From Pedobacter sp. SYP-B3415 (GTDB lineage Bacteria > Bacteroidota > Bacteroidia > Sphingobacteriales > Sphingobacteriaceae): a stretch of DNA of 64,000 bases. Position numbers and translations under genes: made by a program. The stretch lies in contig NZ_RXNQ01000022.1 of NCBI RefSeq assembly GCF_004138205.1, positions 124,001 to 188,000 on the forward strand, written 5' to 3'. Positions 1 to 64,000 of the stretch are shown piece after piece; within the stretch, counting starts at the first letter, position 1, and every line of letters begins with the position of its first letter. Under the pieces are notes generated by a model that was not told where the DNA came from, searched no databases, and worked only from the letters and a program-made list of their open reading frames with translations.

Positions 1-692
1 GCCTTCATTTGCTGAATATATTTTACAAAATATTTTGCATATGCAGCATAATGCTCAGGTTTAAGACTGCCGCCTACGAAACTGTTATTTGTCTTCATCC
101 AAAGGGGTGCTGTCCACGGGGAACCCATAATTTTAATACCGGGCATCAGGGCCACAATCTTCTTCAGCACCGGCAACAGGTCCCTGCGTTCGGGTTCGAG
201 CGAGAACCGTTCCATATTCGGATCGGTCTGACCTGTGGCGATGTCGTTATAGGTAAAAGTGCTTGCGCTGAGGTCTGATGCACCGATGCTTAACCTGAGG
301 TAACTAACGCCTATTCCATCTGTGCTGAAAAGTTCTTTCAACAGCTCATTTTGTGCAGCTTCCGGCAGGGTATTGATCAGCATGGCGCTTCCGCCTGTAA
401 GCGTATAGCCAAAGCCGTCAATTTGCTGATAGGTGCGGGTATCGTTTACCTCTATCGTTGTGCCTGACCCGGTGCCATCTTTAAAATTCAGCGCTACGTT
501 CTGCTTCTGGAACTTTACAACCCCATCGCCCTGCGTAAGCCAGAAAGCAACGTCTGAGCTGACTACGGGCGGCTCCGGCTCGGGCGGATTAACCGGGTTT
601 TCGGGTGCCGGCGATTTCGAGCAGTTCAGTAACGACAGCAGTACAATCGATAGCATTGTCTTAATGGCCATTTTTCTCAGGCTTAATATCAT
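1..692 (-). CDS. GH30-family glycoside hydrolase, lipoprotein, C-terminus cut by window edge
   Basis: Only the first 230 codons are in the window; the frame is open to base 1. The N-terminus has a lipoprotein signal with the Cys in LLNCSKS, followed by a Pro/Glu-rich linker. From about residue 75 it matches the start of GH30 enzymes: QQIDGFGYTLTGGSA, then YLRLSIGASDLS, then GSPWTAPLWMKTN. GH30 members hydrolyse beta-1,6- or beta-1,3-glucans or related beta-glycosides. The two catalytic glutamates lie beyond the edge, so activity cannot be judged. It is the last visible gene of the susC operon, 16 bp after GH16. A GH30 with a GH16 fits beta-1,3/1,6-glucan (laminarin-like) degradation; the subfamily is inference. 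The start is taken at 692; a Met at 671 is an alternative. Confidence 0.85.
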   Translation of the reverse strand, partial: MILSLRKMAIKTMLSIVLLSLLNCSKSPAPENPVNPPEPEPPVVSSDVAFWLTQGDGVVKFQKQNVALNFKDGTGSGTTIEVNDTRTYQQIDGFGYTLTGGSAMLINTLPEAAQNELLKELFSTDGIGVSYLRLSIGASDLSASTFTYNDIATGQTDPNMERFSLEPERRDLLPVLKKIVALMPGIKIMGSPWTAPLWMKTNNSFVGGSLKPEHYAAYAKYFVKYIQQMK

Positions 693-708
693 TTGTTGTG
701 GGTATATG

Positions 709-1566
709 TTATTGTTTCTCAATCATCTTGTAATACCGCACGTATTCAATCTCTAGCTTTTGCGGAAGATTATCATCGGCAATACCTTGCGCTCCGCCCC
801 AGTCACCGCCAAAGGCGATATTCATCAGGAGGTGAAACTTTTTGTCGAATGGCCAGACGGCGTATCCTTTGCCTTCGTTACCGAACTCAAAAACTTTTTC
901 GTCGTCGAAATAGCCGCGTACGGCGTAGGGTGTCCAGTCTACCCGGTACTTGTGGAAGGTGTCAGATACTTTGTCGAGCTTTCGGGTAGCCGTTTTTTGG
1001 GTATTGATACGAAAGTAATAAGCTTCGGTATGTGTACTGAAATGCACAACATCCTGGTCGTATCCAACATGTTCCATAATATCGATCTCGCCCGATTTCG
1101 GCCAGTCGCCATAGGCGCGTTCTGTTGGCAGCATCCAGAGCGCCGGCCAGGTTCCTTTGCCTCGGGGTAGTTTCGCGCTGATTTCCCAGCGACCATAAAG
1201 GAAATCGCCTTTGCCCCTGCTTACCACCCTGGCCGATGTGTAGCTCCGCCCACCCAGGTTTTCCTTTTTCAAGATGATATTCAGTTTGCCGTCGGCAACC
1301 ACGGCATTGGCTGTACTGTTGGTATAATACTGTAACTCGTTGTTCCCCCATCCAGATCCGCCGATGTCATAATCCCACTTTGTAGCATCGGGCGCCCCGG
1401 AATAGGTAAATTCATCTCCCCAGGTTGGACTGCTCTCAAAAGCCCAGCCTTTGTCCTGCGGTGGTCCGGGGAATTCAAACCTTTCCTGCCCTTCTGTACC
1501 TGGGTCTTTGCTGCAGGCCAGAGCGAGCAGGGCGAACCCAAGCATCATGTTAAGTCTCTTCTTCAT
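709..1566 (-). CDS. GH16 endo-beta-glucanase (laminarinase-like), lipoprotein
   Basis: 285 aa. A short lipoprotein signal (LLALACSKD) leads to a single GH16 beta-jelly-roll domain from about residue 45 to the end. The catalytic signature GEIDIMEHVG gives E160 as nucleophile, D162, and E165 as acid/base. WDYDIGGSGWGNNELQYYT and the MNIAFGGDWGG segment are typical of the laminarinase-type subfamily (GH16_3). The predicted role is endo-hydrolysis of beta-1,3- or mixed-linked glucan at the cell surface, supplying oligosaccharides to the SusCD pair upstream. It is complete and co-directional, 39 bp after the PKD lipoprotein gene. The family is clear; the exact linkage specificity is not visible in sequence. 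Confidence 0.95.
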   Translation of the reverse strand: MKKRLNMMLGFALLALACSKDPGTEGQERFEFPGPPQDKGWAFESSPTWGDEFTYSGAPDATKWDYDIGGSGWGNNELQYYTNSTANAVVADGKLNIILKKENLGGRSYTSARVVSRGKGDFLYGRWEISAKLPRGKGTWPALWMLPTERAYGDWPKSGEIDIMEHVGYDQDVVHFSTHTEAYYFRINTQKTATRKLDKVSDTFHKYRVDWTPYAVRGYFDDEKVFEFGNEGKGYAVWPFDKKFHLLMNIAFGGDWGGAQGIADDNLPQKLEIEYVRYYKMIEKQ

Positions 1567-1605
1567 ACGGTAAATATTGGCCGCAGCATGGCTGCGGCCA
1601 GGTTA

Positions 1606-2454
1606 TTAATTTGTTCCTCTGAACTCAACATTGGTAATCGAGATGCCCGAAGTTCCCAGGTTGGCACCGCCGGTACGTATGACCAGGTACACTTTTCCGC
1701 TTTGCGGGAAGGTTACGGTGTTGCCGCTGCCGCTGCAGGAAAGAGCCGATAACTTGCCGCTGAAAGCAGCCTTGCCGCAGCCTGCCCATGTATTCAGGGC
1801 AATGCGTGAGCCACCGGCGTTGTAGTCTGATCCCTGTACCGGCACTGCTGTACCAACATATACCTCGAACCAGGTATCTGTAGCACCGCTGCCCGAAACA
1901 ACCATATCTACTTTGTATTTTTTTCCGCCTACCACGTCAATAGCCTGGTAAATGCCCTGTTGACCGTTGTTACCGCCGGCAGCGGTCATTTTCCCGTTTG
2001 CCATGGTCCAGGTTACGCCGGGAGTCAGATTCAACCGCGTCCATTTTGCGTCGTCGCCGGCCTCCATTCTTGCGCCCTGCACAAGGTTTCCCGCAACCGG
2101 GTCAGAACTGGTAACGGTAACGTCCTGCGAGGTGCTGGCTGTAGAGCCGCCTTTGCCGATGGTTGTCAGGGTAATCTTGTATTTACCTGCATCGGGATAA
2201 AACGCGGTATCGATCATTTTGCCGTTTGCAGAACCGCTGCCGTCGCCACGGTCCCAGCGCACACCGACTACATCAGTATTTGATTTAAGCACATACGTAT
2301 TTGTTTTGCCTTGTACCGGTGTAACCGTGAATGTTGCAGGGGGTGTTGAGGACAGCCCGTTTCCATTGCCGAACTCTTCCGGCTTACAGCCGCTGAAAGT
2401 TGCGCCGAACAGCAGTGCTGCCAGTGCAGTATATTTTATATCGCTGAATTTCAT
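1606..2454 (-). CDS. PKD-domain surface glycan-binding lipoprotein (SGBP-like)
   Basis: 282 aa lipoprotein (ATFSGCKPEE lipobox). Residues about 40-120 form a PKD-like domain (VGVRWDRGDGSGSA, then DAGKYKITLTTIGKGG). The C-terminal half (about 125-282) resembles a jelly-roll carbohydrate-binding module, with a likely substrate-induced or disulfide-containing loop (WAGCGKAAF, SALSCSGSG). No catalytic motif is seen. Genes in this position, directly after susD, commonly encode surface glycan-binding proteins that help SusD capture the polymer. PKD-containing proteins occur in known laminarin loci of marine Bacteroidota. It sits 14 bp after susD and 39 bp before GH16, so it is co-transcribed. The glycan-binding role is inference from position and architecture. 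Confidence 0.8.
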   Translation of the reverse strand: MKFSDIKYTALAALLFGATFSGCKPEEFGNGNGLSSTPPATFTVTPVQGKTNTYVLKSNTDVVGVRWDRGDGSGSANGKMIDTAFYPDAGKYKITLTTIGKGGSTASTSQDVTVTSSDPVAGNLVQGARMEAGDDAKWTRLNLTPGVTWTMANGKMTAAGGNNGQQGIYQAIDVVGGKKYKVDMVVSGSGATDTWFEVYVGTAVPVQGSDYNAGGSRIALNTWAGCGKAAFSGKLSALSCSGSGNTVTFPQSGKVYLVIRTGGANLGTSGISITNVEFRGTN

Positions 2455-2468
2455 AATGCTGCTGCGGA

Positions 2469-3974
2469 TTAATAGTTTGGATTCTGTTTCAATTTTGTGT
2501 TTTCAAGCTCGCGCAATGGGATTGGCAACACCTCATGTTTGCCTGCTATGAAACCCCTTGCACCCAATACGGCCGGCGCGCGCCCGGTACGAACCAGGTC
2601 AAACCAGCGATGGCCTTCACCTGCCAGCTCCAGACGGCGCTCATTCATCAGGTTGTCCATATTTAAAGGAAGCGGGTTCAGGCCTACGCGGGCACGAACC
2701 GCATTAAACAGGGCAGCAGCACGCGTGTTGGGTGTTCCGGCACGCAGCAATGCTTCTGCTTCCATCAGGTAGGTGTCGGCGAGCCTGATCTCATACATAT
2801 TCTGACCAAAGTTGAGCTCTTTCGCTCCGGCTCCGGTTGTCTTGTTTTTTTCGCGGCCTGCAAATTTTTCGAGGAAATAACCGGTGTTCATATAACCAGG
2901 TTCGTAATCGGCTGCGCCTACTGCTTTCAGGCTGTCAAGGTTAGCAATGGTTGCCTTATTACGCGGATCGAAGTGAATGGCATCAAACAGTGATTTTGTT
3001 ACCGGGTTGAAACTCCAGCCCGAAACATAGTCCGGGGCATTGGCGCCAGGCTTGTAACCCCGTGGTCCGACCAGAATATTCATATGGTTACCTTCGGTAC
3101 AGGCTGCACAGCCCCAGTCGCCGGCAGAGGTCGTTGTTGCCGACAGTTCAATGATCGATTCGGTATTAAACTTATTATTAACGTTCCACAGGTCGGCAAA
3201 ATTGGCCAGAAGACGGTAACCATATTGGCTGGTGGTGCCTGGTGTGCCGTTTACATCCTGAAACGCTGCCGCGGCGGCAGCAAATTTTTCCTGTTGCAGC
3301 AGCACTTTACCAAGAATGGCTTTTGCTGCCCCTTGCGACAGTCGACCACCCTCGGTAGCAAGGGCAACCGTCACCGGCAGCGCAGGTATCGCTTCATTCA
3401 GGTCTTTCTCAATTTGCGCATATACAGCCGCAGGCGTACTTTGCTCCACGTTATAAAGCTGTGATGTTTCTACCGCCGTCAATAAAAGCGGAATGTTTCT
3501 GAACAGGCGGACCAGGTCGAAATAAAAGAAGGCGCGAAGTGCTTTTGCTTCTGCTGCATACCGCGATTTGAGACCGGCATCCATAGGCACGCCATCAAGT
3601 TTCGACAACAATACGTTTGCGCGAAAAATCCCTGAATAGCCTTTGCGCCAAAGCTCTTCCTGCGGGCCGTTTGCCGCATTGAGCGTGTAATTTGACCACA
3701 CCTGGAATGCATTGATGTCGGTAGAACTTCCGCCGCCGGCGTAATGGTCATCTGATGCCGAATTTGCCGCAGGTATTTTTGATACATAACCATTTCCCTG
3801 CCAGCCCAGCACGTCGTAAACAGCCACCAGCCCGTTGTAAGCCTCTGATTGATTGCGGTAATAATTTGATTCGAGCATGGTTCCCTTCGGACTTACCTCA
3901 AGGAAATTTTTGCAGGAAACAACCAGTTGTGCGCCAAGAAGCACCACTACCGAATATTTTACTAAATTTTTCAT
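2469..3974 (-). CDS. SusD/RagB-family nutrient-uptake outer-membrane lipoprotein
   Basis: 501 aa, usual length for SusD. It has a lipoprotein signal with Cys in VVSCKNFLEVSPKG; the FLEVSPKG stretch is a hallmark of the family start. TPR-like helices fill the N-terminal half (AEAKALRAFFYFDLVRLFRNIPLL) and the RagB/SusD C-terminal domain contains LNNERRLELAGEGHRWFDLVRTG-type residues near 440-470 and ends at KLKQNPNY. SusD acts as a lid over SusC and binds glycan at the cell surface. It lies 35 bp after susC and 14 bp before the PKD lipoprotein. With the GH16 and GH30 downstream, a beta-glucan ligand is inferred. Confidence 0.96.
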   Translation of the reverse strand: MKNLVKYSVVVLLGAQLVVSCKNFLEVSPKGTMLESNYYRNQSEAYNGLVAVYDVLGWQGNGYVSKIPAANSASDDHYAGGGSSTDINAFQVWSNYTLNAANGPQEELWRKGYSGIFRANVLLSKLDGVPMDAGLKSRYAAEAKALRAFFYFDLVRLFRNIPLLLTAVETSQLYNVEQSTPAAVYAQIEKDLNEAIPALPVTVALATEGGRLSQGAAKAILGKVLLQQEKFAAAAAAFQDVNGTPGTTSQYGYRLLANFADLWNVNNKFNTESIIELSATTTSAGDWGCAACTEGNHMNILVGPRGYKPGANAPDYVSGWSFNPVTKSLFDAIHFDPRNKATIANLDSLKAVGAADYEPGYMNTGYFLEKFAGREKNKTTGAGAKELNFGQNMYEIRLADTYLMEAEALLRAGTPNTRAAALFNAVRARVGLNPLPLNMDNLMNERRLELAGEGHRWFDLVRTGRAPAVLGARGFIAGKHEVLPIPLRELENTKLKQNPNY

Positions 3975-4009
3975 CTGAATATTTTTATGAAATCTTCTTC
4001 TCGTATGTA

Positions 4010-7000
4010 TTAAAAACCAATGTTCAGACCGAACATAAATGAGCGTGCCTGCGGATAAATACCGCGGTCGATACTAAGTACGCCACCGCCGATTTCCGGA
4101 TCGTAACCGGTGTATTTGGTAAACGTGAACAGGTTCTCGCTCATACCGTAAACCCTTAATCGGTTCAGACCGAGTTTTCCCGAAATTTTCTGAGGGAAGG
4201 TGTAGCCCAGTTGAAGTACCTTGATGCGGAAATAATCCCCTTTCTCCAGGTAAAAGTCTGAAGGGTTGGTAAAGTTCCCGTTCGGATCCCCGTTTACAAG
4301 ACGCGGAAAGCTGTTTGACGAACCTTCACCGGTCCAGCGGCCAAGCGCTTTTGTCTGGTAGTTTGCATTGGCAACATCGAGCCTGCGCAATCCCTGGAAG
4401 ATGTGGTTGCCTGCAACACCCTGTCCGAAAACGGTCAGATCGATGCCTTTCCATCCGGCATTAAAGGTCAGACCGTATGACCAGTCTGGTGTCGGGTTGC
4501 CGATAAATACACGGTCTAGATCAGTGATTTTTCCGTCGCCATTGGTGTCCTGCCAGCGGAAATCGCCTGGTTTGGCGCTTGGCTGGATCATGGCTCCGTT
4601 AGCGCCGACGTAGTTATTGATCTCTGCCTGATTCTGGAAAATACCTTGTGTCTGGAAGCCATAAAACGAATTCACTGCCTCGCCAAGCGCTGTACGGGTA
4701 ATAGGATAAGTGCTGGCCTGAAAGCCGGTTCCGCCTGAAAGGAAAGTAATGTTGTTACCCAGGAACGTTACCTCATTTTTCAGGTAAGAAACGTTACCAT
4801 TAACCGAAAAGTCAAAGGCGCCGAACCGGTTTTTATAGCCAAGTTCGAGATCCACACCAGAGTTTTGCATGTCTGCTACGTTCCCGAAAGGATTATCAAT
4901 GGCGCCAACGTAACCGGGTATCTGAACACGCTGCAGGATTCCACTTGTTTTTTTGCGGTACCAGTCAAAAGACAGGGATAGTTTATCAAACATGGTGGCC
5001 TCAAAACCGATGTTGGTCTGACTCGTTTCTTCCCAGCGCAGATCCGGGTTAGAAGGCGCGTTGGGGCTGTAGCCGATATCGTAGCTTCCGGATGTGCCAA
5101 GCGTATAGTTCCTGCCGCTTCCTATCGTTGAGAGGAATGCAAAATCACCAATGGCATCACTACCGACCACCCCGTAACCACCGCGGATCTTCAGGGTATT
5201 GATAATATTGTTTTGCGGCCAGAAATCTTCCTGAGAAGCGACCCACCCCAGTGAGAATGATGGGAAAACGCCATATTTATTGTTTGAACCAAAGCGTGAT
5301 GAGCCGTCCCGGCGGATAATACCCGTAACGAGATACTTTTCAGCGTAATTGTAGTTCAATCTTGCAAATAAGGAGTTAACCGTATGATCGGGGTTTTCAT
5401 AACCGTCTGAACTGCGCTGTGCCGTTGGAACCTTGTAGTTCAGCGACGCATCTTTAAAGTTATCAACCGGGATGTTGAAGAAATTCACGCTTGTACCGGT
5501 TGTGCGGTTGTCCAGGTAAGCACCCTGGCCTAAGAGAACCGAAATGTTATGCTTGTTAATATCTCTGGTATATGATACCGTATTCTCGATATTATAGGCA
5601 AGGCCCTTATTGTTTGAACGCGAAAAGGAGGTTTGGCTTGATATGTTCGTAGCGTTCAGATAAAATACCGGGGTGAAACTTTCGCCGCCCCAAACAGACA
5701 GTTTACCGCCCAGGGTAGAGCGAATCCGCAGTCCCTTAATGATTTCAGCTTCAGCGTACGCGTTGCCCACAAAGTTGTCAGACCAGCCATAATTACCAAG
5801 GCGCGTCTGGATATAGGCGAGCGGATTGGTCATTTCCTGACCCACGATTGGTGAAATGCCATAGGGAAAACCCAGCTCGTTGCGTACGGAACGCTGATCA
5901 TAGGCACCTGCCCTCGCCGGATTCGTTTCTACCAGCGGCGTAATCGGGTCAAGGTTAATCGCAGAGCTAAGCGGGCCACCAAATTCGCTGTTGGTATTGC
6001 CCAGGCCTATACTCTTATCATGCGAATAACCCAGGTTTTGACCAAGTTTAAGCCATTTGGTCAATTTGTGCTCAGAATTCAAACGAACGTTTGTTCTGTT
6101 AAATTTCGAGATATCCGTTGCCACAATACCATCCTGTGCCAGGTAGCCAAAAGATGCATAAAAGGTCGAACGATCATTTCCGCCGCTTACACTGAACTCG
6201 TGGGTCTGGCGGCGCGCATCATTGTTAAAAATGGCATCCTGCCAATCAGTTCCCTGTCCCAACGAGGCAGGATTCGCAAACACGGCTGCACCGCCGGCGG
6301 CAATAGAAGCTTCATTACGCAATACCGCATACTGTTCTGCATTTAACAGGCTAAGTTTTCGCGCGGGCGCGGATGTGCCGTAAAAGCCGTTATAGTTTAC
6401 CTGCGTTTTGCCTTCTTTACCCTTTTTTGTTGTAACAAGGATAACGCCGGCCGCTGCACGGGCACCATAAATGGCCTGCGATGCCGCATCTTTCAGCACC
6501 TCGATCGATTCAATGTCGCTTTGGTTAAGATAACCGATACCGCCATTGTCTACAACGACGCCATCGACTACCCACAATGGATCGTTGTTACCGAAAGACG
6601 TCAGACCACGAACACGAACTGTTGAGCCCGAGCCCGGCTGTCCTGAACTCGACGCAATGGTGATACCGGATGTACGGCCCTGCAGCGCCTGCTCGATACG
6701 GTTCACCGGCATCGATTCAAGATCTGCAGCTTTTACACTTGTTATGGAGCCGGTCACAACGCTTTTTTTCTGTGTACCATAACCGACTACAACGACATCA
6801 TTGAGAAGCTTCGGATCGCTGTCAAGTACGATGTCGATTGTGCCTGCAGCTGTTACCGCACGCGACTGTGTAAGCATTCCGGTCTGACTGAATACCAGGC
6901 GGCTTCCGGCTGAGGGAACAGCAATGCTGTAGTTACCCTGGGCATCGGTTGCCACAGCCCGGTTGGTTCCTTCTACCCGGACCGTTACACCGGGGAGCGG

Positions 7001-7117
7001 CATTGCGCTCGATTTTTCCGTTACCGTTCCTTTTACCGCCAGCTCCTGCGCCATCAGGCTCACAGGGCAGACGAATAAAAGTGTAAAGAAGAAAAGATAA
7101 GTAATTCTTTTGCTCAT
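4010..7117 (-). CDS. SusC/RagA-family TonB-dependent outer-membrane transporter (locus 1)
   Basis: 1035 aa. A signal peptide (to about residue 23, SLMAQ) is followed by a carboxypeptidase-regulatory-like beta-sandwich (about 27-105). A Ton-box-like stretch DVVVVGYGTQKK near 110 precedes the plug domain (VRVRGLTSFGNNDPLWVVDGV) and the 22-strand beta-barrel, ending with the aromatic-terminated FMFGLNIGF. It imports oligosaccharides across the outer membrane using TonB energy, paired with the SusD encoded next. There is no N-terminal STN domain, so sigma/anti-sigma trans-envelope control is not expected; control by the sensor regulator at 7492-10419 fits better. It is first gene of the 7117-to-1 operon, with a TAnnTTTG box and operator-like repeats upstream. 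Confidence 0.97.
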   Translation of the reverse strand: MSKRITYLFFFTLLFVCPVSLMAQELAVKGTVTEKSSAMPLPGVTVRVEGTNRAVATDAQGNYSIAVPSAGSRLVFSQTGMLTQSRAVTAAGTIDIVLDSDPKLLNDVVVVGYGTQKKSVVTGSITSVKAADLESMPVNRIEQALQGRTSGITIASSSGQPGSGSTVRVRGLTSFGNNDPLWVVDGVVVDNGGIGYLNQSDIESIEVLKDAASQAIYGARAAAGVILVTTKKGKEGKTQVNYNGFYGTSAPARKLSLLNAEQYAVLRNEASIAAGGAAVFANPASLGQGTDWQDAIFNNDARRQTHEFSVSGGNDRSTFYASFGYLAQDGIVATDISKFNRTNVRLNSEHKLTKWLKLGQNLGYSHDKSIGLGNTNSEFGGPLSSAINLDPITPLVETNPARAGAYDQRSVRNELGFPYGISPIVGQEMTNPLAYIQTRLGNYGWSDNFVGNAYAEAEIIKGLRIRSTLGGKLSVWGGESFTPVFYLNATNISSQTSFSRSNNKGLAYNIENTVSYTRDINKHNISVLLGQGAYLDNRTTGTSVNFFNIPVDNFKDASLNYKVPTAQRSSDGYENPDHTVNSLFARLNYNYAEKYLVTGIIRRDGSSRFGSNNKYGVFPSFSLGWVASQEDFWPQNNIINTLKIRGGYGVVGSDAIGDFAFLSTIGSGRNYTLGTSGSYDIGYSPNAPSNPDLRWEETSQTNIGFEATMFDKLSLSFDWYRKKTSGILQRVQIPGYVGAIDNPFGNVADMQNSGVDLELGYKNRFGAFDFSVNGNVSYLKNEVTFLGNNITFLSGGTGFQASTYPITRTALGEAVNSFYGFQTQGIFQNQAEINNYVGANGAMIQPSAKPGDFRWQDTNGDGKITDLDRVFIGNPTPDWSYGLTFNAGWKGIDLTVFGQGVAGNHIFQGLRRLDVANANYQTKALGRWTGEGSSNSFPRLVNGDPNGNFTNPSDFYLEKGDYFRIKVLQLGYTFPQKISGKLGLNRLRVYGMSENLFTFTKYTGYDPEIGGGVLSIDRGIYPQARSFMFGLNIGF

Positions 7118-7175
7118 AATAATTATTTGGTTAGTAATGGGGTTTGTTTAGGCAAGCGGGGAGCATTGCCTTTCT

Positions 7176-7183
7176 CAAATCTA
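7176..7183 (-). promoter_or_regulatory. Putative -7 promoter box of the susC operon
   Basis: The minus strand reads TAGATTTG, a full match to the Bacteroidota -7 consensus TAnnTTTG, 59 bp before the susC start. No clear TTTG lies at the -33 position; that place is occupied by the inverted repeat at 7195-7220, which suggests an activator-dependent promoter. Confidence 0.6.
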
Positions 7184-7194
7184 TGAGCGTATTC

Positions 7195-7220
7195 AGGGCT
7201 TTGACTTTTTTGAAAGCCCT
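7195..7220. promoter_or_regulatory. 8-bp inverted repeat overlapping the -33 region of susC
   Basis: AGGGCTTT, 10-bp spacer, AAAGCCCT: arms 7195-7202 and 7213-7220 are perfectly complementary. It begins 11 bp upstream of the TAGATTTG box, exactly where a -33 element would be. This is where a dimeric activator such as the LuxR-type regulator encoded next door could bind. Binding is inference. Confidence 0.5.
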
Positions 7221-7269
7221 ACATGTATCCTACTGCGAAGCTTTTTACACCCTCAACGGCATTTAGACG

Positions 7270-7288
7270 GCACTACATCAGCACTACA
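7270..7288. promoter_or_regulatory. Direct repeat GCACTACA x2 with 11-bp period; inverted partner at 7410-7420
   Basis: GCACTACA occurs at 7270-7277 and 7281-7288, one helical turn apart. The complementary 11-mer CTGATGTAGTG at 7410-7420 is an exact inverted copy of CACTACATCAG at 7271-7281. All lie in the 374-bp space between the regulator gene (ends 7492) and susC (starts 7117). This AT-rich space has no other gene. The repeats are candidate upstream activator sites. Confidence 0.5.
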
Positions 7289-7491
7289 GACACAGGGTAA
7301 AATGTTGATTATTAACAATTTACTAATAAGACTTACATTCGAATGTTAATATGTTCACCAATGCTAAAACGTGAATTTTAAATCGTTTTAGCAATTTCTG
7401 CTAGTTGAACTGATGTAGTGAATTACCTGGCGTATTGCACAAAATCATGAGATATCACGGCGTGAAAAACGCCGAAAAGTTACCCGTTTTG

Positions 7492-10419
7492 CTATTGTTC
7501 TCCCGGTACGTTAGGAACTTCACCTACAGAAAGCAGAAAATCATAAAGGTTTGTTTCTGAATCCAGCTGTAGTTTTTTGCGCAGCCGGTAGCGGCTAACT
7601 TCGATCGCTTTGCTGGTAATATTCATCAGCTGGGCAATCTCTTTACTGGACAGATTCATTTTCAGGTATGCACAGAGCTTGAGTTCGTTCGGTGTGAGAT
7701 CGGGGAACTTAGCCTTCAGCTTTTTGAAAAAGTCTTCATTTACATTATTAAAATGCCGGGTAAAATGATCCCAGTCCTGATCTCCTTTTTCTACGTCTTT
7801 AATGAGCCTGACGAGCTGCCTGAAAGCTGTAGAGCTCTGGCTGATCTCGTTGTTGCGCGCCGCCGCAGACAATACTTCTTTAATTTTTGAAAGCACCTTA
7901 CCTTTTTCTACCAGGTGCATGGTTGCTGTTGAAAGTTCCTTGTTTTTATGCACTACATCAGCCTCCAGTTTTTCGTATTGCAGGCGCACAATCTCCTTTT
8001 CATTCCGGTCCAGTTCCAGCTGATGCAGGTAACTGAGGCGGTCACGCGCGCGAAGGTGTTTTTTTCGCTGCCATTTGAATAGCTGAAAAAGTATTCCGGC
8101 AGCGATCAGCACATAGAGCAACTTCATGTACCACGTAGCATACCAGGGCGGCATAATGACAAAACTGTATGCGGCAATTGCCGATTCATTGCCCAAATGG
8201 TAGCGTGATCTCACTTCAAACGTGTAGCTGCCGGCAGATAGATTTGTATAATCGGTTTCAGCTTTTTTTCCCCAGGCTGACCACTTTTTATCAAATCCCT
8301 TCAGCCTGAAACTGTATTCGGTGTTTTGCTGAAATTCGAATAACGTGGTACTGTATTCGAAGTGCAGGGAATTAAGTTCATTACTGAGTTTTATAGATAC
8401 TTTTTCATTTTTTCCGTTATCAGCGGTGGCGAAACTTAAATCGTGTCCACCAAAAAGCGTGCTGTCTGCGCGTCCGAACAAGCGAACTTTTCGCAGCGCA
8501 ACCTGTGGCGCGGCAATCGTATTGATGTATTTGCTGTAGTTGATGTGGTAAGCCCCTTTGTTTGCCCCAACAAACACGTTAGCGCTGTCCAGTACATAAA
8601 CAGATTCGAAACCACCCACAATCTTGTCATTTAACTGCGGAAAATAGGTAAGCGTAAAAGGGAGTTTGCCTGACGGTCTGCCGAAGTCCATCACGCCAAG
8701 TTTTTTCTCGGTTACAAACCAGATGTTTCCGTACCGGTCTTCTTTGAGATACTGTAATTTAAGTCCTGCCAGCGCTTCGTTCAGCATACGAAAAGGGATG
8801 AACCGGTTACTTTTCTGATCGTACTCATACACGCCGGCCGAAGTTGCCGCTACAACACGATTTTTAATCCGGTATACATAGTTGTACAGGCCAGATGGCA
8901 GACCATCTTTTTCGGTGTACAGTGTGTGCCTTTTTAAGCCCGTGCCCCCGGGCGAAAGCTCTATCTTATAGATACCATGATAGGGATGCGAAGACCAGAT
9001 ATTTTTTTCGTTGTCGAGAACAACAAAGCGCAGCGACTCTGTTAATCCGCGTATGGCTCCTGCGTTGGTAAACTTCCCCCTGTCAAAGCGGATCAGTTGT
9101 AAACCTTTATATGTGCCTGCAATGATCTGACTGGCGGGCAGAAAATCTGCATATGGCTGAAACATCCAGGTGCCGGGGTAGGCATAGACCTGGCTGGCCT
9201 GATTTGCGGTTACTGTAAAAAACCCTTCTTCATGCCCCATCACGAGCTGACCATTCAATTCATCAAGGTTCCAGACCTGGCCCTGTGAATTTTTCACTTC
9301 TGAAAAAATGCCCCTGGCCGTGCTCAAATCGGCGGGACGGGCACCCAGCTTTGCTGCGTACAGGCCGTTTGAAGAGCCGATGTAAAGATGCTGGTTAAAA
9401 AGTCTCGAGCTGTAAACCGTAATTTGTTTGTTCTGATCAGGAATGATGGTTTTGACAGCGCTGTTAACCGCAATAAAATCGACACCATCATTTAAAGCCA
9501 GCCAGAGATTCTGCTGCCGGTCGAGCGTCATCCCCCTGATGTTGTTGTTCTGCAGGCCCTCGCGGTAAGCAAAGCGCTGAACAAGCTGCCCCGATTTGTT
9601 AATGATAAGAAGTCCGCCTGAAGTTGTACCAATCGCATATTGCCCTGCATTTATCCGAAGTCCTTTATATATACGGTCTTTGAACAACATGTTGTCGATC
9701 TGGGTGCGCATCCGGCGGCAGCCGCCATTTTCAGCGAGCAGAAAAAGTCCGTCTTTAAGCGTAGAAACGAGCAAACTGTCCCGGCTGTAAGGCATGATAG
9801 AAGTAATTGCAGCAGTCAGAAAGGCAGGTGCGAGCGAGAACGGTTTCCAATAGCCATTTTCGAACTGCATCAGGCCCTTTTGCCAGCGCTGTGCGATGAT
9901 CTTATCGCCAAAAGCACCGAGAAAGCCCCATTCAGTTTCCGGCTTAAAGGTTTGGATCCGGCCGTCTTTGTAGCGCAGGATCAGGTTGATGCTTCTGAAA
10001 AACACCTCATCTTTTCTGATCACGATATCCCAGATGTCAGCAAAATGCCGCTCTGCCGTGGGTATTAGCGGCAAAAGCGAATGGTAACGCAGTACACCGC
10101 GGTTATCGGGAGAGAAATAACCGATCTCGTCCTGGCCTCCGATATAGATCCTGTTATCAGCCGCAATCTCGACTGAGCGGACTACTGTCGAGTTGGGCAG
10201 TTTATACAGATTCCAGAAATTGCCATCATAACTAAGCAGGCCCTGACCGTTGCCAAAATAAAGTACCCCGTTGCGGTCCTGCGCAACATCCCAGTTCTGT
10301 ACACTGCCGCTATACTGTTCTGTAGCATGATTAATGATGAGCGGCGACGCAATTTGATTCTGCGCCAACAGTCCTGCCGGACCGAGCCATAAAAGAGCGG
10401 CAATAATAAATAGTCTCAT
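7492..10419 (-). CDS. Membrane-bound sensor regulator: beta-propeller, Y_Y_Y domain, TM segment, LuxR-type HTH
   Basis: 975 aa. A signal peptide (to about 19) is followed by two-component-regulator-type propeller repeats over about 25-640 (for example GVLYFGNGQGLLSYDG, NLWLALNDGVDF, NIWFVTEKKLGV). A triple-tyrosine domain lies near 690-755 (TEYSFRLKGFDKKWSAWG, YTFEVRSRY). One membrane helix (about 768-790) is followed by a cytoplasmic coiled coil and a C-terminal LuxR-type HTH (LTPNELKLCAYLKMNLSS, IAQLMNITSKAIEVSRYRL). There is no histidine kinase or receiver domain, so it resembles SusR-type one-component regulators rather than hybrid two-component systems. It probably senses a periplasmic oligosaccharide and activates the susC operon starting 374 bp downstream. 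The ligand is inferred to be a beta-glucan oligosaccharide. Confidence 0.92.
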   Translation of the reverse strand: MRLFIIAALLWLGPAGLLAQNQIASPLIINHATEQYSGSVQNWDVAQDRNGVLYFGNGQGLLSYDGNFWNLYKLPNSTVVRSVEIAADNRIYIGGQDEIGYFSPDNRGVLRYHSLLPLIPTAERHFADIWDIVIRKDEVFFRSINLILRYKDGRIQTFKPETEWGFLGAFGDKIIAQRWQKGLMQFENGYWKPFSLAPAFLTAAITSIMPYSRDSLLVSTLKDGLFLLAENGGCRRMRTQIDNMLFKDRIYKGLRINAGQYAIGTTSGGLLIINKSGQLVQRFAYREGLQNNNIRGMTLDRQQNLWLALNDGVDFIAVNSAVKTIIPDQNKQITVYSSRLFNQHLYIGSSNGLYAAKLGARPADLSTARGIFSEVKNSQGQVWNLDELNGQLVMGHEEGFFTVTANQASQVYAYPGTWMFQPYADFLPASQIIAGTYKGLQLIRFDRGKFTNAGAIRGLTESLRFVVLDNEKNIWSSHPYHGIYKIELSPGGTGLKRHTLYTEKDGLPSGLYNYVYRIKNRVVAATSAGVYEYDQKSNRFIPFRMLNEALAGLKLQYLKEDRYGNIWFVTEKKLGVMDFGRPSGKLPFTLTYFPQLNDKIVGGFESVYVLDSANVFVGANKGAYHINYSKYINTIAAPQVALRKVRLFGRADSTLFGGHDLSFATADNGKNEKVSIKLSNELNSLHFEYSTTLFEFQQNTEYSFRLKGFDKKWSAWGKKAETDYTNLSAGSYTFEVRSRYHLGNESAIAAYSFVIMPPWYATWYMKLLYVLIAAGILFQLFKWQRKKHLRARDRLSYLHQLELDRNEKEIVRLQYEKLEADVVHKNKELSTATMHLVEKGKVLSKIKEVLSAAARNNEISQSSTAFRQLVRLIKDVEKGDQDWDHFTRHFNNVNEDFFKKLKAKFPDLTPNELKLCAYLKMNLSSKEIAQLMNITSKAIEVSRYRLRKKLQLDSETNLYDFLLSVGEVPNVPGEQ

Positions 10420-10493
10420 GAAGCGGATCCCCCTTACCAGTTCATATTTGGTCGGACTAAGCTAGTCAAATGGCAACAGATCGGCAAGAGCTG

Positions 10494-12917
10494 TCAGAAG
10501 TGAAGTTCCTGTCTGCCCGGCGCGAGCCTGATGCTTCGTCCGTTCCAGACAAAACTGCCTGATATACCCGCAGGCAATTCTACGACCGCATCCAGACCCT
10601 TTGCGCCTTTCCTTTTCAGCTCTACACGCAGTGTTCCGGCCGGATGTGGCATGCTTCCGCGCAGCTCGGTAAGCGGCCCGGGAAAGGGTTCGATTCTGAC
10701 TTCTTTAAAGCCGGGACCGGCGGGCATGATGCCGCAGAGCGTTGCAAGGAAATCGTAGTTCGGGCTGGCTGACCAGGCATGGCAATCGGAGCGGGTCGGG
10801 TCAGGATTTTCGGCAAAAGTGGTAAGACCATTGGCCAGCATGCCCCGCCACGGTGCCAGCTGAGCATAATAATCGTTCCCTCTGCCGCTCAAGATCATGG
10901 CCCGGCTCAGGTAAAACCGGTAGTAAAATGTTGCCTGACTTAATCCGGGATCTTCAAGAATGGCTTTAAGTACGGTTTCACGTTCTTTTGCGGGAATCGC
11001 GTTTGACAGGATCGCCATGATTCCTGCGTGCTGGCTGAAGGATTTTTTTTCAGGTGTATTTGCCATGACCATTCTTTTCTGATCAAAACAATGGTTATAG
11101 GTGCCTCTGGCCAGTTGAACGGCAAGCCTGGAAAAGCGCGCTGCATCTGCCTGGCGTCCAAATCCGGCAAAAAGTTCAGCTGCCTGTTGTAATGTATAAG
11201 CATATTGAAGCGTAATCACGGCAGAATTGCCGTCGGTAGCGCCATCGGGTACACCATTTGAAAAGGCATGGTTCCAGTCCGTAAAGTTCCACCATTTCAT
11301 TGGGCCAAGCATATTTTTATCGGCATCAACATGTGCTGCATACCAGTCCAGTACCCTGGCAGCACCATCCAGATACGTATTAAGGAACCGGTCATCCTGC
11401 CGGTGCATCCAGTAATCATACAGCATGGACACCCAAAAGAGCGAAAAAGGCGGAATAACCTGGAGGCGGCTGCTGGGGTACCGGCCCTGTGTAAGGCCTT
11501 CGGGTACCCTGGAGTTGTAGAAGTCATTGATGGCTTTCCGCATCAGCCGGTCATCGCCGGCATTGTACAGGGAAATAAGCGCCTGGATGCGGGTGTCACC
11601 TTCATATTGCAATTGCTCGTAATAGGGGCAATCGAAGTAAGTTTCGCCGGCACAAAGGCGGGCGGTACGCCAGCCGGTTTCCCAGATAGCGGTCAGGCTG
11701 GTGTCGCTGCTGGTAAAAGCAGCCTGTTGTCTGAAAGGATAGCCTGTATAGAGGCCATGAAGGTCTTCAAGAACAAGTGGCGACGATCCGGTTTCGATAT
11801 CCAGCTGAACATAACGATAGGTACGAAACCACAGCGGGCTGAAAACGCGGTCCTTTCCGCCGTCAGGCTTAAAAACATCAAACAAACCGATAAGCTTTTT
11901 GCCCGCTATATCATTGCGGTTTCCCTTTTCTCCCCGGGAATCAAAAAGTGCCTCGGCATAAGTGAGCTTTATTGTACTCTCTTTGCCTCCGCTCGTCTTC
12001 ATGACAGGGTATGCCGTTGTTTCGAAACCCTGATCAATGAGGATGCTCACTTTTTTGCTTGCGGGAATATAGGTAGAACTACCCTTCAGAAAGTTATGAT
12101 CGGAGCTGCTTAGTCCTGCACTTCGCCTGACGGTTTTCATTCGCTGAACCGACTCTTCCATCATTGGGATGTTGCGTGGTGTAAGTGTCCAGAGGTTATC
12201 TGTGCCGTAACCAAAAAATGCGACCGGTGCAGACATGATCTTTGCGGAAGACCACCGCAAATCGTCAAAGCCAGACTGTTCCCAACCCCATGGATAGCGG
12301 GAGGCATCTACATCATCGCCCGGGCCTACCACGACATAACTCCGCAGGATACTGCCCATATCGGCTCCGCAAGGCTGGTACGAATTGTTCTGTGTAACCT
12401 TCCACTTGCTGTCTGAATTGATTTTTGTGCTTTCGGCATCATTACCCTGCAGCAAAAATGCCGTTTGATTAGAAATTTGTGCAACCGGGGCATGCTCGCC
12501 CATGTTCCAGACCACTGCTGCGACGACATTGGTCCCCGGGCGCAAATACGGAGCGAGGTCATAGGTTTCGAAATTCCAGTTATACAAGTCGCCGCGCGCC
12601 GGACCGCGGCCAACGGGCTGTCCGTTTACAAAAAGCCTGTACCGGTTATCGGCGGTTACATGCACGGTAAAATCCTTCGGCTTTGTTGCCAGATCGAATT
12701 GCCTTCGGAAATGGTAAACGCCATAAGCGCGTCCTGAGATATCCGGACAGGTGATCCATCTGGCGGACCAGTCGCCTTTTCGCAGTTTGGCGTTGAGCGC
12801 GTTGGGAGCGGCGAGCGCATCAGGCGTGGGGATCCGGGTTTCCTGCGCATAGCTGAACATATTAAGCAGCAGCAAACAGAGCGTGGCCCGGTATGCGGCA
12901 ATAAACAGGCTTTTCAT
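10494..12917 (-). CDS. GH78-type alpha-L-rhamnosidase
   Basis: 807 aa from Met at 12917, chosen because it starts a good signal peptide (ends MFSYAQ) and a longer frame to 12995 would run into the divergent promoter. N-terminal beta-sandwich domains carry HVTADNRYRLFVNGQPVGRGP. The (alpha/alpha)6 barrel begins near 420; AGETYFDCPYYEQLQYEGD holds the conserved acidic residues of this family. A C-terminal beta-sandwich follows GIMPAGPGFKEVRIEPFPG. It probably removes terminal alpha-L-rhamnose from plant or microbial glycans in the periplasm. It lies 74 bp upstream of the sensor regulator, same strand, and divergent from the acetylesterase. Its relation to the beta-glucan locus is unclear. Confidence 0.88.
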   Translation of the reverse strand: MKSLFIAAYRATLCLLLLNMFSYAQETRIPTPDALAAPNALNAKLRKGDWSARWITCPDISGRAYGVYHFRRQFDLATKPKDFTVHVTADNRYRLFVNGQPVGRGPARGDLYNWNFETYDLAPYLRPGTNVVAAVVWNMGEHAPVAQISNQTAFLLQGNDAESTKINSDSKWKVTQNNSYQPCGADMGSILRSYVVVGPGDDVDASRYPWGWEQSGFDDLRWSSAKIMSAPVAFFGYGTDNLWTLTPRNIPMMEESVQRMKTVRRSAGLSSSDHNFLKGSSTYIPASKKVSILIDQGFETTAYPVMKTSGGKESTIKLTYAEALFDSRGEKGNRNDIAGKKLIGLFDVFKPDGGKDRVFSPLWFRTYRYVQLDIETGSSPLVLEDLHGLYTGYPFRQQAAFTSSDTSLTAIWETGWRTARLCAGETYFDCPYYEQLQYEGDTRIQALISLYNAGDDRLMRKAINDFYNSRVPEGLTQGRYPSSRLQVIPPFSLFWVSMLYDYWMHRQDDRFLNTYLDGAARVLDWYAAHVDADKNMLGPMKWWNFTDWNHAFSNGVPDGATDGNSAVITLQYAYTLQQAAELFAGFGRQADAARFSRLAVQLARGTYNHCFDQKRMVMANTPEKKSFSQHAGIMAILSNAIPAKERETVLKAILEDPGLSQATFYYRFYLSRAMILSGRGNDYYAQLAPWRGMLANGLTTFAENPDPTRSDCHAWSASPNYDFLATLCGIMPAGPGFKEVRIEPFPGPLTELRGSMPHPAGTLRVELKRKGAKGLDAVVELPAGISGSFVWNGRSIRLAPGRQELHF

Positions 12918-12987
12918 AGGTTTATTTCTGGTTGTATCTAATTTAGCATATTCAGGTACATTTCCCTGGCAGATTGCCGGCGATTTT

Positions 12988-13018
12988 TTTGACAATCACG
13001 CGCTTTCATCTATTTTTA
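12988..13018 (+). promoter_or_regulatory. Promoter of the acetylesterase gene
   Basis: TTTG at 12988-12991, a 19-bp spacer, and TATTTTTA at 13011-13018 (7 of 8 to TAnnTTTG). The box lies 18 bp before the ATG at 13037, which rules out the in-frame ATG at 12974 as the start. Confidence 0.65.
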
Positions 13019-13036
13019 TCACCATTCGAAACTGAC

Positions 13037-14443
13037 ATGAAAAAATTATCGCTTCTTTTCTGTATGCTGCTTACCTGTACGATACTGCGTGCACAGCTCA
13101 GGCTTCCGGCATTTATCAGCAGCGGGATGGTCCTGCAGCAGCAAGATTCGGTAAGATTGTGGGGTTGGGCCTCACCCGGACAGGACGTGTCTGTAACGAC
13201 CGGCTGGGACGGGCAGATTGTCAGAACGAAAACAAGCAGCTTTGCATTCTGGGAAGTAAAAGTGAAAACACCGGCGGCCGGCGGGCCATATGATATCCAA
13301 ATAACTACGCACGAGACACTGAAATTGAGTGACGTGATGATTGGCGAAGTCTGGCTCTGTTCCGGTCAGTCGAACATGGAGTGGAGTTTTAATCACGGCG
13401 AGAAAGATATCGCTGCAGAACTTTCGCTGCCTGCCAACGGAAATATTCGTTTTTTCCATGTCCCTAAAACGGGATCGGCGCACCTGCAGGATGATGTGAA
13501 AGGACAATGGACCATTGCAGGGCCGGAAACACTAAAAAGTTTCAGCGCTGTGGCCTACTTTTTTGGAAAACGATTACAGAAACAGCTTAACGTTCCGATC
13601 GGCCTCGTCAATGCCAGCTGGGGTGGCACGCCTGCCGAAGCCTGGACACCTGCAGCCCTGGTGAACGAAGACCCCGAACTACGGGCGGCGGCAGCTGCGC
13701 TGGAAGCAAACCCAGGCTGGCCAACTGTGCCGGGAGCCGCCTACAATGCCATGATTGCCCCGCTTACGAAAGCAAATATTGCAGGGGTTATCTGGTACCA
13801 GGGAGAAAGCAATGTAAAAACGTATGGCAGCTATGAAAAGCTGTTTACCTCGATGATCGATGCCTGGCGAAAAGCATGGACCAAGCCCTTTCCGTTTTAT
13901 TATGTACAGATTGCGCCGCATACGTACGAGAACAAGTTCCAGGGCGCGCTGCTTCAGGAAGCACAGACACGCAGCATGGCACATGCACGAACCGGCATGG
14001 TCGTGACAACGGATCTGATCGACTCGGCAGCGAACATACACCCCTCTCACAAAAAACCCGTGGGCGAACGCCTTGCTGCCTGGGCCCTGGGCGATCATTA
14101 CAACGTTCCGGGCATCACTTACAGGAATCCGCAGGTAACCAATGTCCAGGTACTGAAATCAAAAATCCGCATCAGTGTGGGTAACGCCGGCTCCGGTTTG
14201 CGGGCCTCAGGCAGGGACGCTGCCGGATTTATGCTGGGCGATGAGACGGGAAACTGGTTCCCGGCTGTTGCGCGGGTATCAAAAAACAGCATTGAAGTTA
14301 CAAGCGCTCAGCTCAGCCAGCCAAAATACGTGCGTTACGGGTTTAGTAATACCCGCCCCGGCAACATACAAACGAAAGAGGGATTGCCGCTGATCCCTTT
14401 CAGAAGCGATACACAGGTGATCGTTGAGGAAAAAGAACAGTAA
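13037..14443 (+). CDS. Sialate O-acetylesterase-family carbohydrate esterase
   Basis: 468 aa from the ATG at 13037, with a signal peptide ending ILRAQ. The SGNH-type motifs are present: block I GQSNM with nucleophile Ser112, the WYQGESN block in the middle, and the distal NIHPSHKKPVGERLA block with the catalytic His. An N-terminal beta domain (AFISSGMVLQQ) is normal for the family. It removes O-acetyl groups from sugars. In Bacteroidota such enzymes often act on acetylated plant glycans rather than sialic acid. It diverges from the GH78 rhamnosidase, 119 bp apart, suggesting shared use on acetylated, rhamnose-containing glycans such as pectic side chains. That substrate is inference. Confidence 0.9.
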   Translation: MKKLSLLFCMLLTCTILRAQLRLPAFISSGMVLQQQDSVRLWGWASPGQDVSVTTGWDGQIVRTKTSSFAFWEVKVKTPAAGGPYDIQITTHETLKLSDVMIGEVWLCSGQSNMEWSFNHGEKDIAAELSLPANGNIRFFHVPKTGSAHLQDDVKGQWTIAGPETLKSFSAVAYFFGKRLQKQLNVPIGLVNASWGGTPAEAWTPAALVNEDPELRAAAAALEANPGWPTVPGAAYNAMIAPLTKANIAGVIWYQGESNVKTYGSYEKLFTSMIDAWRKAWTKPFPFYYVQIAPHTYENKFQGALLQEAQTRSMAHARTGMVVTTDLIDSAANIHPSHKKPVGERLAAWALGDHYNVPGITYRNPQVTNVQVLKSKIRISVGNAGSGLRASGRDAAGFMLGDETGNWFPAVARVSKNSIEVTSAQLSQPKYVRYGFSNTRPGNIQTKEGLPLIPFRSDTQVIVEEKEQ

Positions 14444-14492
14444 AGGGATACCTGAGCACTTCGCCAACGGCGGATGCTTATCACCTTCTTGC

Positions 14493-15032
14493 TTACTTCC
14501 TGTTGCTGCTGAAAGAATCTCTGAACATTTTCCATCCTCCAGGTGTCTTTTTCCATAAAACGAGGAACTTGCCATCATCAAAGAGTCTTCCGTTTTTATC
14601 AAAAGATTGCCAGCGTCCTTCTTCGGTGACATACTCTTTTCCATTGCCGTATATGCCAGTGGTTATGAACCGGCCGTTTCTCAACCCGGCCTCTTCGTAA
14701 GCCTGTCTGAAAAATTTCAGCGGAGCCTCCTGACCGCACATAGCGGGCAGCCCCGGCGCCATGATACAGCAGTCTTTTGCGTACCGGTCTATGAAAATAC
14801 CAGGTTCATTTCTCACGAACGACTGAAAATATAATGCATTGCTGGCAGCAATGGCTCGTTTGGCTTCTTCGAGATGTGTTTCAGAACTACCGGCTTCAGC
14901 TGTATCGTGGCGGCACGCAGCAAGCTTGCAACAAAGCGCTGTAAGCGAGGCAACAACCAGGAAAACAGTACCTGGTCGGCAGGAACGGTTATTTGCTTTC
15001 GGCTGCTGTTGTTTTGATGTAAGCGTGTTCAT
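14493..15032 (-). CDS. NTF2-like (DUF4440/SnoaL-type) lipoprotein
   Basis: 179 aa. A hydrophobic N-terminus ends in a lipobox (KLAACRHD, Cys about residue 40), then a compact NTF2-like domain: IAASNALYFQSFVRNEP, FIDRYAKDCCIMAPGLP, and the C-terminal GGWKMFRDSF strand typical of DUF4440. Family members are small cone-shaped folds with either ligand-binding or enzymatic roles, so no reaction can be assigned. It is convergent with the acetylesterase gene (50 bp apart) and downstream of the acyltransferase gene with a 93-bp gap. Confidence 0.75.
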   Translation of the reverse strand: MNTLTSKQQQPKANNRSCRPGTVFLVVASLTALCCKLAACRHDTAEAGSSETHLEEAKRAIAASNALYFQSFVRNEPGIFIDRYAKDCCIMAPGLPAMCGQEAPLKFFRQAYEEAGLRNGRFITTGIYGNGKEYVTEEGRWQSFDKNGRLFDDGKFLVLWKKTPGGWKMFRDSFSSNRK

Positions 15033-15125
15033 ATCATTTTCATTTAAGAAGCAGATAACACGATTTACCGGTACGGATAATTGTAAAAATGCGAACGCCG
15101 CTGACCCGGGCTGTTTATATCCGGC

Positions 15126-16271
15126 TCAGATTAGACGGGCCATTGCAGAAGACTTTCGCAAGAGCGCTGTCAGGCCCCAGCTGCCTCCCAATGCGATGGC
15201 AAAAACAAATAAAAACTTAGCGGCAGCAGACATTGATACGGACAATAGCATGTATTGGGACCAGATAAGGAAAGGATAATGAAAAAGGTAAATGCCATAG
15301 GCATTGGCACTTAAGCTTTGCCAGATGTGACCAGTTTGCGCAACGTAGCTGCGAAAGAGTGACAGCAATGCGATACAGGTTGTAAGGCACAGCACAACAT
15401 AAAGAATTTCAAAGAACAATGCGGCGCTCAGGCCACGCTCTCCCGCCCAGCCCCTATAGGTCATGGCCTGTAATAAGATAAACAGCCCCGCAGACAGCAC
15501 CGCCCAAAACAGGCCCCAAGCCCCGGCAAGCGAATTATTGTTAAATAGTATACGCTGCCAGTTGCAGGCTCCCAATACGGCGCCCATGAGAAAAAAGAGA
15601 AAGTAAAAGACTACCCGGTTTAATTGAAAGTCGAAGGGTCCAAACCCTGTCCATGTATACCGGCCAAGCCATAAGCTGAGCGGCACCAGAGACAGCAAAG
15701 ATAACAGCAGCCAAAGCGCCAGGACTGCCCGGGGTTTATTCGCCAGATTTGTGGAAAGTATCTGAATTGATCTGCCTGGCAACAGCAGTATCAGAAGATT
15801 AAACGCAAGCAGCAGCCAGATGAACCATGGCGGCCCAACCGGCCACTGCTGATGAAAAAGATAGTCGGTAAGGAATGCCGCTGCATCCATGCTTCCACCG
15901 GCCTGGAGCCATGCCGGAAAATACGCGATTGGAATTACAATCAGTTCAGCAAGCACAAAGGGCAGTCCCAAACGCCGCATACGCTCTCTGAACAGTCCGC
16001 CGCGCCCCCGCCGCTGTAAAGCGCCCCAAAAAAAGAGTCCGCTGATAAAAAACATCAACGGCATAAAGAAAACGTCGTTGAAGCCGATAAAGATGTCGAA
16101 GTTTTGGCTACGGGCAGCGTCTACAACCGGATGCGTCGATGCGATGTAAAGCGATGTGTTGAAATACCCGAAACCTGCATAAGCCATAGCGGCATGGTGT
16201 GCAACGACCAGCAGGGTAATAAAAGCGCGCAGGTGATCAATCCAGTGATTGCGGGAAAGAGCATGATTCAT
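15126..16271 (-). CDS. Acyltransferase-3 family membrane protein
   Basis: 381 aa integral membrane protein with about 10 hydrophobic segments. The N-terminus WIDHLRAFITLLVVAHHAAMAY contains the conserved His pair after the first helix; FFISGLFFWGALQRRGRGG and RMRRLGLPFVLAELIVIP match the acyltransferase-3 (OafA/glucan-modifying) pattern. Such proteins transfer acyl groups (acetyl, succinyl) to surface polysaccharides or periplasmic glucans. No partner gene reveals the acceptor. The ORF is complete and starts in a GC-normal stretch. It is on the minus strand and may be read with the NTF2-like lipoprotein. Confidence 0.9.
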   Translation of the reverse strand: MNHALSRNHWIDHLRAFITLLVVAHHAAMAYAGFGYFNTSLYIASTHPVVDAARSQNFDIFIGFNDVFFMPLMFFISGLFFWGALQRRGRGGLFRERMRRLGLPFVLAELIVIPIAYFPAWLQAGGSMDAAAFLTDYLFHQQWPVGPPWFIWLLLAFNLLILLLPGRSIQILSTNLANKPRAVLALWLLLSLLSLVPLSLWLGRYTWTGFGPFDFQLNRVVFYFLFFLMGAVLGACNWQRILFNNNSLAGAWGLFWAVLSAGLFILLQAMTYRGWAGERGLSAALFFEILYVVLCLTTCIALLSLFRSYVAQTGHIWQSLSANAYGIYLFHYPFLIWSQYMLLSVSMSAAAKFLFVFAIALGGSWGLTALLRKSSAMARLI

Positions 16272-16448
16272 GTTATCAGTTCTGTTATTGACCCCCGTCT
16301 TAAAAGACCCCTGAAAATTAATAAAGTTGCATCAATCTTCAATGCGAAAATGAGCGATTCGCAACCGATACATGGCTACAAACAGATTATTGTATAACCT
16401 TACAAATCTGTTACAAGCATTCTTCAGCCTCCGGCGGACAAAAAATTT

Positions 16449-16456
16449 TATATTTG
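16449..16456 (+). promoter_or_regulatory. -7 promoter box before the small secreted ORF
   Basis: TATATTTG matches TAnnTTTG fully, 20 bp before the ATG at 16477. No good -33 element is visible. This box would drive the ORF at 16477 and possibly the efflux operon. Confidence 0.5.
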
Positions 16457-16476
16457 CCGCACCACAGAACCTGGAA

Positions 16477-16911
16477 ATGCTTGTTAAACGTTTCACATCT
16501 TCTATCAGCCTGAAATTTCTACTGCTTTTTGCGGTTTCTCTGTTCGGTGCCCGGGTTTCGGAAGCGAACGATTACAGAAGACCTGATTGGCTGGTTCAGC
16601 CGGGAATCGCAAACGGTGCCGGTTCAATTCAGCTGAGCGATGAGCGCACTGAGAGCGTTGAGAGTGTTGAGAGCCTTGAAAGCGCCCAGGAAGTTGACAT
16701 GATCAGGGCGGGTAAATCGCTGGTGCATCAAAAGCGGCCCGTTATCCGCCGGAAAATACACCGGCTCATAGAAGGCAATCATGACCATGTTTTATACGCC
16801 AGGACGGTTTGTTATGCGCATGCGCTGCTAACCGGTCTCTGCACCAATTACGAGACTCCGTTTTTTCTATCCGAACAGCATTCTTTTCTTTACCGGCTGG
16901 CTATTTTTTAG
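16477..16911 (+). CDS. Small putative exported protein with ESx tandem repeats, unknown function
   Basis: 144 aa from the ATG at 16477. I do not recognise a family. The N-terminus (about 1-32) is a good signal peptide (SLKFLLLFAVSLFGARVSEA). The middle holds four ESx triplets encoded by a 9-bp tandem repeat at 16651-16686. The C-terminal part is rich in His, Tyr and Cys (RKIHRLIEGNHDHVLYA). A longer frame to 16372 starts upstream of the TATATTTG box and is unlikely. The ORF precedes the RND efflux operon by 136 bp on the same strand, so it may be a leader gene. It could still be a chance ORF. Confidence 0.5.
   Translation: MLVKRFTSSISLKFLLLFAVSLFGARVSEANDYRRPDWLVQPGIANGAGSIQLSDERTESVESVESLESAQEVDMIRAGKSLVHQKRPVIRRKIHRLIEGNHDHVLYARTVCYAHALLTGLCTNYETPFFLSEQHSFLYRLAIF
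16651..16686. repeat. 9-bp tandem repeat (4 copies) coding ESV-ESV-ESL-ESA
   Basis: GAGAGCGTT, GAGAGTGTT, GAGAGCCTT and GAAAGCGCC follow each other directly. The unit is a multiple of three, so copy change keeps the frame. Confidence 0.85.
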
Positions 16912-17047
16912 CCGGGCTTTCATCTGCAACATCCCGTAACTATAGTCTGTCCAGGTCGCACATGCAACCTGCACGTCAGGCTTTTGTCCCCAAGCAACAT
17001 AATAACAGATGAAACCGGCACACAATCGTGCCTAAAGAAAGATTTTA

Positions 17048-18166
17048 ATGAAAAATTACTGGTTTGCCGGCGTGGCTATGGCGGCATTACTTGCAGCCTG
17101 CAGTCCCCAAAACGAAGAAAAACAAACTGCTGAGATTACAGAAGTGCCGGTTGTGGCGCTACACCATACTGATACTGCGCTTAAGACAAATTATGTTGCC
17201 GACATACAGGCAGGAAAAAACGTGGAGATCCGCGCAAGGATGCAGGGATTCATTGATAAGATCATGGTCGATGAAGGTCAGAAAGTAAAGCAGGGCCAGC
17301 TTCTGTTTAAAATGAACGACAAAGAATACCGCATAGACCTGGCCAAGGCACAAGCCAGCCTGGCCAGCGCCCAGTCGGCCATCAAGATCGCTGAAGTGGA
17401 TCTGGAAAGGATCAAAACACTTGTTCAGAAAAAAGTTATTTCAGCTTCTGAACTTGATCTTGGACAGGCCCGCCTGAATGAAGCACGTGCAAAGGTGAAT
17501 GAAGCGCAGGCACAGATTGATGACGCGCGGCAGCATCTGTCGTATTCGCTTGTGCGTGCGCCGTTTGAAGGTATCATAGACCGTATTCCTTTTAAATCCG
17601 GCAGCCTTGTTTCTGAGGGCTCCCTGCTTACAACGCTGTCAGACAACCGGAAAATGTATGCCTATTTCGATGTTTCTGAAAACGAATACCTGCAGTTTGT
17701 CAAAAATGGCAAAGGCCAGTTTAATGCGAATAAGGAAACGACGCTGGTGCTTGCAGACGGTTCTGTATATCCGCTTAAAGGACACATCGAAACACAGGAA
17801 TCAACCTTCTCAGACGGAACCGGCTCCATTGCCTTCCGTGCCGTTTTTCCCAATCCTGATCACTTACTCAAGCACGGGGCATCCGGCAAGGTCCAGCTGC
17901 GTTCGGCGCTCAAAACATGTCTGCTCGTACCACAAAAATCGGTCTTTGAGATTCAGGACAAGAACTATGTATTCATCGTCGGCAAAGACAACAAGGTCAG
18001 CATGAAAAGTTTTGTTCCGAGCATGCGCCTGGCAGAGTTTTTTGTAGTGGGTTCCGGGCTGAAACCGGGCGACAGAATTGTTTATGAAGGTGTACAAAAC
18101 ATCAGGGACGGCGCGAAAATCAATCCGGTTCCGCATAAACCCGAAAAACTTCTCGTAAAAAACTAA
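17048..18166 (+). CDS. RND efflux periplasmic adaptor (membrane fusion lipoprotein, AcrA-like)
   Basis: 372 aa lipoprotein (ALLAACSPQ, Cys18). Barrel-sandwich hybrid halves flank a short alpha-hairpin: VEIRARMQGFIDKIMVDEGQ, then the coiled coil LAKAQASLASAQSAIKIAEV, then LVRAPFEGIIDRIPFKSGSLV. A beta-barrel and membrane-proximal domain follow (LLVPQKSVFEIQDKNYVFIV). It bridges the inner-membrane pump encoded next (64 bp downstream) and the outer-membrane channel. No TetR-type regulator lies beside it, so control is not evident; the pump substrate is unknown. Confidence 0.93.
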   Translation: MKNYWFAGVAMAALLAACSPQNEEKQTAEITEVPVVALHHTDTALKTNYVADIQAGKNVEIRARMQGFIDKIMVDEGQKVKQGQLLFKMNDKEYRIDLAKAQASLASAQSAIKIAEVDLERIKTLVQKKVISASELDLGQARLNEARAKVNEAQAQIDDARQHLSYSLVRAPFEGIIDRIPFKSGSLVSEGSLLTTLSDNRKMYAYFDVSENEYLQFVKNGKGQFNANKETTLVLADGSVYPLKGHIETQESTFSDGTGSIAFRAVFPNPDHLLKHGASGKVQLRSALKTCLLVPQKSVFEIQDKNYVFIVGKDNKVSMKSFVPSMRLAEFFVVGSGLKPGDRIVYEGVQNIRDGAKINPVPHKPEKLLVKN

Positions 18167-18230
18167 CCGAAAATTTATCATTCATAGCAGTTCTGTTTTC
18201 GCAGGACCTGCTGTGCTATTATCCGCAACC

Positions 18231-21200
18231 ATGGTTGAAACCTTTATACGGAGGCCGGTACTATCGCTGGTTATCTCCTTAGTTCTTGTGCTGCTGGGCG
18301 TACTTGCCCTGTTCAGCCTCCCCATAACCCAGTTTCCTGACATCGTTCCGCCCTCGGTCGTTGTCACGGCCAACTACAACGGGGCCAATGCAGAAGTTTG
18401 TTCAAAAGCTGTTGCTACGCCACTCGAGCGGGCCATCAATGGTGTACCGGGCATGACCTATATGAATACTGTCAGCAGTAACAACGGCGTCACGCTGGTA
18501 CAGGTATTTTTCAAAGTTGGTACCGATCCTGACCAGGCCGCCGTGAATGTACAGAACCGCGTAACCACCGTGCTGGATGAATTACCCGAAGAAGTAATCA
18601 AAGCCGGTGTTACCACTGAAAAAGAAGTAAACAGCATGCTGCTTTACCTCAATATTACCAGTACCGATAAAGACATGAACGAAGAGTTCATCTACAATTT
18701 TGCTGATATCAACGTACTCCAGGAACTGAAGCGCATTGACGGCGTTGGTTTTGTAGACATTATGGGTGCCCGCGATTACTCCATGCGCGTTTGGCTTAAG
18801 CCTGACCGCCTGCTCTCATACAATGTCTCAACAGACGAGCTCATTGATCGCCTGCGTAAGCAGAACATCGAGGCGGCACCTGGCGTTGCCGGCGAAAATT
18901 CGGGCAAGGGCAGTGAGGTTAAACAATACGTTCTGCGGTATTCAGGTAAATTCCGCGAGAAAGAAGCTTATGAAAACCTGGTGCTGAAGGCCGATGAAAG
19001 CGGCGCAGTGATCAGGCTGAAAGATGTGGCAGACATTGAATTTGGGACCGTGAGTTATGATATGGTGTCAAAAACAGATGGCAAGCCCTCAGCTTCGATC
19101 ATGATCAAACAGCGGCCCGGCTCAAATGCAAGCGAGGTAATTGACAATATCAAAGCGAAGATGGCCGAACTGAAGCAGAGCAGTTTTCCGCCTGGCATGC
19201 AGTACAATTATGCATATGACGTTTCACGCTTTCTTGACGCGAGTATTCATGAGGTGATGCGAACACTGATTGAAGCCTTTATTCTCGTATTTATCGTGGT
19301 ATTCATATTTCTGCAGGACTTCAGGAGCACACTCATCCCTGCACTGGCCGTACCGGTGGCGCTGGTCAGTACCCTCGCCTTTCTGCAGGTACTTGGCTTC
19401 TCGATCAATATCCTGACACTTTTTGCGCTGGTTCTTGCCATCGGAATTGTGGTCGACAATGCCATTGTCGTTGTGGAAGCGGTTCACGTAAAGATGACCG
19501 AAGAGCATCTGCCGCCCATGGAGGCCACCGTTGCTGCCATGAAAGAAATCAGCGGCGCGATCGTTGCTATTACGCTTGTGATGTCGGCAGTATTCGTTCC
19601 GGTGGCCTTTTTATCGGGTCCGGTCGGGGTATTTTACCGCCAGTTCTCGCTCACCCTGGCCATATCTATTGTGATTTCCGGCATCAATGCGCTGACGCTG
19701 ACGCCGGCACTTTGCGCCCTGCTGCTCAGACATCAGGTTCAGACCAGGAAAAACTTATTAAGCAGGTTTTTCGGCGCATTCAACAAAGGATATGACAAGA
19801 CGGAAAAAAAGTTCAGCCGGCTTACGGGCATGGTTGTCAGCCGCAAACCTGTAACGCTTGCCTTGCTGCTGTTCTTCTTTCTGGCCACCTGGCTGGGAAG
19901 CAGCATCCTGCCATCAGGTTTTATACCGACAGAAGACCAGGGAATGATTTATGTAAACGTTACCACCCCTCCCGGCTCGACCGTAGAGCGTACGGAGAAG
20001 GTGCTTGATGATATTCAGAAAGCCGCATCAGCCCTGGCTCCGGTCGAGAATATAAGCACGCTTGCCGGTTATAGCCTGATGAGTGATATTACAGGTGCTT
20101 CATACGGAATGGCGATGATTAACCTGAGCAGCTGGGGCGACCGGAAGGAAAGCGTTGATGAGCTGATTGCAACTTTGAAACGAAACACACGTAAGATCAG
20201 CGACGCGTCGATCGAATTTTTCTCCCCGCCCACAGTACCGGGTTTTGGTAACGCAAGCGGTTTCGAACTGCGCCTGCTCGACAAGAACAAAAGTGAGGAC
20301 CTTAGCAAGACCGCGCAGGTAACAAACAGTTTCCTGGCAGAACTGCGGTCAAACAAAGCTATCGCCGGCGCTTTCACAAGTTTCGACCCGAACTTTCCGC
20401 AGTATATGATCCATGTGGACCAGGATATGGCGGCAAAGAAAGGCGTAACGATTGACAACGCCATGGGCACCCTGCAGACACTGGTAGGAAGTTATTATGC
20501 GACAAATTTTATCCGGTTTGGCCAGATGTACAAAGTCATGCTTCAGGCCTACCCGCAGTACAGGGGGAAACCCGGCGACCTGCTTCAGCTTTATGTAAAA
20601 AACGACCGCGGCATCATGGTTCCCTATTCAAGTTTTATCAGCCTGGAACGCGTTTACGGGCCTGAACAGATTAACCGGTATAACATGTATACTTCGGCAA
20701 TGATTAACGGCGATGCCGCCGCAGGTTTCAGCAGTGCTGATGCCATTGCTGCGGTAGAACAGACCGCCAAAGAAAAACTGCCGCGCGGATACAGCATTGA
20801 ATGGTCTGGCATGACCCGCGAGCAGATCCTTTCAGGCAACCAGGCTGTGTATATTTTTATTGTTTGCCTGGTATTCGTATACCTGCTGCTGGCTGCGCAG
20901 TATGAGAGTTTCCTTCTTCCCCTGCCCGTGTTGCTGTCGCTGCCGGCAGGTATAGCCGGTGCATTCTTCACCTTAAAACTGGCAGGTCTTGAGAATAACA
21001 TCTATGCCCAGGTGGCCCTGGTTATGCTTATTGGCCTGCTGGGTAAAAATGCAATTCTGATCATTGAATTTGCCGAACTTAAAAGGAAGAATGGCATTGC
21101 GGTAGCTGAGGCTGCGCTGGCAGGTGCTGTTTCGCGTCTGCGGCCAATCCTCATGACATCTTTTGCCTTTGTTGCCGGTCTTATTCCGCTTTGCATCGCA

Positions 21201-21368
21201 ACCGGCGCGGGCGCAGTTGGTAACCGCTCTATCGGCATGGCCTCGGTTGGCGGGATGCTGATCGGTACGCTGTTCGGCGTAATTCTCATTCCGGGGCTGT
21301 ACGCCATCTTTGCGCCTCGTTCCAACAAAAACAAACCCCTTAAACAAATACAATCTACACAAGCATGA
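18231..21368 (+). CDS. RND-family multidrug efflux pump, inner-membrane subunit (AcrB-like)
   Basis: 1045 aa from ATG 18231, chosen because MVETFIRRPVLSLVISLVL is the typical family start; an in-frame ATG 18 bp earlier adds no homology. It has twelve membrane helices in two repeats. The first large periplasmic loop carries NGVPGMTYMNTVSSNNGV; helix 4 carries the proton-relay aspartates (ALVLAIGIVVDNAIVVVEAV). The second half repeats with VALVMLIGLLGKNAILIIEF. Length and motifs fit the HAE1 (drug) subfamily rather than metal pumps. It overlaps the outer-membrane gene by 4 bp (ATGA), showing translational coupling. Confidence 0.96.
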   Translation: MVETFIRRPVLSLVISLVLVLLGVLALFSLPITQFPDIVPPSVVVTANYNGANAEVCSKAVATPLERAINGVPGMTYMNTVSSNNGVTLVQVFFKVGTDPDQAAVNVQNRVTTVLDELPEEVIKAGVTTEKEVNSMLLYLNITSTDKDMNEEFIYNFADINVLQELKRIDGVGFVDIMGARDYSMRVWLKPDRLLSYNVSTDELIDRLRKQNIEAAPGVAGENSGKGSEVKQYVLRYSGKFREKEAYENLVLKADESGAVIRLKDVADIEFGTVSYDMVSKTDGKPSASIMIKQRPGSNASEVIDNIKAKMAELKQSSFPPGMQYNYAYDVSRFLDASIHEVMRTLIEAFILVFIVVFIFLQDFRSTLIPALAVPVALVSTLAFLQVLGFSINILTLFALVLAIGIVVDNAIVVVEAVHVKMTEEHLPPMEATVAAMKEISGAIVAITLVMSAVFVPVAFLSGPVGVFYRQFSLTLAISIVISGINALTLTPALCALLLRHQVQTRKNLLSRFFGAFNKGYDKTEKKFSRLTGMVVSRKPVTLALLLFFFLATWLGSSILPSGFIPTEDQGMIYVNVTTPPGSTVERTEKVLDDIQKAASALAPVENISTLAGYSLMSDITGASYGMAMINLSSWGDRKESVDELIATLKRNTRKISDASIEFFSPPTVPGFGNASGFELRLLDKNKSEDLSKTAQVTNSFLAELRSNKAIAGAFTSFDPNFPQYMIHVDQDMAAKKGVTIDNAMGTLQTLVGSYYATNFIRFGQMYKVMLQAYPQYRGKPGDLLQLYVKNDRGIMVPYSSFISLERVYGPEQINRYNMYTSAMINGDAAAGFSSADAIAAVEQTAKEKLPRGYSIEWSGMTREQILSGNQAVYIFIVCLVFVYLLLAAQYESFLLPLPVLLSLPAGIAGAFFTLKLAGLENNIYAQVALVMLIGLLGKNAILIIEFAELKRKNGIAVAEAALAGAVSRLRPILMTSFAFVAGLIPLCIATGAGAVGNRSIGMASVGGMLIGTLFGVILIPGLYAIFAPRSNKNKPLKQIQSTQA

Positions 21369-22798
21369 CCAGGAAAAATCTGATCTATATATATTCTTCG
21401 CTTATTCCCCTACTGTATTTAAGTAGCTGTTCGGCCCCTGAAAAGGTTCTTGAACAGGAACTGAAGACGATGCCGGGATCTTTTAACGTGCAGGTAGCTC
21501 CAGAGGCCCCGCACCTGAAATGGCAGCAGATCTTTAGCGAACCCGGGTTGCAGCGGCTGATCGATACAGCGCTCGCCAATAACTTCGATCTTAAAACGGG
21601 CATGCAGCGTATTGAGATTGCTGGTGCGCAGCTTCGGCTCAGCCGGGCGGCTATGCTGCCGGGCCTTAACGCACAGGTTAGCGGCGGTTTAGACCGCTAT
21701 GGCAATTATACAATGAATGGCGTCGGGAATTATGACACCAATTTTTCACCCAATATCGACGAAAACAGGCGCATTCCCTACCCGGCAACGCCCGATTATT
21801 TTGCAGGGTTCCGCAGTTCCTGGGAAATCGATATATGGGGAAAACTTTCAAAAAGAAAAGAGGCAGCGTTTAACCGGCTGCTGGCAAGCAGGCAGGGACT
21901 GCAATGGTTCCAGACCCAGCTGATCAGCGAAGTTGCCGCCCGCTATTTCGAACTTGCCGCGCTTGATAAACAGGCGGAAATACTGACACACAATATCAGG
22001 CTCCAGGAAAAAGGTGTCGAAATCGTTGAAGCACAGCTTGCCGGCGGACGCGCAACGGCACTGGCAGTAAAACAGTTCCGGGCGCAGCTTTTTGCTACCC
22101 GGGGGCGTGCGTATGAGATCAGGCAGGATATCAGCCGCGCGGAGAACGAGCTGAACAATCTGCTTGGGCGCTTTCCGGAGAAGATTGAGCGCGATACGGC
22201 AATGATAACGCGTACCGTACCGAGAACCCTGTTTGCGGGTATTCCGGCACAGGTTGTTTTAAGCCGGCCTGATGTGCGCCAGGCTGAATTCGAATTGAAA
22301 GCCGCACGCGCAGATGTGACGGCTGCGCGTAAGGCGCTGTTGCCAAGCCTCACACTGGATGCCTATGCCGGATATAACTCGTTCAAACTTCCGCTGCTGT
22401 TTTCGCCCGGTTCGCTTGCCGCCGGTGTGCTTGGCGGACTTACCGCGCCGATCTTCAACCGTGGCACACTGAAAAACGGAAAACGCATTGCCGATGCCGA
22501 ACAGCTCCAGGCCTTTTACAACTATCAGCGCCAAATCATCAATGCTTATCAGGAAGTGTCTACCCAGCTTACCGCAATGGATAACCTTCAGCACGCCTAC
22601 CGGCTGAAGACAGCGCAGGTGCAGGAACTCAATGATGCCCTCTCGACCGCCAACGACCTTTATCTGGCCGGCTATGCAAGTTATCTTGAAGTGATCGTTG
22701 CACAGGGAAGTGTCCTGAACGCCGAGATGGAGCAGGTCGACCTGAAACGTCAGTCTTATGGCGCCATGATCGCATTGTACAGGGCGCTTGGGGGATGA
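21365..22798 (+). CDS. Outer-membrane efflux channel lipoprotein (TolC/NodT-like)
   Basis: 477 aa. The N-terminus has a lipobox (LYLSSCSAPE, Cys22). Two OEP repeats make up the TolC-type beta-barrel and helical tunnel: LQRLIDTALANNFDLKTGMQ, FRSSWEIDIWGKLSKRKEAA (a family hallmark), then VVLSRPDVRQAEFELKAARADV and LTAPIFNRGTLKNG. It completes the tripartite efflux system, its start overlapping the pump stop. It ends the operon and is followed by the repeat-rich element at 22799-22962. Confidence 0.95.
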   Translation: MTRKNLIYIYSSLIPLLYLSSCSAPEKVLEQELKTMPGSFNVQVAPEAPHLKWQQIFSEPGLQRLIDTALANNFDLKTGMQRIEIAGAQLRLSRAAMLPGLNAQVSGGLDRYGNYTMNGVGNYDTNFSPNIDENRRIPYPATPDYFAGFRSSWEIDIWGKLSKRKEAAFNRLLASRQGLQWFQTQLISEVAARYFELAALDKQAEILTHNIRLQEKGVEIVEAQLAGGRATALAVKQFRAQLFATRGRAYEIRQDISRAENELNNLLGRFPEKIERDTAMITRTVPRTLFAGIPAQVVLSRPDVRQAEFELKAARADVTAARKALLPSLTLDAYAGYNSFKLPLLFSPGSLAAGVLGGLTAPIFNRGTLKNGKRIADAEQLQAFYNYQRQIINAYQEVSTQLTAMDNLQHAYRLKTAQVQELNDALSTANDLYLAGYASYLEVIVAQGSVLNAEMEQVDLKRQSYGAMIALYRALGG

Positions 22799-22962
22799 AA
22801 GTAGGTTGTAAGTTGTAGGTTATAAGTTTTAGGTTATAAGTGTCTGGGTGCACAGCCCCTCATGGCGGCCTATGCCGCGCAGAGGGTACGTTCCCATTTT
22901 TCGGCGTAAGAAGGGTTTGGCACCCTGTCTTAATACTTACTACTTACTACTTACTACTACCC
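22799..22962. repeat. Intergenic simple-word element with inverted ends, between convergent genes
   Basis: The left part is built of related words (TTGTAAGT, then TTATAAGT twice, each preceded by TAGG). The right part is TACTTACTACTTACTACTTAC. The core between them has GTCTGGGTGCAC near 22841 facing GGCACCCTGTCTTAA near 22922, and GCGGCCTATGCCGC near 22866. The whole is an imperfect large inverted structure sitting where the efflux operon (+) and the lipoprotein gene (-) converge. It may act as a bidirectional transcription end or be a small repeated element. Confidence 0.6.
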
Positions 22963-22966
22963 CAAT

Positions 22967-23515
22967 TTACCACCGTGGGTCTGCGAATCTGCCCGTTATT
23001 TCTCTGAAGTGATAGACTTCTGTGTAGCCGTTTTCGAAGTATTTGTCAGAGAATTTTCCGCGGCCCTGGTGTGTTGATGCTTTGATAATGAGCCGGTCTT
23101 TTCCGATGATGGCGTAATGGTAATTAAACTGTCGCCGCGCAGTATGAACGTTCTGCAAGATCAGCCTGTCGGCCTGGTTTTTAAAATACCCCTGAAAGAG
23201 CGTGCGCGTTTTTAACGCTTCCTGGTTGAATACTTTCAGGATTGAGTCTGCCGGGGCTGAATCAGCTAATCCTAAGACCATGTTGAATTGTCGGCCGGGA
23301 TAAAACTTATACATTCTCCCGGGCTTAGTGTATGTTGCTGTGTCGCCCTTGCGCTGTTGAAGTACATATACGCCATCGGTTCGCAGGAGCGCGCCTGAAG
23401 ATCCGTTGTCAGGCTGCCGGTAGAATGGGTAATCCTCCTGCTGGTAAAAATGCCTGTTCATGCATCCCGTAACAACAGCGCACAGTACAATGAAAATCGG
23501 CGTATATCTTCTCAT
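22967..23515 (-). CDS. Hypothetical lipoprotein
   Basis: 182 aa from Met at 23515 (MRRYTPIFIV), which gives a clean lipoprotein signal with Cys in VVTGCMNRHF; a start at 23542 adds nine residues. I recognise no named domain. The mature protein has a soluble alpha/beta pattern (GVYVLQQRKGDTATYT, GRMYKFYPGRQFNMVLGLAD, LIIKASTHQGRGKFSDKYF). It is probably anchored to the periplasmic side of a membrane. It is convergent with the efflux operon and divergent from the PEP-mutase-like gene. No function is proposed. Confidence 0.75.
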   Translation of the reverse strand: MRRYTPIFIVLCAVVTGCMNRHFYQQEDYPFYRQPDNGSSGALLRTDGVYVLQQRKGDTATYTKPGRMYKFYPGRQFNMVLGLADSAPADSILKVFNQEALKTRTLFQGYFKNQADRLILQNVHTARRQFNYHYAIIGKDRLIIKASTHQGRGKFSDKYFENGYTEVYHFREITGRFADPRW

Positions 23516-23641
23516 GGCCCTTACAAGGTAATGATAATTCACAAATTACAGTTACGCTCCGTGCAGAGAAAACCAGGTTGGCAACAGAGCGCTTAAACGA
23601 TTTTCTGATCTAACGAGGCGTTTAAACACCTGTTTTTTTAG

Positions 23642-23649
23642 TACTTTTG
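23642..23649 (+). promoter_or_regulatory. -7 promoter box of the PEP-mutase-like gene
   Basis: TACTTTTG, a full TAnnTTTG match, 32 bp before the ATG at 23681. The -33 region is weak (TTTA near 23621). Confidence 0.5.
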
Positions 23650-23680
23650 ACCGGGGCAGGAAAACAACCATTTTTTCCTT

Positions 23681-24520
23681 ATGACAACTGTATTCAATGA
23701 CCGTCAGCTCGCCCTGGCAGAACGATTCAAAACGCTTCATGAACGCCCGGGTACATTCATCATTCCAAACCCCTGGGATGCCGGTTCAGCGCGCTTACTG
23801 GCCAGTCAGGGTTTCGAAGCGCTGGCAACAACAAGCGCCGGCCTTGCATTTTCGTTGGCAAAAGCCGATGGCGAAGGTGCCCTAACCCGGCAGGAAGCAT
23901 TTGTTAATGCCCGCTCAATAGTTAACGCTGTAAACGTTCCGGTGGCAGCCGACCTGGAAAATGGCTATGGCCAGAATCCGGATACCTGTGCGGAGACAAT
24001 TCTGCTTGCTGCAGCCTGCGGACTTGTAGGAGGCTCAATTGAAGATACTACGGGTAACCGCGACCGGCCCATCCACGATTTCAAGACATCTGTAGCCCGT
24101 ATCCGGACAGCAGTCCGCGCAGCCCGGAGCCTGCCATTTCCCTTTATGCTTGCTGCCCGTGCGGAAAACCTGATTTATGGCGTGCCCGACCTGACAGATA
24201 CGATGAACCGCCTTGAAGCTTACGCAGATGCTGGAGCCGACGTACTTTTTGCACCCGGCCTGCGCACCCGCGAAGAGGTAGCGCTGGCGGTACGAACGGT
24301 TGCGCCAAAACCACTGAATGTGGTTGTGGGACTGGGAGGCAGCGTATTTTCAGTGCGTGAGCTGGAAGATCTCGGTGTAAAACGGATAAGCCTCGGCTCA
24401 ACGCTGGCACGGGTAGCCATGGGTGCCTTGCTTGAGGCCGGCCGCGAAATGCAGCAGGGAACTTTCAATTTTGCGGCCCAGGCTCCCGCATATGCCGAGC
24501 TGAATGAGGTGTTGAGGTAA
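23681..24520 (+). CDS. Isocitrate lyase / PEP mutase superfamily enzyme
   Basis: 279 aa TIM-barrel enzyme of the PEP mutase/isocitrate lyase superfamily. The family motifs are IIPNPWDAGSARLL, the metal-binding VAADLENGYG (D91, E93), GGSIEDTTG (E121, D122) and MLAARAENLIYG. The isocitrate-lyase signature (KKCGH) is absent, so it is more like oxaloacetate decarboxylase, carboxyPEP mutase-like or methylisocitrate-lyase-like members, which make or break C-C or C-P bonds next to a carboxylate using Mg2+. It is a single gene with its own promoter; the substrate cannot be read from context. Confidence 0.88.
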   Translation: MTTVFNDRQLALAERFKTLHERPGTFIIPNPWDAGSARLLASQGFEALATTSAGLAFSLAKADGEGALTRQEAFVNARSIVNAVNVPVAADLENGYGQNPDTCAETILLAAACGLVGGSIEDTTGNRDRPIHDFKTSVARIRTAVRAARSLPFPFMLAARAENLIYGVPDLTDTMNRLEAYADAGADVLFAPGLRTREEVALAVRTVAPKPLNVVVGLGGSVFSVRELEDLGVKRISLGSTLARVAMGALLEAGREMQQGTFNFAAQAPAYAELNEVLR

Positions 24521-24606
24521 CGGAAATTGCGAGTCAGACTGCAATTTTTACACAGCCAACTCAGTTGGCCTGCTTCCCGCAGACTTTTTCGTCGTAATGA
24601 TTACCG

Positions 24607-24810
24607 CTAATTATAATAATATGTTCCCCTTTTACGCGAATAACGAACCGTTACGCCTGCAACTTTCAGCAATTGCAGGAATTCATGAAGTGAACGTTTC
24701 GACATTTTAAGCCGGCGTGCCATGTTTTCGGGGTTACCGGTATTTTCGGTTCTGATCAGGAGGTCGGCATGTTCGAGGCGGTCAAAAAATTTTACTAACA
24801 TATTTTTCAA
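24607..24810 (-). CDS. Small helix-turn-helix protein
   Basis: 67 aa. Almost the whole protein is a winged-helix-like HTH: HADLLIRTENTGNPENMARR, then LKMSKRSLHEFLQLLKVAG, then the basic wing VRYSRKRGTYYY. Small one-domain DNA-binding proteins of this kind occur in Bacteroidota, but the target is unknown. No partner gene is adjacent; the 880 bp upstream hold no convincing gene. A start at 24801 (Met4) is possible. Confidence 0.7.
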   Translation of the reverse strand: MKNMLVKFFDRLEHADLLIRTENTGNPENMARRLKMSKRSLHEFLQLLKVAGVTVRYSRKRGTYYYN

Positions 24811-25693
24811 TATTGGGACGGCAGGTTAGCCTGCTCGCCGCGGTACACAACAGACATTTGGTTATCTTAAAGTTAGGAATATATTTGACAAATCCAAACC
24901 AACTTATTGATTGTGAGCGAAAAAGAACCGAACTATTAAAAGATTTATAAATAAAAGGTCACTGTTGTCCAGGGAAAGTAATGCGAAAGCCTATAGTTCT
25001 TTGGTTTCCAATAGATGTGAAACTATGGTATCGAAGCGCTCACCGCCGCGGGGGCTCCTTCCGAAACCGCAAGCCAAATTGTTTCTGCTGCGAATTGTGC
25101 GGTGAGGAACCTCACCTTTGCTTGTTATAAAGTTTTTCATCAAGGTGACGGCAATGCCCAGCACCAGGGAGATTCCTCCGCATTACACTGCGTTTGGCAT
25201 GAAGTCAAGGCTGTGTATCTCTTCTTGCATTAAAGCATCAAAAGTCCGACGGCGGCGGGAAAAGGCCCGGATGTTCTCAGCTCTAGACGCAAAACGGCGT
25301 TATGAGTGGTTATGCGCTATGGTCTTGGTTCATGATTCGTTACTCCTTATTCCCAAAGAGTTCCCCTCCTTGGTTCCTACCGACCTCCTTAAAACAGTGC
25401 AAGACTTTTAATACTTTTCTGCGGCGAGAAGATACAAGGCCGGTTCGCAACTATCACCGGCAGTAATCAGGCAAAACCCTCATCAAAACCACCGCCTGTA
25501 CGTAAAACCCACGAACATAGAATTCAGGGGGGGCTTGATTCGGAAGACTCAGGCAAATACTGCTTTGAGACTATTCAGAACGGTCTTATTTCATTCAGCC
25601 AATTTTTACCGGACAACACTGACTAAAAGGCCTCTTTTGCATGTGCAGGCTACCTGACCGATAAACCTTGACGACAACATCGTGTTACCGCGT
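24811..25693. other. Gene-poor stretch, no supported coding sequence
   Basis: No ORF here has a recognisable product, signal peptide or sensible start. A 97-codon plus-strand frame (25118-25411) is low in plausibility. The sequence has a perfect short palindrome GGTGAGGAACCTCACC at 25101-25116. The stretch may be decayed sequence. Confidence 0.6.
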
Positions 25694-26341
25694 TTACAAG
25701 CCGGAAATAACCGAAGGTTTAGCCCGCATTGAAAGATAAAAATGCCAAAGTATCATGGTGCCTGCAGTCCTGTATGGTGCCCAGGCGGCGGCCTTCTCCA
25801 GGATAATATCTCTGCCGGTGTCTTTCGCCAGGCCCTTCAAGGCTTTAAGGGCGTTTACAGCCGCAAGGTCGCCCGCCGGGAAGAGGTCTCCGCGTTGCAG
25901 TGCAAACATCAGGTATACATCGATGGTCCAGTTGCCGATGCCCGTCAGCGCACCAAGCCTGCTGCGAATCTCATGGTCGGGCAGCTTTTCCATTTCGGAA
26001 AGATTGATCCGACCTGTGGCCATCGCCTCAGCAAGAATCCGTGTATAACGGGCCTTTTGGCGGCTGAAATAACATGACCGTAAAGTCTCATCACTGAGGG
26101 CAAGGAAGGCCTCCGGCTCTACTTTTCCCAGGTGCGCACGAAGTTTGTTAAGCGCGGCAAGTGCTGAAGCCAGCGACACCTGCTGCTCAAGAATGATATG
26201 CACCAGCGTCTCAAAATTGTTTGGCCGCGTCCACATAGGCGGATAACCGTAAAGGTCGAGCACACGCTGCAGGTCAAGATCACGCGAAGCGAGCGTATCG
26301 CAAATCTGATGATAAGTGGCTGAGGTGAATGTCTGGATCAT
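25694..26341 (-). CDS. DNA-3-methyladenine glycosylase II-like (AlkA/HhH-GPD)
   Basis: 215 aa from Met at 26341 (MIQTFTSATYH), where homology begins; the longer frame to 26395 would overlap the divergent gene's leader. It is an HhH-GPD DNA glycosylase: FETLVHIILEQQVSLASA, the helix-hairpin-helix LGALTGIGNWTIDVYLMFAL (residues 129-148), and the following GDLFPAGD with the probable catalytic Asp158. No C-terminal FeS cysteines are seen, as expected for AlkA types. It removes alkylated bases. It is divergent from the synthetase-like gene. Confidence 0.88.
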   Translation of the reverse strand: MIQTFTSATYHQICDTLASRDLDLQRVLDLYGYPPMWTRPNNFETLVHIILEQQVSLASALAALNKLRAHLGKVEPEAFLALSDETLRSCYFSRQKARYTRILAEAMATGRINLSEMEKLPDHEIRSRLGALTGIGNWTIDVYLMFALQRGDLFPAGDLAAVNALKALKGLAKDTGRDIILEKAAAWAPYRTAGTMILWHFYLSMRAKPSVISGL

Positions 26342-26477
26342 GAGGGGCTGAGGTGAAGATAAAGATTTTTTGAGACGGGACCATATGCTGCTCATACCCG
26401 CTGAAAGACACCATCGGGTCTTGCCAACCTCTTCCTTAACCTGTACCTTAGTCTCAGAACCGGGCTTGCCGATACTT

Positions 26478-27359
26478 ATGAACGCATCGTCTGCACTTAA
26501 ATATAACCTGACACGTATTGCGCCTACGCCCAGCGGATTTCTTCATCTGGGCAATGTATATAATTTTGCGCTCACCGCGCGATTGGCCAGGAAGCATAAT
26601 GCTGACATCCTGTTGCGTATCGATGACATGGACCAGGACAGGGTGAATATCGCCTACCTGCAGGACATTTTTGACACCCTTTCCTTTCTTGACATACCGT
26701 TTAACCGCGGCCCTAAAGATGTCCGGGAACTCTATGCAAATTTTTCACAGACAAACCGCATGGTCATTTATGAGCAGATGCTACATCAGTTGCTGGAAAC
26801 AGGACGGATATTCGCCTGCAATTGTTCCCGCAGCAAAATCCTCAAACGTAGTCCCACAGGAACATATCCGGGTACCTGCCGTGACAAAAAGATCGATCCC
26901 GGCACACCGGGCGTAGCCTGGCGACTGCGCACCAGCCATCACACAGCGATCATCGTCAAGGCGCCTGACGGTTACAACGCCTTCTTTTTACCCGAAAGCC
27001 AGCGCGATCTGGTCGTCCGCAAGAAAGATGGCTTTCCTTCCTACCAATTAACGTCGCTTGCCGATGACCTGCATTTTGGCACTGACCTGATTGTGCGCGG
27101 GAAAGACCTGTGGGACTCAACCCTGGCCCAACTTTATATTGCTTCCCTGATTAAGGCAAAACCATTTGCGGATGTGACATTTGTTCACCATGATTTACTC
27201 ACACATGCAGACGGCACCAAATTATCAAAGTCCGCGGGCGCAACATCCATTCAGCACCTTAGAAAAGAGGGTAAGAGCGCTTCAGATATCTACCGGCTTC
27301 TCGGAACATTAACCGGCCAGTCAGGGCAGTTAAATAGCTGGCAGGATCTCTCTGTTTGA
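26478..27359 (+). CDS. gluQ: GluQ-type tRNA(Asp) glutamyl-queuosine synthetase-like protein
   Basis: 293 aa from Met at 26478. A class I synthetase catalytic core lacking the anticodon-binding domain: HIGH-like PTPSGFLHLGN (17-26) and KMSKS-like TKLSKS (to 252). A zinc-binding insertion has CNCSRSK, then GTYPGTC, the arrangement of GluQ-RS. Full GltX would be about 200 residues longer, so this is the short paralogue that attaches glutamate to queuosine in tRNA(Asp). The IDDMDQDR stretch replaces the usual RIEDTD-type motif. The gene symbol rests on architecture; a truncated GltX of other function is possible. Confidence 0.82.
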   Translation: MNASSALKYNLTRIAPTPSGFLHLGNVYNFALTARLARKHNADILLRIDDMDQDRVNIAYLQDIFDTLSFLDIPFNRGPKDVRELYANFSQTNRMVIYEQMLHQLLETGRIFACNCSRSKILKRSPTGTYPGTCRDKKIDPGTPGVAWRLRTSHHTAIIVKAPDGYNAFFLPESQRDLVVRKKDGFPSYQLTSLADDLHFGTDLIVRGKDLWDSTLAQLYIASLIKAKPFADVTFVHHDLLTHADGTKLSKSAGATSIQHLRKEGKSASDIYRLLGTLTGQSGQLNSWQDLSV

Positions 27360-27432
27360 TGCAGGTTCTCATTTCAGTCCTGAAGGTTCGGGGAGGTGGA
27401 ACAGTCTTTGCCCGCTTTTTCAAAACAACAAA

Positions 27433-27822
27433 ATGAAAAAGGAAACAATTAAGAATATGGCGCGCATCGGTTTGGGCGCAGGTCTTGCGTTTGCCGGAAT
27501 CAGTCACCTGAGCTTTGCCCGGAAAGACTTTCAAGCACAGGTACCGGACTGGGTACCCCTGCGTAAAGATGATACTGTTGTCTATTCGGGCATTGCAGAA
27601 ATCGCCCTGGGCACGGCGCTCATGTTAGCTCCGAAGAAATACCGGAAGCCAGCAGGCTTGCTCGCTGCCGGCTTTTTTGCCGCCGTTTTCCCGGGAAACA
27701 TTTCGCAATACGTAAATCAACGCGATGCATTCGGGCTTGACACTGATGAAAAACGGTTTGTACGGCTATTTTTCCAGCCTGTTCTCATCTGGTGGGCATT
27801 GAAAAGCACTTCCAAAAAATAA
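27433..27822 (+). CDS. DoxX-like small membrane protein
   Basis: 129 aa with about four membrane helices: IGLGAGLAFAGISHLSFA, a second around GIAEIALGTALMLAP, a third GLLAAGFFAAVFPGNIS, and a last VRLFFQPVLIWWAL. The GISHL and PGNISQYVN motifs match the DoxX/MauE-like group often annotated as hypothetical DoxX family. The function is not known. It follows gluQ by 73 bp on the same strand and may be co-transcribed. Confidence 0.82.
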   Translation: MKKETIKNMARIGLGAGLAFAGISHLSFARKDFQAQVPDWVPLRKDDTVVYSGIAEIALGTALMLAPKKYRKPAGLLAAGFFAAVFPGNISQYVNQRDAFGLDTDEKRFVRLFFQPVLIWWALKSTSKK

Positions 27823-27854
27823 CCTTGAGGCGGGGCAGAGACAGGCCGTTGCAT

Positions 27855-28703
27855 TTATTTCCTGATATCAATCGGCGTGCCCTCGCCGACCATAACAAAC
27901 AGCTGGTCAAGGTCAGCATTCTGCATGGCAATACAGCCCGCTGTCCAGTCTTTTGCATTTCGTTTGGCCGGGGTTGTTCCGTGAATGGATATTCCGGAGC
28001 CTGGCTTCACTCCCCTGGCTTTTGCCAGCTTTTTATCTTCGGCATTGGGATACGAAATCAGGTAACTTTTGTAGAACTTGTCTTCCCGGTCATATTTCTG
28101 CTCCAGATGATATTGGCCTTCGGGTGTTCTGCCATCTCCCTCAGTCACCTTATTTCCCGTAGGCGCAAAACCCAGGTCGATTTCAAATTCGGCGAGGTTT
28201 GTGCCCTTTCTGCTCAGGGTGAGTTTACGTTTCGACTTAAGAACGACGATCTTATCAGCTTGCGCCAGCGTAGCGCTGATTTTATTTAGTAGCTCCTGCC
28301 ACGTACTACTGGTATCGGGCTTACGCCAGCTGTCCCAGCGCAGCCTGCTTGCCACGGCATAGTCGTCGCGACTCATGGAATCCATTGCCGCCTCTGTGAC
28401 GCGGTGCAGACGCCAGGTTCCCCGATCCATGAAGATCATGCTTTGCTGGTTGAATACCGCAGGAAGATACTGCCGGAAGCGCAATGGCTGGTCGTGCAGG
28501 TCTTTAACGATGATGGTTGTGTCCATATCCTGAGGCAGGTGGCGAAACAGGGAATCATGCCATTTCAAAGAACCTTCGGGGAGGCGACTTTCCCGTTTGC
28601 CCTGGCCATGTGCATTTTTGGCCGTTGGCACCGTTTTGAACGATTGCCAGATGCAGAGGGCCGCTACGGCGGCAAGCAGAAGGAACAGAAAAAGATATTT
28701 CAT
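27855..28703 (-). CDS. L,D-transpeptidase (YkuD-domain) family protein
   Basis: 282 aa. One N-terminal membrane helix or uncleaved signal (MKYLFLFLLLAAVAALCIW). The YkuD domain occupies about residues 155-282: GFAPTGNKVTEGDGRTPEGQ, then SGISIHGTTPAKRNAKDWT with the conserved His, then AGCIAMQNADLDQLF with the catalytic Cys. These enzymes cross-link peptidoglycan or attach proteins to it in the periplasm. It is convergent with the DoxX-like gene (32 bp apart). Confidence 0.93.
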   Translation of the reverse strand: MKYLFLFLLLAAVAALCIWQSFKTVPTAKNAHGQGKRESRLPEGSLKWHDSLFRHLPQDMDTTIIVKDLHDQPLRFRQYLPAVFNQQSMIFMDRGTWRLHRVTEAAMDSMSRDDYAVASRLRWDSWRKPDTSSTWQELLNKISATLAQADKIVVLKSKRKLTLSRKGTNLAEFEIDLGFAPTGNKVTEGDGRTPEGQYHLEQKYDREDKFYKSYLISYPNAEDKKLAKARGVKPGSGISIHGTTPAKRNAKDWTAGCIAMQNADLDQLFVMVGEGTPIDIRK

Positions 28704-28812
28704 GAATCGGGATTTGGTCGACTGGAAGATAGCGATTTTAATATGATATAAAGTGATTCCTATTTGAACCTTACATATATGACCGGCCGCTTAACGGATT
28801 ATCTTGTTTTTA

Positions 28813-28820
28813 TATTTTTG
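28813..28820 (+). promoter_or_regulatory. -7 promoter box of the hypothetical gene at 28850
   Basis: TATTTTTG, full TAnnTTTG match, 30 bp before the ATG. The surrounding sequence is AT-rich and the -33 element is not clear. Confidence 0.45.
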
Positions 28821-28849
28821 ATTTATAATTAACGCTTAAAAATGAATAT

Positions 28850-29539
28850 ATGTCTCACAAAACTATAGTCCATAATCCTGAATGGATTAGAAAGTTATAT
28901 ATCGAAAACAAAGACAAAATCAATAATAGTCTGAAAACTAGCTATCATTTCAGCTATCCCTCGTTGCTTGCTTTTTTCAGTCGTGAAGTACTTACTGCCG
29001 ATGACGTGATTGCAGGCATCCATATGGTTTATGGCTGGATGCCAAGGGTCTTTAGCTTTTATGGCCGCTCCAAAGAGATGACTGAACGTCAAAATTTTGA
29101 AGAGCTTTTCAAAAAAATCTCATACGTGCAAATGATATTAAACAAAGCCAAATCTCACGTCGAATTGATATCTCTGGAAGAAATTCAAACACTCAAAATG
29201 TTATTTGGTAATTCTGTTGTAGGCACATCTAAATTGTTACATTTTGTCCAACCAGAAAGGTATGCGATCTGGGACAGTCGGGTATGTGCAGTTTTTAGCG
29301 GTCGAAATCGTATTAGCCACGCCATGGCCAGTAATACAGTGTCATTCGAAAACTACCTAAAGGAGATGTTAGTGTTGGTTCAAACTGATGAGGTAAGGGA
29401 AGCCGTTTGTGATCCAGTCATGGCTTCGATCAGAAAACATTCTGAAAATGCCGGAAACCTGGAATTGTCGAGAATAACCCCTCTTCGCGCTTTGGAATTA
29501 ATTCTGTTTTCAGCAGGTTCAGACCTGAATCGGCAGTAG
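28850..29539 (+). CDS. Hypothetical protein, AT-rich, possibly acquired
   Basis: 229 aa, no family recognised with confidence. The C-terminal half contains GTSKLLHFVQPERYAIWDSR, a pattern I associate with uncharacterised all-helical proteins distantly like the HhH/OGG fold, but no catalytic Lys-Asp pair can be placed. No signal peptide or membrane helix is present. Its composition is clearly more AT-rich than neighbours on both sides and codon endings are A/T-biased, a sign of recent transfer. It stands alone between the L,D-transpeptidase and the glycolipid-binding gene. Confidence 0.7.
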   Translation: MSHKTIVHNPEWIRKLYIENKDKINNSLKTSYHFSYPSLLAFFSREVLTADDVIAGIHMVYGWMPRVFSFYGRSKEMTERQNFEELFKKISYVQMILNKAKSHVELISLEEIQTLKMLFGNSVVGTSKLLHFVQPERYAIWDSRVCAVFSGRNRISHAMASNTVSFENYLKEMLVLVQTDEVREAVCDPVMASIRKHSENAGNLELSRITPLRALELILFSAGSDLNRQ

Positions 29540-29614
29540 AAAAATACCGGAATGACTGATCAATACCCCCTTCCAACGGAATGTTCTTTTTCTTAACTTA
29601 CTCAAAACAATCCT

Positions 29615-30178
29615 ATGAAAACAAATCTGCTTTGGACCGGAAGAGAATATTATTCGCTTGAACATTGCCGCGTAGATGTGAATGAAGCGGGTGCAACTGT
29701 TCAGTCAACAATTGTTGGATATTATGAAAACGAGATTCATCAGGCCAATTATCGCATTCTGACAAATTCAGAATGGCAGACGCGCAGTGCAGAGATCGAG
29801 CTTTACCACAGGCGTAGAAAACGTTCGTTTTCCGTACAAAAAGAAGACGACGGACAATGGCAGTGTGACGCTATGCATGCTCCTCAATTTGCCGGCTGTA
29901 CAGAGGTTGACATTGCCATTACGCCTTTTACCAACACCTTACCAATTCGCAGGCTGGGCTTGAGTATTGGCCAGGATGCAGAAATCCGGGTCATTTATTT
30001 TGACCTTTTAAGCAATGAAATCAGGCCTGTGAGCCAGCGGTACACGCGTCTGTCTGAAAACACCTACCGCTATGAAAACATTCCGAACGACTTTGAAGCG
30101 GTGATTGAGGTTGACGATCAGGGCCTGGTTGTAGACTATCCGGGCTTATTTGTTCGTACAGCGGTGCAGCAGGGATGA
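29615..30178 (+). CDS. Putative glycolipid-binding family protein (DUF1089-like)
   Basis: 187 aa, soluble, no signal. The sequence NLLWTGREYYSLEHCRVDV and GYYENEIHQANYRIL, followed by GCTEVDIAITPFTNTLPIRR and QRYTRLSENTYRYENI, matches the putative glycolipid-binding family, single-domain beta-rich proteins of about 190 residues. The biological role is not established. Its last 30 codons overlap an in-frame open stretch of the next gene's longer frame, but that gene probably starts later. Confidence 0.8.
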   Translation: MKTNLLWTGREYYSLEHCRVDVNEAGATVQSTIVGYYENEIHQANYRILTNSEWQTRSAEIELYHRRRKRSFSVQKEDDGQWQCDAMHAPQFAGCTEVDIAITPFTNTLPIRRLGLSIGQDAEIRVIYFDLLSNEIRPVSQRYTRLSENTYRYENIPNDFEAVIEVDDQGLVVDYPGLFVRTAVQQG

Positions 30179-30212
30179 AATTGATTTCAGAGGGTTTTTC
30201 ATTTCAGAGAGT

Positions 30213-30220
30213 TACTTTTG
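30213..30220 (+). promoter_or_regulatory. -7 promoter box of the secreted nuclease gene
   Basis: TACTTTTG, full TAnnTTTG match. Transcription would begin near 30226, downstream of the ATG at 30150 and upstream of the TTG at 30240, which decides the start codon. Confidence 0.5.
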
Positions 30221-30239
30221 CGCCCTTAATCAATTCAAC

Positions 30240-30785
30240 TTGACACATCTTCAGAAACTAAAACTACGCGCTCTTGTCGTTCTCTTCATTTTTTCCTTTC
30301 CACCTGCAATCGCTCCGGCGCAAATAAAACGTGCTCATCAACCAAAATCAGGTGCTGTTGCCTTCAGCGCCCGGGTTACCGGAATAAGCGATGGCGACAC
30401 CATGGAAATTCTTAAAGATGGCAAACCGGTTAAAGTTCGGCTGGCACATATCGACTGTCCGGAAAAACGCGGGCGGCAGCCTTTTGGCAACGCAGCAAAA
30501 GCTGCGTTGTCGAACCTCTGTTTTAACCAGCAGGTTACCGTTTTTCCTCAAAACTATGACCGCTACCGGCGGCTTATTGCCGTAGTCAGGAACGCGCGCG
30601 GGCAGATCGTAAACCAGGAAATGGTGCGCATGGGCATGGCCTGGCATTTTAAAAAGTATTCGTCTGATGAACTTTACACCCGCCTGGAAATAAAAGCAAG
30701 GGACAGCCGGATTGGCCTGTGGCAGGACGCCCATCCGGTTGCGCCGTGGCAATGGCGTAAACAGAAATATAAGCGAACGGGATAA
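30240..30785 (+). CDS. Secreted thermonuclease-like (SNase) nuclease, probable TTG start
   Basis: 181 aa from TTG 30240. This start gives a proper signal peptide (LRALVVLFIFSFPPAIAPAQ) and lies just after the TACTTTTG box; the only upstream ATG (30150) lies within the preceding gene. The SNase domain follows: VTGISDGDTMEIL, KVRLAHIDCPEKRG with the catalytic Arg and Glu, YDRYRRLIAVV, and MGMAWHFKKYS. It is a Ca2+-dependent DNA/RNA phosphodiesterase acting outside the cytoplasm. Family assignment is firm; the start is moderately sure. Confidence 0.85.
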   Translation: MTHLQKLKLRALVVLFIFSFPPAIAPAQIKRAHQPKSGAVAFSARVTGISDGDTMEILKDGKPVKVRLAHIDCPEKRGRQPFGNAAKAALSNLCFNQQVTVFPQNYDRYRRLIAVVRNARGQIVNQEMVRMGMAWHFKKYSSDELYTRLEIKARDSRIGLWQDAHPVAPWQWRKQKYKRTG

Positions 30786-30848
30786 AATATGGCTCTCTGA
30801 TATAAACAGCTGCCGAACATTTATGGCTGCTCCGGTGTATCTAATTGC

Positions 30849-32396
30849 ATGACCGCCGAAAAAGAGCAGCCCGTACCTCCCCGTTCTTACCTGTTGCTCA
30901 TTCTCCTTTTCTCGGGTTTGAAGCTGTTGCTGCATTTTCTTGCCAATTCGAATTACGGCCTGCATTCTGATGAGCTTTATTATATCTCACTGGGAAAACA
31001 CCTGCAGTGGGGTTATCTGGACAATGGCCCCTTTACGCCCGCTGTTGCTGCATTCATTGCGCAGATAAACGAAAGCTCCACTTTCCTGTACCGGCTGCTT
31101 CCCACAATTTTTTCTGCTGCTACAGTCTGCCTCGCCGGCCTGGCCTCCTGGTATCTCGGCGGCGGCCGGCTTGCTATTGCTATATCCTGCACCGCCATGC
31201 TCTGTTCGCCCGCTTACCTCGCAACGGGCTATTTTCTGCAGCCCGTGGCCTTCGAACAATTCTTCTGGACAGCTGGGGCGTTTTTTTTGTTGCGGTTTTT
31301 CCAAACCCAACGTCTTTTCCTGCTACTCATTGCTTCAGCTTCCTTTGCCTGCGGCACGCTGAATAAATATAGCGTAATTGTTTATTTTGTTGCCCTTGTT
31401 GCCGGACTGCTGATTTACAACCGCAAGGATTTTAAGCCAGCCGCGATTTGGGCGGTTATAGCCGCGGGCCTGCTGATTATTCCAAATCTGATGTGGCAGA
31501 TCAACAATGACCTGCCTTTTCTGCGTTATCTAACCGTGCTGAAAGAGAAAACGGTTGAGCCGAATGCCGGCGAATTTTTGCTGCAGCAATTACTGGCACA
31601 TGGCTCTGGGCTTGCGGTCTGGTCTGCCGGTCTCATATCTCTGCTGTTCTGGCCTGCCCTGCGCCGCTACCGCTTTCTGGCCTTTGCGACGCTCCTCATC
31701 ATCGCTTTTTTTACCATCTCAGGCGGAAAGATCTATTATACCCTGGGCGCTTTTCCGCTACTCTTTGCTGCCGGAAGCGTATGCTGGGAAAAACTGCTTT
31801 GTAAAGCCCCCCGGTTCTGGACATACAATTTATTTTGTCTGCACCTGCTGCCTGTTTTGGTCGCGCTGCCGGCGATTATCCCCGTTTTGCCCCTGCATCA
31901 TATGTTTGGTTATTTCAAAGCGGTGGCTCCATATACCGCGCATACCGCTTTGCTTGAATGGCCGGATGGCAATAAACATGATCTACCGGCCTTCTATGCC
32001 GATATGCTGGGCTGGCCGGAGCTTTCAGCGCAGGTTGATTCAGCTTATAAAACGCTAAATCAAACACAGAAAAATGACATGATGATTGTTACTGACGGGT
32101 ATGCAGTAACCGCAGCGCTCTCGCATTTTAAAAAACCGGATCTGCCTGCCGTTCATACCTGTGATAACAGCATTACACAATGGTCTGCTGCAGATCCTGA
32201 ATCGGGAAATGTGCTTCTTATAACATGCAAAAGCCAGGCAGATGTAAGCCGCCTGGCCAGAAAAACGCTGTTATTAAATACTTTCACGCAGCCTCATGCG
32301 ATCGGGCACGGTACAAAGACATACCTGCTCATCCGACCGCTCCCTGCTTTTTCAGACTGGTACAAAAGCGAACGCAAAAAATTCGTCGGCCGATAA
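30849..32396 (+). CDS. GT39-family (ArnT/PMT-like) membrane glycosyltransferase
   Basis: 515 aa with about 9-10 membrane helices. The first luminal loop has the acidic catalytic pair in NYGLHSDELYYISLGKHL, then GYLDNGPFTPAVAAF, typical of dolichyl/undecaprenyl-phosphate-sugar transferases of the GT39/GT83 type. The C-terminal third is a soluble periplasmic domain. It would move a sugar from a lipid-phosphate carrier to a lipid or protein acceptor; none is indicated by neighbours. It is 63 bp after the nuclease gene and convergent with the SDR gene. Confidence 0.88.
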   Translation: MTAEKEQPVPPRSYLLLILLFSGLKLLLHFLANSNYGLHSDELYYISLGKHLQWGYLDNGPFTPAVAAFIAQINESSTFLYRLLPTIFSAATVCLAGLASWYLGGGRLAIAISCTAMLCSPAYLATGYFLQPVAFEQFFWTAGAFFLLRFFQTQRLFLLLIASASFACGTLNKYSVIVYFVALVAGLLIYNRKDFKPAAIWAVIAAGLLIIPNLMWQINNDLPFLRYLTVLKEKTVEPNAGEFLLQQLLAHGSGLAVWSAGLISLLFWPALRRYRFLAFATLLIIAFFTISGGKIYYTLGAFPLLFAAGSVCWEKLLCKAPRFWTYNLFCLHLLPVLVALPAIIPVLPLHHMFGYFKAVAPYTAHTALLEWPDGNKHDLPAFYADMLGWPELSAQVDSAYKTLNQTQKNDMMIVTDGYAVTAALSHFKKPDLPAVHTCDNSITQWSAADPESGNVLLITCKSQADVSRLARKTLLLNTFTQPHAIGHGTKTYLLIRPLPAFSDWYKSERKKFVGR

Positions 32397-32431
32397 TATC
32401 GGTATGTAGTTGCCGTTCCGGCGAAGCCGAC

Positions 32432-33217
32432 CTAAAGATTCATTCCGCCAGATATCTCAATGCGCTGCGCAGTGATCCACCTTGCTTCGTCCGTACACAA
32501 AAAGGCAACAACGGCACCGATATCTTCAGGAAGCCCTACGCGCCCCAGTGCGGTAACAGAAGCAATGTGTTTATTCAATTCAGGACTATCACGAACTGCG
32601 CCACCCTGGATATCGGTTTCGATCGCTCCGGGAGCAACGGCATTTACGCGGATGCCTCTATCGCCAAGTTCCTTTGCCTGGTACCTGGTCAACACCTCCA
32701 TTGCGCCTTTCATGGCTGCATAGGCCGCATACCCTGGTGTAGCGAAACGCGCCAGGCCTGTAGAAATATTCACAATCCCACCGCCATCGTTTAAAAGCGG
32801 CAGCAACTTTTGTGTAAGGAAAAAAGGACCTTTGAAGTGTACGCCCGAAAGCTGGTCAAAATGTTCTTCAGACGTTTCAGCAAAGCTGCTTCCATGAATG
32901 AAGCCGGCATTGTTAATCAGGAAATCAAGTCTTTCGACTGCCATTTCATCGGCGAGTTTTTTCTGCAGCCGGGTGATGAAAGCATCGTAAGAACCAGCCT
33001 GCAGGATGTCGAGCTGTATTGCTGTGGCTTTCCTGCCCATTGCTTTGATTTCTGCTACTACGCTGTCTGCCTCTGTGCTGCCAGACTGGTAGGTAAGCAC
33101 TACATGAAGTCCTTTCTTTGCCAGGTTAAGCGCCATATCTTTTCCAAGCCCGCGGCTTCCGCCGGTAACGAGCGCAATTTTTGCTGCCCCGTCTGTATTG
33201 ATGATCTCATTGTTCAT
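32432..33217 (-). CDS. Short-chain dehydrogenase/reductase (SDR)
   Basis: 261 aa from Met at 33217 (MNNEIINTDGAAKIALV). Rossmann fold with VTGGSRGLG at the cofactor site, NNAG (LINNAGFIHG), catalytic Ser in IVNISTGLA and the YAAYAAMKGA motif (Tyr-x3-Lys). The Gly-rich loop followed by a basic/Ser context suggests NADP(H). It is 74 bp downstream of the AraC gene on the same strand, so that regulator probably controls it. The substrate is unknown. The in-frame extension to 33289 has no homology. Confidence 0.93.
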   Translation of the reverse strand: MNNEIINTDGAAKIALVTGGSRGLGKDMALNLAKKGLHVVLTYQSGSTEADSVVAEIKAMGRKATAIQLDILQAGSYDAFITRLQKKLADEMAVERLDFLINNAGFIHGSSFAETSEEHFDQLSGVHFKGPFFLTQKLLPLLNDGGGIVNISTGLARFATPGYAAYAAMKGAMEVLTRYQAKELGDRGIRVNAVAPGAIETDIQGGAVRDSPELNKHIASVTALGRVGLPEDIGAVVAFLCTDEARWITAQRIEISGGMNL

Positions 33218-33291
33218 GATACAAAAGTAGGCGGGGTATCGGGGCGGGGGGTTGCGAACATCAATCTGATGTTTGCAAAAAACAATCATTG

Positions 33292-34224
33292 TTAGGCGCG
33301 AAACTTCTGCGGTGTTGTGCCGGTTTGCCGTTTAAAGAAGTTCGAGAAATGGGCGACTTCTTCAAATCCGAGCACGTAGGCTACTTCAGATATATTCCAG
33401 CCGGTGTGTCTCAGCAGGATGCTTGCCTCCTGTATAATCCTGTTGCTGATGATCTCTGTTGTCGTTTTACCCGTATACTCCTTCAGAACTTTGTTCAGAT
33501 GGTTCACATGAACCGCCAGGCGGTTTGCATAATCACCCGCCGTTCTGAGCGTGAGGCGCTGCTGCAGCGAATCAATTGGAAACTGTCGCTCAAGCAATTC
33601 GATAAAGAGGGAGCCGATGCGGTGACCGGCATTGTTGCTGGCATACAATTTTGATGCAGGCTGCAGCTTCTGACCAAAATGGATCAGCTCCATCACCATG
33701 TTGCGCAGCAGGTCATATTTGTACCGGTAATCGGAACTTAACTCCCGCTGCATTTTAACAAAAATATGTTGTGCTTCTGCCGCTTCGCTTGAAGACAGTT
33801 GAAAAATAGGGTGTTCACCGGGACTGAAAATCGGCAGTTCATCGATCACTACGCCGGTCTTCTGACGGTTTACAAAATCCGCAGTGAATACGCAGAAAAG
33901 TGCCGATTGTTTCTTTTCAAGCGGCAGCCAGTTATAAGGAATCTTGGGCGTTGCAAAAAGCAGTGCCTGGTCTTCAATATCAATTACCTTATCGGCATAC
34001 TCTGCACGGTTTCGCCCTTCAATAAAACTGATCTTGTAATAAGCCCGTTTGCTGTAGGGCATGATATGTTTACCTGTCGATTCATCAAGGAGATTCTCAA
34101 GTGCAAAGACATTAAAATGGCCGATCTCTTTATCAATGGCTTCCGGAAGCAGGCTTTGTACACTGTTTCCGGAAACCGCTGCCATTTCCTGATAAAACTC
34201 TTCGAGCGAGGTTTCTTTGTTCAT
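33292..34224 (-). CDS. AraC-family transcription regulator
   Basis: 310 aa. An N-terminal ligand-binding part (about 1-195) is followed by the double HTH of AraC proteins: RTAGDYANRLAVHVNHLNKV for helix pair one and GWNISEVAYVLGFEEVAHFS, then FFKRQTGTTPQKFRA at the C-terminus. The typical AraC/SDR pairing suggests it senses a small molecule handled by the SDR. Its own promoter is the TATATTTG box at 34289-34296. Confidence 0.93.
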   Translation of the reverse strand: MNKETSLEEFYQEMAAVSGNSVQSLLPEAIDKEIGHFNVFALENLLDESTGKHIMPYSKRAYYKISFIEGRNRAEYADKVIDIEDQALLFATPKIPYNWLPLEKKQSALFCVFTADFVNRQKTGVVIDELPIFSPGEHPIFQLSSSEAAEAQHIFVKMQRELSSDYRYKYDLLRNMVMELIHFGQKLQPASKLYASNNAGHRIGSLFIELLERQFPIDSLQQRLTLRTAGDYANRLAVHVNHLNKVLKEYTGKTTTEIISNRIIQEASILLRHTGWNISEVAYVLGFEEVAHFSNFFKRQTGTTPQKFRA

Positions 34225-34288
34225 CTATCGGAATGTTTTCGGGCTTGTCAGCCGCCGGCGTTCGAATTACCGAACACTTTGCAAAATT

Positions 34289-34304
34289 CAAATATATAAA
34301 TTTG
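34289..34304. promoter_or_regulatory. Palindromic promoter region of the AraC gene
   Basis: Minus strand 34289-34296 reads TATATTTG (full TAnnTTTG). The plus strand 34297-34304 reads TAAATTTG, also a full match, so the 16 bp form a near-palindrome with a -7 box in each direction. Only the minus gene is supported; no plus-strand gene follows. Confidence 0.5.
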
Positions 34305-34389
34305 CACCGGTGGCACGAATCACCACAGCACATTCCGGCGGCGTGGAAAGTAACGTTAACGATCTGCCAAGCACCTGAACGATCAGAAA

Positions 34390-35115
34390 TTATTTATTTA
34401 CCCGGCTCCAGACCTCATAGATCTTGGCGCCTTTGCTGCTTAATCCGCTATGGTGCCAGTGGCCGTCCTGAAGTTTACCATCAAAAGTTAAAGAGGCGCC
34501 GACACGGCTTGCATCGCGCGAGAAGAATTCGATTTTCTCTGTATACTTTCCGTTTGTGAAGGTATATGACCCGCCCCCGGTTCCTGAAAACTGTTTTTTG
34601 CCGGGATCTATCGCTACCCATTGAAATTTCGTACCGGTCAGAAGTTTATAAGTCTGCCTTGTTCCTGTCTGGTGAATGTTGGCAACCTTACCGTCATCGC
34701 CGGCCCGGCCGGTTATGCGCCATACGCCTGCCAAAGGAGCTTTGCCATCATCAACTCTTGTAAAGCCTACTTCAGCCTCGGGCATTTGCAAAACGAGTTT
34801 ATCGCCGGCTACGCTGAAAGGTACGTTCATTGCCGACCCTACCCGGGTAGAATCAGCGGCATCGTATAAAATGGTTGCGGCGATCGCATTGTTCTTCACC
34901 TCGTACGTTCCTCCCTGACTCGACAAAAACTGGCTGCCGCTTTGCACGGTATGAAAAAAATATCCGTCCTGGAAAAACAGGTGATGCTGGTTATTGCCTT
35001 CGTTAAGCTGCCATGCACCGGCTAGCGCAGTGGTTTGAGCCTGAACGGAAATGCTTGCCATACACAGGATGGTGAGAAAAAACAGGGCGCTGATTTTTTT
35101 GAATTTGCTTATCAT
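34390..35115 (-). CDS. Secreted protein with two lipocalin-like repeats
   Basis: 241 aa from Met at 35115 (MISKFKKISALFFL), a clear signal peptide ending ISVQAQ; the longer frame to 35223 crosses a terminator. The mature protein contains two related beta-rich domains of about 100 residues: LAGAWQLNEGNNQHHLFF with DSTRVGSAMNVPFSV, and LAGVWRITGRAGDDGKV with DASRVGASLTFDG. The repeated A(S/D)RVG motif marks the duplication. Function unknown; such proteins appear as 'membrane or secreted protein' in Bacteroidota. It follows the GH172 gene but beyond its terminator, so it may be separate from that operon. Confidence 0.78.
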   Translation of the reverse strand: MISKFKKISALFFLTILCMASISVQAQTTALAGAWQLNEGNNQHHLFFQDGYFFHTVQSGSQFLSSQGGTYEVKNNAIAATILYDAADSTRVGSAMNVPFSVAGDKLVLQMPEAEVGFTRVDDGKAPLAGVWRITGRAGDDGKVANIHQTGTRQTYKLLTGTKFQWVAIDPGKKQFSGTGGGSYTFTNGKYTEKIEFFSRDASRVGASLTFDGKLQDGHWHHSGLSSKGAKIYEVWSRVNK

Positions 35116-35186
35116 GGGTTTTGTATTGGTTATTCCCGCAGGGACTATTAAAGATAAACAAATGTCAGAACATCCGGGCCGGCAAT

Positions 35187-35221
35187 AAAAAAAAGGAGGA
35201 TACTGCCGTATAATATCCTCC
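35187..35221 (-). terminator. Rho-independent terminator after the PL8/GH88/GH172 operon
   Basis: On the minus strand, just after the GH172 stop, GGAGGATA (35221-35214) pairs with TATCCTCC (35202-35195), followed by eight T (35194-35187). The stem is 8 bp and perfect. It ends the locus-2 transcript. Confidence 0.8.
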
Positions 35222-35239
35222 AATCTGCAAAAAAAATCC

Positions 35240-37291
35240 TTAGTCTTTTACCCAAAGAAAATCAAAGCCGATTTTCTGACCCGGTTCGCCCTCAAAGCGG
35301 AGTACCAGCTCCTCGCCGGGCTGCACCGGAATGCGCTCGGTTTTATATGAATCGAGCATGCGCCGGTATGGATTACCCAGATCCAGAATCTGCTGCCCCG
35401 CAATTTTTATCTGCTTCCCTTTATAAAACAGGGAAATTTTTCCGCCCTGCGGCATGGACGCGAGTGTAAGCGTCAGGTCCGGATTGGCTTTAGCGTTTAA
35501 CTGCGGTATAGTTATGCGCAATTCTTCGCCCTGTTTTTTCGGCTGCCAGAGCATTAGTTTGCCCCCAGACCAGATGTAATGCGCATCCATGCTCACATTA
35601 CTGCCCGCCCGCTTCAGCTCTTCTGCCTCAACAAAATGGTAACCGACGGTACGGTTTCGTGCTGCCGGCGCCCATGCCGGTGTTTCTATGCGGCGAACGT
35701 CTTCTGCGGTTATATGCATCAGATCATTCAGGTAACCGGGATGCGCATAGAGATAAACCATGCGCCCGTAGCTGAAGCCTGGCAAAAGCACTTCATGATG
35801 AATCAGCTCCATTGAAAAACTGAGCCGGTCTTCGAAAGGAATATCGTCTATTACATGCCAGCGGAAGTTGGTTACAAAACCCCGATTCGCCGGACCGTCA
35901 TTACGGGGCTGACCACAGAAGGGGAAATAAAATATTTTGTTCGATGACCATGAATAATTGTAGTAGTCCTCACTTCCGGTTCCGTAAAACGATGGAAACT
36001 TGTCTTTGTCAATAAAAATCTTTTCATCACCTTCGCCCCACCAGCTGCCTCCGGCCGATGGAATGTTTCCGTTGTTAAACAAATAAGTCGCCGCGCCAAC
36101 TACCCTGCCCTTTCCGAAAGCCATCACATACGGAATGTCTTGCGGATACAGCCGGTTTGTAGCCGTTACATTGTGATCTATACGCCAATGTGCATGAAAA
36201 TACATTGACTGCCCGTCTTTCCAATTGTATGGTCTTGTGCGCAGCCCCAGGTTGAGATCAACCGCATGGGCACTGGTATTTTCCAGTTCAATACGTACTG
36301 ATTTTTTATAAGGCATAAGAAAACGGCAGGTCATTGTTCCGTCGGCTGCTACGGTAAAGGGCAGCGATGAAAACGGACTTAGCCCGGGAGCAGAACCGAA
36401 GAAGTCGCCGACCGGACTCTGTACCTGGGCAACGGAAGCATCATCAAAATAAATGTGGAGGATTGCCTGGCGATAACTGAACTCATCAGCCGGCTTGTTG
36501 AGCCTGATCGAAAATGATTCAATAGCCTGGGTACCGGTCGACTTGTAAATCTCTTTGCGCGTATTTCCGGCCACCTGGTGCTGTACCTGATTCTCTGAAG
36601 ACTGAAATTGTTTCGCTTCCGGATTTTTGAGTGCGGCATTGACCCGGTCAAACTCTGACGCATACGTCTGAAGATCGTCCGGCCTGAACGTTTTAACTTT
36701 CGTACCCTTTTTGTACAGCCGAAGATTGACATGGTAAAAGTGCGTTTCTTTCAAACTTCCTATCCATTCAATGCGGCAGCCCTTTGCAAACGCAATAGGA
36801 AAATACACCGCATCTACCTGGCGCAGCGTACCATTATAGTCTTTTCCGGGTGCAAAACGATCGATAAACTTCCAGAAAAAGTCTTCGGACTTGCCCTCAA
36901 AAACCGGTTTCGATGAACCATCGAGATAGAGCCTGATGCGGCCGCCGATCCTGGCAGTCCAAAGCCTGACCAGTGCGCCGGGCTGCTTTACATCGCAGAT
37001 CAGGTAAACACCTTCTCCACCCACGGTATCAGGTGCTTTAAGCACTTTTTCAAATGATGGTACTTTTTCATTACCGAAGCCATCGCCATTTGCAAACCAC
37101 CCGGGATTAGAAGGCGAGCTGCTGCTGCGGTCGTAAGACGAATACTGAACAGTTTTGTAGTCTGCCGGACTTTGTTCGGCAAGCCGTTCCAGGTTGCCCA
37201 GTTCAGCAAGCAGCGAACCGGTAGTGACCTGTGCCGGCAGCCGGAAGGCCAGCAGGACCAGCAATAAAAGAAAAGTGTGTTTTGATTTCAT
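35240..37291 (-). CDS. GH172-family (DUF2961) glycoside hydrolase
   Basis: 683 aa with signal peptide (LLVLLAFRLPAQ). DUF2961 core: SSYDRSSSSPSNPGWFANGD near residue 50, GVYLICDVKQPGALVRLWTA, and DKFPSFYGTGSEDYYNYSWS with the catalytic-type acidic residues, then NRGFVTNFRWHVIDDIPFED. Characterised GH172 enzymes act on alpha-D-arabinofuranosides or D-fructofuranosides. A C-terminal beta-sandwich follows. It is the last gene of the susC operon, 11 bp after PL8. Its presence implies a furanose side group in the target glycan, which is inference. Confidence 0.9.
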   Translation of the reverse strand: MKSKHTFLLLLVLLAFRLPAQVTTGSLLAELGNLERLAEQSPADYKTVQYSSYDRSSSSPSNPGWFANGDGFGNEKVPSFEKVLKAPDTVGGEGVYLICDVKQPGALVRLWTARIGGRIRLYLDGSSKPVFEGKSEDFFWKFIDRFAPGKDYNGTLRQVDAVYFPIAFAKGCRIEWIGSLKETHFYHVNLRLYKKGTKVKTFRPDDLQTYASEFDRVNAALKNPEAKQFQSSENQVQHQVAGNTRKEIYKSTGTQAIESFSIRLNKPADEFSYRQAILHIYFDDASVAQVQSPVGDFFGSAPGLSPFSSLPFTVAADGTMTCRFLMPYKKSVRIELENTSAHAVDLNLGLRTRPYNWKDGQSMYFHAHWRIDHNVTATNRLYPQDIPYVMAFGKGRVVGAATYLFNNGNIPSAGGSWWGEGDEKIFIDKDKFPSFYGTGSEDYYNYSWSSNKIFYFPFCGQPRNDGPANRGFVTNFRWHVIDDIPFEDRLSFSMELIHHEVLLPGFSYGRMVYLYAHPGYLNDLMHITAEDVRRIETPAWAPAARNRTVGYHFVEAEELKRAGSNVSMDAHYIWSGGKLMLWQPKKQGEELRITIPQLNAKANPDLTLTLASMPQGGKISLFYKGKQIKIAGQQILDLGNPYRRMLDSYKTERIPVQPGEELVLRFEGEPGQKIGFDFLWVKD

Positions 37292-37302
37292 GTATGTGTG
37301 TA

Positions 37303-39279
37303 TTAATATGTTAATTCGATTGTACTTCCATCAGCCGGCGGAACGACCCGGTACTGTTTTGCCGCTATCTGCAGATCAATTGCTTTTGCAGTGCGCGCGG
37401 GGTCTGAAACATAGATCCTGTTTCCACGTTGCATCAACAGGCAGGGGCGGCTGGCGCTGAATATCGTTTTGCCGCTCGTTACGCGCGCGCCGGGCGTATA
37501 AAAAGCGATAAAGTGCGTGCCGTCTGAGGCCCGGGCGGCCTGAACGGCTGCATTATTGGCCAATATGGTCCAACCTGGTTGTTTGCTGCCTGCCGCCGAT
37601 ACAGCGTACCAGGTATGAAAACCGGGGGTATTGCCGTGAACAATCCGTGGCATAAAGACCTGGTCCCTTACAGTGTCGGCCGAAGCTGCGCCATCAATGC
37701 GTTTCCAGCTGCCTGTAACCGGACCGGCCTTTAAATCGATTTTTGAGCCGGGCGCAAACCAGTAAGTTAAACCATTATGTTCAATTTGCTCACCACCTAC
37801 GCGTGTCTGCCGCAGCGTGGTTGCTTGCAGGCGACTTTGGTCGGCAACGGTATAGACTGCCGTTTGCAAACCTGTACGCTGCACTTCAGCAACCAGAGCC
37901 AGCATGGAACTGCCATAAAAAACCCAGAGCTTGCGTGCTTCAAGCCGGCTTTCTGCCCGGTCATCTGTCAGCACGTAGTCCATTGCAGTCATGCCACCCA
38001 AGCTGTTTCCGGCTGCGCCTGAGAACGGCCGCCGTTCTGTGCGGGCTGCTGCGGCAAATGTGGTAAGGCCAGGCAGCATTTGCCAGTCCCAAACGGGTGG
38101 CATACCACCGTACTCACTCCCGTTTTTAATTATATAGCTGTCGCCGCTGCCCAGCAACCTGCCGAGCAGATTTTCATTGTTAATTGATTCGGTAGAAAGC
38201 GTTCTGGCGGAGATCGTCTTCAGAAAAACGCTGAACCGGGGTTGATGATAGGCCGTAAAATCGGCGTGTGGATAAAAACGAAAGCCATTCAAACTGCCAC
38301 GTCCGTTCTGCCTTGCCTCAAGCGCGAGCCAGGTTGGCTTATCGGCAGGATACAGGTCTTTGAGCATAGGCATCAGCTGCCTGATGTCGGCACTGGCAAG
38401 CTCGCCGGGCCGGCTAACGGAGCGGTCTATGGTTCCCGGGGCAGTAAAGCGCCCCCGGGCCATCCATTGCCAGCCTTGCAGGACAAAGTCGCGCAGGATA
38501 CTCATTTTATCAGCCGGGAAGGCTAAGGGCGTGCCTCTTACCTGCCAGGCCAGGCGCAGCGATTCCTGGAACAGCGCTTTTCCATACTGGTACATTTGCA
38601 GCCGTGCGCCATGTTGAAGAAAACTAAAATCAGGCTGGATGCCCTCTGCCGTGGTAATCTTTAATTCGCCCAGAATCGCCTGACGCCATTTTTGCATGGC
38701 GGGCCAATCGCCCCTGAACACGGCATCATGAAAAGCAAGGTCTGCGGCCCAGACCAGGTTAGCGCCGGTGCTCTTCGGTCTGACAACATATTGTCTGAAA
38801 ACCGCCTGTGCCGACTGGAGGTCCTTCTCAGAAAGTTCACCTGCTGTCAGAATAAGAATGTCGCGCATCAGCTGCGGAATGCCAATTTCGTTATGCCACC
38901 AGTTCGGGTTCTGGTATCGTTCCTTTAGCCAATGCCTGAGTGCCGGCAAAAACACTGCCCGGATTTTCACTGTTTCAGCTGCATCTCGCTTATTTGCCGC
39001 CAGCACGAGCGCAAGCAGGTGCAGCCGCCTGAAATGTTCCAGCGTTTTCCATTTTCCGGGCTCACGGTCAGCATAATTAATGTCCGGCCACCGGCCCGCA
39101 CCGTCTGGTGCAGGCCAGCTCGCGGACGCCAATTTAAAACCAACTATCTTTTCTGCCGAGGTATGAAGCAGGTACGTTTTATAGCGGAGCAAAATTTCAT
39201 GATGCCCGTTTTGCGCCCTGACCGTTGCAGTGCAGCAGACGAGAAAAAAGAAAATATATCTGAGCCGTCTTATATGCAT
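37303..39279 (-). CDS. Polysaccharide lyase family 8 (chondroitin AC / hyaluronate / xanthan lyase type)
   Basis: 658 aa with signal peptide (CCTATVRAQ). The (alpha/alpha) toroid carries NPNWWHNEIGIPQ (Asn126) and FSFLQHGARLQMYQYG (His223, Tyr232, the same 9-residue spacing as His225/Tyr234 of chondroitin AC lyase). Arg286 and Arg290 (TIDRSVSRPG) and Glu369 (SINNENLLG) complete the catalytic set. A beta-sandwich C-terminal half follows. It cleaves uronic acid-containing polymers by beta-elimination, giving unsaturated ends for the GH88 encoded 1 bp upstream. It is somewhat short for the family, but all key residues are present. Confidence 0.94.
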   Translation of the reverse strand: MHIRRLRYIFFFLVCCTATVRAQNGHHEILLRYKTYLLHTSAEKIVGFKLASASWPAPDGAGRWPDINYADREPGKWKTLEHFRRLHLLALVLAANKRDAAETVKIRAVFLPALRHWLKERYQNPNWWHNEIGIPQLMRDILILTAGELSEKDLQSAQAVFRQYVVRPKSTGANLVWAADLAFHDAVFRGDWPAMQKWRQAILGELKITTAEGIQPDFSFLQHGARLQMYQYGKALFQESLRLAWQVRGTPLAFPADKMSILRDFVLQGWQWMARGRFTAPGTIDRSVSRPGELASADIRQLMPMLKDLYPADKPTWLALEARQNGRGSLNGFRFYPHADFTAYHQPRFSVFLKTISARTLSTESINNENLLGRLLGSGDSYIIKNGSEYGGMPPVWDWQMLPGLTTFAAAARTERRPFSGAAGNSLGGMTAMDYVLTDDRAESRLEARKLWVFYGSSMLALVAEVQRTGLQTAVYTVADQSRLQATTLRQTRVGGEQIEHNGLTYWFAPGSKIDLKAGPVTGSWKRIDGAASADTVRDQVFMPRIVHGNTPGFHTWYAVSAAGSKQPGWTILANNAAVQAARASDGTHFIAFYTPGARVTSGKTIFSASRPCLLMQRGNRIYVSDPARTAKAIDLQIAAKQYRVVPPADGSTIELTY

Positions 39280-39280
39280 G

Positions 39281-40561
39281 TCAGTTTCGTTTCAGGTATT
39301 TCAGCGCTGCTTCCAGGTAATAATAATCGCCATAACAAAGCGGTGTATCTATCTCGTAGCCCGCAGGGAAGTTGCCGACATTATGCAGGATCAAAAATCC
39401 TGCAGCTTCCATACCGGATGCAAAATATGCTTTTGATGACAGGTTCTGCAGCATTGTTTCCGCTTTTTCCCGGTAAAACCTGCCCTTTTTGCCTTTCACA
39501 AAATCAGCCAGATCCAGCAGCGCCGAGGCAACCACTGCGGCCGCCGAGGCGTCTCTCGGCACCACAGGATAACGTGACTGGTCGTAAGACCAGGGCGGTG
39601 TAAAGCCGGGTTTGTTTGCATGGAAATCCCAATACGGTATCAGGTCGGTGGGCAAATTCGGATGCCGAAGAAAATGGTCGGCCATTCGGCGGGCTGTCTT
39701 CAGGAACACCTTTTTTCCGCTTTCGCGATAGGCCATGGTGAATCCATATATACCCCAGGCCTGCCCGCGCGCCCATGTCGACTCGTCTGCATATCCCTGG
39801 TGTGTTTCCTTCTGCATGGGCCGGCCGCTCTGTTCATCATAATTAACTACATGGTAACTGCTGTAATCAGGGCGCAGGTGGTTTTTCATTGTCTTCAGCG
39901 CATGGCTGTTCGCTATTTCTGCAAGCTGCGTATCGCCCGACAGGGAAGCGGCCCGGTAAAGGAGCTCCAGGTTCAGCATATTATCTATAATGACCGGGAA
40001 ATGAAGCATGGTTTTGCCATCAAAGGACTTTACCTCGTTCCAGGACTCGAGGCAACCTATATTTTTGTTAAATCGGGTGGCAAGAGACCGCGCACTGCGA
40101 ATGAGCACGCTCTTTTTATCTTCGCCGGGCTGGAGCCGGTTTGCGTTACCAAAACTGCAGTTCAGCATAAACCCGAGATCGTGCGTCCCGGTCACGGTCT
40201 GCAGGGGCTTCAGCAGTTCAAGTTTACGATCGGCCAGGGCAAGCAGGCTTGTATCCCCTGAAAATTCGTATAGGTACAATAAACTGCCCGGAAAAAAACC
40301 GCTGGTCCAGTCTGTGTAAGCGGTATGCCGCATGCGGCCGTTTTCTACCGAACGCGGAAAACGATCGGCAGGAACGGCATCATTCAGCTGTTTGTACCGG
40401 CTGGTGGCCAGCTGTAGATTTTGCTTAAGCAGGACTTTCAGGGGCTGCGCCTGCTGTGCCGGTGCCGAAGTTGCGCCTGACACGAGGAACAGCAACAGCA
40501 GGCGTCTCAATAACCCCTGAACGCTCAAAAAATTAATAACCCGGGTTTTGTGTAATCGCAT
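39281..40561 (-). CDS. GH88 unsaturated glucuronyl hydrolase
   Basis: 426 aa from Met at 40561, overlapping the susD stop by 29 bp; longer frames overlap susD by up to 125 bp. Signal peptide LRRLLLLFLVSGATSAPAQ. Catalytic aspartates: Asp128 in TGTHDLGFM and Asp193 in VIIDNMLNLELLY, with W85 (YTDWTSGFFPGS) and STWARGQAWGIYGF typical of GH88. It removes 4,5-unsaturated uronic acid from oligosaccharides made by the PL8. PL8 plus GH88 is the classic pair for hyaluronan/chondroitin and similar glycans. Confidence 0.93.
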   Translation of the reverse strand: MRLHKTRVINFLSVQGLLRRLLLLFLVSGATSAPAQQAQPLKVLLKQNLQLATSRYKQLNDAVPADRFPRSVENGRMRHTAYTDWTSGFFPGSLLYLYEFSGDTSLLALADRKLELLKPLQTVTGTHDLGFMLNCSFGNANRLQPGEDKKSVLIRSARSLATRFNKNIGCLESWNEVKSFDGKTMLHFPVIIDNMLNLELLYRAASLSGDTQLAEIANSHALKTMKNHLRPDYSSYHVVNYDEQSGRPMQKETHQGYADESTWARGQAWGIYGFTMAYRESGKKVFLKTARRMADHFLRHPNLPTDLIPYWDFHANKPGFTPPWSYDQSRYPVVPRDASAAAVVASALLDLADFVKGKKGRFYREKAETMLQNLSSKAYFASGMEAAGFLILHNVGNFPAGYEIDTPLCYGDYYYLEAALKYLKRN

Positions 40562-42158
40562 TATTGGTAAGATCAATCTGAATCTGTGGTATCGGCATAA
40601 CATAATTTTTCTGGGCATCAAAGTGGATCCCTTTGTCGCCATACAGCGGCAGCCCATTTACGCCCTTAATATCTGCAAACTTTTTGAGTACGGTTTCGGC
40701 GGTACGCCAGCGAACCAGGTCATAATAGCGCTCACTTTCCATGGCCATTTCCAGACGCAGTTCATTGCGAAGGGCAGCACGGGCTTCTGCCTGTGTAGTT
40801 GCGCGGGCCCTGTAAAGCTGCTCGAATTCGGCTGCTGAAACAGCTATGTTCCTCGGGTCTGTGTGTATCTTACGAAGTGTGGCCTCCGGATCGCGGTTTG
40901 GCGTAGTTACATAAGCACGTGACCGTACTTTGTTTACATATTCCATAGCCAGAGGGAGGTTTTCATTCAGCTCGATCAATGCTTCTGCATACATCAGGTA
41001 CACGGCAGACAGGCGCAGCACCCGGTAATTCAGGTTATTATCGTGGCCGCTTTTCGGACGCTTTGACAGGGTGAGGAAGGTCTTGCGGGAATGAAAACCT
41101 GATCCGGCGTAGCCGAGATGATTTTGTTTTTCATTTTCAAATACATCACCATTGTCGATAACGGTATAAAGCAAACGTTTATCACCGGTTTTGAAAGCAT
41201 CATAAAGATCAATGGTCGGGCAATTGAACCCCCAGCCGCCTGAGTTTCTGCAGCGGGTGTAAATACCGAGAATGCTTCCCCCGGTCTCAGCGTTCACTCC
41301 TGATTCAGTGTGCATGATTTCCCATACAATTTCAGCATTGCCATCGCCTTCTCTTCTGAAAACCTTGCCAAAATCGGGATCCAGCCGGTAACCATAAGGC
41401 GCATTGATCACGGCTAAAGCCGCGTCGCGTGCTTTTGTTAACATCTGTGTATTGCGTGCAGCGTTTTCAGCATTACCGTACGCAAAGAACAGGCATACGC
41501 GGGCAAGAAGCGCATTGGCTGCATCGCGCGTGGCCCGGCCATACTCGGTATTCTGGACAATCTTATCGCGGCCCGGCAGGATAGCGGCGCATTCTTCAAG
41601 TTCTTTGACTATGAAATCCCGCACCTCGTCCCGGGTGTTTCTTTTTGTGCCATAGTCTTCTACAAACAGCGGGCGGGTAACGAGCGGGACTCCACCAAAA
41701 ACACGTACCAGCCTGAAGTAATAAAAGGCACGCAGAAACCGCGCTTCGGCTACCAGGCGCTGGCTAATGGCGGGATCTATCGGCATATCGGGCAGCCGTG
41801 TAAGTGCGTAGTTGGCATCGGTTATGCCCCGGTAACAGAAGCTCCACCAAGGGCCGAGCGCACCGTTATCTGTAAGTGGCCTGAAAAATTCAACATCGGC
41901 GGCAAAGGCACCATCGGCTGCCGACCCCCCGCCCTTGGTTGCATCATCAGAGGCCATATCGCCAAGAATAACCATCGAGATTTCGTTGTCTTTTTTTGCT
42001 ATGGTGCTGTAGATGTTAGCGACCAGCGCAACTGCATCGGCCTCTGTTTGTCCGAAATCTTCACCGCGCAGCACTCCGTTCGGGCGGCGGTCCAGGAAAT
42101 CTTTCTGGCATCCTGCCAAAGATAGCAGGCAAAGAATGAAGAGTGATATCTTTTTCAT
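40533..42158 (-). CDS. SusD/RagB-family outer-membrane lipoprotein (locus 2)
   Basis: 541 aa. Lipobox SLAGCQKDFLDRRPNGVL, the family hallmark start. TPR-type helices (ARFLRAFYYFRLVRVFGGVP) and the RagB C-terminal part with LRLEMAMESERYYDLVRW, ending AITQNPGY. It captures the target polymer at the surface for the SusC encoded 13 bp upstream. Confidence 0.97.
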   Translation of the reverse strand: MKKISLFILCLLSLAGCQKDFLDRRPNGVLRGEDFGQTEADAVALVANIYSTIAKKDNEISMVILGDMASDDATKGGGSAADGAFAADVEFFRPLTDNGALGPWWSFCYRGITDANYALTRLPDMPIDPAISQRLVAEARFLRAFYYFRLVRVFGGVPLVTRPLFVEDYGTKRNTRDEVRDFIVKELEECAAILPGRDKIVQNTEYGRATRDAANALLARVCLFFAYGNAENAARNTQMLTKARDAALAVINAPYGYRLDPDFGKVFRREGDGNAEIVWEIMHTESGVNAETGGSILGIYTRCRNSGGWGFNCPTIDLYDAFKTGDKRLLYTVIDNGDVFENEKQNHLGYAGSGFHSRKTFLTLSKRPKSGHDNNLNYRVLRLSAVYLMYAEALIELNENLPLAMEYVNKVRSRAYVTTPNRDPEATLRKIHTDPRNIAVSAAEFEQLYRARATTQAEARAALRNELRLEMAMESERYYDLVRWRTAETVLKKFADIKGVNGLPLYGDKGIHFDAQKNYVMPIPQIQIDLTNNAITQNPGY

Positions 42159-42171
42159 CGTTTCTTATCTG

Positions 42172-45100
42172 TTAAAATGATGCATTAAGTCCGAAAGTAA
42201 AGGTGCGCGCCTGTGGATAAACTGCGCGGTCTATGCCGACCTCTTTGGGGTTATTATCGCCCAACTCAGGATCGAGGCCCGAATATTTTGTAAAGGTCAG
42301 GAGGTTCTGACTGGACAGAAACAGCCTGAAGCTTGATGCGCCGATTTTGCTCAGCGTTCTGGCGGGAAGCGTGTAGCCGATCTGCAGGTTACGCAGACGC
42401 AGATACGAGCCATCTTCAACAAAATAATCAGATACAAGCAGGTTCTGCCTGGTCGAGGTCGAAAATTTGAAGTCGGTATTCGACGGATTACCCGGGTCTG
42501 ATGCGCCGAGTGTACCCGGTGCCCGCCAGGCACTTTCGGTCATGCCTTTCAAGCCATTAAAAGCACCCGTGTTCTGGTTGGTCCAATATTTCATGAGGTT
42601 GAACACTTCGTTCCCGATTGAGCCCTGGAAGAAAGCGGAAATATCGAAACCTTTGTAAGCGCCGCCAAGGTTAAAGCCATAGGTCAGATCAGGAAACGGA
42701 TTGCCGATCATGGTCCGGTCGTTGTTATCGATCAGGCCGTTGCCATCAATATCGACAAACCGGAGGTCGCCGGGCTGCGCAGTGGTTTTCTGCGCTGAAG
42801 CAGCCACCTCTGCCGCATTCTGGAAAATTCCCGCGGTGCGGTAACCATAAAAATAGCCAATCGGCATGCCTTCTTCGGTTCGGGTCACGGCGCCAATGCG
42901 CGCACTTCCGCCATTTATCGGCGCCGAAGAGCCCAATGACTCGACCCGGTTTCTGAAGGTTGCGCCATTTGCGCCGATGCTGTAACTGAATTCCCCGATC
43001 TTGTCGCGGTAATCAAGCTCGAGTTCAAAACCCCGGTTGCTTACCCGGCCAATATTTGACCAGGGACTGTTGTAATTAACCGTTGCAGGCGTTGGGATGG
43101 TTACCAGCATATCTTTGGTATTCTTGATATAAAAATCGGCGGTAATTGAAAGCCGTTTTTTGAGCATGGTCAGATCCAGCCCGAGGTCGTATTGTTCAGT
43201 GGTTTCCCATTTAACCGGGTTGGCGAAGTTGTTCTGGGCTACGCCTGATACGATTGTTTTCGGCAGACCAAAAACATATCTGCGGGTATCGCCAAACCCA
43301 AGGAGCGTGACAAAAGCACTTGCAGCAACGTTGTGGTTACCGATTTGTCCCCAGCCGCCGCGTAACTTACCTTCATCCAGCCAGGAATTTCCCTTCAGGA
43401 ACGATTCTTCGGTAAAGATCCACCCAACAGATGCTGAAGGAAAAGTACCCCAGCGGTTGCCCTCGTTAAAGTTTGAACTGCCATCTCTGCGGATGTTTGC
43501 AGTAAGCAGGTAGCGGTCTTTAAAGGCATAGTTCACACGGCCAAGGAAAGACATCAGCGCGCTGTTGCCCCAGTTGCCTGACACCAGCGGATTAACGGTG
43601 GCTGCATCCAGTGTGCGCATGTATTCATCATTATAAAAAACGCCGTCTTTCGATCCGTTGAAGGTCCGGAAATTATATTCCTCTGCAGTCATCCCCGCAA
43701 GCGCGTTCAGGCGGTGCTCTCCAAACTGTTTGTCGAAGGTCAGCGTATTTTGCCAGACCCAATTATTTGTGATCGAATTGGCCGCAGTTACCTTATTGAT
43801 GGTTGCCTGGTCATCGGCCTTGAGGTAATATTTCGGGGCAAAGCCGTATGAATTTGAGCGGTCTATGGTGAAACCGTAGTCCGTACGAAATTTCAGCGAC
43901 TTTAGAATTTCCACATCGACTGCCGCATTGCCACGAACGGCGAAAGCCTCACCTTTGCCCAGCGTTTCACGCTCAGCTTTTGCATACGGATTGTTCAGCC
44001 CGATATACAAGCTGCTTCCGTAAACAGAAAACGGATCGTTCGGGTTATAGCCCGTCAGGTAGAGCGACCTTTCTGTTGCGTCTGCTGCATTGTAATTGTG
44101 GCGGTATAATGGTGCAATCGGATCCAGCACGCGCGCAAGAAGCAGGATGCCACGGTCCATGTCGCTGCTGAAAGACCGGCGGTTGTCTTTTGTTGCATTC
44201 ACATTGGCCGACAGCTTGATTCTTTTTGTTACGTCTATTGTGGTATTCAGCCTGGTCGTAAACTTATCGTATTCAGAGAACCGCACCATCCCTTGTTCAT
44301 TGAAATACCCGGCACTAAGCAGATAGGTCATTGTATTGCTGCCTCCGCTAAAAGTCAGATTGTAATTTTGCATGGGTGCCACACGCGTCATTACATCCCA
44401 CCAGTCGGTGCCTGCGCGGCTACCCGAAACTCGTTCGGTAAGGCTGAGCAGTTTTTCCTTATCACGAAGGGTGCTATGGATTTGGTAGTTCGGATTTTCA
44501 ATAAGGAGACGATGCTGCATATCTATATACTCACCGGCATCCATCATTTCTACTTTATTCCAGAAACTGGAGACGCCTGTCTGCGCATCAACCTGAATAC
44601 GGAGTTTATCTCCTCTTGAACCTTTTTTGGTGGTCACGAGGATAACGCCGTTTCCTGCCCTGGCTCCATAAATTGCGGTTGCAGATGCATCTTTTAAAAC
44701 CTCGAAAGATTCAATATCATTTGGATTCAGCCATTCAATGCCACCGATGGGCATGCCGTCTACCACATACAGAGGGTTTGTGTTATTGGTCGTTCCTACC
44801 CCGCGGATACGCACGTTTGGAGTAGAGCCGGGTACGCCAGAAGTATTGGTAATCATCAAACCCGGTACCTTTCCCTGTAACGCTTTCAGTGGATTACTCA
44901 CTGACATGTTGCGAATCTCATCTGCAGTGACTTTTGATATGGCGCCTGTCAGATCCCGTTTTCGCTGAGTGCCGTAACCAACCACCACAACATCATTCAG
45001 ACCGGTCACATCTGCCACAAGGGCGGCGTTCACCTGTGTTTTTCCGGCTACGGGTTTTTCCATTTGCTGATAGCCTACATAACTGTAAACAAGTGTAGCC

Positions 45101-45609
45101 TGATCGTCAGTAAGCGTCAGCCCGTACCGCCCTGAGGGGTCAGTCTGCACAGAATTATCGGTACCTTTCTCACGCACGGTTACGCCGGGCATCGGGTTGT
45201 TCTGTTCATCGAATACCGTTCCCGTCACTTTAAATTGTATGGGGGCACGAGGCACTGCACGGGTAATAACCACTGTCTTGCCGTTTATGCGCCAGCTCAG
45301 GTTCTGTGGGACCAGCAATTCCTGTAGTATGGTCTCCATGGTCGTATTTTTAAGATTGAGCGTAAGTTTCCTGCGGCTGTCAAGCAGTTCGGCATTGTAT
45401 AAAAAGTCGTAACCGGTTTGTTTGCGCAATTGCACCAGCATCTGTTCAGTGGTACGCTCGCGGGCAGCAAAATTAATGTTCTGGGCATGCGCCGCACTAA
45501 GTCTTCCGGCCATCAGGGTGAGCAGAACCGCCAGCATAAAGGCCTGTGCAGCGCGCGGCAAACGGCAACGGGGGGGCGTTACGCTCCGGGCATAATTGAA
45601 TGTAAGCAT
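42172..45609 (-). CDS. SusC-family TonB-dependent transporter with N-terminal STN domain (locus 2)
   Basis: 1145 aa. After the signal peptide an STN domain (residues about 45-115: ERTTEQMLVQLRKQTGYDFL, LNLKNTTMETILQELL) precedes the CarboxypepD-like domain (about 128-200), a Ton-box-like DVVVVGYGTQRKRD, the plug (VRIRGVGTTNNTNPLYVVDG) and the barrel ending TFGLNASF. STN-bearing transporters signal through FecR to an ECF sigma factor; exactly such genes lie upstream (FecR 85 bp away, sigma beyond). It imports oligosaccharides for the GH88/PL8/GH172 set. Gene order and domains agree well. Confidence 0.97.
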   Translation of the reverse strand: MLTFNYARSVTPPRCRLPRAAQAFMLAVLLTLMAGRLSAAHAQNINFAARERTTEQMLVQLRKQTGYDFLYNAELLDSRRKLTLNLKNTTMETILQELLVPQNLSWRINGKTVVITRAVPRAPIQFKVTGTVFDEQNNPMPGVTVREKGTDNSVQTDPSGRYGLTLTDDQATLVYSYVGYQQMEKPVAGKTQVNAALVADVTGLNDVVVVGYGTQRKRDLTGAISKVTADEIRNMSVSNPLKALQGKVPGLMITNTSGVPGSTPNVRIRGVGTTNNTNPLYVVDGMPIGGIEWLNPNDIESFEVLKDASATAIYGARAGNGVILVTTKKGSRGDKLRIQVDAQTGVSSFWNKVEMMDAGEYIDMQHRLLIENPNYQIHSTLRDKEKLLSLTERVSGSRAGTDWWDVMTRVAPMQNYNLTFSGGSNTMTYLLSAGYFNEQGMVRFSEYDKFTTRLNTTIDVTKRIKLSANVNATKDNRRSFSSDMDRGILLLARVLDPIAPLYRHNYNAADATERSLYLTGYNPNDPFSVYGSSLYIGLNNPYAKAERETLGKGEAFAVRGNAAVDVEILKSLKFRTDYGFTIDRSNSYGFAPKYYLKADDQATINKVTAANSITNNWVWQNTLTFDKQFGEHRLNALAGMTAEEYNFRTFNGSKDGVFYNDEYMRTLDAATVNPLVSGNWGNSALMSFLGRVNYAFKDRYLLTANIRRDGSSNFNEGNRWGTFPSASVGWIFTEESFLKGNSWLDEGKLRGGWGQIGNHNVAASAFVTLLGFGDTRRYVFGLPKTIVSGVAQNNFANPVKWETTEQYDLGLDLTMLKKRLSITADFYIKNTKDMLVTIPTPATVNYNSPWSNIGRVSNRGFELELDYRDKIGEFSYSIGANGATFRNRVESLGSSAPINGGSARIGAVTRTEEGMPIGYFYGYRTAGIFQNAAEVAASAQKTTAQPGDLRFVDIDGNGLIDNNDRTMIGNPFPDLTYGFNLGGAYKGFDISAFFQGSIGNEVFNLMKYWTNQNTGAFNGLKGMTESAWRAPGTLGASDPGNPSNTDFKFSTSTRQNLLVSDYFVEDGSYLRLRNLQIGYTLPARTLSKIGASSFRLFLSSQNLLTFTKYSGLDPELGDNNPKEVGIDRAVYPQARTFTFGLNASF

Positions 45610-45694
45610 GAGAATATTTGGTTATTTGATTAGATTATTTGGTTGTCAGATCACGGGATGACAGGCGGGATGCGGCGCGAGCGTTTATTACATG

Positions 45695-46810
45695 TTATTT
45701 CATAACTGTTATTTTTCTTCCTTTTATTTTAAACTGATGAGCATGGATAAGGGAGAGATTTGCAAAAAGCTCATTAATACTGTTTGAACGGGAAAATGTA
45801 CCGCCAAGGCGGCTGTTTTCTGTTCCGGGCTGAAGTTCGACTTCGACATCATACCAGCGGCCAACACGGGCCATGGCCTGGGCAAGTGTTTCGTTCTTAA
45901 AAATAAAGTATCCGTTTTTCCAGGCGATGGCCTCTTCTGCATCGACCACGTTAACGCGAATGCCGTCTCTGTCGCTATGCATCAGCGCTTCCTGCCCAGG
46001 ATGAAGAATTGCAGTCTCCCGGCCCTTGTTTACCTGCACTTTCCCCTCCAGCAGTGTGGCCCGCACTTCCTTGTCGCCGGGATAGGCCGCTATATTAAAA
46101 TGTGTTCCGAGAACGGTTACCGTTGTTTCGTTGCTGACTACTTTGAAACGCTGGCCCTGGCGCTTTGCAACCTCGAAATATGCTTCGCCGCTTAATTGAA
46201 CGAGCCGTTCATTGCCATTAAATGCTGCCGGGAACCTGAGTTCCGAGCCCGAGTTCAGCCACACTTTCGTTCCGTCTGCAAGGGTAAGCTGGTATTCGCC
46301 CCCACGCGGAATGCGCAGCACATTTGTCTGGTCTGTAGTCGCACCGGTGGTTTTCTGTTCGTAGTTCAGACTGCCCGGCTGGTTGGCTATAACCGAAACA
46401 CCCGCCTGTTCGGCGAGCTTTCCCGTTTGTCCGCTAAGTTCCACCTGGCTTCCGTCTGCCAGTACGAGTATAGCTCTAGAGCTGCCGGGAACAACGGGAG
46501 CCTGTTTATGAACCGTCATATTCGCCGGACTGGTTCCCGTTTCATTAGCAGGTTGTGAGAAGAACAGGAAGCCGGCAACGAGCACGACCGCCGCAGCAGC
46601 GTAAGGCCACATACGTATAAGGATGGGTTTCCGGTTAATGCCGAGACGGTTACGCAGCTGTTTATTCAGGGCATTTAAACGGTCATGGTTAACATCAGAG
46701 GCCTCGCGCGCTTTTTCCAGATACCAGCTTTCAAGAAACGTGCGTTCCTCTGCGGTGGAGTTGCCGTCGAGATATTTTTGAATAAGTGTGGCAATGTCTT
46801 TCTTGTCCAT
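45695..46810 (-). CDS. FecR-family anti-sigma factor
   Basis: 371 aa. The cytoplasmic N-terminus (about 1-65) is followed by one membrane helix (about 67-86, YAAAAVVLVAGFLFF). The periplasmic FecR domain has RIPRGGEYQLTLADGTKVWL and ELRFPAAFNGNERLVQLSGE; a DUF4974-type C-terminal domain ends in HAHQFKIKGRKITVMK. It holds the sigma factor encoded upstream and receives the signal from the STN domain of the SusC encoded downstream. The space to the sigma gene (495 bp) is unusually long and repeat-filled. Confidence 0.95.
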   Translation of the reverse strand: MDKKDIATLIQKYLDGNSTAEERTFLESWYLEKAREASDVNHDRLNALNKQLRNRLGINRKPILIRMWPYAAAAVVLVAGFLFFSQPANETGTSPANMTVHKQAPVVPGSSRAILVLADGSQVELSGQTGKLAEQAGVSVIANQPGSLNYEQKTTGATTDQTNVLRIPRGGEYQLTLADGTKVWLNSGSELRFPAAFNGNERLVQLSGEAYFEVAKRQGQRFKVVSNETTVTVLGTHFNIAAYPGDKEVRATLLEGKVQVNKGRETAILHPGQEALMHSDRDGIRVNVVDAEEAIAWKNGYFIFKNETLAQAMARVGRWYDVEVELQPGTENSRLGGTFSRSNSINELFANLSLIHAHQFKIKGRKITVMK

Positions 46811-47305
46811 TCAGGCTGATATTTGGTCGCTTTGTATAGATAAGACGAACTTCAGGGAAGGGAGTGTAAGATGATTTGGAAAAAAAGTTAAAAAGGGAGA
46901 TTTGCTTGAGACCTCGAGTAGTATATAGGCGTTCGTAGTTCGTATTTAGACGTGGCGCAGAAACCCCTCAGCCAGTTATGCGAATTGCGGGTTTAGGCGC
47001 TATTTCTTTGAAGTGTGAGATTTGAGATTTGCGTCTTGAGACAGGGAGCAGAACCCCTCGGCCGGTTATGCGTAGTGGGGGGGGGGTGTCAATGCCGTGG
47101 TCTTTCGTCCTTGATCCTTTTTCTTTGATCTCATTGAGGGGTTAAGCGCCGTGGTCTTTCGTCCTTGATCCTTTTCTTTGATCTCATTGAGGGGTTAAGC
47201 GCCGTGGTCTGGTCGTCCTGATTCCTTTTTCTTTGATCTCATTGAGGGGTTAGGCGCCGTGGTCTTTAATCCTGGTTCCTTTTTATTTGGTCCCGCTGAG
47301 TTCCA
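46811..47305. repeat. Repeat-filled spacer between sigma and FecR: word repeats, paired CCCCTC elements, G10 tract, tandem array
   Basis: No gene is supported in these 495 bp. From left: TTCGTAGTTCGTA words near 46932; GCAGAAACCCCTCAGCCAG near 46957; TGAGATTTGAGATTTG words near 47016; a second GCAGAACCCCTCGGCCGG near 47049; a run of ten G at 47077-47086; then a tandem array at 47094-47300. The array repeats contain GAGGGGTTAAGCGCC, complementary to the CCCCTC elements. Confidence 0.75.
47094..47300. repeat. Tandem repeat array, about 3.8 copies of a 53-55 bp unit
   Basis: Units start at GCCGTGGTCT at 47094, 47148, 47201 and 47256 (lengths 54, 53, 55, and a partial last). Each has CCTTTTTCTTTGATCTC and TTGAGGGGTTA. 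The first two full units are nearly identical. The array ends 5 bp from the 3' end of the sigma gene. Confidence 0.9.
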
Positions 47306-47872
47306 TTAAAAAAACATCATCATAAGCGTGCTCAGCTTTGCCCGGAGAATCTTCAGCGCATTGCTGATCTGCTTTTTTACGGTATGATCAGAAATATCCA
47401 GCGTAAAGGCTATTTTCTCATAAGAAAACTCATGCCGGCGGCTCAACTCAAACACTTCACGCATTTTTGCAGGTAAAGCCTCTATTTCCTGGTCGATGGC
47501 ACGCGACAACTCTTTCTCCCTATAGGCCTCATCGGTATAACGCGCTCCCTCCGTATAATAGATGGCCAGCTCTGCCAGGTACCGATCATGAACTTTATCC
47601 CGTGCAATACGGTCAAAAATCCGGTTGCGCACGCAGGTATAAAGAAATGCAGATACAGATCGCCCGATTACAAGCGTATCACGTTTTTCCCATAAGCTCG
47701 CGAATACATCCTGAACCACATCCATAGCCGCTTCTTCATCTTTGAGCAAGCGTATGGAATGGGCCAATAACGGGCGCCAGAAACGCTCGTAAATTTCCCC
47801 AAATGCCGAAAAATCGCCATCGTGAAGAGCTGTTGCAAGCTCCTGATCTGAAAGGGCTGCGGATTGGCGCAT
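47306..47872 (-). CDS. ECF RNA polymerase sigma factor (locus 2)
   Basis: 188 aa, ECF length. Region 2: FGEIYERFWRPLLAHSIRLL and AAMDVVQDVFASLWEKRDTL; region 4: ALPAKMREVFELSRRHEFSY and IAFTLDISDHTVKKQISNAL. This matches the Bacteroidota ECF group that pairs with FecR and STN-type SusC. It should direct transcription of the downstream susC operon when polymer is sensed. A full TAnnTTTG promoter is not visible upstream. Confidence 0.95.
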   Translation of the reverse strand: MRQSAALSDQELATALHDGDFSAFGEIYERFWRPLLAHSIRLLKDEEAAMDVVQDVFASLWEKRDTLVIGRSVSAFLYTCVRNRIFDRIARDKVHDRYLAELAIYYTEGARYTDEAYREKELSRAIDQEIEALPAKMREVFELSRRHEFSYEKIAFTLDISDHTVKKQISNALKILRAKLSTLMMMFF

Positions 47873-48029
47873 GCGCGGTTTATAGTTGGTTTGAGCTTAA
47901 TCGTGTAAGCTAAGTTATTACTTTTTTTCAATAGCACAAACGCGTGTTGTTTTTTTTCATTCAGCAGGAAACACTATTAGTCCGCGGAGTTAAAGAGAAA
48001 CAACTCTCTGGTAATCAGCGATCAAAATC

Positions 48030-48845
48030 CTATTTCAGAGCAGCCTGGATTTCTGCTTCGGCAGGATTTCTGAGTATCTCGATCTCATTCCCGTTGATCC
48101 GGATCAGGTCCATCCGCGCAAATGCTTCAAGCCAGCCGGGCATAGGCAGCTGCTTCCACTTCTGAATAAAACGGCTCGCATTGGAGATTATGGGTGTAAA
48201 ATGGTTCAGCGGCGGACTGTAGCTTGGATGGTGCTGATGGTAGGCGGTTGCATGAACAACTTTCAGCGGCACACCATTGGCGCGGGCGGAAAAAGCAAAG
48301 TCGGTATCCTCGCCGCCGTAACCTTTGAACTGTTCATCAAATCGGCCGATCTTGTCAAACACAGCGGCAGAGCAGCCGAAGTTCAGCGACCAAAACCACT
48401 CGTACGGGTAAGTATCATGGCCGTGGCGCACGGGATCCGGCCTGCTGAGGCTTTCCATGTTATGTTGCCAGTTTTCTATGTCTGTTGCCCCTTCGGCAAG
48501 GTAACGCACTGTTCCCGACCACAGCACATCAGCAGACTGAAAGGCCCGCCGGTATTCAGCGATGAGATCCCTGGCGGGAACACAATCTACGTCAAGAAAA
48601 ATATTAAATGCAGAGGAGGATTGTGCCATCGCCGTATTCCGTGCCCTGGCCAGGTTCAGGTGGTTGCCGGTATGCAGCGTCAGGCTTTTTACCGGAAACG
48701 GAAGCTCCGGCAGTGGTATAGTGTCTTCGTTCAGGTGCACGATAACAACTTCAGCCGGCAGCTCTGTTCCTGCAGCAAGTCCGGCAAGGGTATTAAACAG
48801 TGCGCCGTTGCGGTTATGCGTGAGGGTGAGTACGGAAATCTTCAT
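48030..48845 (-). CDS. GT2-family glycosyltransferase
   Basis: 271 aa from Met at 48845 (MKISVLTLTHNRNG). GT-A fold: VLTLTHNRN at the nucleotide site, FLDVDCVPA as the DxD metal site, and FKGYGGEDTDFAFSA with the conserved GGED catalytic loop (galactosyltransferase-like C-terminus). No membrane helix. Its start overlaps the end of the preceding gene by 32 bp, so it is the third member of a tight GT operon. Donor and acceptor are unknown. Confidence 0.9.
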   Translation of the reverse strand: MKISVLTLTHNRNGALFNTLAGLAAGTELPAEVVIVHLNEDTIPLPELPFPVKSLTLHTGNHLNLARARNTAMAQSSSAFNIFLDVDCVPARDLIAEYRRAFQSADVLWSGTVRYLAEGATDIENWQHNMESLSRPDPVRHGHDTYPYEWFWSLNFGCSAAVFDKIGRFDEQFKGYGGEDTDFAFSARANGVPLKVVHATAYHQHHPSYSPPLNHFTPIISNASRFIQKWKQLPMPGWLEAFARMDLIRINGNEIEILRNPAEAEIQAALK

Positions 48846-49935
48846 CGGCGGATTCACAGCTTGGTGCGGAAAAAAGTTGTTCATGCAGGTTCATCAGCCG
48901 CGAGGCGATGACATTGAAGGCATTCGGATCGGTAATAGCTGGTATGCCGGCTTGTCTGCGTAACGCAATGGCATCCTGAATGCAATCGGACCACGAAACC
49001 GTATGCAGGTCTGCAGGTTGTACGATCATGGCCAGTTTCAATCTTTCAAGATGTTCCGCTTTTATTTCCTGCTCACGAAAGGGGCGTTCAGCCGGAACAC
49101 AAATAAAAGGCAGGCCAAGGTCGGCGATCTCCATTACGGCGTTATGACCCGCGTTGGCAATTACAGCCCGGCAGGTAAGCAGCAGACCGGCCGGGTCTGG
49201 AAGATATTCATGGAACATACAGTTTGGCATTTCCTCCCCGTTCCGGCCCATTTGCAGATTTCCAACTACATGAATTTCTGCCTCCGGAAGCTGCTTACTA
49301 AGCCTGATCAAAAATCCGGCATCGAAACATGTACCACCTTCGCCTGCGAAAACTGCGATACGTTTTGCTGCCGGGCGATGTTCTGCATGCCGGCCGGTAT
49401 AGCGCGAAAATCCCCCGCTAAACAAAGTTTTTCTGCCAAAAAGGCCCTCCTGGTCAGCATGACTCATTTCTTCTGAATAGGGTGCGATGATCAATTCGGC
49501 AGCTTCATAGGCAAACTGGTGGGGCATGTCGTTACGCAGGCCGTGTTGCCTGACATACACATAGGGCACCCCGCACAACCTGGCCAGCAAAGCAATCTCT
49601 ACTGAGACATCGACAAACAAAAGTATTTCAGGGTGTTGATGAAAGAGCGCCGTTAGTGCATGGCTGCGCGCCTTCAAACCATTAAGCCCATAGGGCGTAT
49701 AATGTGCGAACCGTACCTGGGATTGAATCGGTTCTATGACGGATTCTCCAGGCGCCGGCGTATCTAAAGGCAGATCAATGCACCTGATACCTGCCGGGAT
49801 AACTCTGCCTGCCCTGCGCAATGCACTGCCGGCGAAGATGACCTCACCTTCAGGCAGATGCCGCGCAATTGCCAGTGCCCGCATGAGGTGACCGGAACCA
49901 TGGTGGTGTATATAGAAGCAAAACTTATACGGCAT
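48814..49935 (-). CDS. GT-B fold glycosyltransferase (MurG/GT28-like)
   Basis: 373 aa from Met at 49935 (MPYKFCFYIHHHGSGHLMR). The N-terminal HHGSGHLMRALAIARHL is the acceptor/nucleotide glycine loop of GT28-type enzymes; the C-terminal half has GEGGTCFDAG and AVIANAGHNAVMEIADLGLP, the donor-binding motif of the family. A start at 49980 would overlap the upstream gene by 56 bp; 49935 leaves 11 bp. It probably transfers a sugar from a UDP donor. It is the middle gene of the three-GT operon. Confidence 0.85.
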   Translation of the reverse strand: MPYKFCFYIHHHGSGHLMRALAIARHLPEGEVIFAGSALRRAGRVIPAGIRCIDLPLDTPAPGESVIEPIQSQVRFAHYTPYGLNGLKARSHALTALFHQHPEILLFVDVSVEIALLARLCGVPYVYVRQHGLRNDMPHQFAYEAAELIIAPYSEEMSHADQEGLFGRKTLFSGGFSRYTGRHAEHRPAAKRIAVFAGEGGTCFDAGFLIRLSKQLPEAEIHVVGNLQMGRNGEEMPNCMFHEYLPDPAGLLLTCRAVIANAGHNAVMEIADLGLPFICVPAERPFREQEIKAEHLERLKLAMIVQPADLHTVSWSDCIQDAIALRRQAGIPAITDPNAFNVIASRLMNLHEQLFSAPSCESADEDFRTHPHA

Positions 49936-51010
49936 GCGATAGCGAGCGGTTCGCGACAACTTCAGAAAACAAGCGCTCATAGGATGAGATCATTGTCTCG
50001 ATGCTCAGCAGATCTTCTGCTCTCTGCCTGCAGGCAAACCGGTCAAGTGTAACAGCTTGCCTGATACACAGGGCAAGATCTGCGGGATTGCAACTACTTG
50101 TCAGGCAACCTGTTTCATCGCACACCAGGTTTGGCAGCGCGCCGCGGGCAAACCCGGCAACAGGAGTTCCACAAGCCAGGCTTTCTGCAATGACCAGTCC
50201 AAACGGCTCTTCCCAGCAGGGGGTAATGACGCTGGCTGCGGCCTGGCCGATTAATTCGTTTAACTGTTCATGGTTCAGATGGTCGAGTAATTCTGCATGC
50301 TCACTCAGCAAAGGCTCTACATAAGTTTCAAAATAGTGACGGTCGGCAATGCTTCCCGCAACTTTGATCTTATACCCCGCCAAACGGGCTGCCTCTATGG
50401 CCAGGTGCGTCCCCTTATCGGGGTGAATACGGCCAAACCATACCAGGTAATCGCCTTCATTCCGGTCGTGAAACTTCCATTGACCAAGATCTATTCCGTT
50501 TGAAATGATTTCACAATTCGAAATATATGGTTTCCACGCTGTTGCGTTAGATTTTGATACCGACACATACCTGATTTTGCCAACCTTACGCTCCTGTGCG
50601 GCCGCCCTTTTCATCTCAAAAATAGGCGGCGTGTGGAGCACAGTTACCATAGGGGTATTGATCAGGGTAGCCATGGTAATAGGAACATAATTAAGGCTAT
50701 TGTTAAAGATAATATCAAAACCCTCCCGGTCAATGTCCTGCATCAGCTCCAGGTACGCATGGTGCGTGGAGATAAAATCTTCTACAAGCTCGTGTGAGGG
50801 GAAGCGACTAAGGGTCTGCCTGTTATAATCCTCATCGCTCATAATAGACCGTAGACCCAGTGCAGGATCAGAATGCTCGCTCGCAAAAAGGGTTACATCG
50901 TGGCCCCGGGCAATCAGATGTTTCGCTACTTCGTACGTAAAAGCTTCCAGTCCGCCCATAAACGGCTTGCGTATCGGGTGTTTTAAATGTGCAACAATAC
51001 CTATCTTCAT
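49925..51010 (-). CDS. GT4-family glycosyltransferase
   Basis: 361 aa, GT-B fold. N-terminal KPFMGGLEAFTYEVAKHLIA with the GGLE glycine loop; C-terminal WFGRIHPDKGTHLAIEAARL and VITPCWEEPFGLVIAESLAC containing the EPFGxxxxE signature of retaining GT4 enzymes. First gene of the three-GT operon, starting a probable glycan or glycolipid assembly step. No flippase, polymerase or other polysaccharide-synthesis genes are adjacent. Confidence 0.93.
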   Translation of the reverse strand: MKIGIVAHLKHPIRKPFMGGLEAFTYEVAKHLIARGHDVTLFASEHSDPALGLRSIMSDEDYNRQTLSRFPSHELVEDFISTHHAYLELMQDIDREGFDIIFNNSLNYVPITMATLINTPMVTVLHTPPIFEMKRAAAQERKVGKIRYVSVSKSNATAWKPYISNCEIISNGIDLGQWKFHDRNEGDYLVWFGRIHPDKGTHLAIEAARLAGYKIKVAGSIADRHYFETYVEPLLSEHAELLDHLNHEQLNELIGQAAASVITPCWEEPFGLVIAESLACGTPVAGFARGALPNLVCDETGCLTSSCNPADLALCIRQAVTLDRFACRQRAEDLLSIETMISSYERLFSEVVANRSLSHAV

Positions 51011-51149
51011 ATTCGTAATTGACTCCTAGTAGAAAGTATTTAAACCCCAAATTGTTTAACGAATTCAGGTAAAGTTTCTGCAAAGCGCAGAGCCGCCTGG
51101 GGTATAGCTGTGGAAACGGCCATATTCACGCGGTTTTGGACGGAAAAAT

Positions 51150-51866
51150 TTATTTTTTGAATGACCAGGTACGGATTTCAGGAACGGTATTCAGCAATAC
51201 CTTTCTGAATTCGTCAGGTGTTTTGAAGACCATTTGTGTCAGCGTGCGGTACTCATAACTTACGTCAAAGCCGGAAGCCTCAAAGGGCCAAGGATCAACT
51301 TTAAGTTTCGTTCCTTCCTGGAAAAGCTGGTGAACGACGCCATCGGGACCTTCGCTGATTTCTATTTTTCTGCCTTCCGGCTGATTTTCATTCTGGCAAA
51401 GAAGTAAGGAAAGCGCATCGCACCATTCCAATAAACTATAATCCTTTTTCAATTGTGCAGCGGTTATGCCCAGCTGTCTGCGCCATTGTTCGCGCTGGGC
51501 AGCCTGCCGGCCGAGAAAGTTTTTAACCTCCCTGCCTACATCGGGCGGACAGACAAAATCCAGGTGAACCGAACATAACAGCGCAATGTATGTGCTTTTA
51601 CTTTGCGCCATAAAAATTGTTTCCTCGCAATGCTGAAGGTCGATCTTCTTCATTGTAAAGTTTTGGGGAGCGCCCGCAGCGGTCAACAGGTCCTTCTGCA
51701 GCAGTTCTATCCTGCTGTCGTCATGTTCAGCTATCGCGGTGAGCAGTTCAATCCACCTCGGCCCGCGAACGGATTTCTTCCATTGCGCAGCCAATGCTGC
51801 AGAGAGCAAGCCATGCGCCCGCTGGGTGATAATTTCCCAGCCTTGTTCGGTGTAGTTTACGATCAT
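51150..51866 (-). CDS. DUF3891 family protein
   Basis: 238 aa, soluble. MIVNYTEQGWEIITQRAHG, IAEHDDSRIELLQKDLL, and the C-terminal WPFEASGFDVSYEYRTL match the DUF3891 family, which keeps a conserved His-Asp (AEHDD). No biochemical role is known to me. It stands alone, 139 bp beyond the GT operon start, same strand. Confidence 0.85.
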   Translation of the reverse strand: MIVNYTEQGWEIITQRAHGLLSAALAAQWKKSVRGPRWIELLTAIAEHDDSRIELLQKDLLTAAGAPQNFTMKKIDLQHCEETIFMAQSKSTYIALLCSVHLDFVCPPDVGREVKNFLGRQAAQREQWRRQLGITAAQLKKDYSLLEWCDALSLLLCQNENQPEGRKIEISEGPDGVVHQLFQEGTKLKVDPWPFEASGFDVSYEYRTLTQMVFKTPDEFRKVLLNTVPEIRTWSFKK

Positions 51867-51953
51867 CAGGTATAGCTATAAGCCGCGCCGGCATGCGCCG
51901 GGCGCCCGACAAGGAACGCTGAAGTGCGGAAAAGGTTTAGCGGCGTCAGTTAT

Positions 51954-52715
51954 TTACCTGATCCAGTTAAAGGAACTGGCAATCCGGCACGCTTCAACCG
52001 AGTTGTTCACGCGAAGTTTTTCCAGAATATTCTGCCGGTGCCGGTTTACGGTGTTCATACTAATTGACAGTACGGCTGCAATTTCCTTACTTTGTTTTCC
52101 GTGATGGATCATGCCGAGAATTTCGCGTTCTCTTACTGAAAGAATATTGGTTTGCTCATCTGCCAGGTCGACAAATTGACCGGTCCGGGCGTTAACGATC
52201 CGCCCTTCAATTCCGCCGGAGGGGAAATAACCAAAGCCATACAAACATAAGGCGAACGCGGTATGCTGCGTCTCAGCATCATACAGATAGTACATACGGT
52301 GCAAAACGTTGGTATAGGTTTCAGAGGCATCGCGCATGCGCAACTTCCGGATCACATGATAGTGGCAACGTTCAGGCGCGGGGATACCTTTCAGAAAATG
52401 GAAAAACTGAAGTTCCTGCATGTGTTTTGCCTGCAGATCGTCAGGATGGATCCGGGCAAATATTTTTTCCTCCCATATCGAATCGAGCTGAACATCATGG
52501 GTTGTATCTGACAAACCAAGCGCCGCAGCAGCCGCACCGTAACATACATAACTCGTATTTGCGATTAAGTCGCTCAGCACTACTACAGCATGTTCAACAG
52601 CGGCGTATTGCCTGGCCATATTTTTGGCCCGGGCAAACCGGTCGGGTTCGCTATCCCGCCGCCCGGACGCCTGCTCCAGGAATTGCGTTTCAAGAATCGT
52701 AGTAATATCCTGCAT
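51954..52715 (-). CDS. LuxR-type regulator with PAS-like sensor region
   Basis: 253 aa (Met2 at 52715 taken; Met1 at 52718 equally possible). The N-terminal 170 residues look like a PAS-type sensor (VVVLSDLIANTSYVCYGAAA, IHPDDLQAKHMQELQFFHFL). The C-terminus is a LuxR HTH: LSVREREILGMIHHGKQSKE, IAAVLSISMNTVNRHRQNIL. There is no receiver domain. It diverges from the DUF1349 gene and may control it. Confidence 0.9.
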   Translation of the reverse strand: MQDITTILETQFLEQASGRRDSEPDRFARAKNMARQYAAVEHAVVVLSDLIANTSYVCYGAAAAALGLSDTTHDVQLDSIWEEKIFARIHPDDLQAKHMQELQFFHFLKGIPAPERCHYHVIRKLRMRDASETYTNVLHRMYYLYDAETQHTAFALCLYGFGYFPSGGIEGRIVNARTGQFVDLADEQTNILSVREREILGMIHHGKQSKEIAAVLSISMNTVNRHRQNILEKLRVNNSVEACRIASSFNWIR

Positions 52716-52736
52716 CAAAATGGTTATAATTCAGTA

Positions 52737-52767
52737 TTGAAGCCGGGGCTGTTAACTGATATTTTTG
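52737..52767 (+). promoter_or_regulatory. Promoter of the DUF1349 gene
   Basis: TTG at 52737-52739, a 20-bp spacer, and TATTTTTG at 52760-52767: a near-complete Bacteroidota promoter, 66 bp before the ATG. It lies in the space shared with the divergent LuxR gene. Confidence 0.65.
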
Positions 52768-52833
52768 CTAAGATAAGCGTTCGGGAGAATTTGCTGCCTG
52801 CAGGCTCTCCACAGCGCTCACAAAAGACTGCAA

Positions 52834-53487
52834 ATGAAAAAACTTTTACTTACCCTTAGCTGCCTGGCCTTTGTTCAACTCGTGCTGGCACAAAAACTTG
52901 ACAAAATGCACTGGTTTAACGAGCCCGAAAAATGGGACATCAAAAACAATGCGCTCAGCATGTTTGTAACCCCGCAAACAGATTACTGGCGTATCTCGCA
53001 TTATGGTTTTACCGTAGATGACGCTCCATTTTACTACGGAACGTATGGTGGTGAGTTTGAGGTGAAGGTAAAAATTACCGGTAACTATAAAGCGCGGTTT
53101 GACCAGATGGGGTTAATGCTGCGCATAGATCAGCAGAACTATATTAAGGCGGGTATTGAATTTGTAGACGGAAAATATAACCTGAGTACGGTGGTTACGC
53201 ACAAGACCAGCGACTGGAGTGTGATCAAACTCGAGAAACCGGCCCCCTTTGTCTGGATCAAAGCCGTTCGCCGTCTTGATGCGGTTGAGGTTTTCTACTC
53301 TTTTGATGATAAGGAATACACCATGATGCGCAACGCTTACCTGCAGGACAACACACCTGTTATGGTCGGCATGATGGCGGCTTCGCCGGATGGAAAAGGA
53401 TTTGATGCGCAATTTGAGCACTTTTCTGTAAAACACCTTCCAGATGCCCGACGTTTGAAGTGGCTAGAAGACAACGCAGATCAATAA
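52834..53487 (+). CDS. Secreted DUF1349 (concanavalin-like) protein
   Basis: 217 aa. Signal peptide to LVLAQ (residue 19). The rest is one jelly-roll domain of the DUF1349 type: MHWFNEPEKWDIKNNALSMF, TDYWRISHYGFTVDDAPFYY, FDQMGLMLRIDQQNYIKAGI, and VMVGMMAASPDGKGFDAQF. Members bind or process carbohydrates, but no reaction is assured. It is convergent with the next gene. Confidence 0.88.
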   Translation: MKKLLLTLSCLAFVQLVLAQKLDKMHWFNEPEKWDIKNNALSMFVTPQTDYWRISHYGFTVDDAPFYYGTYGGEFEVKVKITGNYKARFDQMGLMLRIDQQNYIKAGIEFVDGKYNLSTVVTHKTSDWSVIKLEKPAPFVWIKAVRRLDAVEVFYSFDDKEYTMMRNAYLQDNTPVMVGMMAASPDGKGFDAQFEHFSVKHLPDARRLKWLEDNADQ

Positions 53488-53502
53488 GCCGCTGGTTTGG
53501 GA

Positions 53503-53874
53503 TCAGAACTCCTCAAACGTAGAGCGTTCTCTGAGCATATCGCCGGTTAGCGTTAATGTATGACTTGCGGGATCGATATCAAAATCGAGCCGCCGGTTGT
53601 CTGCATGGGTCAATTCCAGACTTTCGCAGGCGTTGTACTGACTGGCAACGAAACTGACTAAAACATGCCCGCTGAATTTGGTAGCAAAGGTGAACCCGAA
53701 CTCTGTTTGCTCTGCTACCCGGTAACGTTCGGACAGATACGCGTTGATCACCTCTGCAAGCTGTGGCGCGTGGATTTTAAACTCAGACCGCAACAAATCG
53801 GCTCTTGTCTGGTCTTCTGCTATTAGCGCTGCGATGGTTGTATCCCGCAGTTTGATACTTGTGCTCGGCTTCAT
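53503..53874 (-). CDS. Hypothetical protein
   Basis: 123 aa, soluble, no recognised family. The first half is helical (TTIAALIAEDQTRADLLRSE, APQLAEVINAYLSERYRV); the second half is beta-rich (FGFTFATKFSGHVLVSF, RRLDFDIDPASHTLTLTG). It is not a shadow of another gene. It lies 61 bp downstream of the GNAT gene, same strand, and may be co-transcribed. No function proposed. Confidence 0.65.
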   Translation of the reverse strand: MKPSTSIKLRDTTIAALIAEDQTRADLLRSEFKIHAPQLAEVINAYLSERYRVAEQTEFGFTFATKFSGHVLVSFVASQYNACESLELTHADNRRLDFDIDPASHTLTLTGDMLRERSTFEEF

Positions 53875-53935
53875 TACTTCTAAACTGGAATGTATAAAAA
53901 CGAAAAGTGCGGCCTATAGTTTTCGCATATATTTT

Positions 53936-54379
53936 TCAGGCAAGCGGCTCGGGCAGCTGAAGCATAAGTAGTGGATAGGGTTTTCCTGCTCCATCAAGTT
54001 CCCTTCGTGCGAAAACTTCAAAACCGAGGCGTTCATAAAATGCCAGCGCGGCCGTATTCTGCTCGTTTACGTCAACACGGCTGATGCCCTTTTCACGTAT
54101 GGCAAATTCCATCAGCGTTTTACCAAAGCCCCGGCCGGCTTTTGCCGGACGTACAAACAGGGCGTGTACCATCCCCTCCTCAGGATTGATAAAGCCGGCA
54201 AGTACGCCATCGTCTGCAATCGCATACAGGTCCATCTCGGGCAGGGCGCCTTTCAATGATTCCCGGTAAAACAGGATATCGCCTTCTGTCAGAAAATGAT
54301 GCGTTGCGCGAACGGCTTCCTCCCAGATAATAAGTAGTTCATCCCGGTGCTCAGGGCCTGTTTGAAAAACGCCTTCCAT
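53936..54379 (-). CDS. GNAT-family N-acetyltransferase
   Basis: 147 aa from Met at 54379 (MEGVFQTGPEHRDELL). GNAT fold with the acetyl-CoA loop VRPAKAGRGFGKTLMEFAIR (R/Q-x-x-G-x-G/A form), and NEQNTAALAFYERLGFEVFA near the C-terminus. Such enzymes acetylate small amines or protein termini. A start at 54436 is possible but has no homology. Confidence 0.88.
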   Translation of the reverse strand: MEGVFQTGPEHRDELLIIWEEAVRATHHFLTEGDILFYRESLKGALPEMDLYAIADDGVLAGFINPEEGMVHALFVRPAKAGRGFGKTLMEFAIREKGISRVDVNEQNTAALAFYERLGFEVFARRELDGAGKPYPLLMLQLPEPLA

Positions 54380-54642
54380 ATTTGCTAAAGGTAAGGGAAT
54401 TTCAGTTGACTGAACAATAAAAAACAGGCTGGGCAAATCAGTGAGTGCTTATAATCTTTAGTCCTTTTCGCTGAAGATGATGACAACTGCTGCCAGTTCC
54501 TGCCCGCCCAGGCCTGCCTGCTCTGCCCGGTTGTAGTAATTGAGCAGATATAGAAAACCGGCGTGATGCAGGAAAAAATTATACGTGAGCTATTACTCAG
54601 GCCGGATGAAGCTTCACGTGTGTAGAAAAAATACAGTCCGTT

Positions 54643-56502
54643 CTATCTCAGACTGACGTGCAGGCGTCTGTTCAGCATTTTGCTTTGTGCGGCGAGCTTA
54701 CCGTCTACCCATACCAGCAGACCGGACTGGTTACCCGGAAGTTCGGGGTTCCAATCCTTTTTCCAGGCAATATCAATGTTCCGTCCGTGGTAGCGGATGT
54801 TGCCTAAATAAAAGTAATCCCATTTACTTTCGGGCAGCAGCGGCTGGATCGAAAAATTGCTTGCATGTGCCGCCCTGAACCCGATCAGGTCTTCGATAAT
54901 GATATCAGGGAAGGTTGAATGAAAATAGTCTTTCTCACCACCAAATTCTGTACCGTTGCTCGGGATATACCATTCGCCAATGTTAAGCTGGTCAGAGCCA
55001 TGCATAACCGCGAGCTTGCTGATATAGGCGTACAACAGTTCCTTGTCGGCAGCAGTGATTTCCTTTTTATAGTTGCGCAGGTAGTTTGCATAAGCTTTAT
55101 AAACCACAGAGTTTTGAAAGGGCCAGCCGCGGCCATTCCAGGCGTAAGCCTGTTCATTATAGTAGGGATGCTGCCGTTCGGCGGTCGTCATGCCGGCATG
55201 ATGCTGGAAGCCGTTGGCGGAGGCGAACATATCCCAGGCCCTGCCAAATCGCTCTGGCGAATTTGCTGGAATCATGTTAAAGTACCACGGCGTATAACCG
55301 ACAGATTCGCGGACCCTGGCTTCGTAATCACGGATACCGAAACGGTTATCGCCTGCGCTCCGCGTATTGAAAAATTGGTCCTGTTTGTTCCAAAGCACAT
55401 CCATCACCTTTACCTGGAGGGCGGTTGCTTTTGCCGCGTAAGACTCAGCCTTGCGGTTGCGGATTTCCGGCGCAGCCGCTGTGTCGAGCCGCCAGAGATT
55501 GGCCAGGGCGCGCAAATTTGCATAGGCGTAACTATTTACAGACGGCCGCACAAGATAAAAGTCGGGGTATCCTTTCCTGTAGGCCATTGGGTATGCTCTG
55601 GCCTGTAGAGACGCGGCCGCGCGGTCTGTGGTGCCCCAGCCGAGGTAATAATTTTTCCAGTTTTCAGGGGTGTACAGACTGTAGGCACCTTTGCTTGCAA
55701 TCAGCCCGAGCACTGCCGAGAGGCTGAATTCCATACCATCGTACAAGTCGAGAATCTTGTACATCCCATTGGTCGCCGAGCCAGGCTTCTTTACGGTGAA
55801 CAGGCTGTCCCACACTTGCTGGTGACGTTCCATATGCGGGAGCAGGTTATGCATCCATTGTTTGTTTGGATGTACCTTCAGGTACGCATCAATACCGTCG
55901 ATCATCCAGCTGGAAAAATGGTGGCTTTCAGGCCGGCTCAGGTAAGTGAGAAAGTTCCCATTTTCGCGCTGATTCAGTTTTGAAGGAGAGCCCTGCATAA
56001 AATAGTCGGCGTACGATTGAAGGTATTTTGGATCGCGCAGCCATCTCACGTCATAAAACTGGTGACCCGCCGGACAGGTGATGGCACCACTGAGGGAGGC
56101 CCAGGGCTTTACGCCAAAGAATTCGGTAACAACCCAATATTTTTTCTGGTCGTAGGGATCGTCGTATTCTTTGAGGTGTTTGCTGATCATCCACCAGCGG
56201 TAATTGTAAACTTTGTTAATCTGATCGTCTGAACTGATGAACAGGGGGATGTTTGCCTTTAGGAAGGCAATGTTGTTTGAAGCGTTGAACGGTCCGTCTG
56301 AAGAAGGCCGGTCTTTATAGGCATTGAATTCATTTACATGTGCAGACAGCGCAGCTGAGGAACGGGTTTTCAGATCCTGCAGAAGGGTGTCGGTTGGCAC
56401 AGGTGTGTGAACTGCGCAGGAAGCGAGACACAAGGCCATAAGCAGGAGTAAACACAGCGTTACGTTGAACTTTTTGCTATATGGTTGATAAATGCCAGGC
56501 AT
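54643..56502 (-). CDS. Lipoprotein glycoside hydrolase, GH63/MGH1-like six-hairpin fold
   Basis: 619 aa from Met at 56502, lipobox LCLASCAVHT. The catalytic part is an (alpha/alpha)6 barrel: WWMISKHLKEYDDPYDQKKY, GHQFYDVRWLRDPKYLQSYA, DLYDGMEFSLSAVLG, and YAWNGRGWPFQNSVVYKAY with acidic residues in positions seen in GH63-type (alpha-glucosidase, mannosylglycerate hydrolase-like) enzymes. Family and substrate are not certain. Isolated gene, no susCD beside it. Confidence 0.75.
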   Translation of the reverse strand: MPGIYQPYSKKFNVTLCLLLLMALCLASCAVHTPVPTDTLLQDLKTRSSAALSAHVNEFNAYKDRPSSDGPFNASNNIAFLKANIPLFISSDDQINKVYNYRWWMISKHLKEYDDPYDQKKYWVVTEFFGVKPWASLSGAITCPAGHQFYDVRWLRDPKYLQSYADYFMQGSPSKLNQRENGNFLTYLSRPESHHFSSWMIDGIDAYLKVHPNKQWMHNLLPHMERHQQVWDSLFTVKKPGSATNGMYKILDLYDGMEFSLSAVLGLIASKGAYSLYTPENWKNYYLGWGTTDRAAASLQARAYPMAYRKGYPDFYLVRPSVNSYAYANLRALANLWRLDTAAAPEIRNRKAESYAAKATALQVKVMDVLWNKQDQFFNTRSAGDNRFGIRDYEARVRESVGYTPWYFNMIPANSPERFGRAWDMFASANGFQHHAGMTTAERQHPYYNEQAYAWNGRGWPFQNSVVYKAYANYLRNYKKEITAADKELLYAYISKLAVMHGSDQLNIGEWYIPSNGTEFGGEKDYFHSTFPDIIIEDLIGFRAAHASNFSIQPLLPESKWDYFYLGNIRYHGRNIDIAWKKDWNPELPGNQSGLLVWVDGKLAAQSKMLNRRLHVSLR

Positions 56503-56674
56503 AATAAAAATGATAAACGGGCCGTGCAGCACGGGTATGATACCACTCGGCGACAGATGCGTACCAAGATAGTGATATCATGGATATTTAAGCCGCCGGT
56601 TGACTGCCGGCATGGTAAATGGGAGATCTGGTATCTCAGGAAATTTCTCTATCTTCACAATTGCACAAAACAAG

Positions 56675-56962
56675 ATGGATTACAAACGCCGGCTTTACGG
56701 ACTGACAACTGCGCACTTTCTGTTTTTTACAGTGTGTTATTTATTTGTTATTGCCACTCAAGGCGGTCAGGATGTTGTTTCACGGTTTGCGCGTTATGTT
56801 ACCCTGGGAACGACCGGGTTTGCAAGTATCATTAATGTTCAGCCGATACCGGCCTTTCCCCAGGAGTTCGTCTTTTTTCATTTCCTTTTACTGGGTTTTA
56901 TTCTGAGCTGTCTGGAGTTCGAACTTTTTTACCGGTTACGCAGGCGCAATAAATTAGCTTAA
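56675..56962 (+). CDS. Small membrane protein, hypothetical
   Basis: 95 aa from Met at 56675. Two hydrophobic helices (LTTAHFLFFTVCYLFVIA and FVFFHFLLLGFILSCLEF) flank a short loop with YVTLGTTGFASIINVQPIPA; a basic tail RLRRRNK closes it. No family recognised. An in-frame start at 56600 lies in the leader. Divergent from the GH63-like gene. Confidence 0.6.
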   Translation: MDYKRRLYGLTTAHFLFFTVCYLFVIATQGGQDVVSRFARYVTLGTTGFASIINVQPIPAFPQEFVFFHFLLLGFILSCLEFELFYRLRRRNKLA

Positions 56963-57076
56963 AATTACTGCCCGGATTTTATTGTAACGGTACTTTAGGA
57001 TGCTGCCGAATGAATATTTTTCTGTCCGTGACAAACAGCGGCTTTGAAGCTATTTCAGCAGGGCGGAGATGGCTCG

Positions 57077-57131
57077 AGTCCTGCAAAGTTGGTAACTTTT
57101 ATAAAGTTACCAACTTTAAGTTACAAAATAA
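57077..57131 (+). repeat. Palindromic repeat element, copy A
   Basis: Arms AAAGTTGGTAACTTT (57085-57099) and AAAGTTACCAACTTT (57103-57117) are perfectly complementary with a 3-bp loop (TAT). Preceded by GTCCTGC and followed by AAGTTACAAAATAA, as in copies B and C. It lies 110 bp before the WYL regulator. Confidence 0.95.
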
Positions 57132-57240
57132 CCTTAAAGGAATATTTTTTTCTTTTAAAATAGCGAACGGATAAGACACGGAAAATCTATTCTGTTCTGA
57201 TCAAACTTTCTGTATTTTCAAAAAAAGCTCTGTCCCGCAC

Positions 57241-57951
57241 ATGATCGACAATGAAACTTCCAGGCTTTCGCGTCTCACTGCCACACTGGTTCTCCTGCAA
57301 ACGAAAAGGCTGGTCACCTCATCTGAACTGGCAAGGAAGTTTAGCGTGAGCAGCCGCACGATCTACCGGGATATCCGCGCTTTAGAGCAGGCAGGCGTTC
57401 CAATACTTACGGAGGAGGGAAAGGGCTATTCGTTAATGGAAGGCTACCGGATTCCACCCATTATGTTTACCGACGAAGAGGCGAATGCCCTGATTACCGC
57501 TGAACAATATGTGCGAAATAACCGCGACCTTTCTTTCGTTCGCGAGTTTTCAGGTGCGGTTGATAAGGTTAGGAATGTTTTGCGCAGTCTGACGAAAGAC
57601 CGGGCCAGCCTTCTTGCTGATCGCATTGCGTTTCATTATAAAAAGGATGGCCGGGTCGAAACAAACTACCTGAGCACGCTGCAAAGCGCATTAACCGACT
57701 TCCGCCTAGCGGAAATACAATATGAGTCTGAATCGGGCGGAGTTTCCAAACGCCGTGTGGAGCCTTTTGCGCTTTGCAATACTGAAGAGAAGTGGCTGCT
57801 TATCGCCTGGTGCCGCCTGCGCCGGGAGTACCGCACTTTCCGGCTTGACCGCATCAAACACCTGCAGGTACTGGAGCAAAAATTTCCTTCGCACAACATG
57901 ACGCTGCAGGAATATTTCATGGACAGCCCGAAGAAAAACCGCCACCGCTGA
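57241..57951 (+). CDS. WYL-domain transcription regulator (YafY-like)
   Basis: 236 aa. N-terminal HTH (RLVTSSELARKFSVSSRTIY, RDIRALEQAGVPILTEEGKG) followed by a WYL domain (ALTDFRLAEIQYESESGG, EPFALCNTEEKWLLIAWCRL). WYL proteins are often regulators of defence or stress genes; many bind nucleotides or nucleic-acid-derived signals. It is followed by a VOC-domain gene (129 bp) with its own promoter, the usual arrangement for an autoregulated cassette. Composition matches the flanks. Confidence 0.93.
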   Translation: MIDNETSRLSRLTATLVLLQTKRLVTSSELARKFSVSSRTIYRDIRALEQAGVPILTEEGKGYSLMEGYRIPPIMFTDEEANALITAEQYVRNNRDLSFVREFSGAVDKVRNVLRSLTKDRASLLADRIAFHYKKDGRVETNYLSTLQSALTDFRLAEIQYESESGGVSKRRVEPFALCNTEEKWLLIAWCRLRREYRTFRLDRIKHLQVLEQKFPSHNMTLQEYFMDSPKKNRHR

Positions 57952-58031
57952 AATGACGTCAGACGTGCGTTACCGGCAAAAGATCAAAATAAATCGCAGA
58001 CCCTTGACACAGGGCTGTCACACAGGCCGAC

Positions 58032-58039
58032 TATTTTTG
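58032..58039 (+). promoter_or_regulatory. -7 promoter box of the VOC gene
   Basis: TATTTTTG, full TAnnTTTG match, 42 bp before the ATG. A TTG at 58004-58006 is 25 bp upstream of it, slightly longer than usual spacing. Confidence 0.5.
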
Positions 58040-58080
58040 ATGAAGGAAACAAAAGAGTTTTTAATTAAACAATTGACAAA

Positions 58081-58524
58081 ATGAAAAAATCAAACATCCT
58101 CCGCGGCCTGGCCACCAGCTGTTTTTATGCAGATGATCTGAGTGCAGCACGTAAATGGTATGCTGAATTTCTTGGCATCGACTCATATTTTGCATTCCCC
58201 CCATCCGGCGATCCGGCATACATCGAATTCCGTCTTGGCGATTATGAACATGAGCTGGGTTTTATTGATGCAAAATACGCACCGCATGCAAAAACGGAAC
58301 CAGGCGGCGCGATAACTTACTGGCATGTGGACGATGTAGAAGCAACCTATGCCCGATTGCTGGAACTGGGAGCAACAACATTTGAACCAGTAATGGCCCG
58401 TAGCGACAGCGGGTTTGTGACCGCTTCGGTTGTCGATCCTTTTGGCAATGTTTTAGGGATTATGTACAATCCGCATTATATAGATATTTTGAAATCGGTA
58501 GCACCTGAAAAGACAGACAGTTAA
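58081..58524 (+). CDS. VOC-superfamily (glyoxalase/bleomycin-resistance type) protein
   Basis: 147 aa with two beta-alpha-beta-beta-beta modules: TSCFYADDLSAARKWYAEFL, then GAITYWHVDDVEATYARLLE, and the C-terminal SVVDPFGNVLGIMYNP with the metal-ligand Glu replaced or shifted. Members sequester or modify toxic small molecules, but the ligand is unknown. It is followed 19 bp later by the YdeI/OmdA gene, so the two are co-transcribed. Confidence 0.9.
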   Translation: MKKSNILRGLATSCFYADDLSAARKWYAEFLGIDSYFAFPPSGDPAYIEFRLGDYEHELGFIDAKYAPHAKTEPGGAITYWHVDDVEATYARLLELGATTFEPVMARSDSGFVTASVVDPFGNVLGIMYNPHYIDILKSVAPEKTDS

Positions 58525-58543
58525 CAGCATCAAAAAACGAGCT

Positions 58544-59125
58544 ATGACCAGCGAATTGAACATCATCTGGCCCGTTTCGAGCGAGGTCTGGCGCCAATGG
58601 CTTGCAGAGAATCACACAACAGATCAGACGATTTGGGTGGCCTGCAGCAAAAAGCAAGCAAAGAAATATACCTTAAATCATGCAGCGGCCGTGGCAGAAG
58701 CGCTGTGTTATGGATGGATAGATGCTACAACGCGATCATTTGATGATGAATATTTTTTACAGTCATTCACTAAAAGACGGGCAAAAAGTGTATGGTGCAA
58801 AGCTAACAAGGACAAGGTTAAGGAGTTGATTGCCGGGGGGCGGATGATGCCTCCGGGGTTAGCCGCAATTGAAACTGCAAAGCAAAACGGCTACTGGGCT
58901 ATTCTTGATGACGTGGAAGCCCTGAAAATTCCGCACGACCTCCAGGCGGCACTCCATACCGACCTGCGGGCGGAAGCCTATTTCGAAAAAATCTGCAATT
59001 CAGAGAAAAAGCGCCTGCTGCAATGGTTGGTCATGGCCAAACGGAACGAAACCAGAAACAAAAGGATTGCAGAAATCGTCCGGAGCTGCGGGATGGAACT
59101 TAAACATAAAATGCTTTCCAGATAG
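58544..59125 (+). CDS. YdeI/OmpD-associated (OmdA) family protein
   Basis: 193 aa, soluble. VSSEVWRQWLAENHTTDQTI, HAAAVAEALCYGWIDATTRS, SFTKRRAKSVWCKANKDKV match the YdeI/OmpD-associated family. The family is annotated as bacteriocin-protection; in enterobacteria the founding members are linked to resistance to polymyxin and related peptides. The mechanism is not known. It ends the WYL-VOC-YdeI cassette and is followed 149 bp later by repeat copy B. Confidence 0.88.
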   Translation: MTSELNIIWPVSSEVWRQWLAENHTTDQTIWVACSKKQAKKYTLNHAAAVAEALCYGWIDATTRSFDDEYFLQSFTKRRAKSVWCKANKDKVKELIAGGRMMPPGLAAIETAKQNGYWAILDDVEALKIPHDLQAALHTDLRAEAYFEKICNSEKKRLLQWLVMAKRNETRNKRIAEIVRSCGMELKHKMLSR

Positions 59126-59273
59126 AGCAATTGGCATCACTCTGTTTCGGTTGCAGTGCCGAGATTATAGTGCTATTGTGGTGCGGCCACGCTCAAAGCA
59201 TTCACAGACGGTTTGATAAAGATCGGCAGATGGCTATATGTAAGCTTTTACGCTAATGCATGGGACTGAATCT

Positions 59274-59335
59274 ATTGCGACTCCTGCAAAGTTGGTAACT
59301 TTCCCAAAGTTACCAACTTTAAGTTATAAAATAAA
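59274..59335 (+). repeat. Palindromic repeat element, copy B (61/62 identical to copy C)
   Basis: Contains arms 59288-59302 and 59306-59320 (perfectly complementary 15-mers, loop CCC). The whole 62 bp match 62054-62115 except one T/C difference at 59327/62107. Same orientation as copies A and C. Confidence 0.97.
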
Positions 59336-59574
59336 TTTAAATTTTATTTTTGTTCTTAATGATTATTGTAATGCTCTCTAAGATTAATTGGCGCGGTTAC
59401 GGTTTTTTTTGATCTCAGGCATTCCACTTGGTTTTCCATAGCCTGCTAAGCTCTCACTTATATCAGTTATCCCAACCAGCGGATTTTAGCTATGAAGCAA
59501 CGGGATTTTTAAATTTCAAATCCCACAAAAGGCGCAGATATATCTTTCAAAGACGAAATATCAATTAATAATAT

Positions 59575-59582
59575 TACCTTTG
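59575..59582 (+). promoter_or_regulatory. -7 promoter box leading into a broken ORF
   Basis: TACCTTTG, full TAnnTTTG match, 40 bp before the ATG of the broken ORF at 59623. It may also drive rtcB through a long leader. Confidence 0.45.
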
Positions 59583-59622
59583 CGATAATTCTTGATCCGT
59601 TCACATTTTTTATCAAGAAATC

Positions 59623-59865
59623 ATGACAGCGCAACGCTACATATCGCCCCTCCTGCTCATTGCCCTTTAGGCAGTAAAGATCTCATTTTATGACTGTATG
59701 ATGGTTACCGTTGGTTTCCATGCTGACCTTTGCCTGCCTCATTCTGGCGCTGAAACCTGAAGAGATATATATCTCCAGTCTGGGGACAAGCAGCCGTTTC
59801 ATTTTCATTTTGAGGGATTTTTGTAACACCAGTTCAGTCGCGTGTGCAGATTAGTCCATCATTAA
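59623..59865 (+). pseudogene. Possible gene remnant (signal-peptide-like start, early stop)
   Basis: An ATG at 59623 opens MTAQRYISPLLLIAL and stops after 15 codons. A downstream frame around 59713-59850 reads SMLTFACLILALKPEEIYIS, a membrane-like segment. The pieces resemble a decayed small membrane or secreted protein gene. No parent family is recognised. Confidence 0.35.
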
Positions 59866-59883
59866 ACGCTATATCTTAATTAC

Positions 59884-59907
59884 CGGAAATGCCCTGAAGG
59901 GCACCGG
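59884..59907 (+). promoter_or_regulatory. Hairpin in the rtcB leader
   Basis: RNA of this segment can form GCCC-UGAA-GGGC with an outer CCGG/CCGG pair, ending 18 bp before the rtcB ATG. It could affect translation start; no known riboswitch is recognised. Confidence 0.35.
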
Positions 59908-59925
59908 CAAAACTTCACAACCCAT

Positions 59926-61323
59926 ATGGGCAATTTACGAACAAAAGATTTAAGTAAGATCGGCTACCACAACGACCAGCTGCGAAGCCTGGTTGTTGGT
60001 ATTGCCGCAAAAAACTTTAAACATTACAGCAAACAGGACTTGCTTGACCTGTTAGTGCGTATAATAAACGATCCTGAAGCATTTCTTGAAAATGAGCTGA
60101 CCGCAAAGATTGCTGAGAAAATATTAGGGAAGGTGCATACTCCCAGTTTCAAAACGTACAACCTATTAGATAAACCGGTCTTTTGCAAAACTTATGGCAG
60201 CAAACACATAGAATCTGCCGCGAAACAACAGATCGAGCTGGCCAGCCTGCTGCCCGTTAGCGTCCAGGCGGCGCTGATGCCCGATGCACATATGGGCTTC
60301 GGACTCCCCATCGGCGGTGTACTGGCGACAGACCGGGTTGTAATACCCTATGCAGTCGGGATGGATATTGGCTGCCGGATGCACCTTTCGATCATAGATG
60401 AGAGTGAGGGGTACCTGAAACGCAACGAATATCAGGTTAAACAGGCGCTGAAAAATCATACCCACTTTGGGATGGAAGGTGGCCTGGGAGTGCGGCAGGA
60501 GCATAAAGTGTTGGACAGCCCGCTATTCAGCGAAATTGCATTTCTAAAACCCCTGCGCGGAAAAGCTATCCGTCAGCTGGGTACTTCGGGGAATGGCAAT
60601 CACTTCGTTGAGTTTGGCGAGATTGAGTTGTTTGCAAACAACACACTTGGATTGCCGGCAAATAGATACACGGCCCTGCTATCACATTCGGGCAGCCGCG
60701 GTCTCGGTTCGGCGATAGCCAGGTATTACCCCCGGATTGCTGCAGAAACATGCAAACTGCCGCAGCAGGTACAACAGCTTGCCTGGCTCAGCCTGGACAG
60801 CGAAGCTGGTCAGGAGTATTGGCTAGCGATGAACCTTGCGGGTGACTATGCTGCTGCCTGCCATGAGCGAATCCACGCCAACCTACTCGAAACCCTGGGC
60901 TTGAAAGCTTTACATGTAGTAGAGAATCACCACAACTTTGCCTGGAAAGATGACCTCGACGGAAAAGAAGTTATTGTTCATCGCAAAGGCGCCACGCCAG
61001 CACATCAGGGTGAACTGGGCATCATTCCCGGAAGCATGACTACGGCTGCTTACCTCGTATCTGGAAAAAGCAATTCACAGGCACTTTATTCTGCATCGCA
61101 TGGCGCTGGCCGCGCGATGAGCCGCCAGCGAGCAAAAGACAGCATGACCACATCGGCAATGAAGAAGCTGTTGACCCGGTCAGGGGTAACACTTATCGGT
61201 GGTTCTGTCGAAGAGAACCCGTCAGCGTATAAGGACATCGATACGGTTATGGCTGCACAACGGGAGCTGGTAGACATACAAGGCAAATTTTTCCCGCGGA
61301 TTGTAAGAATGAACAAGGACTGA
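59926..61323 (+). CDS. rtcB: RtcB-family RNA ligase
   Basis: 465 aa, complete. RtcB core motifs: MPDAHMGFGLPIGGVLATD, YAVGMDIGCRMHLSI with the Mn2+-binding Asp and Cys, GTSGNGNHFVEFGE, LLSHSGSRGLGSAIARYYP, ENHHNFAWK, VIVHRKGATPAHQGELGIIP, and ASHGAGRAMSR holding the His that is guanylylated. RtcB joins RNA 3'-phosphate or 2',3'-cyclic phosphate ends to 5'-OH ends using GTP and Mn2+. Its stop lies 2 bp before the prfH start, so the pair are one operon. RtcB paralogues next to prfH (RtcB2 type) are known to re-ligate 16S rRNA cut by ribotoxins. Confidence 0.96.
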   Translation: MGNLRTKDLSKIGYHNDQLRSLVVGIAAKNFKHYSKQDLLDLLVRIINDPEAFLENELTAKIAEKILGKVHTPSFKTYNLLDKPVFCKTYGSKHIESAAKQQIELASLLPVSVQAALMPDAHMGFGLPIGGVLATDRVVIPYAVGMDIGCRMHLSIIDESEGYLKRNEYQVKQALKNHTHFGMEGGLGVRQEHKVLDSPLFSEIAFLKPLRGKAIRQLGTSGNGNHFVEFGEIELFANNTLGLPANRYTALLSHSGSRGLGSAIARYYPRIAAETCKLPQQVQQLAWLSLDSEAGQEYWLAMNLAGDYAAACHERIHANLLETLGLKALHVVENHHNFAWKDDLDGKEVIVHRKGATPAHQGELGIIPGSMTTAAYLVSGKSNSQALYSASHGAGRAMSRQRAKDSMTTSAMKKLLTRSGVTLIGGSVEENPSAYKDIDTVMAAQRELVDIQGKFFPRIVRMNKD

Positions 61324-61325
61324 CC

Positions 61326-61955
61326 ATGAAAAAAGTTATTGTACAAATCACTTCAGGCAAGGGCCCGGCAGAATGCTGCCGGGTTGTAGCCTGTGTGCAA
61401 AGCATGATGATGAAGCAGGCCCACCAGGTTGGCATCGACCTACAGGTTCTCGAAACGAAACACGCTGAACTGAAGGGCACATTGTTGTCGACCACCATGC
61501 TTGCAACCGGGTCAGAACTTCAAAGCTTCATAAACGAATGGTCAGGTACCATACAATGGATTTCGCAGAGTCCTTACCGCAGGTATCATAAGCGAAAAAA
61601 TTGGTTTGTGGGTATTGCCTGTTTCGATGTGGATGAAATTCCGCGCTGGAACAGCAGTGATGTGAAACTTGAAACCTGCAGGTCTGCTGGACCGGGTGGT
61701 CAGCACGTAAATAAAGTCGAGACGGCCGTCCGTGGCACACATATACCTTCAGGGCTGCAAGCGATCGCTATGGACTCCCGTTCTCAACTGGAAAATAAAA
61801 AACGCTGCCTGTCCCGCCTTCAGGAGAAATTCCTTGTCTGGCAAACATCAATATTGATGAACCAACAGCATAACCAATGGCAGGAACACCAGTTTTTAGA
61901 ACGAGGAAATCCGATCAAAACGATACGGGCTGAGCTTCGGTTGATCGGACAATGA
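61326..61955 (+). CDS. prfH: Peptide chain release factor homologue PrfH
   Basis: 209 aa, the length of PrfH and much shorter than RF1/RF2. It keeps the GGQ peptidyl-hydrolysis motif in CRSAGPGGQHVNKVETAVR and the following THIPSGL, but lacks the N-terminal helical domain and a stop-codon-recognition motif of full release factors. PrfH recognises ribosomes stalled by cleavage in the 16S rRNA decoding centre and releases the peptide, letting the partner RtcB repair the rRNA. Start 2 bp after the rtcB stop. Functional assignment rests on homology with the published E. coli pair. Confidence 0.95.
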   Translation: MKKVIVQITSGKGPAECCRVVACVQSMMMKQAHQVGIDLQVLETKHAELKGTLLSTTMLATGSELQSFINEWSGTIQWISQSPYRRYHKRKNWFVGIACFDVDEIPRWNSSDVKLETCRSAGPGGQHVNKVETAVRGTHIPSGLQAIAMDSRSQLENKKRCLSRLQEKFLVWQTSILMNQQHNQWQEHQFLERGNPIKTIRAELRLIGQ

Positions 61956-62053
61956 TATATAGGATGCGTGAAAGTGTGCTATCTCTATTCGAGGTCTCAG
62001 GTAGATAGGAATATCCCACTCCGCCGTTTAGGTTATTGCAAATTGACAGATCC

Positions 62054-62115
62054 ATTGCGACTCCTGCAAAGTTGGTAACTTTCCCAAAGTTACCAACTTT
62101 AAGTTACAAAATAAA
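62054..62115 (+). repeat. Palindromic repeat element, copy C
   Basis: Arms at 62068-62082 and 62086-62100, loop CCC. Same orientation as copies A and B and 61/62 identical to copy B, 2780 bp apart. Lies 98 bp after prfH and 24 bp before the 3' end of the sigma gene. Confidence 0.97.
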
Positions 62116-62139
62116 CTAAAAAGAAAATTTAACTATTCG

Positions 62140-62742
62140 TCAGTTCCCGCCAGCATACGATATTTTGCATAGCAATGTTATCAACGGCACCCAGTCAAGC
62201 CTGATGCTCTTGTATGCTTTCTGAAGCAAATTATGCACTGACTGCTTATTGATTTCCATCAGGCTTGCAATCTGGTCGTGGTCCAGATCCTCATAATAAC
62301 GCAGATAAATGATCTCACGCTGCCTGGGCGGCAGCCCTTCTAACACCCTCTTTAGTTTCTGCGCTAGCTCCATATCTTCAGCGTGTGCAATCATTTGTTC
62401 CTCGATGTTATATTCAATGACAAAATCGTATTCCTCCGCAAGCGCACTATTCCGGTTCCACCGGGTTTGCTCCCGAAAAATCCGGTTTCGCAAAGCCACG
62501 AAGAGGTACCATTTTATTGACGAAGGAAGCGGTATGTCCGCGCGCTTGTTCCATAGCCCCACAAATAGTTCCTGAATACAGTCTTTAAGCAGGTCGCGGT
62601 CTGAACAAAACCTGCTGCCATAGCTGAAGAGCTTTTTTCCATAATTCCTGAAAAGCTCGTTGAAGGCCTCTCCATCGCCAGTGCGCAATCCTTCCCAGAG
62701 GCGCTGTTCCTGTAGTATCCTGTCGTTCGTTTCGGGAGCCAT
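62140..62742 (-). CDS. ECF RNA polymerase sigma factor
   Basis: 200 aa from Met at 62742 (MAPETNDRILQEQ); a frame to 62823 adds residues with no homology. Region 2: FNELFRNYGKKLFSYGSRF and LLKDCIQELFVGLWNKR; region 4: GLPPRQREIIYLRYYEDLDH and IASLMEINKQSVHNLLQKAY. Bacteroidota FecR-linked ECF group. The neighbouring FecR gene runs in the opposite direction, 346 bp apart, which is unusual. Confidence 0.93.
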   Translation of the reverse strand: MAPETNDRILQEQRLWEGLRTGDGEAFNELFRNYGKKLFSYGSRFCSDRDLLKDCIQELFVGLWNKRADIPLPSSIKWYLFVALRNRIFREQTRWNRNSALAEEYDFVIEYNIEEQMIAHAEDMELAQKLKRVLEGLPPRQREIIYLRYYEDLDHDQIASLMEINKQSVHNLLQKAYKSIRLDWVPLITLLCKISYAGGN

Positions 62743-62884
62743 TCGTGTCAGTTCATAATTGCAGTGCCGAAAGCGCATTGCCATGATAATCAGCCGAAAG
62801 TAAATATAGCATAATTCATTCAATCAGAATGGCCATATCATTCCGTGGCAATGTCAGGCACCCTGCCAATTAACCGCTTATCTG

Positions 62885-62892
62885 CAAATCTA
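62885..62892 (-). promoter_or_regulatory. -7 promoter box of the sigma gene
   Basis: Minus strand TAGATTTG, identical to the box before susC of locus 1, about 143 bp before the sigma start at 62742. A TTG 16 bp upstream is closer than ideal. Confidence 0.4.
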
Positions 62893-63088
62893 CAGCGCCA
62901 TTATTAAGCAAGTTTTACGGGCAGAAAAAAATTATGCAAACGAAGGGTATTTTAAGCCTGGTCATGTATCCTGTATAAAAGCATAAATCTAACCAGACAA
63001 GCTCTACCGGATCAATGGGCGTAAATACGGCAATAGATATCATAATCGCAGCTAACTGCCCGAGGCAAACCAGGTACTAACTAACCGA

Positions 63089-64000
63089 ATGATGAATCAA
63101 TATGAAGAATATGATGCCGATGATTTCCTGAACGACGAATCGTTCAGGGAATGGGTACTGGGCAGCAGGAAACCTGAAGATGCCCTGTGGACAAACTGGC
63201 TTGCCGCTCATCCGGAAAAGCGAAGTATAGTAGATCGGGCGAGGAATATTCTCCTGGCGCTCGAGCCGCTGCCTGCAGCAACAGCATTGTCTGATGCCGA
63301 ACTGACCGAGATGGCCAAAAAAATTCAGCACAAGATCGCCGCAAACAAGCCCCTAACATCCCCCTTCCGGTTCATTCGCAGCACCTGGTTTCGTGCGGCA
63401 GCGGCGCTTGTGATCGTCTGCGGTGCCCTGTTCCTGTTCAACGGCAGCAATAGTGAACGTGACAAGCTGTTTGCTTTGGCCGAAAACGCTACGGTTCCAG
63501 CCGCGGGTGCCTCTGTGACTGTGCAGGGTAGAACCGCGAAGCACCGTGAGCCGAAGGCAAAGTCTGGCTCAAAAACTTTCAGGAGAAATGGTTTTACGAC
63601 GCTGCTGGTCGGGGCGGCGCAGCGCACAGGCGTTACCCTGCCTGACGGCACAAGGGTGTGGCTGAACTCGGGATCGCGATTGATTTATCCTGTACGCTTC
63701 AGCGGCAAAACCCGCGAGGTTTACCTCGAGGGCGATGGTTACTTCGACGTCACGCATCATCCGGCGCAGCCGTTCTACGTGCATGCAAAAAATATGAACA
63801 TCAGCGTGCTGGGCACCGAATTTTACATGAGTACAGATGCAACGGGAAAAGCAAACTATGCAGTACTGGTACGCGGCAGCATCGCTTTCAGCGCGGGTAA
63901 ATGGCTCAATAAAATCAGCGAAAAACTTGTATCAGGACAGCAGATCAACTACAACCCCGAAACAAGCCGGTTTGCCATCTCTGAGGTGCCAACCGCCGAA
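63089..64000 (+). CDS. FecR-family anti-sigma factor, C-terminus cut by window edge
   Basis: 304 codons visible, open to the edge. N-terminal cytoplasmic part starts MMNQYEEYDADDFLNDESFR with WVLGSRKPEDALWTNWLAAH; one membrane helix near residue 100 (AAAALVIVCGALFLFN); FecR domain with GVTLPDGTRVWLNSGSRLIY and GKTREVYLEGDGYFDVTHHP. A basic, Lys/Arg-rich linker (RTAKHREPKAKSGSKTFRRN) between helix and FecR domain is longer than in the locus-2 protein. The STN-type SusC it would serve is expected beyond the right edge. Confidence 0.93.
   Translation, partial: MMNQYEEYDADDFLNDESFREWVLGSRKPEDALWTNWLAAHPEKRSIVDRARNILLALEPLPAATALSDAELTEMAKKIQHKIAANKPLTSPFRFIRSTWFRAAAALVIVCGALFLFNGSNSERDKLFALAENATVPAAGASVTVQGRTAKHREPKAKSGSKTFRRNGFTTLLVGAAQRTGVTLPDGTRVWLNSGSRLIYPVRFSGKTREVYLEGDGYFDVTHHPAQPFYVHAKNMNISVLGTEFYMSTDATGKANYAVLVRGSIAFSAGKWLNKISEKLVSGQQINYNPETSRFAISEVPTAE

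Follow-up and report, generated by a model that had tools for sequence, protein, structure and literature searches.

Background

Heptamer repeats are known from bacteria, but no function has been established for them (PMC4692102, PMC4679880), and there are earlier reports of heptamer repeats from cyanobacteria. Sets of TAACTGA heptamers are found in Beggiatoaceae, Cyanobacteria and some Bacteroidetes (PMC4679880). Like the sequences described here, these are 7-bp tandem units that are mostly intergenic, with indels mostly in 7-nt steps and with several words mixed in some Bacteroidetes gaps (PMC4679880). They are direct repeats with no particular RNA structure predicted on their own (PMC4679880), whereas the genome of Pedobacter sp. 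SYP-B3415 has several words in fixed polar blocks round a hairpin core, and in its relatives two opposite arms pair and their words change together. The heptamers GGGAATC and GGGGA(T/C)T of Xanthomonas and Nostoc are also alike in that they are over-represented in intergenic DNA and vary in length and sequence between close relatives (PMC4692102). They are G-rich and of G-quadruplex type (PMC4692102); the present words are not, and display a RAG/CTY register instead. When compared with heptameric SSRs in general, the repeat shows the characteristic period of 7 above other periods, but it does not have one word per array without larger order, as the multi-word order is fixed.

The BOX element of Streptococcus pneumoniae is a composite, modular repeat with a variable number of inner modules, enrichment between convergent genes and a predicted stem-loop (PMC3049150). 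Ordered modules with variable inner copy number are likewise present here (block order and tandem cassettes). No heptad structure is found in the passages bearing on BOX modules (PMC3049150), whereas in the present repeat the word modules are of several interchangeable kinds and the core is palindromic. BIME and REP sequences are mosaics of short extragenic modules with a palindromic unit, and are linked to RAYT transposases. The repeat is similar in being a short-module mosaic in extragenic space with a short palindromic unit (147 linker matches, a core z value of -4.4 and clusters between ORFs), but no association with a RAYT (PF01797) gene was seen, as the repeat does not flank either PF01797 locus. 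In a partial search of the open-licence literature, no description was found of arm-pairing heptads with exchanged words or of the present mosaic. Intergenic heptamers and composite BOX repeats come nearest among known repeats.

Two sites in the window

The window, i.e., the whole stretch of 64,000 nucleotides that was analysed, has its main site between a FecR gene and an ECF sigma gene, where a mosaic occupies 379 bp of the gap (positions 46919-47297). A second site follows an outer membrane efflux gene identified by Pfam (stop at 22798). Features of both are listed in Table 1. A first-pass annotation, made without database searches, had reported two copies of a CCCCTC core near 46957 and 47049, short repeated words beside each copy, a 54-bp array carrying the complement of the core, and the same plan of words, core and words at 22799-22962. 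All of these claims held. The core copies are where they were placed, GCAGAAACCCCTCAGCC from position 46957 and GCAGAACCCCTCGGCC at 47048-47063; TTCGTAGTTCGTA and TGAGATTTGAGATTTG adjoin them; and the 54-bp unit includes TTGAGGGGTTAAGC. The 54-bp array represents a succession of cassettes, each of word W1 and linker L, and GAGGGGTT within it is the linker also found between cassettes at many other sites. Searches of the window gave no Rfam match above gathering score and no tRNA.

Table 1. Positions of the repeat blocks and neighbouring genes at the two window sites
Feature	Position	Strand	Basis or remark
Heptad arm, W3 type	22799-22841	-	immediately 3' of the stop codon of the efflux gene
Core/loop with GTGCACAGCCCCTCATGGCGGCC, separates the two arms	22842-22922		sequence and tokens
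Heptad arm W7, (CTTACTA)n	22923-22966	+	ends at the stop codon of gene 22967-23542 (-)
FecR gene	45695-46810	-	ORF caller and Pfam
Intergenic gap, 495 bp	46811-47305		ORF calls, Pfam, block tokens
Left-arm word W6, inward reading TAGTATATAGGCGTTCGTAGTTCGTATTTAGAC	46919-46952	-	0.94 identity to W6 seed
Core 1, GGCGCAGAAACCCCTCAGCC...GGGTTTAGGCGC, hairpin type	46950-47001	+	sequence and homologous cores elsewhere
Left-arm word W5, contains TGTGAGATTTGAGATTTGCGTCTTGAGAC	47011-47042	-	0.81 identity to W5 seed
Core 2, AGGGAGCAGAACCCCTCGGCCGGTTATGC... with G run	47043-47096	+	arm-to-arm junction listing and tokens
3.6 tandem 54-bp cassettes, each W1 and linker TTGAGGGGTTNNGCGCC	47094-47289	+	TRF score 311, tokens
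ECF sigma gene	47306-47872	-	ORF caller and Pfam

The two arms of the second site are complementary to each other. Pairing of 22923-22966 with 22799-22841 gives a score of 31, against 15.6 +- 3.1 (maximum 26) for 500 letter shuffles. Four sites in the genome, this one included, score at least 28 for arm pairing.

Words, polarity and recurrence in the genome

The site in the sigma/FecR gap is one copy of a dispersed, polar and modular repeat of this genome, in which blocks with an outward 7-bp register surround a GC-rich hairpin core. A scan of the genome (4.47 Mb, 37 contigs) for the extended core AACCCCTCNGCCNGTTATGC with up to 3 mismatches gave 45 matches, compared with 1 for the reversed pattern. 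For the linker GAGGGGTTNNGCGCC, which joins many cassettes of the repeat, there are 147 matches with up to 1 mismatch and 2 for the reversed control. Failure of the cores to recur beyond chance would have refuted the first-pass annotation; in this genome-wide search the recurrence exceeds chance. The non-coding family that it proposed, in which the core is common and the flanking words differ, is supported by 53 clusters of at least two blocks, but its details needed changes. The words are more than the repeats of 8-12 bp first described: each block spans about 30-40 bp, has a 7-bp beat and is fixed in orientation relative to the core. They represent a small set, W1 to W7, with strict polarity. 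Besides the shared CCCCTC core, a second hairpin core occurs that lacks CCCCTC, and in some cores one half has given way to another repeat, termed H.

Blocks were named by hand from printed contexts and then mapped by a tokeniser on fetched stretches. The words are W1 (CTTTCATCCTTGTTCTTTTTTCTTTAGTCTCAT), W2 (CTTTCAACTTTTCACTTTTGACTTTCAACT), W3 (ACTTACAACTTAATACCTACAACTT), W4 (CTGACTCATGATTCATGGCTCTTGGTTC), W5 (GAGATTTGAGATATGAGATTTGAGTCCTGAGAC, inward), W6 (TAGTATATAGGTATTCGTAGTTCGTATTTAGAC, inward) and W7 (CTTACTACTTACTA); further blocks are two longer repeats, H/h and J-I, and the linker L. The 53 clusters (39 kb) follow a common order, with W5 and W6 left of the core, W1 to W4 right of it, and all words pointing outward with few exceptions. 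Counts along and against the cluster direction are 94:0 for W1, 45:0 for W2, 37:4 for W3 and 54:0 for W4, compared with 3:73 for W5, 0:83 for W6 and 1:2 for W7. The longer blocks are similarly polar, with 33:0 for H, 0:33 for h, 27:0 for I and 28:1 for J. Cluster direction was defined by the majority of the W1-W7, I and J blocks themselves, and nearly all clusters were fetched for a core or linker match and are not a random sample.

In no pair of clusters does the longest match attain both 100 bp and 97% identity, and therefore recent spread between sites is not seen. The 692 cluster pairs with a longest match of at least 100 bp show a median identity near 78%. A cluster on contig C4 has two adjacent units of about 500 bp that are nearly identical by eye, which shows that local duplication can be recent. 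Many linker or core matches are within about 700 bases of contig ends (contigs C4, C6, C10, C11, C17 and C19, and also C20, C21, C32, C35 and C37); it is therefore probable that the mosaics interrupt the assembly and that more copies are hidden. Several mosaics share a stretch of about 490-560 bp that has no block assignment and is flanked by W4 or L blocks, e.g., at about 1975-2517 in locus L070, with similar stretches in L068, L069, L072, L077 and L083. Part of it matches G100:C2:904342 at 82%.

The core hairpin

A total of 65 junctions between a left arm and a right arm were catalogued. Many have the form ...GGCGCAAAACCCCTC-GGCCGGTTAGGGCGTATT-GAGGGGTTAGGCGCC..., which is a hairpin; other junctions display a different, shorter hairpin (GGCGCATACCCTGCAT...GCGCC). 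The core consensus, composed by the author after MAFFT alignment of the cores, folds with a delta G of -34.1 kcal/mol (z -4.4). The alignment is shifted by one base in several rows, and no covarying pairs were counted.

The seven-base register

Read outward, the words hold a 7-base register, CTYNNNN. Self-similarity was determined in 20 stretches picked by core or linker match and not by periodicity, with a threshold of 20 of 28. Lag 7 gave 66 segments and lag 14 gave 11, and each of the other lags from 4 to 15 gave 0-2. In the 396 word tokens of the genome, CTY pairs number 536 at a spacing of 7 and at most 59 at other spacings; because the word seeds were used to find these tokens, the count is a property of the seven words. 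Whole site sequences show 244 RAG and 472 CTY pairs at spacing 7, and no more than 67 and 112, respectively, elsewhere.

Pairing between the outer arms is mostly absent in this genome. The within-site score is 12.75, compared with 11.87 when arms are permuted, and the observed mean over 52 sites is equalled or exceeded in 336 of 5000 permutations. What remains is mainly the register and the core hairpin.

Placement between genes

Clusters are situated between ORFs, often only a few to some tens of bases from a stop or start codon. Convergent gene pairs flank 16 of 43 clusters, compared with 68 of 377 background pairs (p = 0.0076). Divergent gaps hold 5 of 43 clusters versus 57 of 377 in the background, which is not significant, and the remaining 22 clusters with a gene on both sides are neither convergent nor divergent. 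The counts of 16, 22 and 5 were made by hand. The 43 clusters omit 6 of 49 that are at contig ends, and at least three have a doubtful small neighbouring ORF. Background pairs are adjacent genes in random stretches and in the window, found with a simple ORF caller; they are not matched for gap length, and convergent pairs make up 29 of the 184 whose gap is 50-400 bp.

The sigma/FecR gap was compared with that in five relatives: Sphingobacteriaceae bacterium DW12, a Sphingobacterium MAG, a Sphingobacteriales MAG, Arcticibacter svalbardensis and Pedobacter arcticus (loci L145-L148 and L152). The genes are adjacent in all five, and the gap is roughly 80-165 bp as extrapolated from tblastn ends. 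The window gap thus exceeds those of the relatives by about 330-415 bp, which agrees with the 379-bp mosaic. Eight of 11 loci were compared, and five of the eight were used; three Dyadobacter loci (L149-L151) were excluded for a partial or weak FecR match, and three distant loci were not compared. When the whole 2178-bp region was searched against 145 genomes of the genus, the gap part matched only another site in the same genome, among the matches inspected. No close relative was found for a nucleotide-level comparison with an empty site.

Distribution in related genomes

Although the mosaic is almost confined to this genome, heptad arms are more widespread. In 200 other genomes of the family the linker is at about control level, with a maximum of 12 matches in genome G100, and those matches that were inspected look like chance. 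A 22-mer of W6 has no exact match in the genome contig collection, from which records of the present genome are possibly excluded. Uniqueness of the words to the species was rejected, as W5- and W2-type words are present in many genomes of the genus. A 755-bp mosaic stretch matches 89 of 145 genus genomes (own genome included), chiefly through H/h and the words W5 and W2 in the matches inspected. One copy in G100 has the order W6-W5-core-W2-W1, as in the present genome, with weak seed matches of 0.61-0.78.

The H/h repeat GTCATTCNGAGCGNAGCGAAGNATCT was considered as a defining part of the family and rejected. It is a separate repeat, present in 31 of 151 family genomes (own genome included), and no W words were seen beside it by eye in 20 fetched loci (L224-L243). 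This repeat, GTCATTC[AT]GAGCGNAGCGAAGAATCT, is found in many genomes of the genus and forms an inverted pair in several loci.

Loci fetched from relatives display plain heptad arrays, often as two opposite arms, and include rpoB-rpoC-like and isc-like gaps (gene names assigned by eye). The word TTTGAGATTTGAGA is found in 118 of 251 family genomes (own genome included) and in 13 of 25 genera; the reversed word is found in 20. In a sample of the phylum it is present in 54 of 395 genomes, and outside the family in 49 of 384, compared with 18 for the reversed word. From these counts it is chiefly a feature of the family. Twenty family loci were hand-picked for TTTGAGATTTGAGA, and an opposite arm was scored when at least 17 of 21 letters of a degenerate pattern were present. 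Such an arm lies 10-170 bp downstream in 11 of the 20 loci and upstream in none, and the forward word recurs downstream in three and upstream in none. Twelve loci gave no Rfam match. Random stretches of 20 genomes of the genus show no excess at lag 7 (12 of 145 gaps), and a second check of random gaps gave the same result. These lag counts reject the possibility that heptad hairpins are pervasive in all gaps.

Conservation of arm pairing in the iscU-iscA gap

At least six of the heptad loci represent the gap between iscU and iscA, five by translation (L261, L270, L277, L283 and L285) and one by eye (L252). Pfam confirmed NifU_N and Fe-S_biosyn, in one protein each from such a locus. The locus was selected after heptad arrays had been seen there. 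IscA was then searched in 49 family genomes and the best 30 loci were fetched, of which 29 gave a gap (L316 is without an IscU match). The gap is at least 60 bp in 22 of the 29, in 12 genera, and under 60 bp in seven, which include three small genomes of one genus (5-9 bp). In the present genome it is 27 bp, without arms.

In 21 of the 22 longer gaps the best self-match, among lags 4-12, is at lag 7. For the other gaps in the 30 isc loci, lag 7 is best in 13 of 53 and lag 8 in 11. The register is visible in both arms: the left 45 bases hold 29 occurrences of RAG at spacing 7, against at most 5 at any other spacing, and the right 45 bases hold 27 of CTY at spacing 7, against at most 7. Folding is more stable than that of dinucleotide shuffles, with a mean z of -3.3 and with 18 of 22 below -2. 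The words themselves differ even within genera. One genome has the word pair CAAGAATCAAG...CTTGATTCTTG, and others have GTTGTAAG...CTTACAAC, TAGTATATAG...TACTAAATACTA and GAGATATGAG...CTCAAATCTC.

When the left arm is aligned with the reverse complement of the right arm, the score is 24.4 for arms of one genome and 15.6 for arms from different genera. The observed sum was not reached in any of 20000 permutations, either for all 22 gaps or with one gap per genus (n = 12). Control alignments at n = 12 are reached in 209 (direct), 629 (reversed) and 259 (complement) of 5000 permutations, and at n = 22 in 20, 1168 and 96, respectively; for pairing the number is 0 in both. The direct excess at n = 22 (20 of 5000) implies that shared composition within a genome contributes, but pairing still stands out. 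Thus the inverted heptad arms of the iscU-iscA gap keep register and pairing while their words are exchanged. The same is indicated, less firmly, for other loci of the family. That both arms change together in orthologous copies is shown for this gap in the relatives, and not for the window's own sites.

The iscU-iscA gap, with its changing words and its maintained register and pairing, provides a direct test of whether heptamer repeats are selected. It also tests whether template switching rewrites both arms of a hairpin at once. The finding points to a type of structure that would be invisible to sequence-based family searches, and Rfam gave no match.

A proposed explanation and its alternatives

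The account favored here is that heptad hairpins are continually remade by slippage and template switching and have a function at gene boundaries. Both the mechanism and the function are inferred and there are no RNA data; the account as a whole could as readily prove wrong as right. Slippage by 7 bp would spread a word through an arm, and one arm would be rewritten from the other by template switching or gene conversion, with complementarity kept. Unequal exchange between linkers would duplicate or drop cassettes, e.g., in the 54-bp array, and copies of whole elements may occasionally arrive in other gaps, by a route that is not known. In the present genome most arms would have lost their pairing and kept the register, with pairing moved to the GC core; exchange from linker to linker would have multiplied cassettes, and hairpins would have expanded into mosaics. 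When transcribed, the arms or the core are predicted to form a stem loop that marks a gene boundary, i.e., the end of the upstream message and the start of the next. This putative role at transcript boundaries is inferred from placement and structure and is not shown. Words would be free to drift because such a role, as proposed, needs structure and not sequence.

A bolder reading, taken as a single joint claim, is possible but less likely than not. It views the sequence as an intercistronic element that is inherited as a rhythm, RAG/CTY every seven bases in opposite arms, and that remains in the same gap in many genera while its words are swapped wholesale in both arms. It may be kept by hairpin-templated copying and read as a structure at gene boundaries, and the present genome may represent its escape into a mosaic family.

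The strongest alternative is a purely mutational origin, where 7-bp slippage, hairpin-templated repair and recombination produce the arrays with no benefit to the cell. Arrays would accumulate where they are least harmful, behind genes and between convergent genes. Several observations are in favor of this. A convergent bias is typical of mobile or parasitic repeats in pneumococcus (PMC3049150), slippage has been proposed for heptamers (PMC4692102), and hairpin stems can arise and persist through template switching (PMC8794818). Heptads are also present in frame inside a decarboxylase ORF supported by Pfam and inside a kdtA-like ORF assigned by eye. Alone, however, a mutational origin leaves unexplained the heptad arms of the iscU-iscA gap in 12 genera when random gaps show no excess, and it also leaves the fixed RAG/CTY letters unexplained. 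It is nearly as likely as the transcript-boundary account, but by a small margin the evidence leans against it.

Non-autonomous mobile elements of the MITE or REP/BIME type, with a transposase acting in trans, are an unlikely source. In support, the 53 dispersed clusters share one internal order, an operon gap is several hundred bp longer than in relatives, and there are two Y1_Tnp (PF01797) matches in the genome. On the other hand, the element ends are heptad words of varying kind, and no constant terminus or target duplication was seen by eye at 20 sites; a close relative that would provide an exact empty site is lacking. There are no near-identical copies at different sites, and the two Y1_Tnp loci (3.2 and 2.4 kb examined) are without any module. 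A RAYT/REP origin found no support, as both PF01797 loci lack modules.

It is also improbable that the repeats are bidirectional terminators, possibly of Rho type, where a GC hairpin is followed by a C-rich, G-poor tract from either side; there are no termination data. The outward C/G ratio is 1.98 in W1, 4.52 in W2, 5.06 in W3, 3.39 in W5 and 2.31 in W6, YC dinucleotides recur at 7 and 14 nt at 3.6 and 3.8 times expectation, and there is the excess of convergent gene pairs round clusters. Against this, the ratio is only 1.00 in W4 and 0.46 in the linker, and the T-rich tract of W1 begins well beyond the stem, so that there is no canonical intrinsic terminator. Arrays of protein-binding sites, with RAG/CTY read every 7 nt on DNA or RNA, are a very unlikely explanation. 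In their favor, the RAG/CTY letters hold their register although the remaining four are variable, and a post-transcriptional binder has been proposed for TAACTGA heptamers (PMC4679880), but arm pairing would be needless in a simple site array and no factor was identified.

Other heptad arrays in relatives

Heptads in frame within a diaminopimelate-type decarboxylase ORF (Pfam) are located at about 1009-1050 of L262 (genome G268), where they encode the peptide SQISNLKSQIS. Those within the ORF that is kdtA-like by eye are at about 1012-1110 of L247 (G173). In both of these ORFs the heptads are in the stop-free orientation only. An in-frame heptad insert, SNLKSQISNL, is at the same gene position in two genera (L267:53-952 in G026 and L278:240-1118 in G171), and the L267 copy of the gene matches VitK2_biosynth. 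A TGATGAG heptad array, which is another word of the same kind, is upstream of an ORF at about 427-460 of L239 (G135). Locus L257 (G248:C25:36601-38700) is a tandem array where a W5 arm alternates with the opposite arm several times, with a near-constant spacer.
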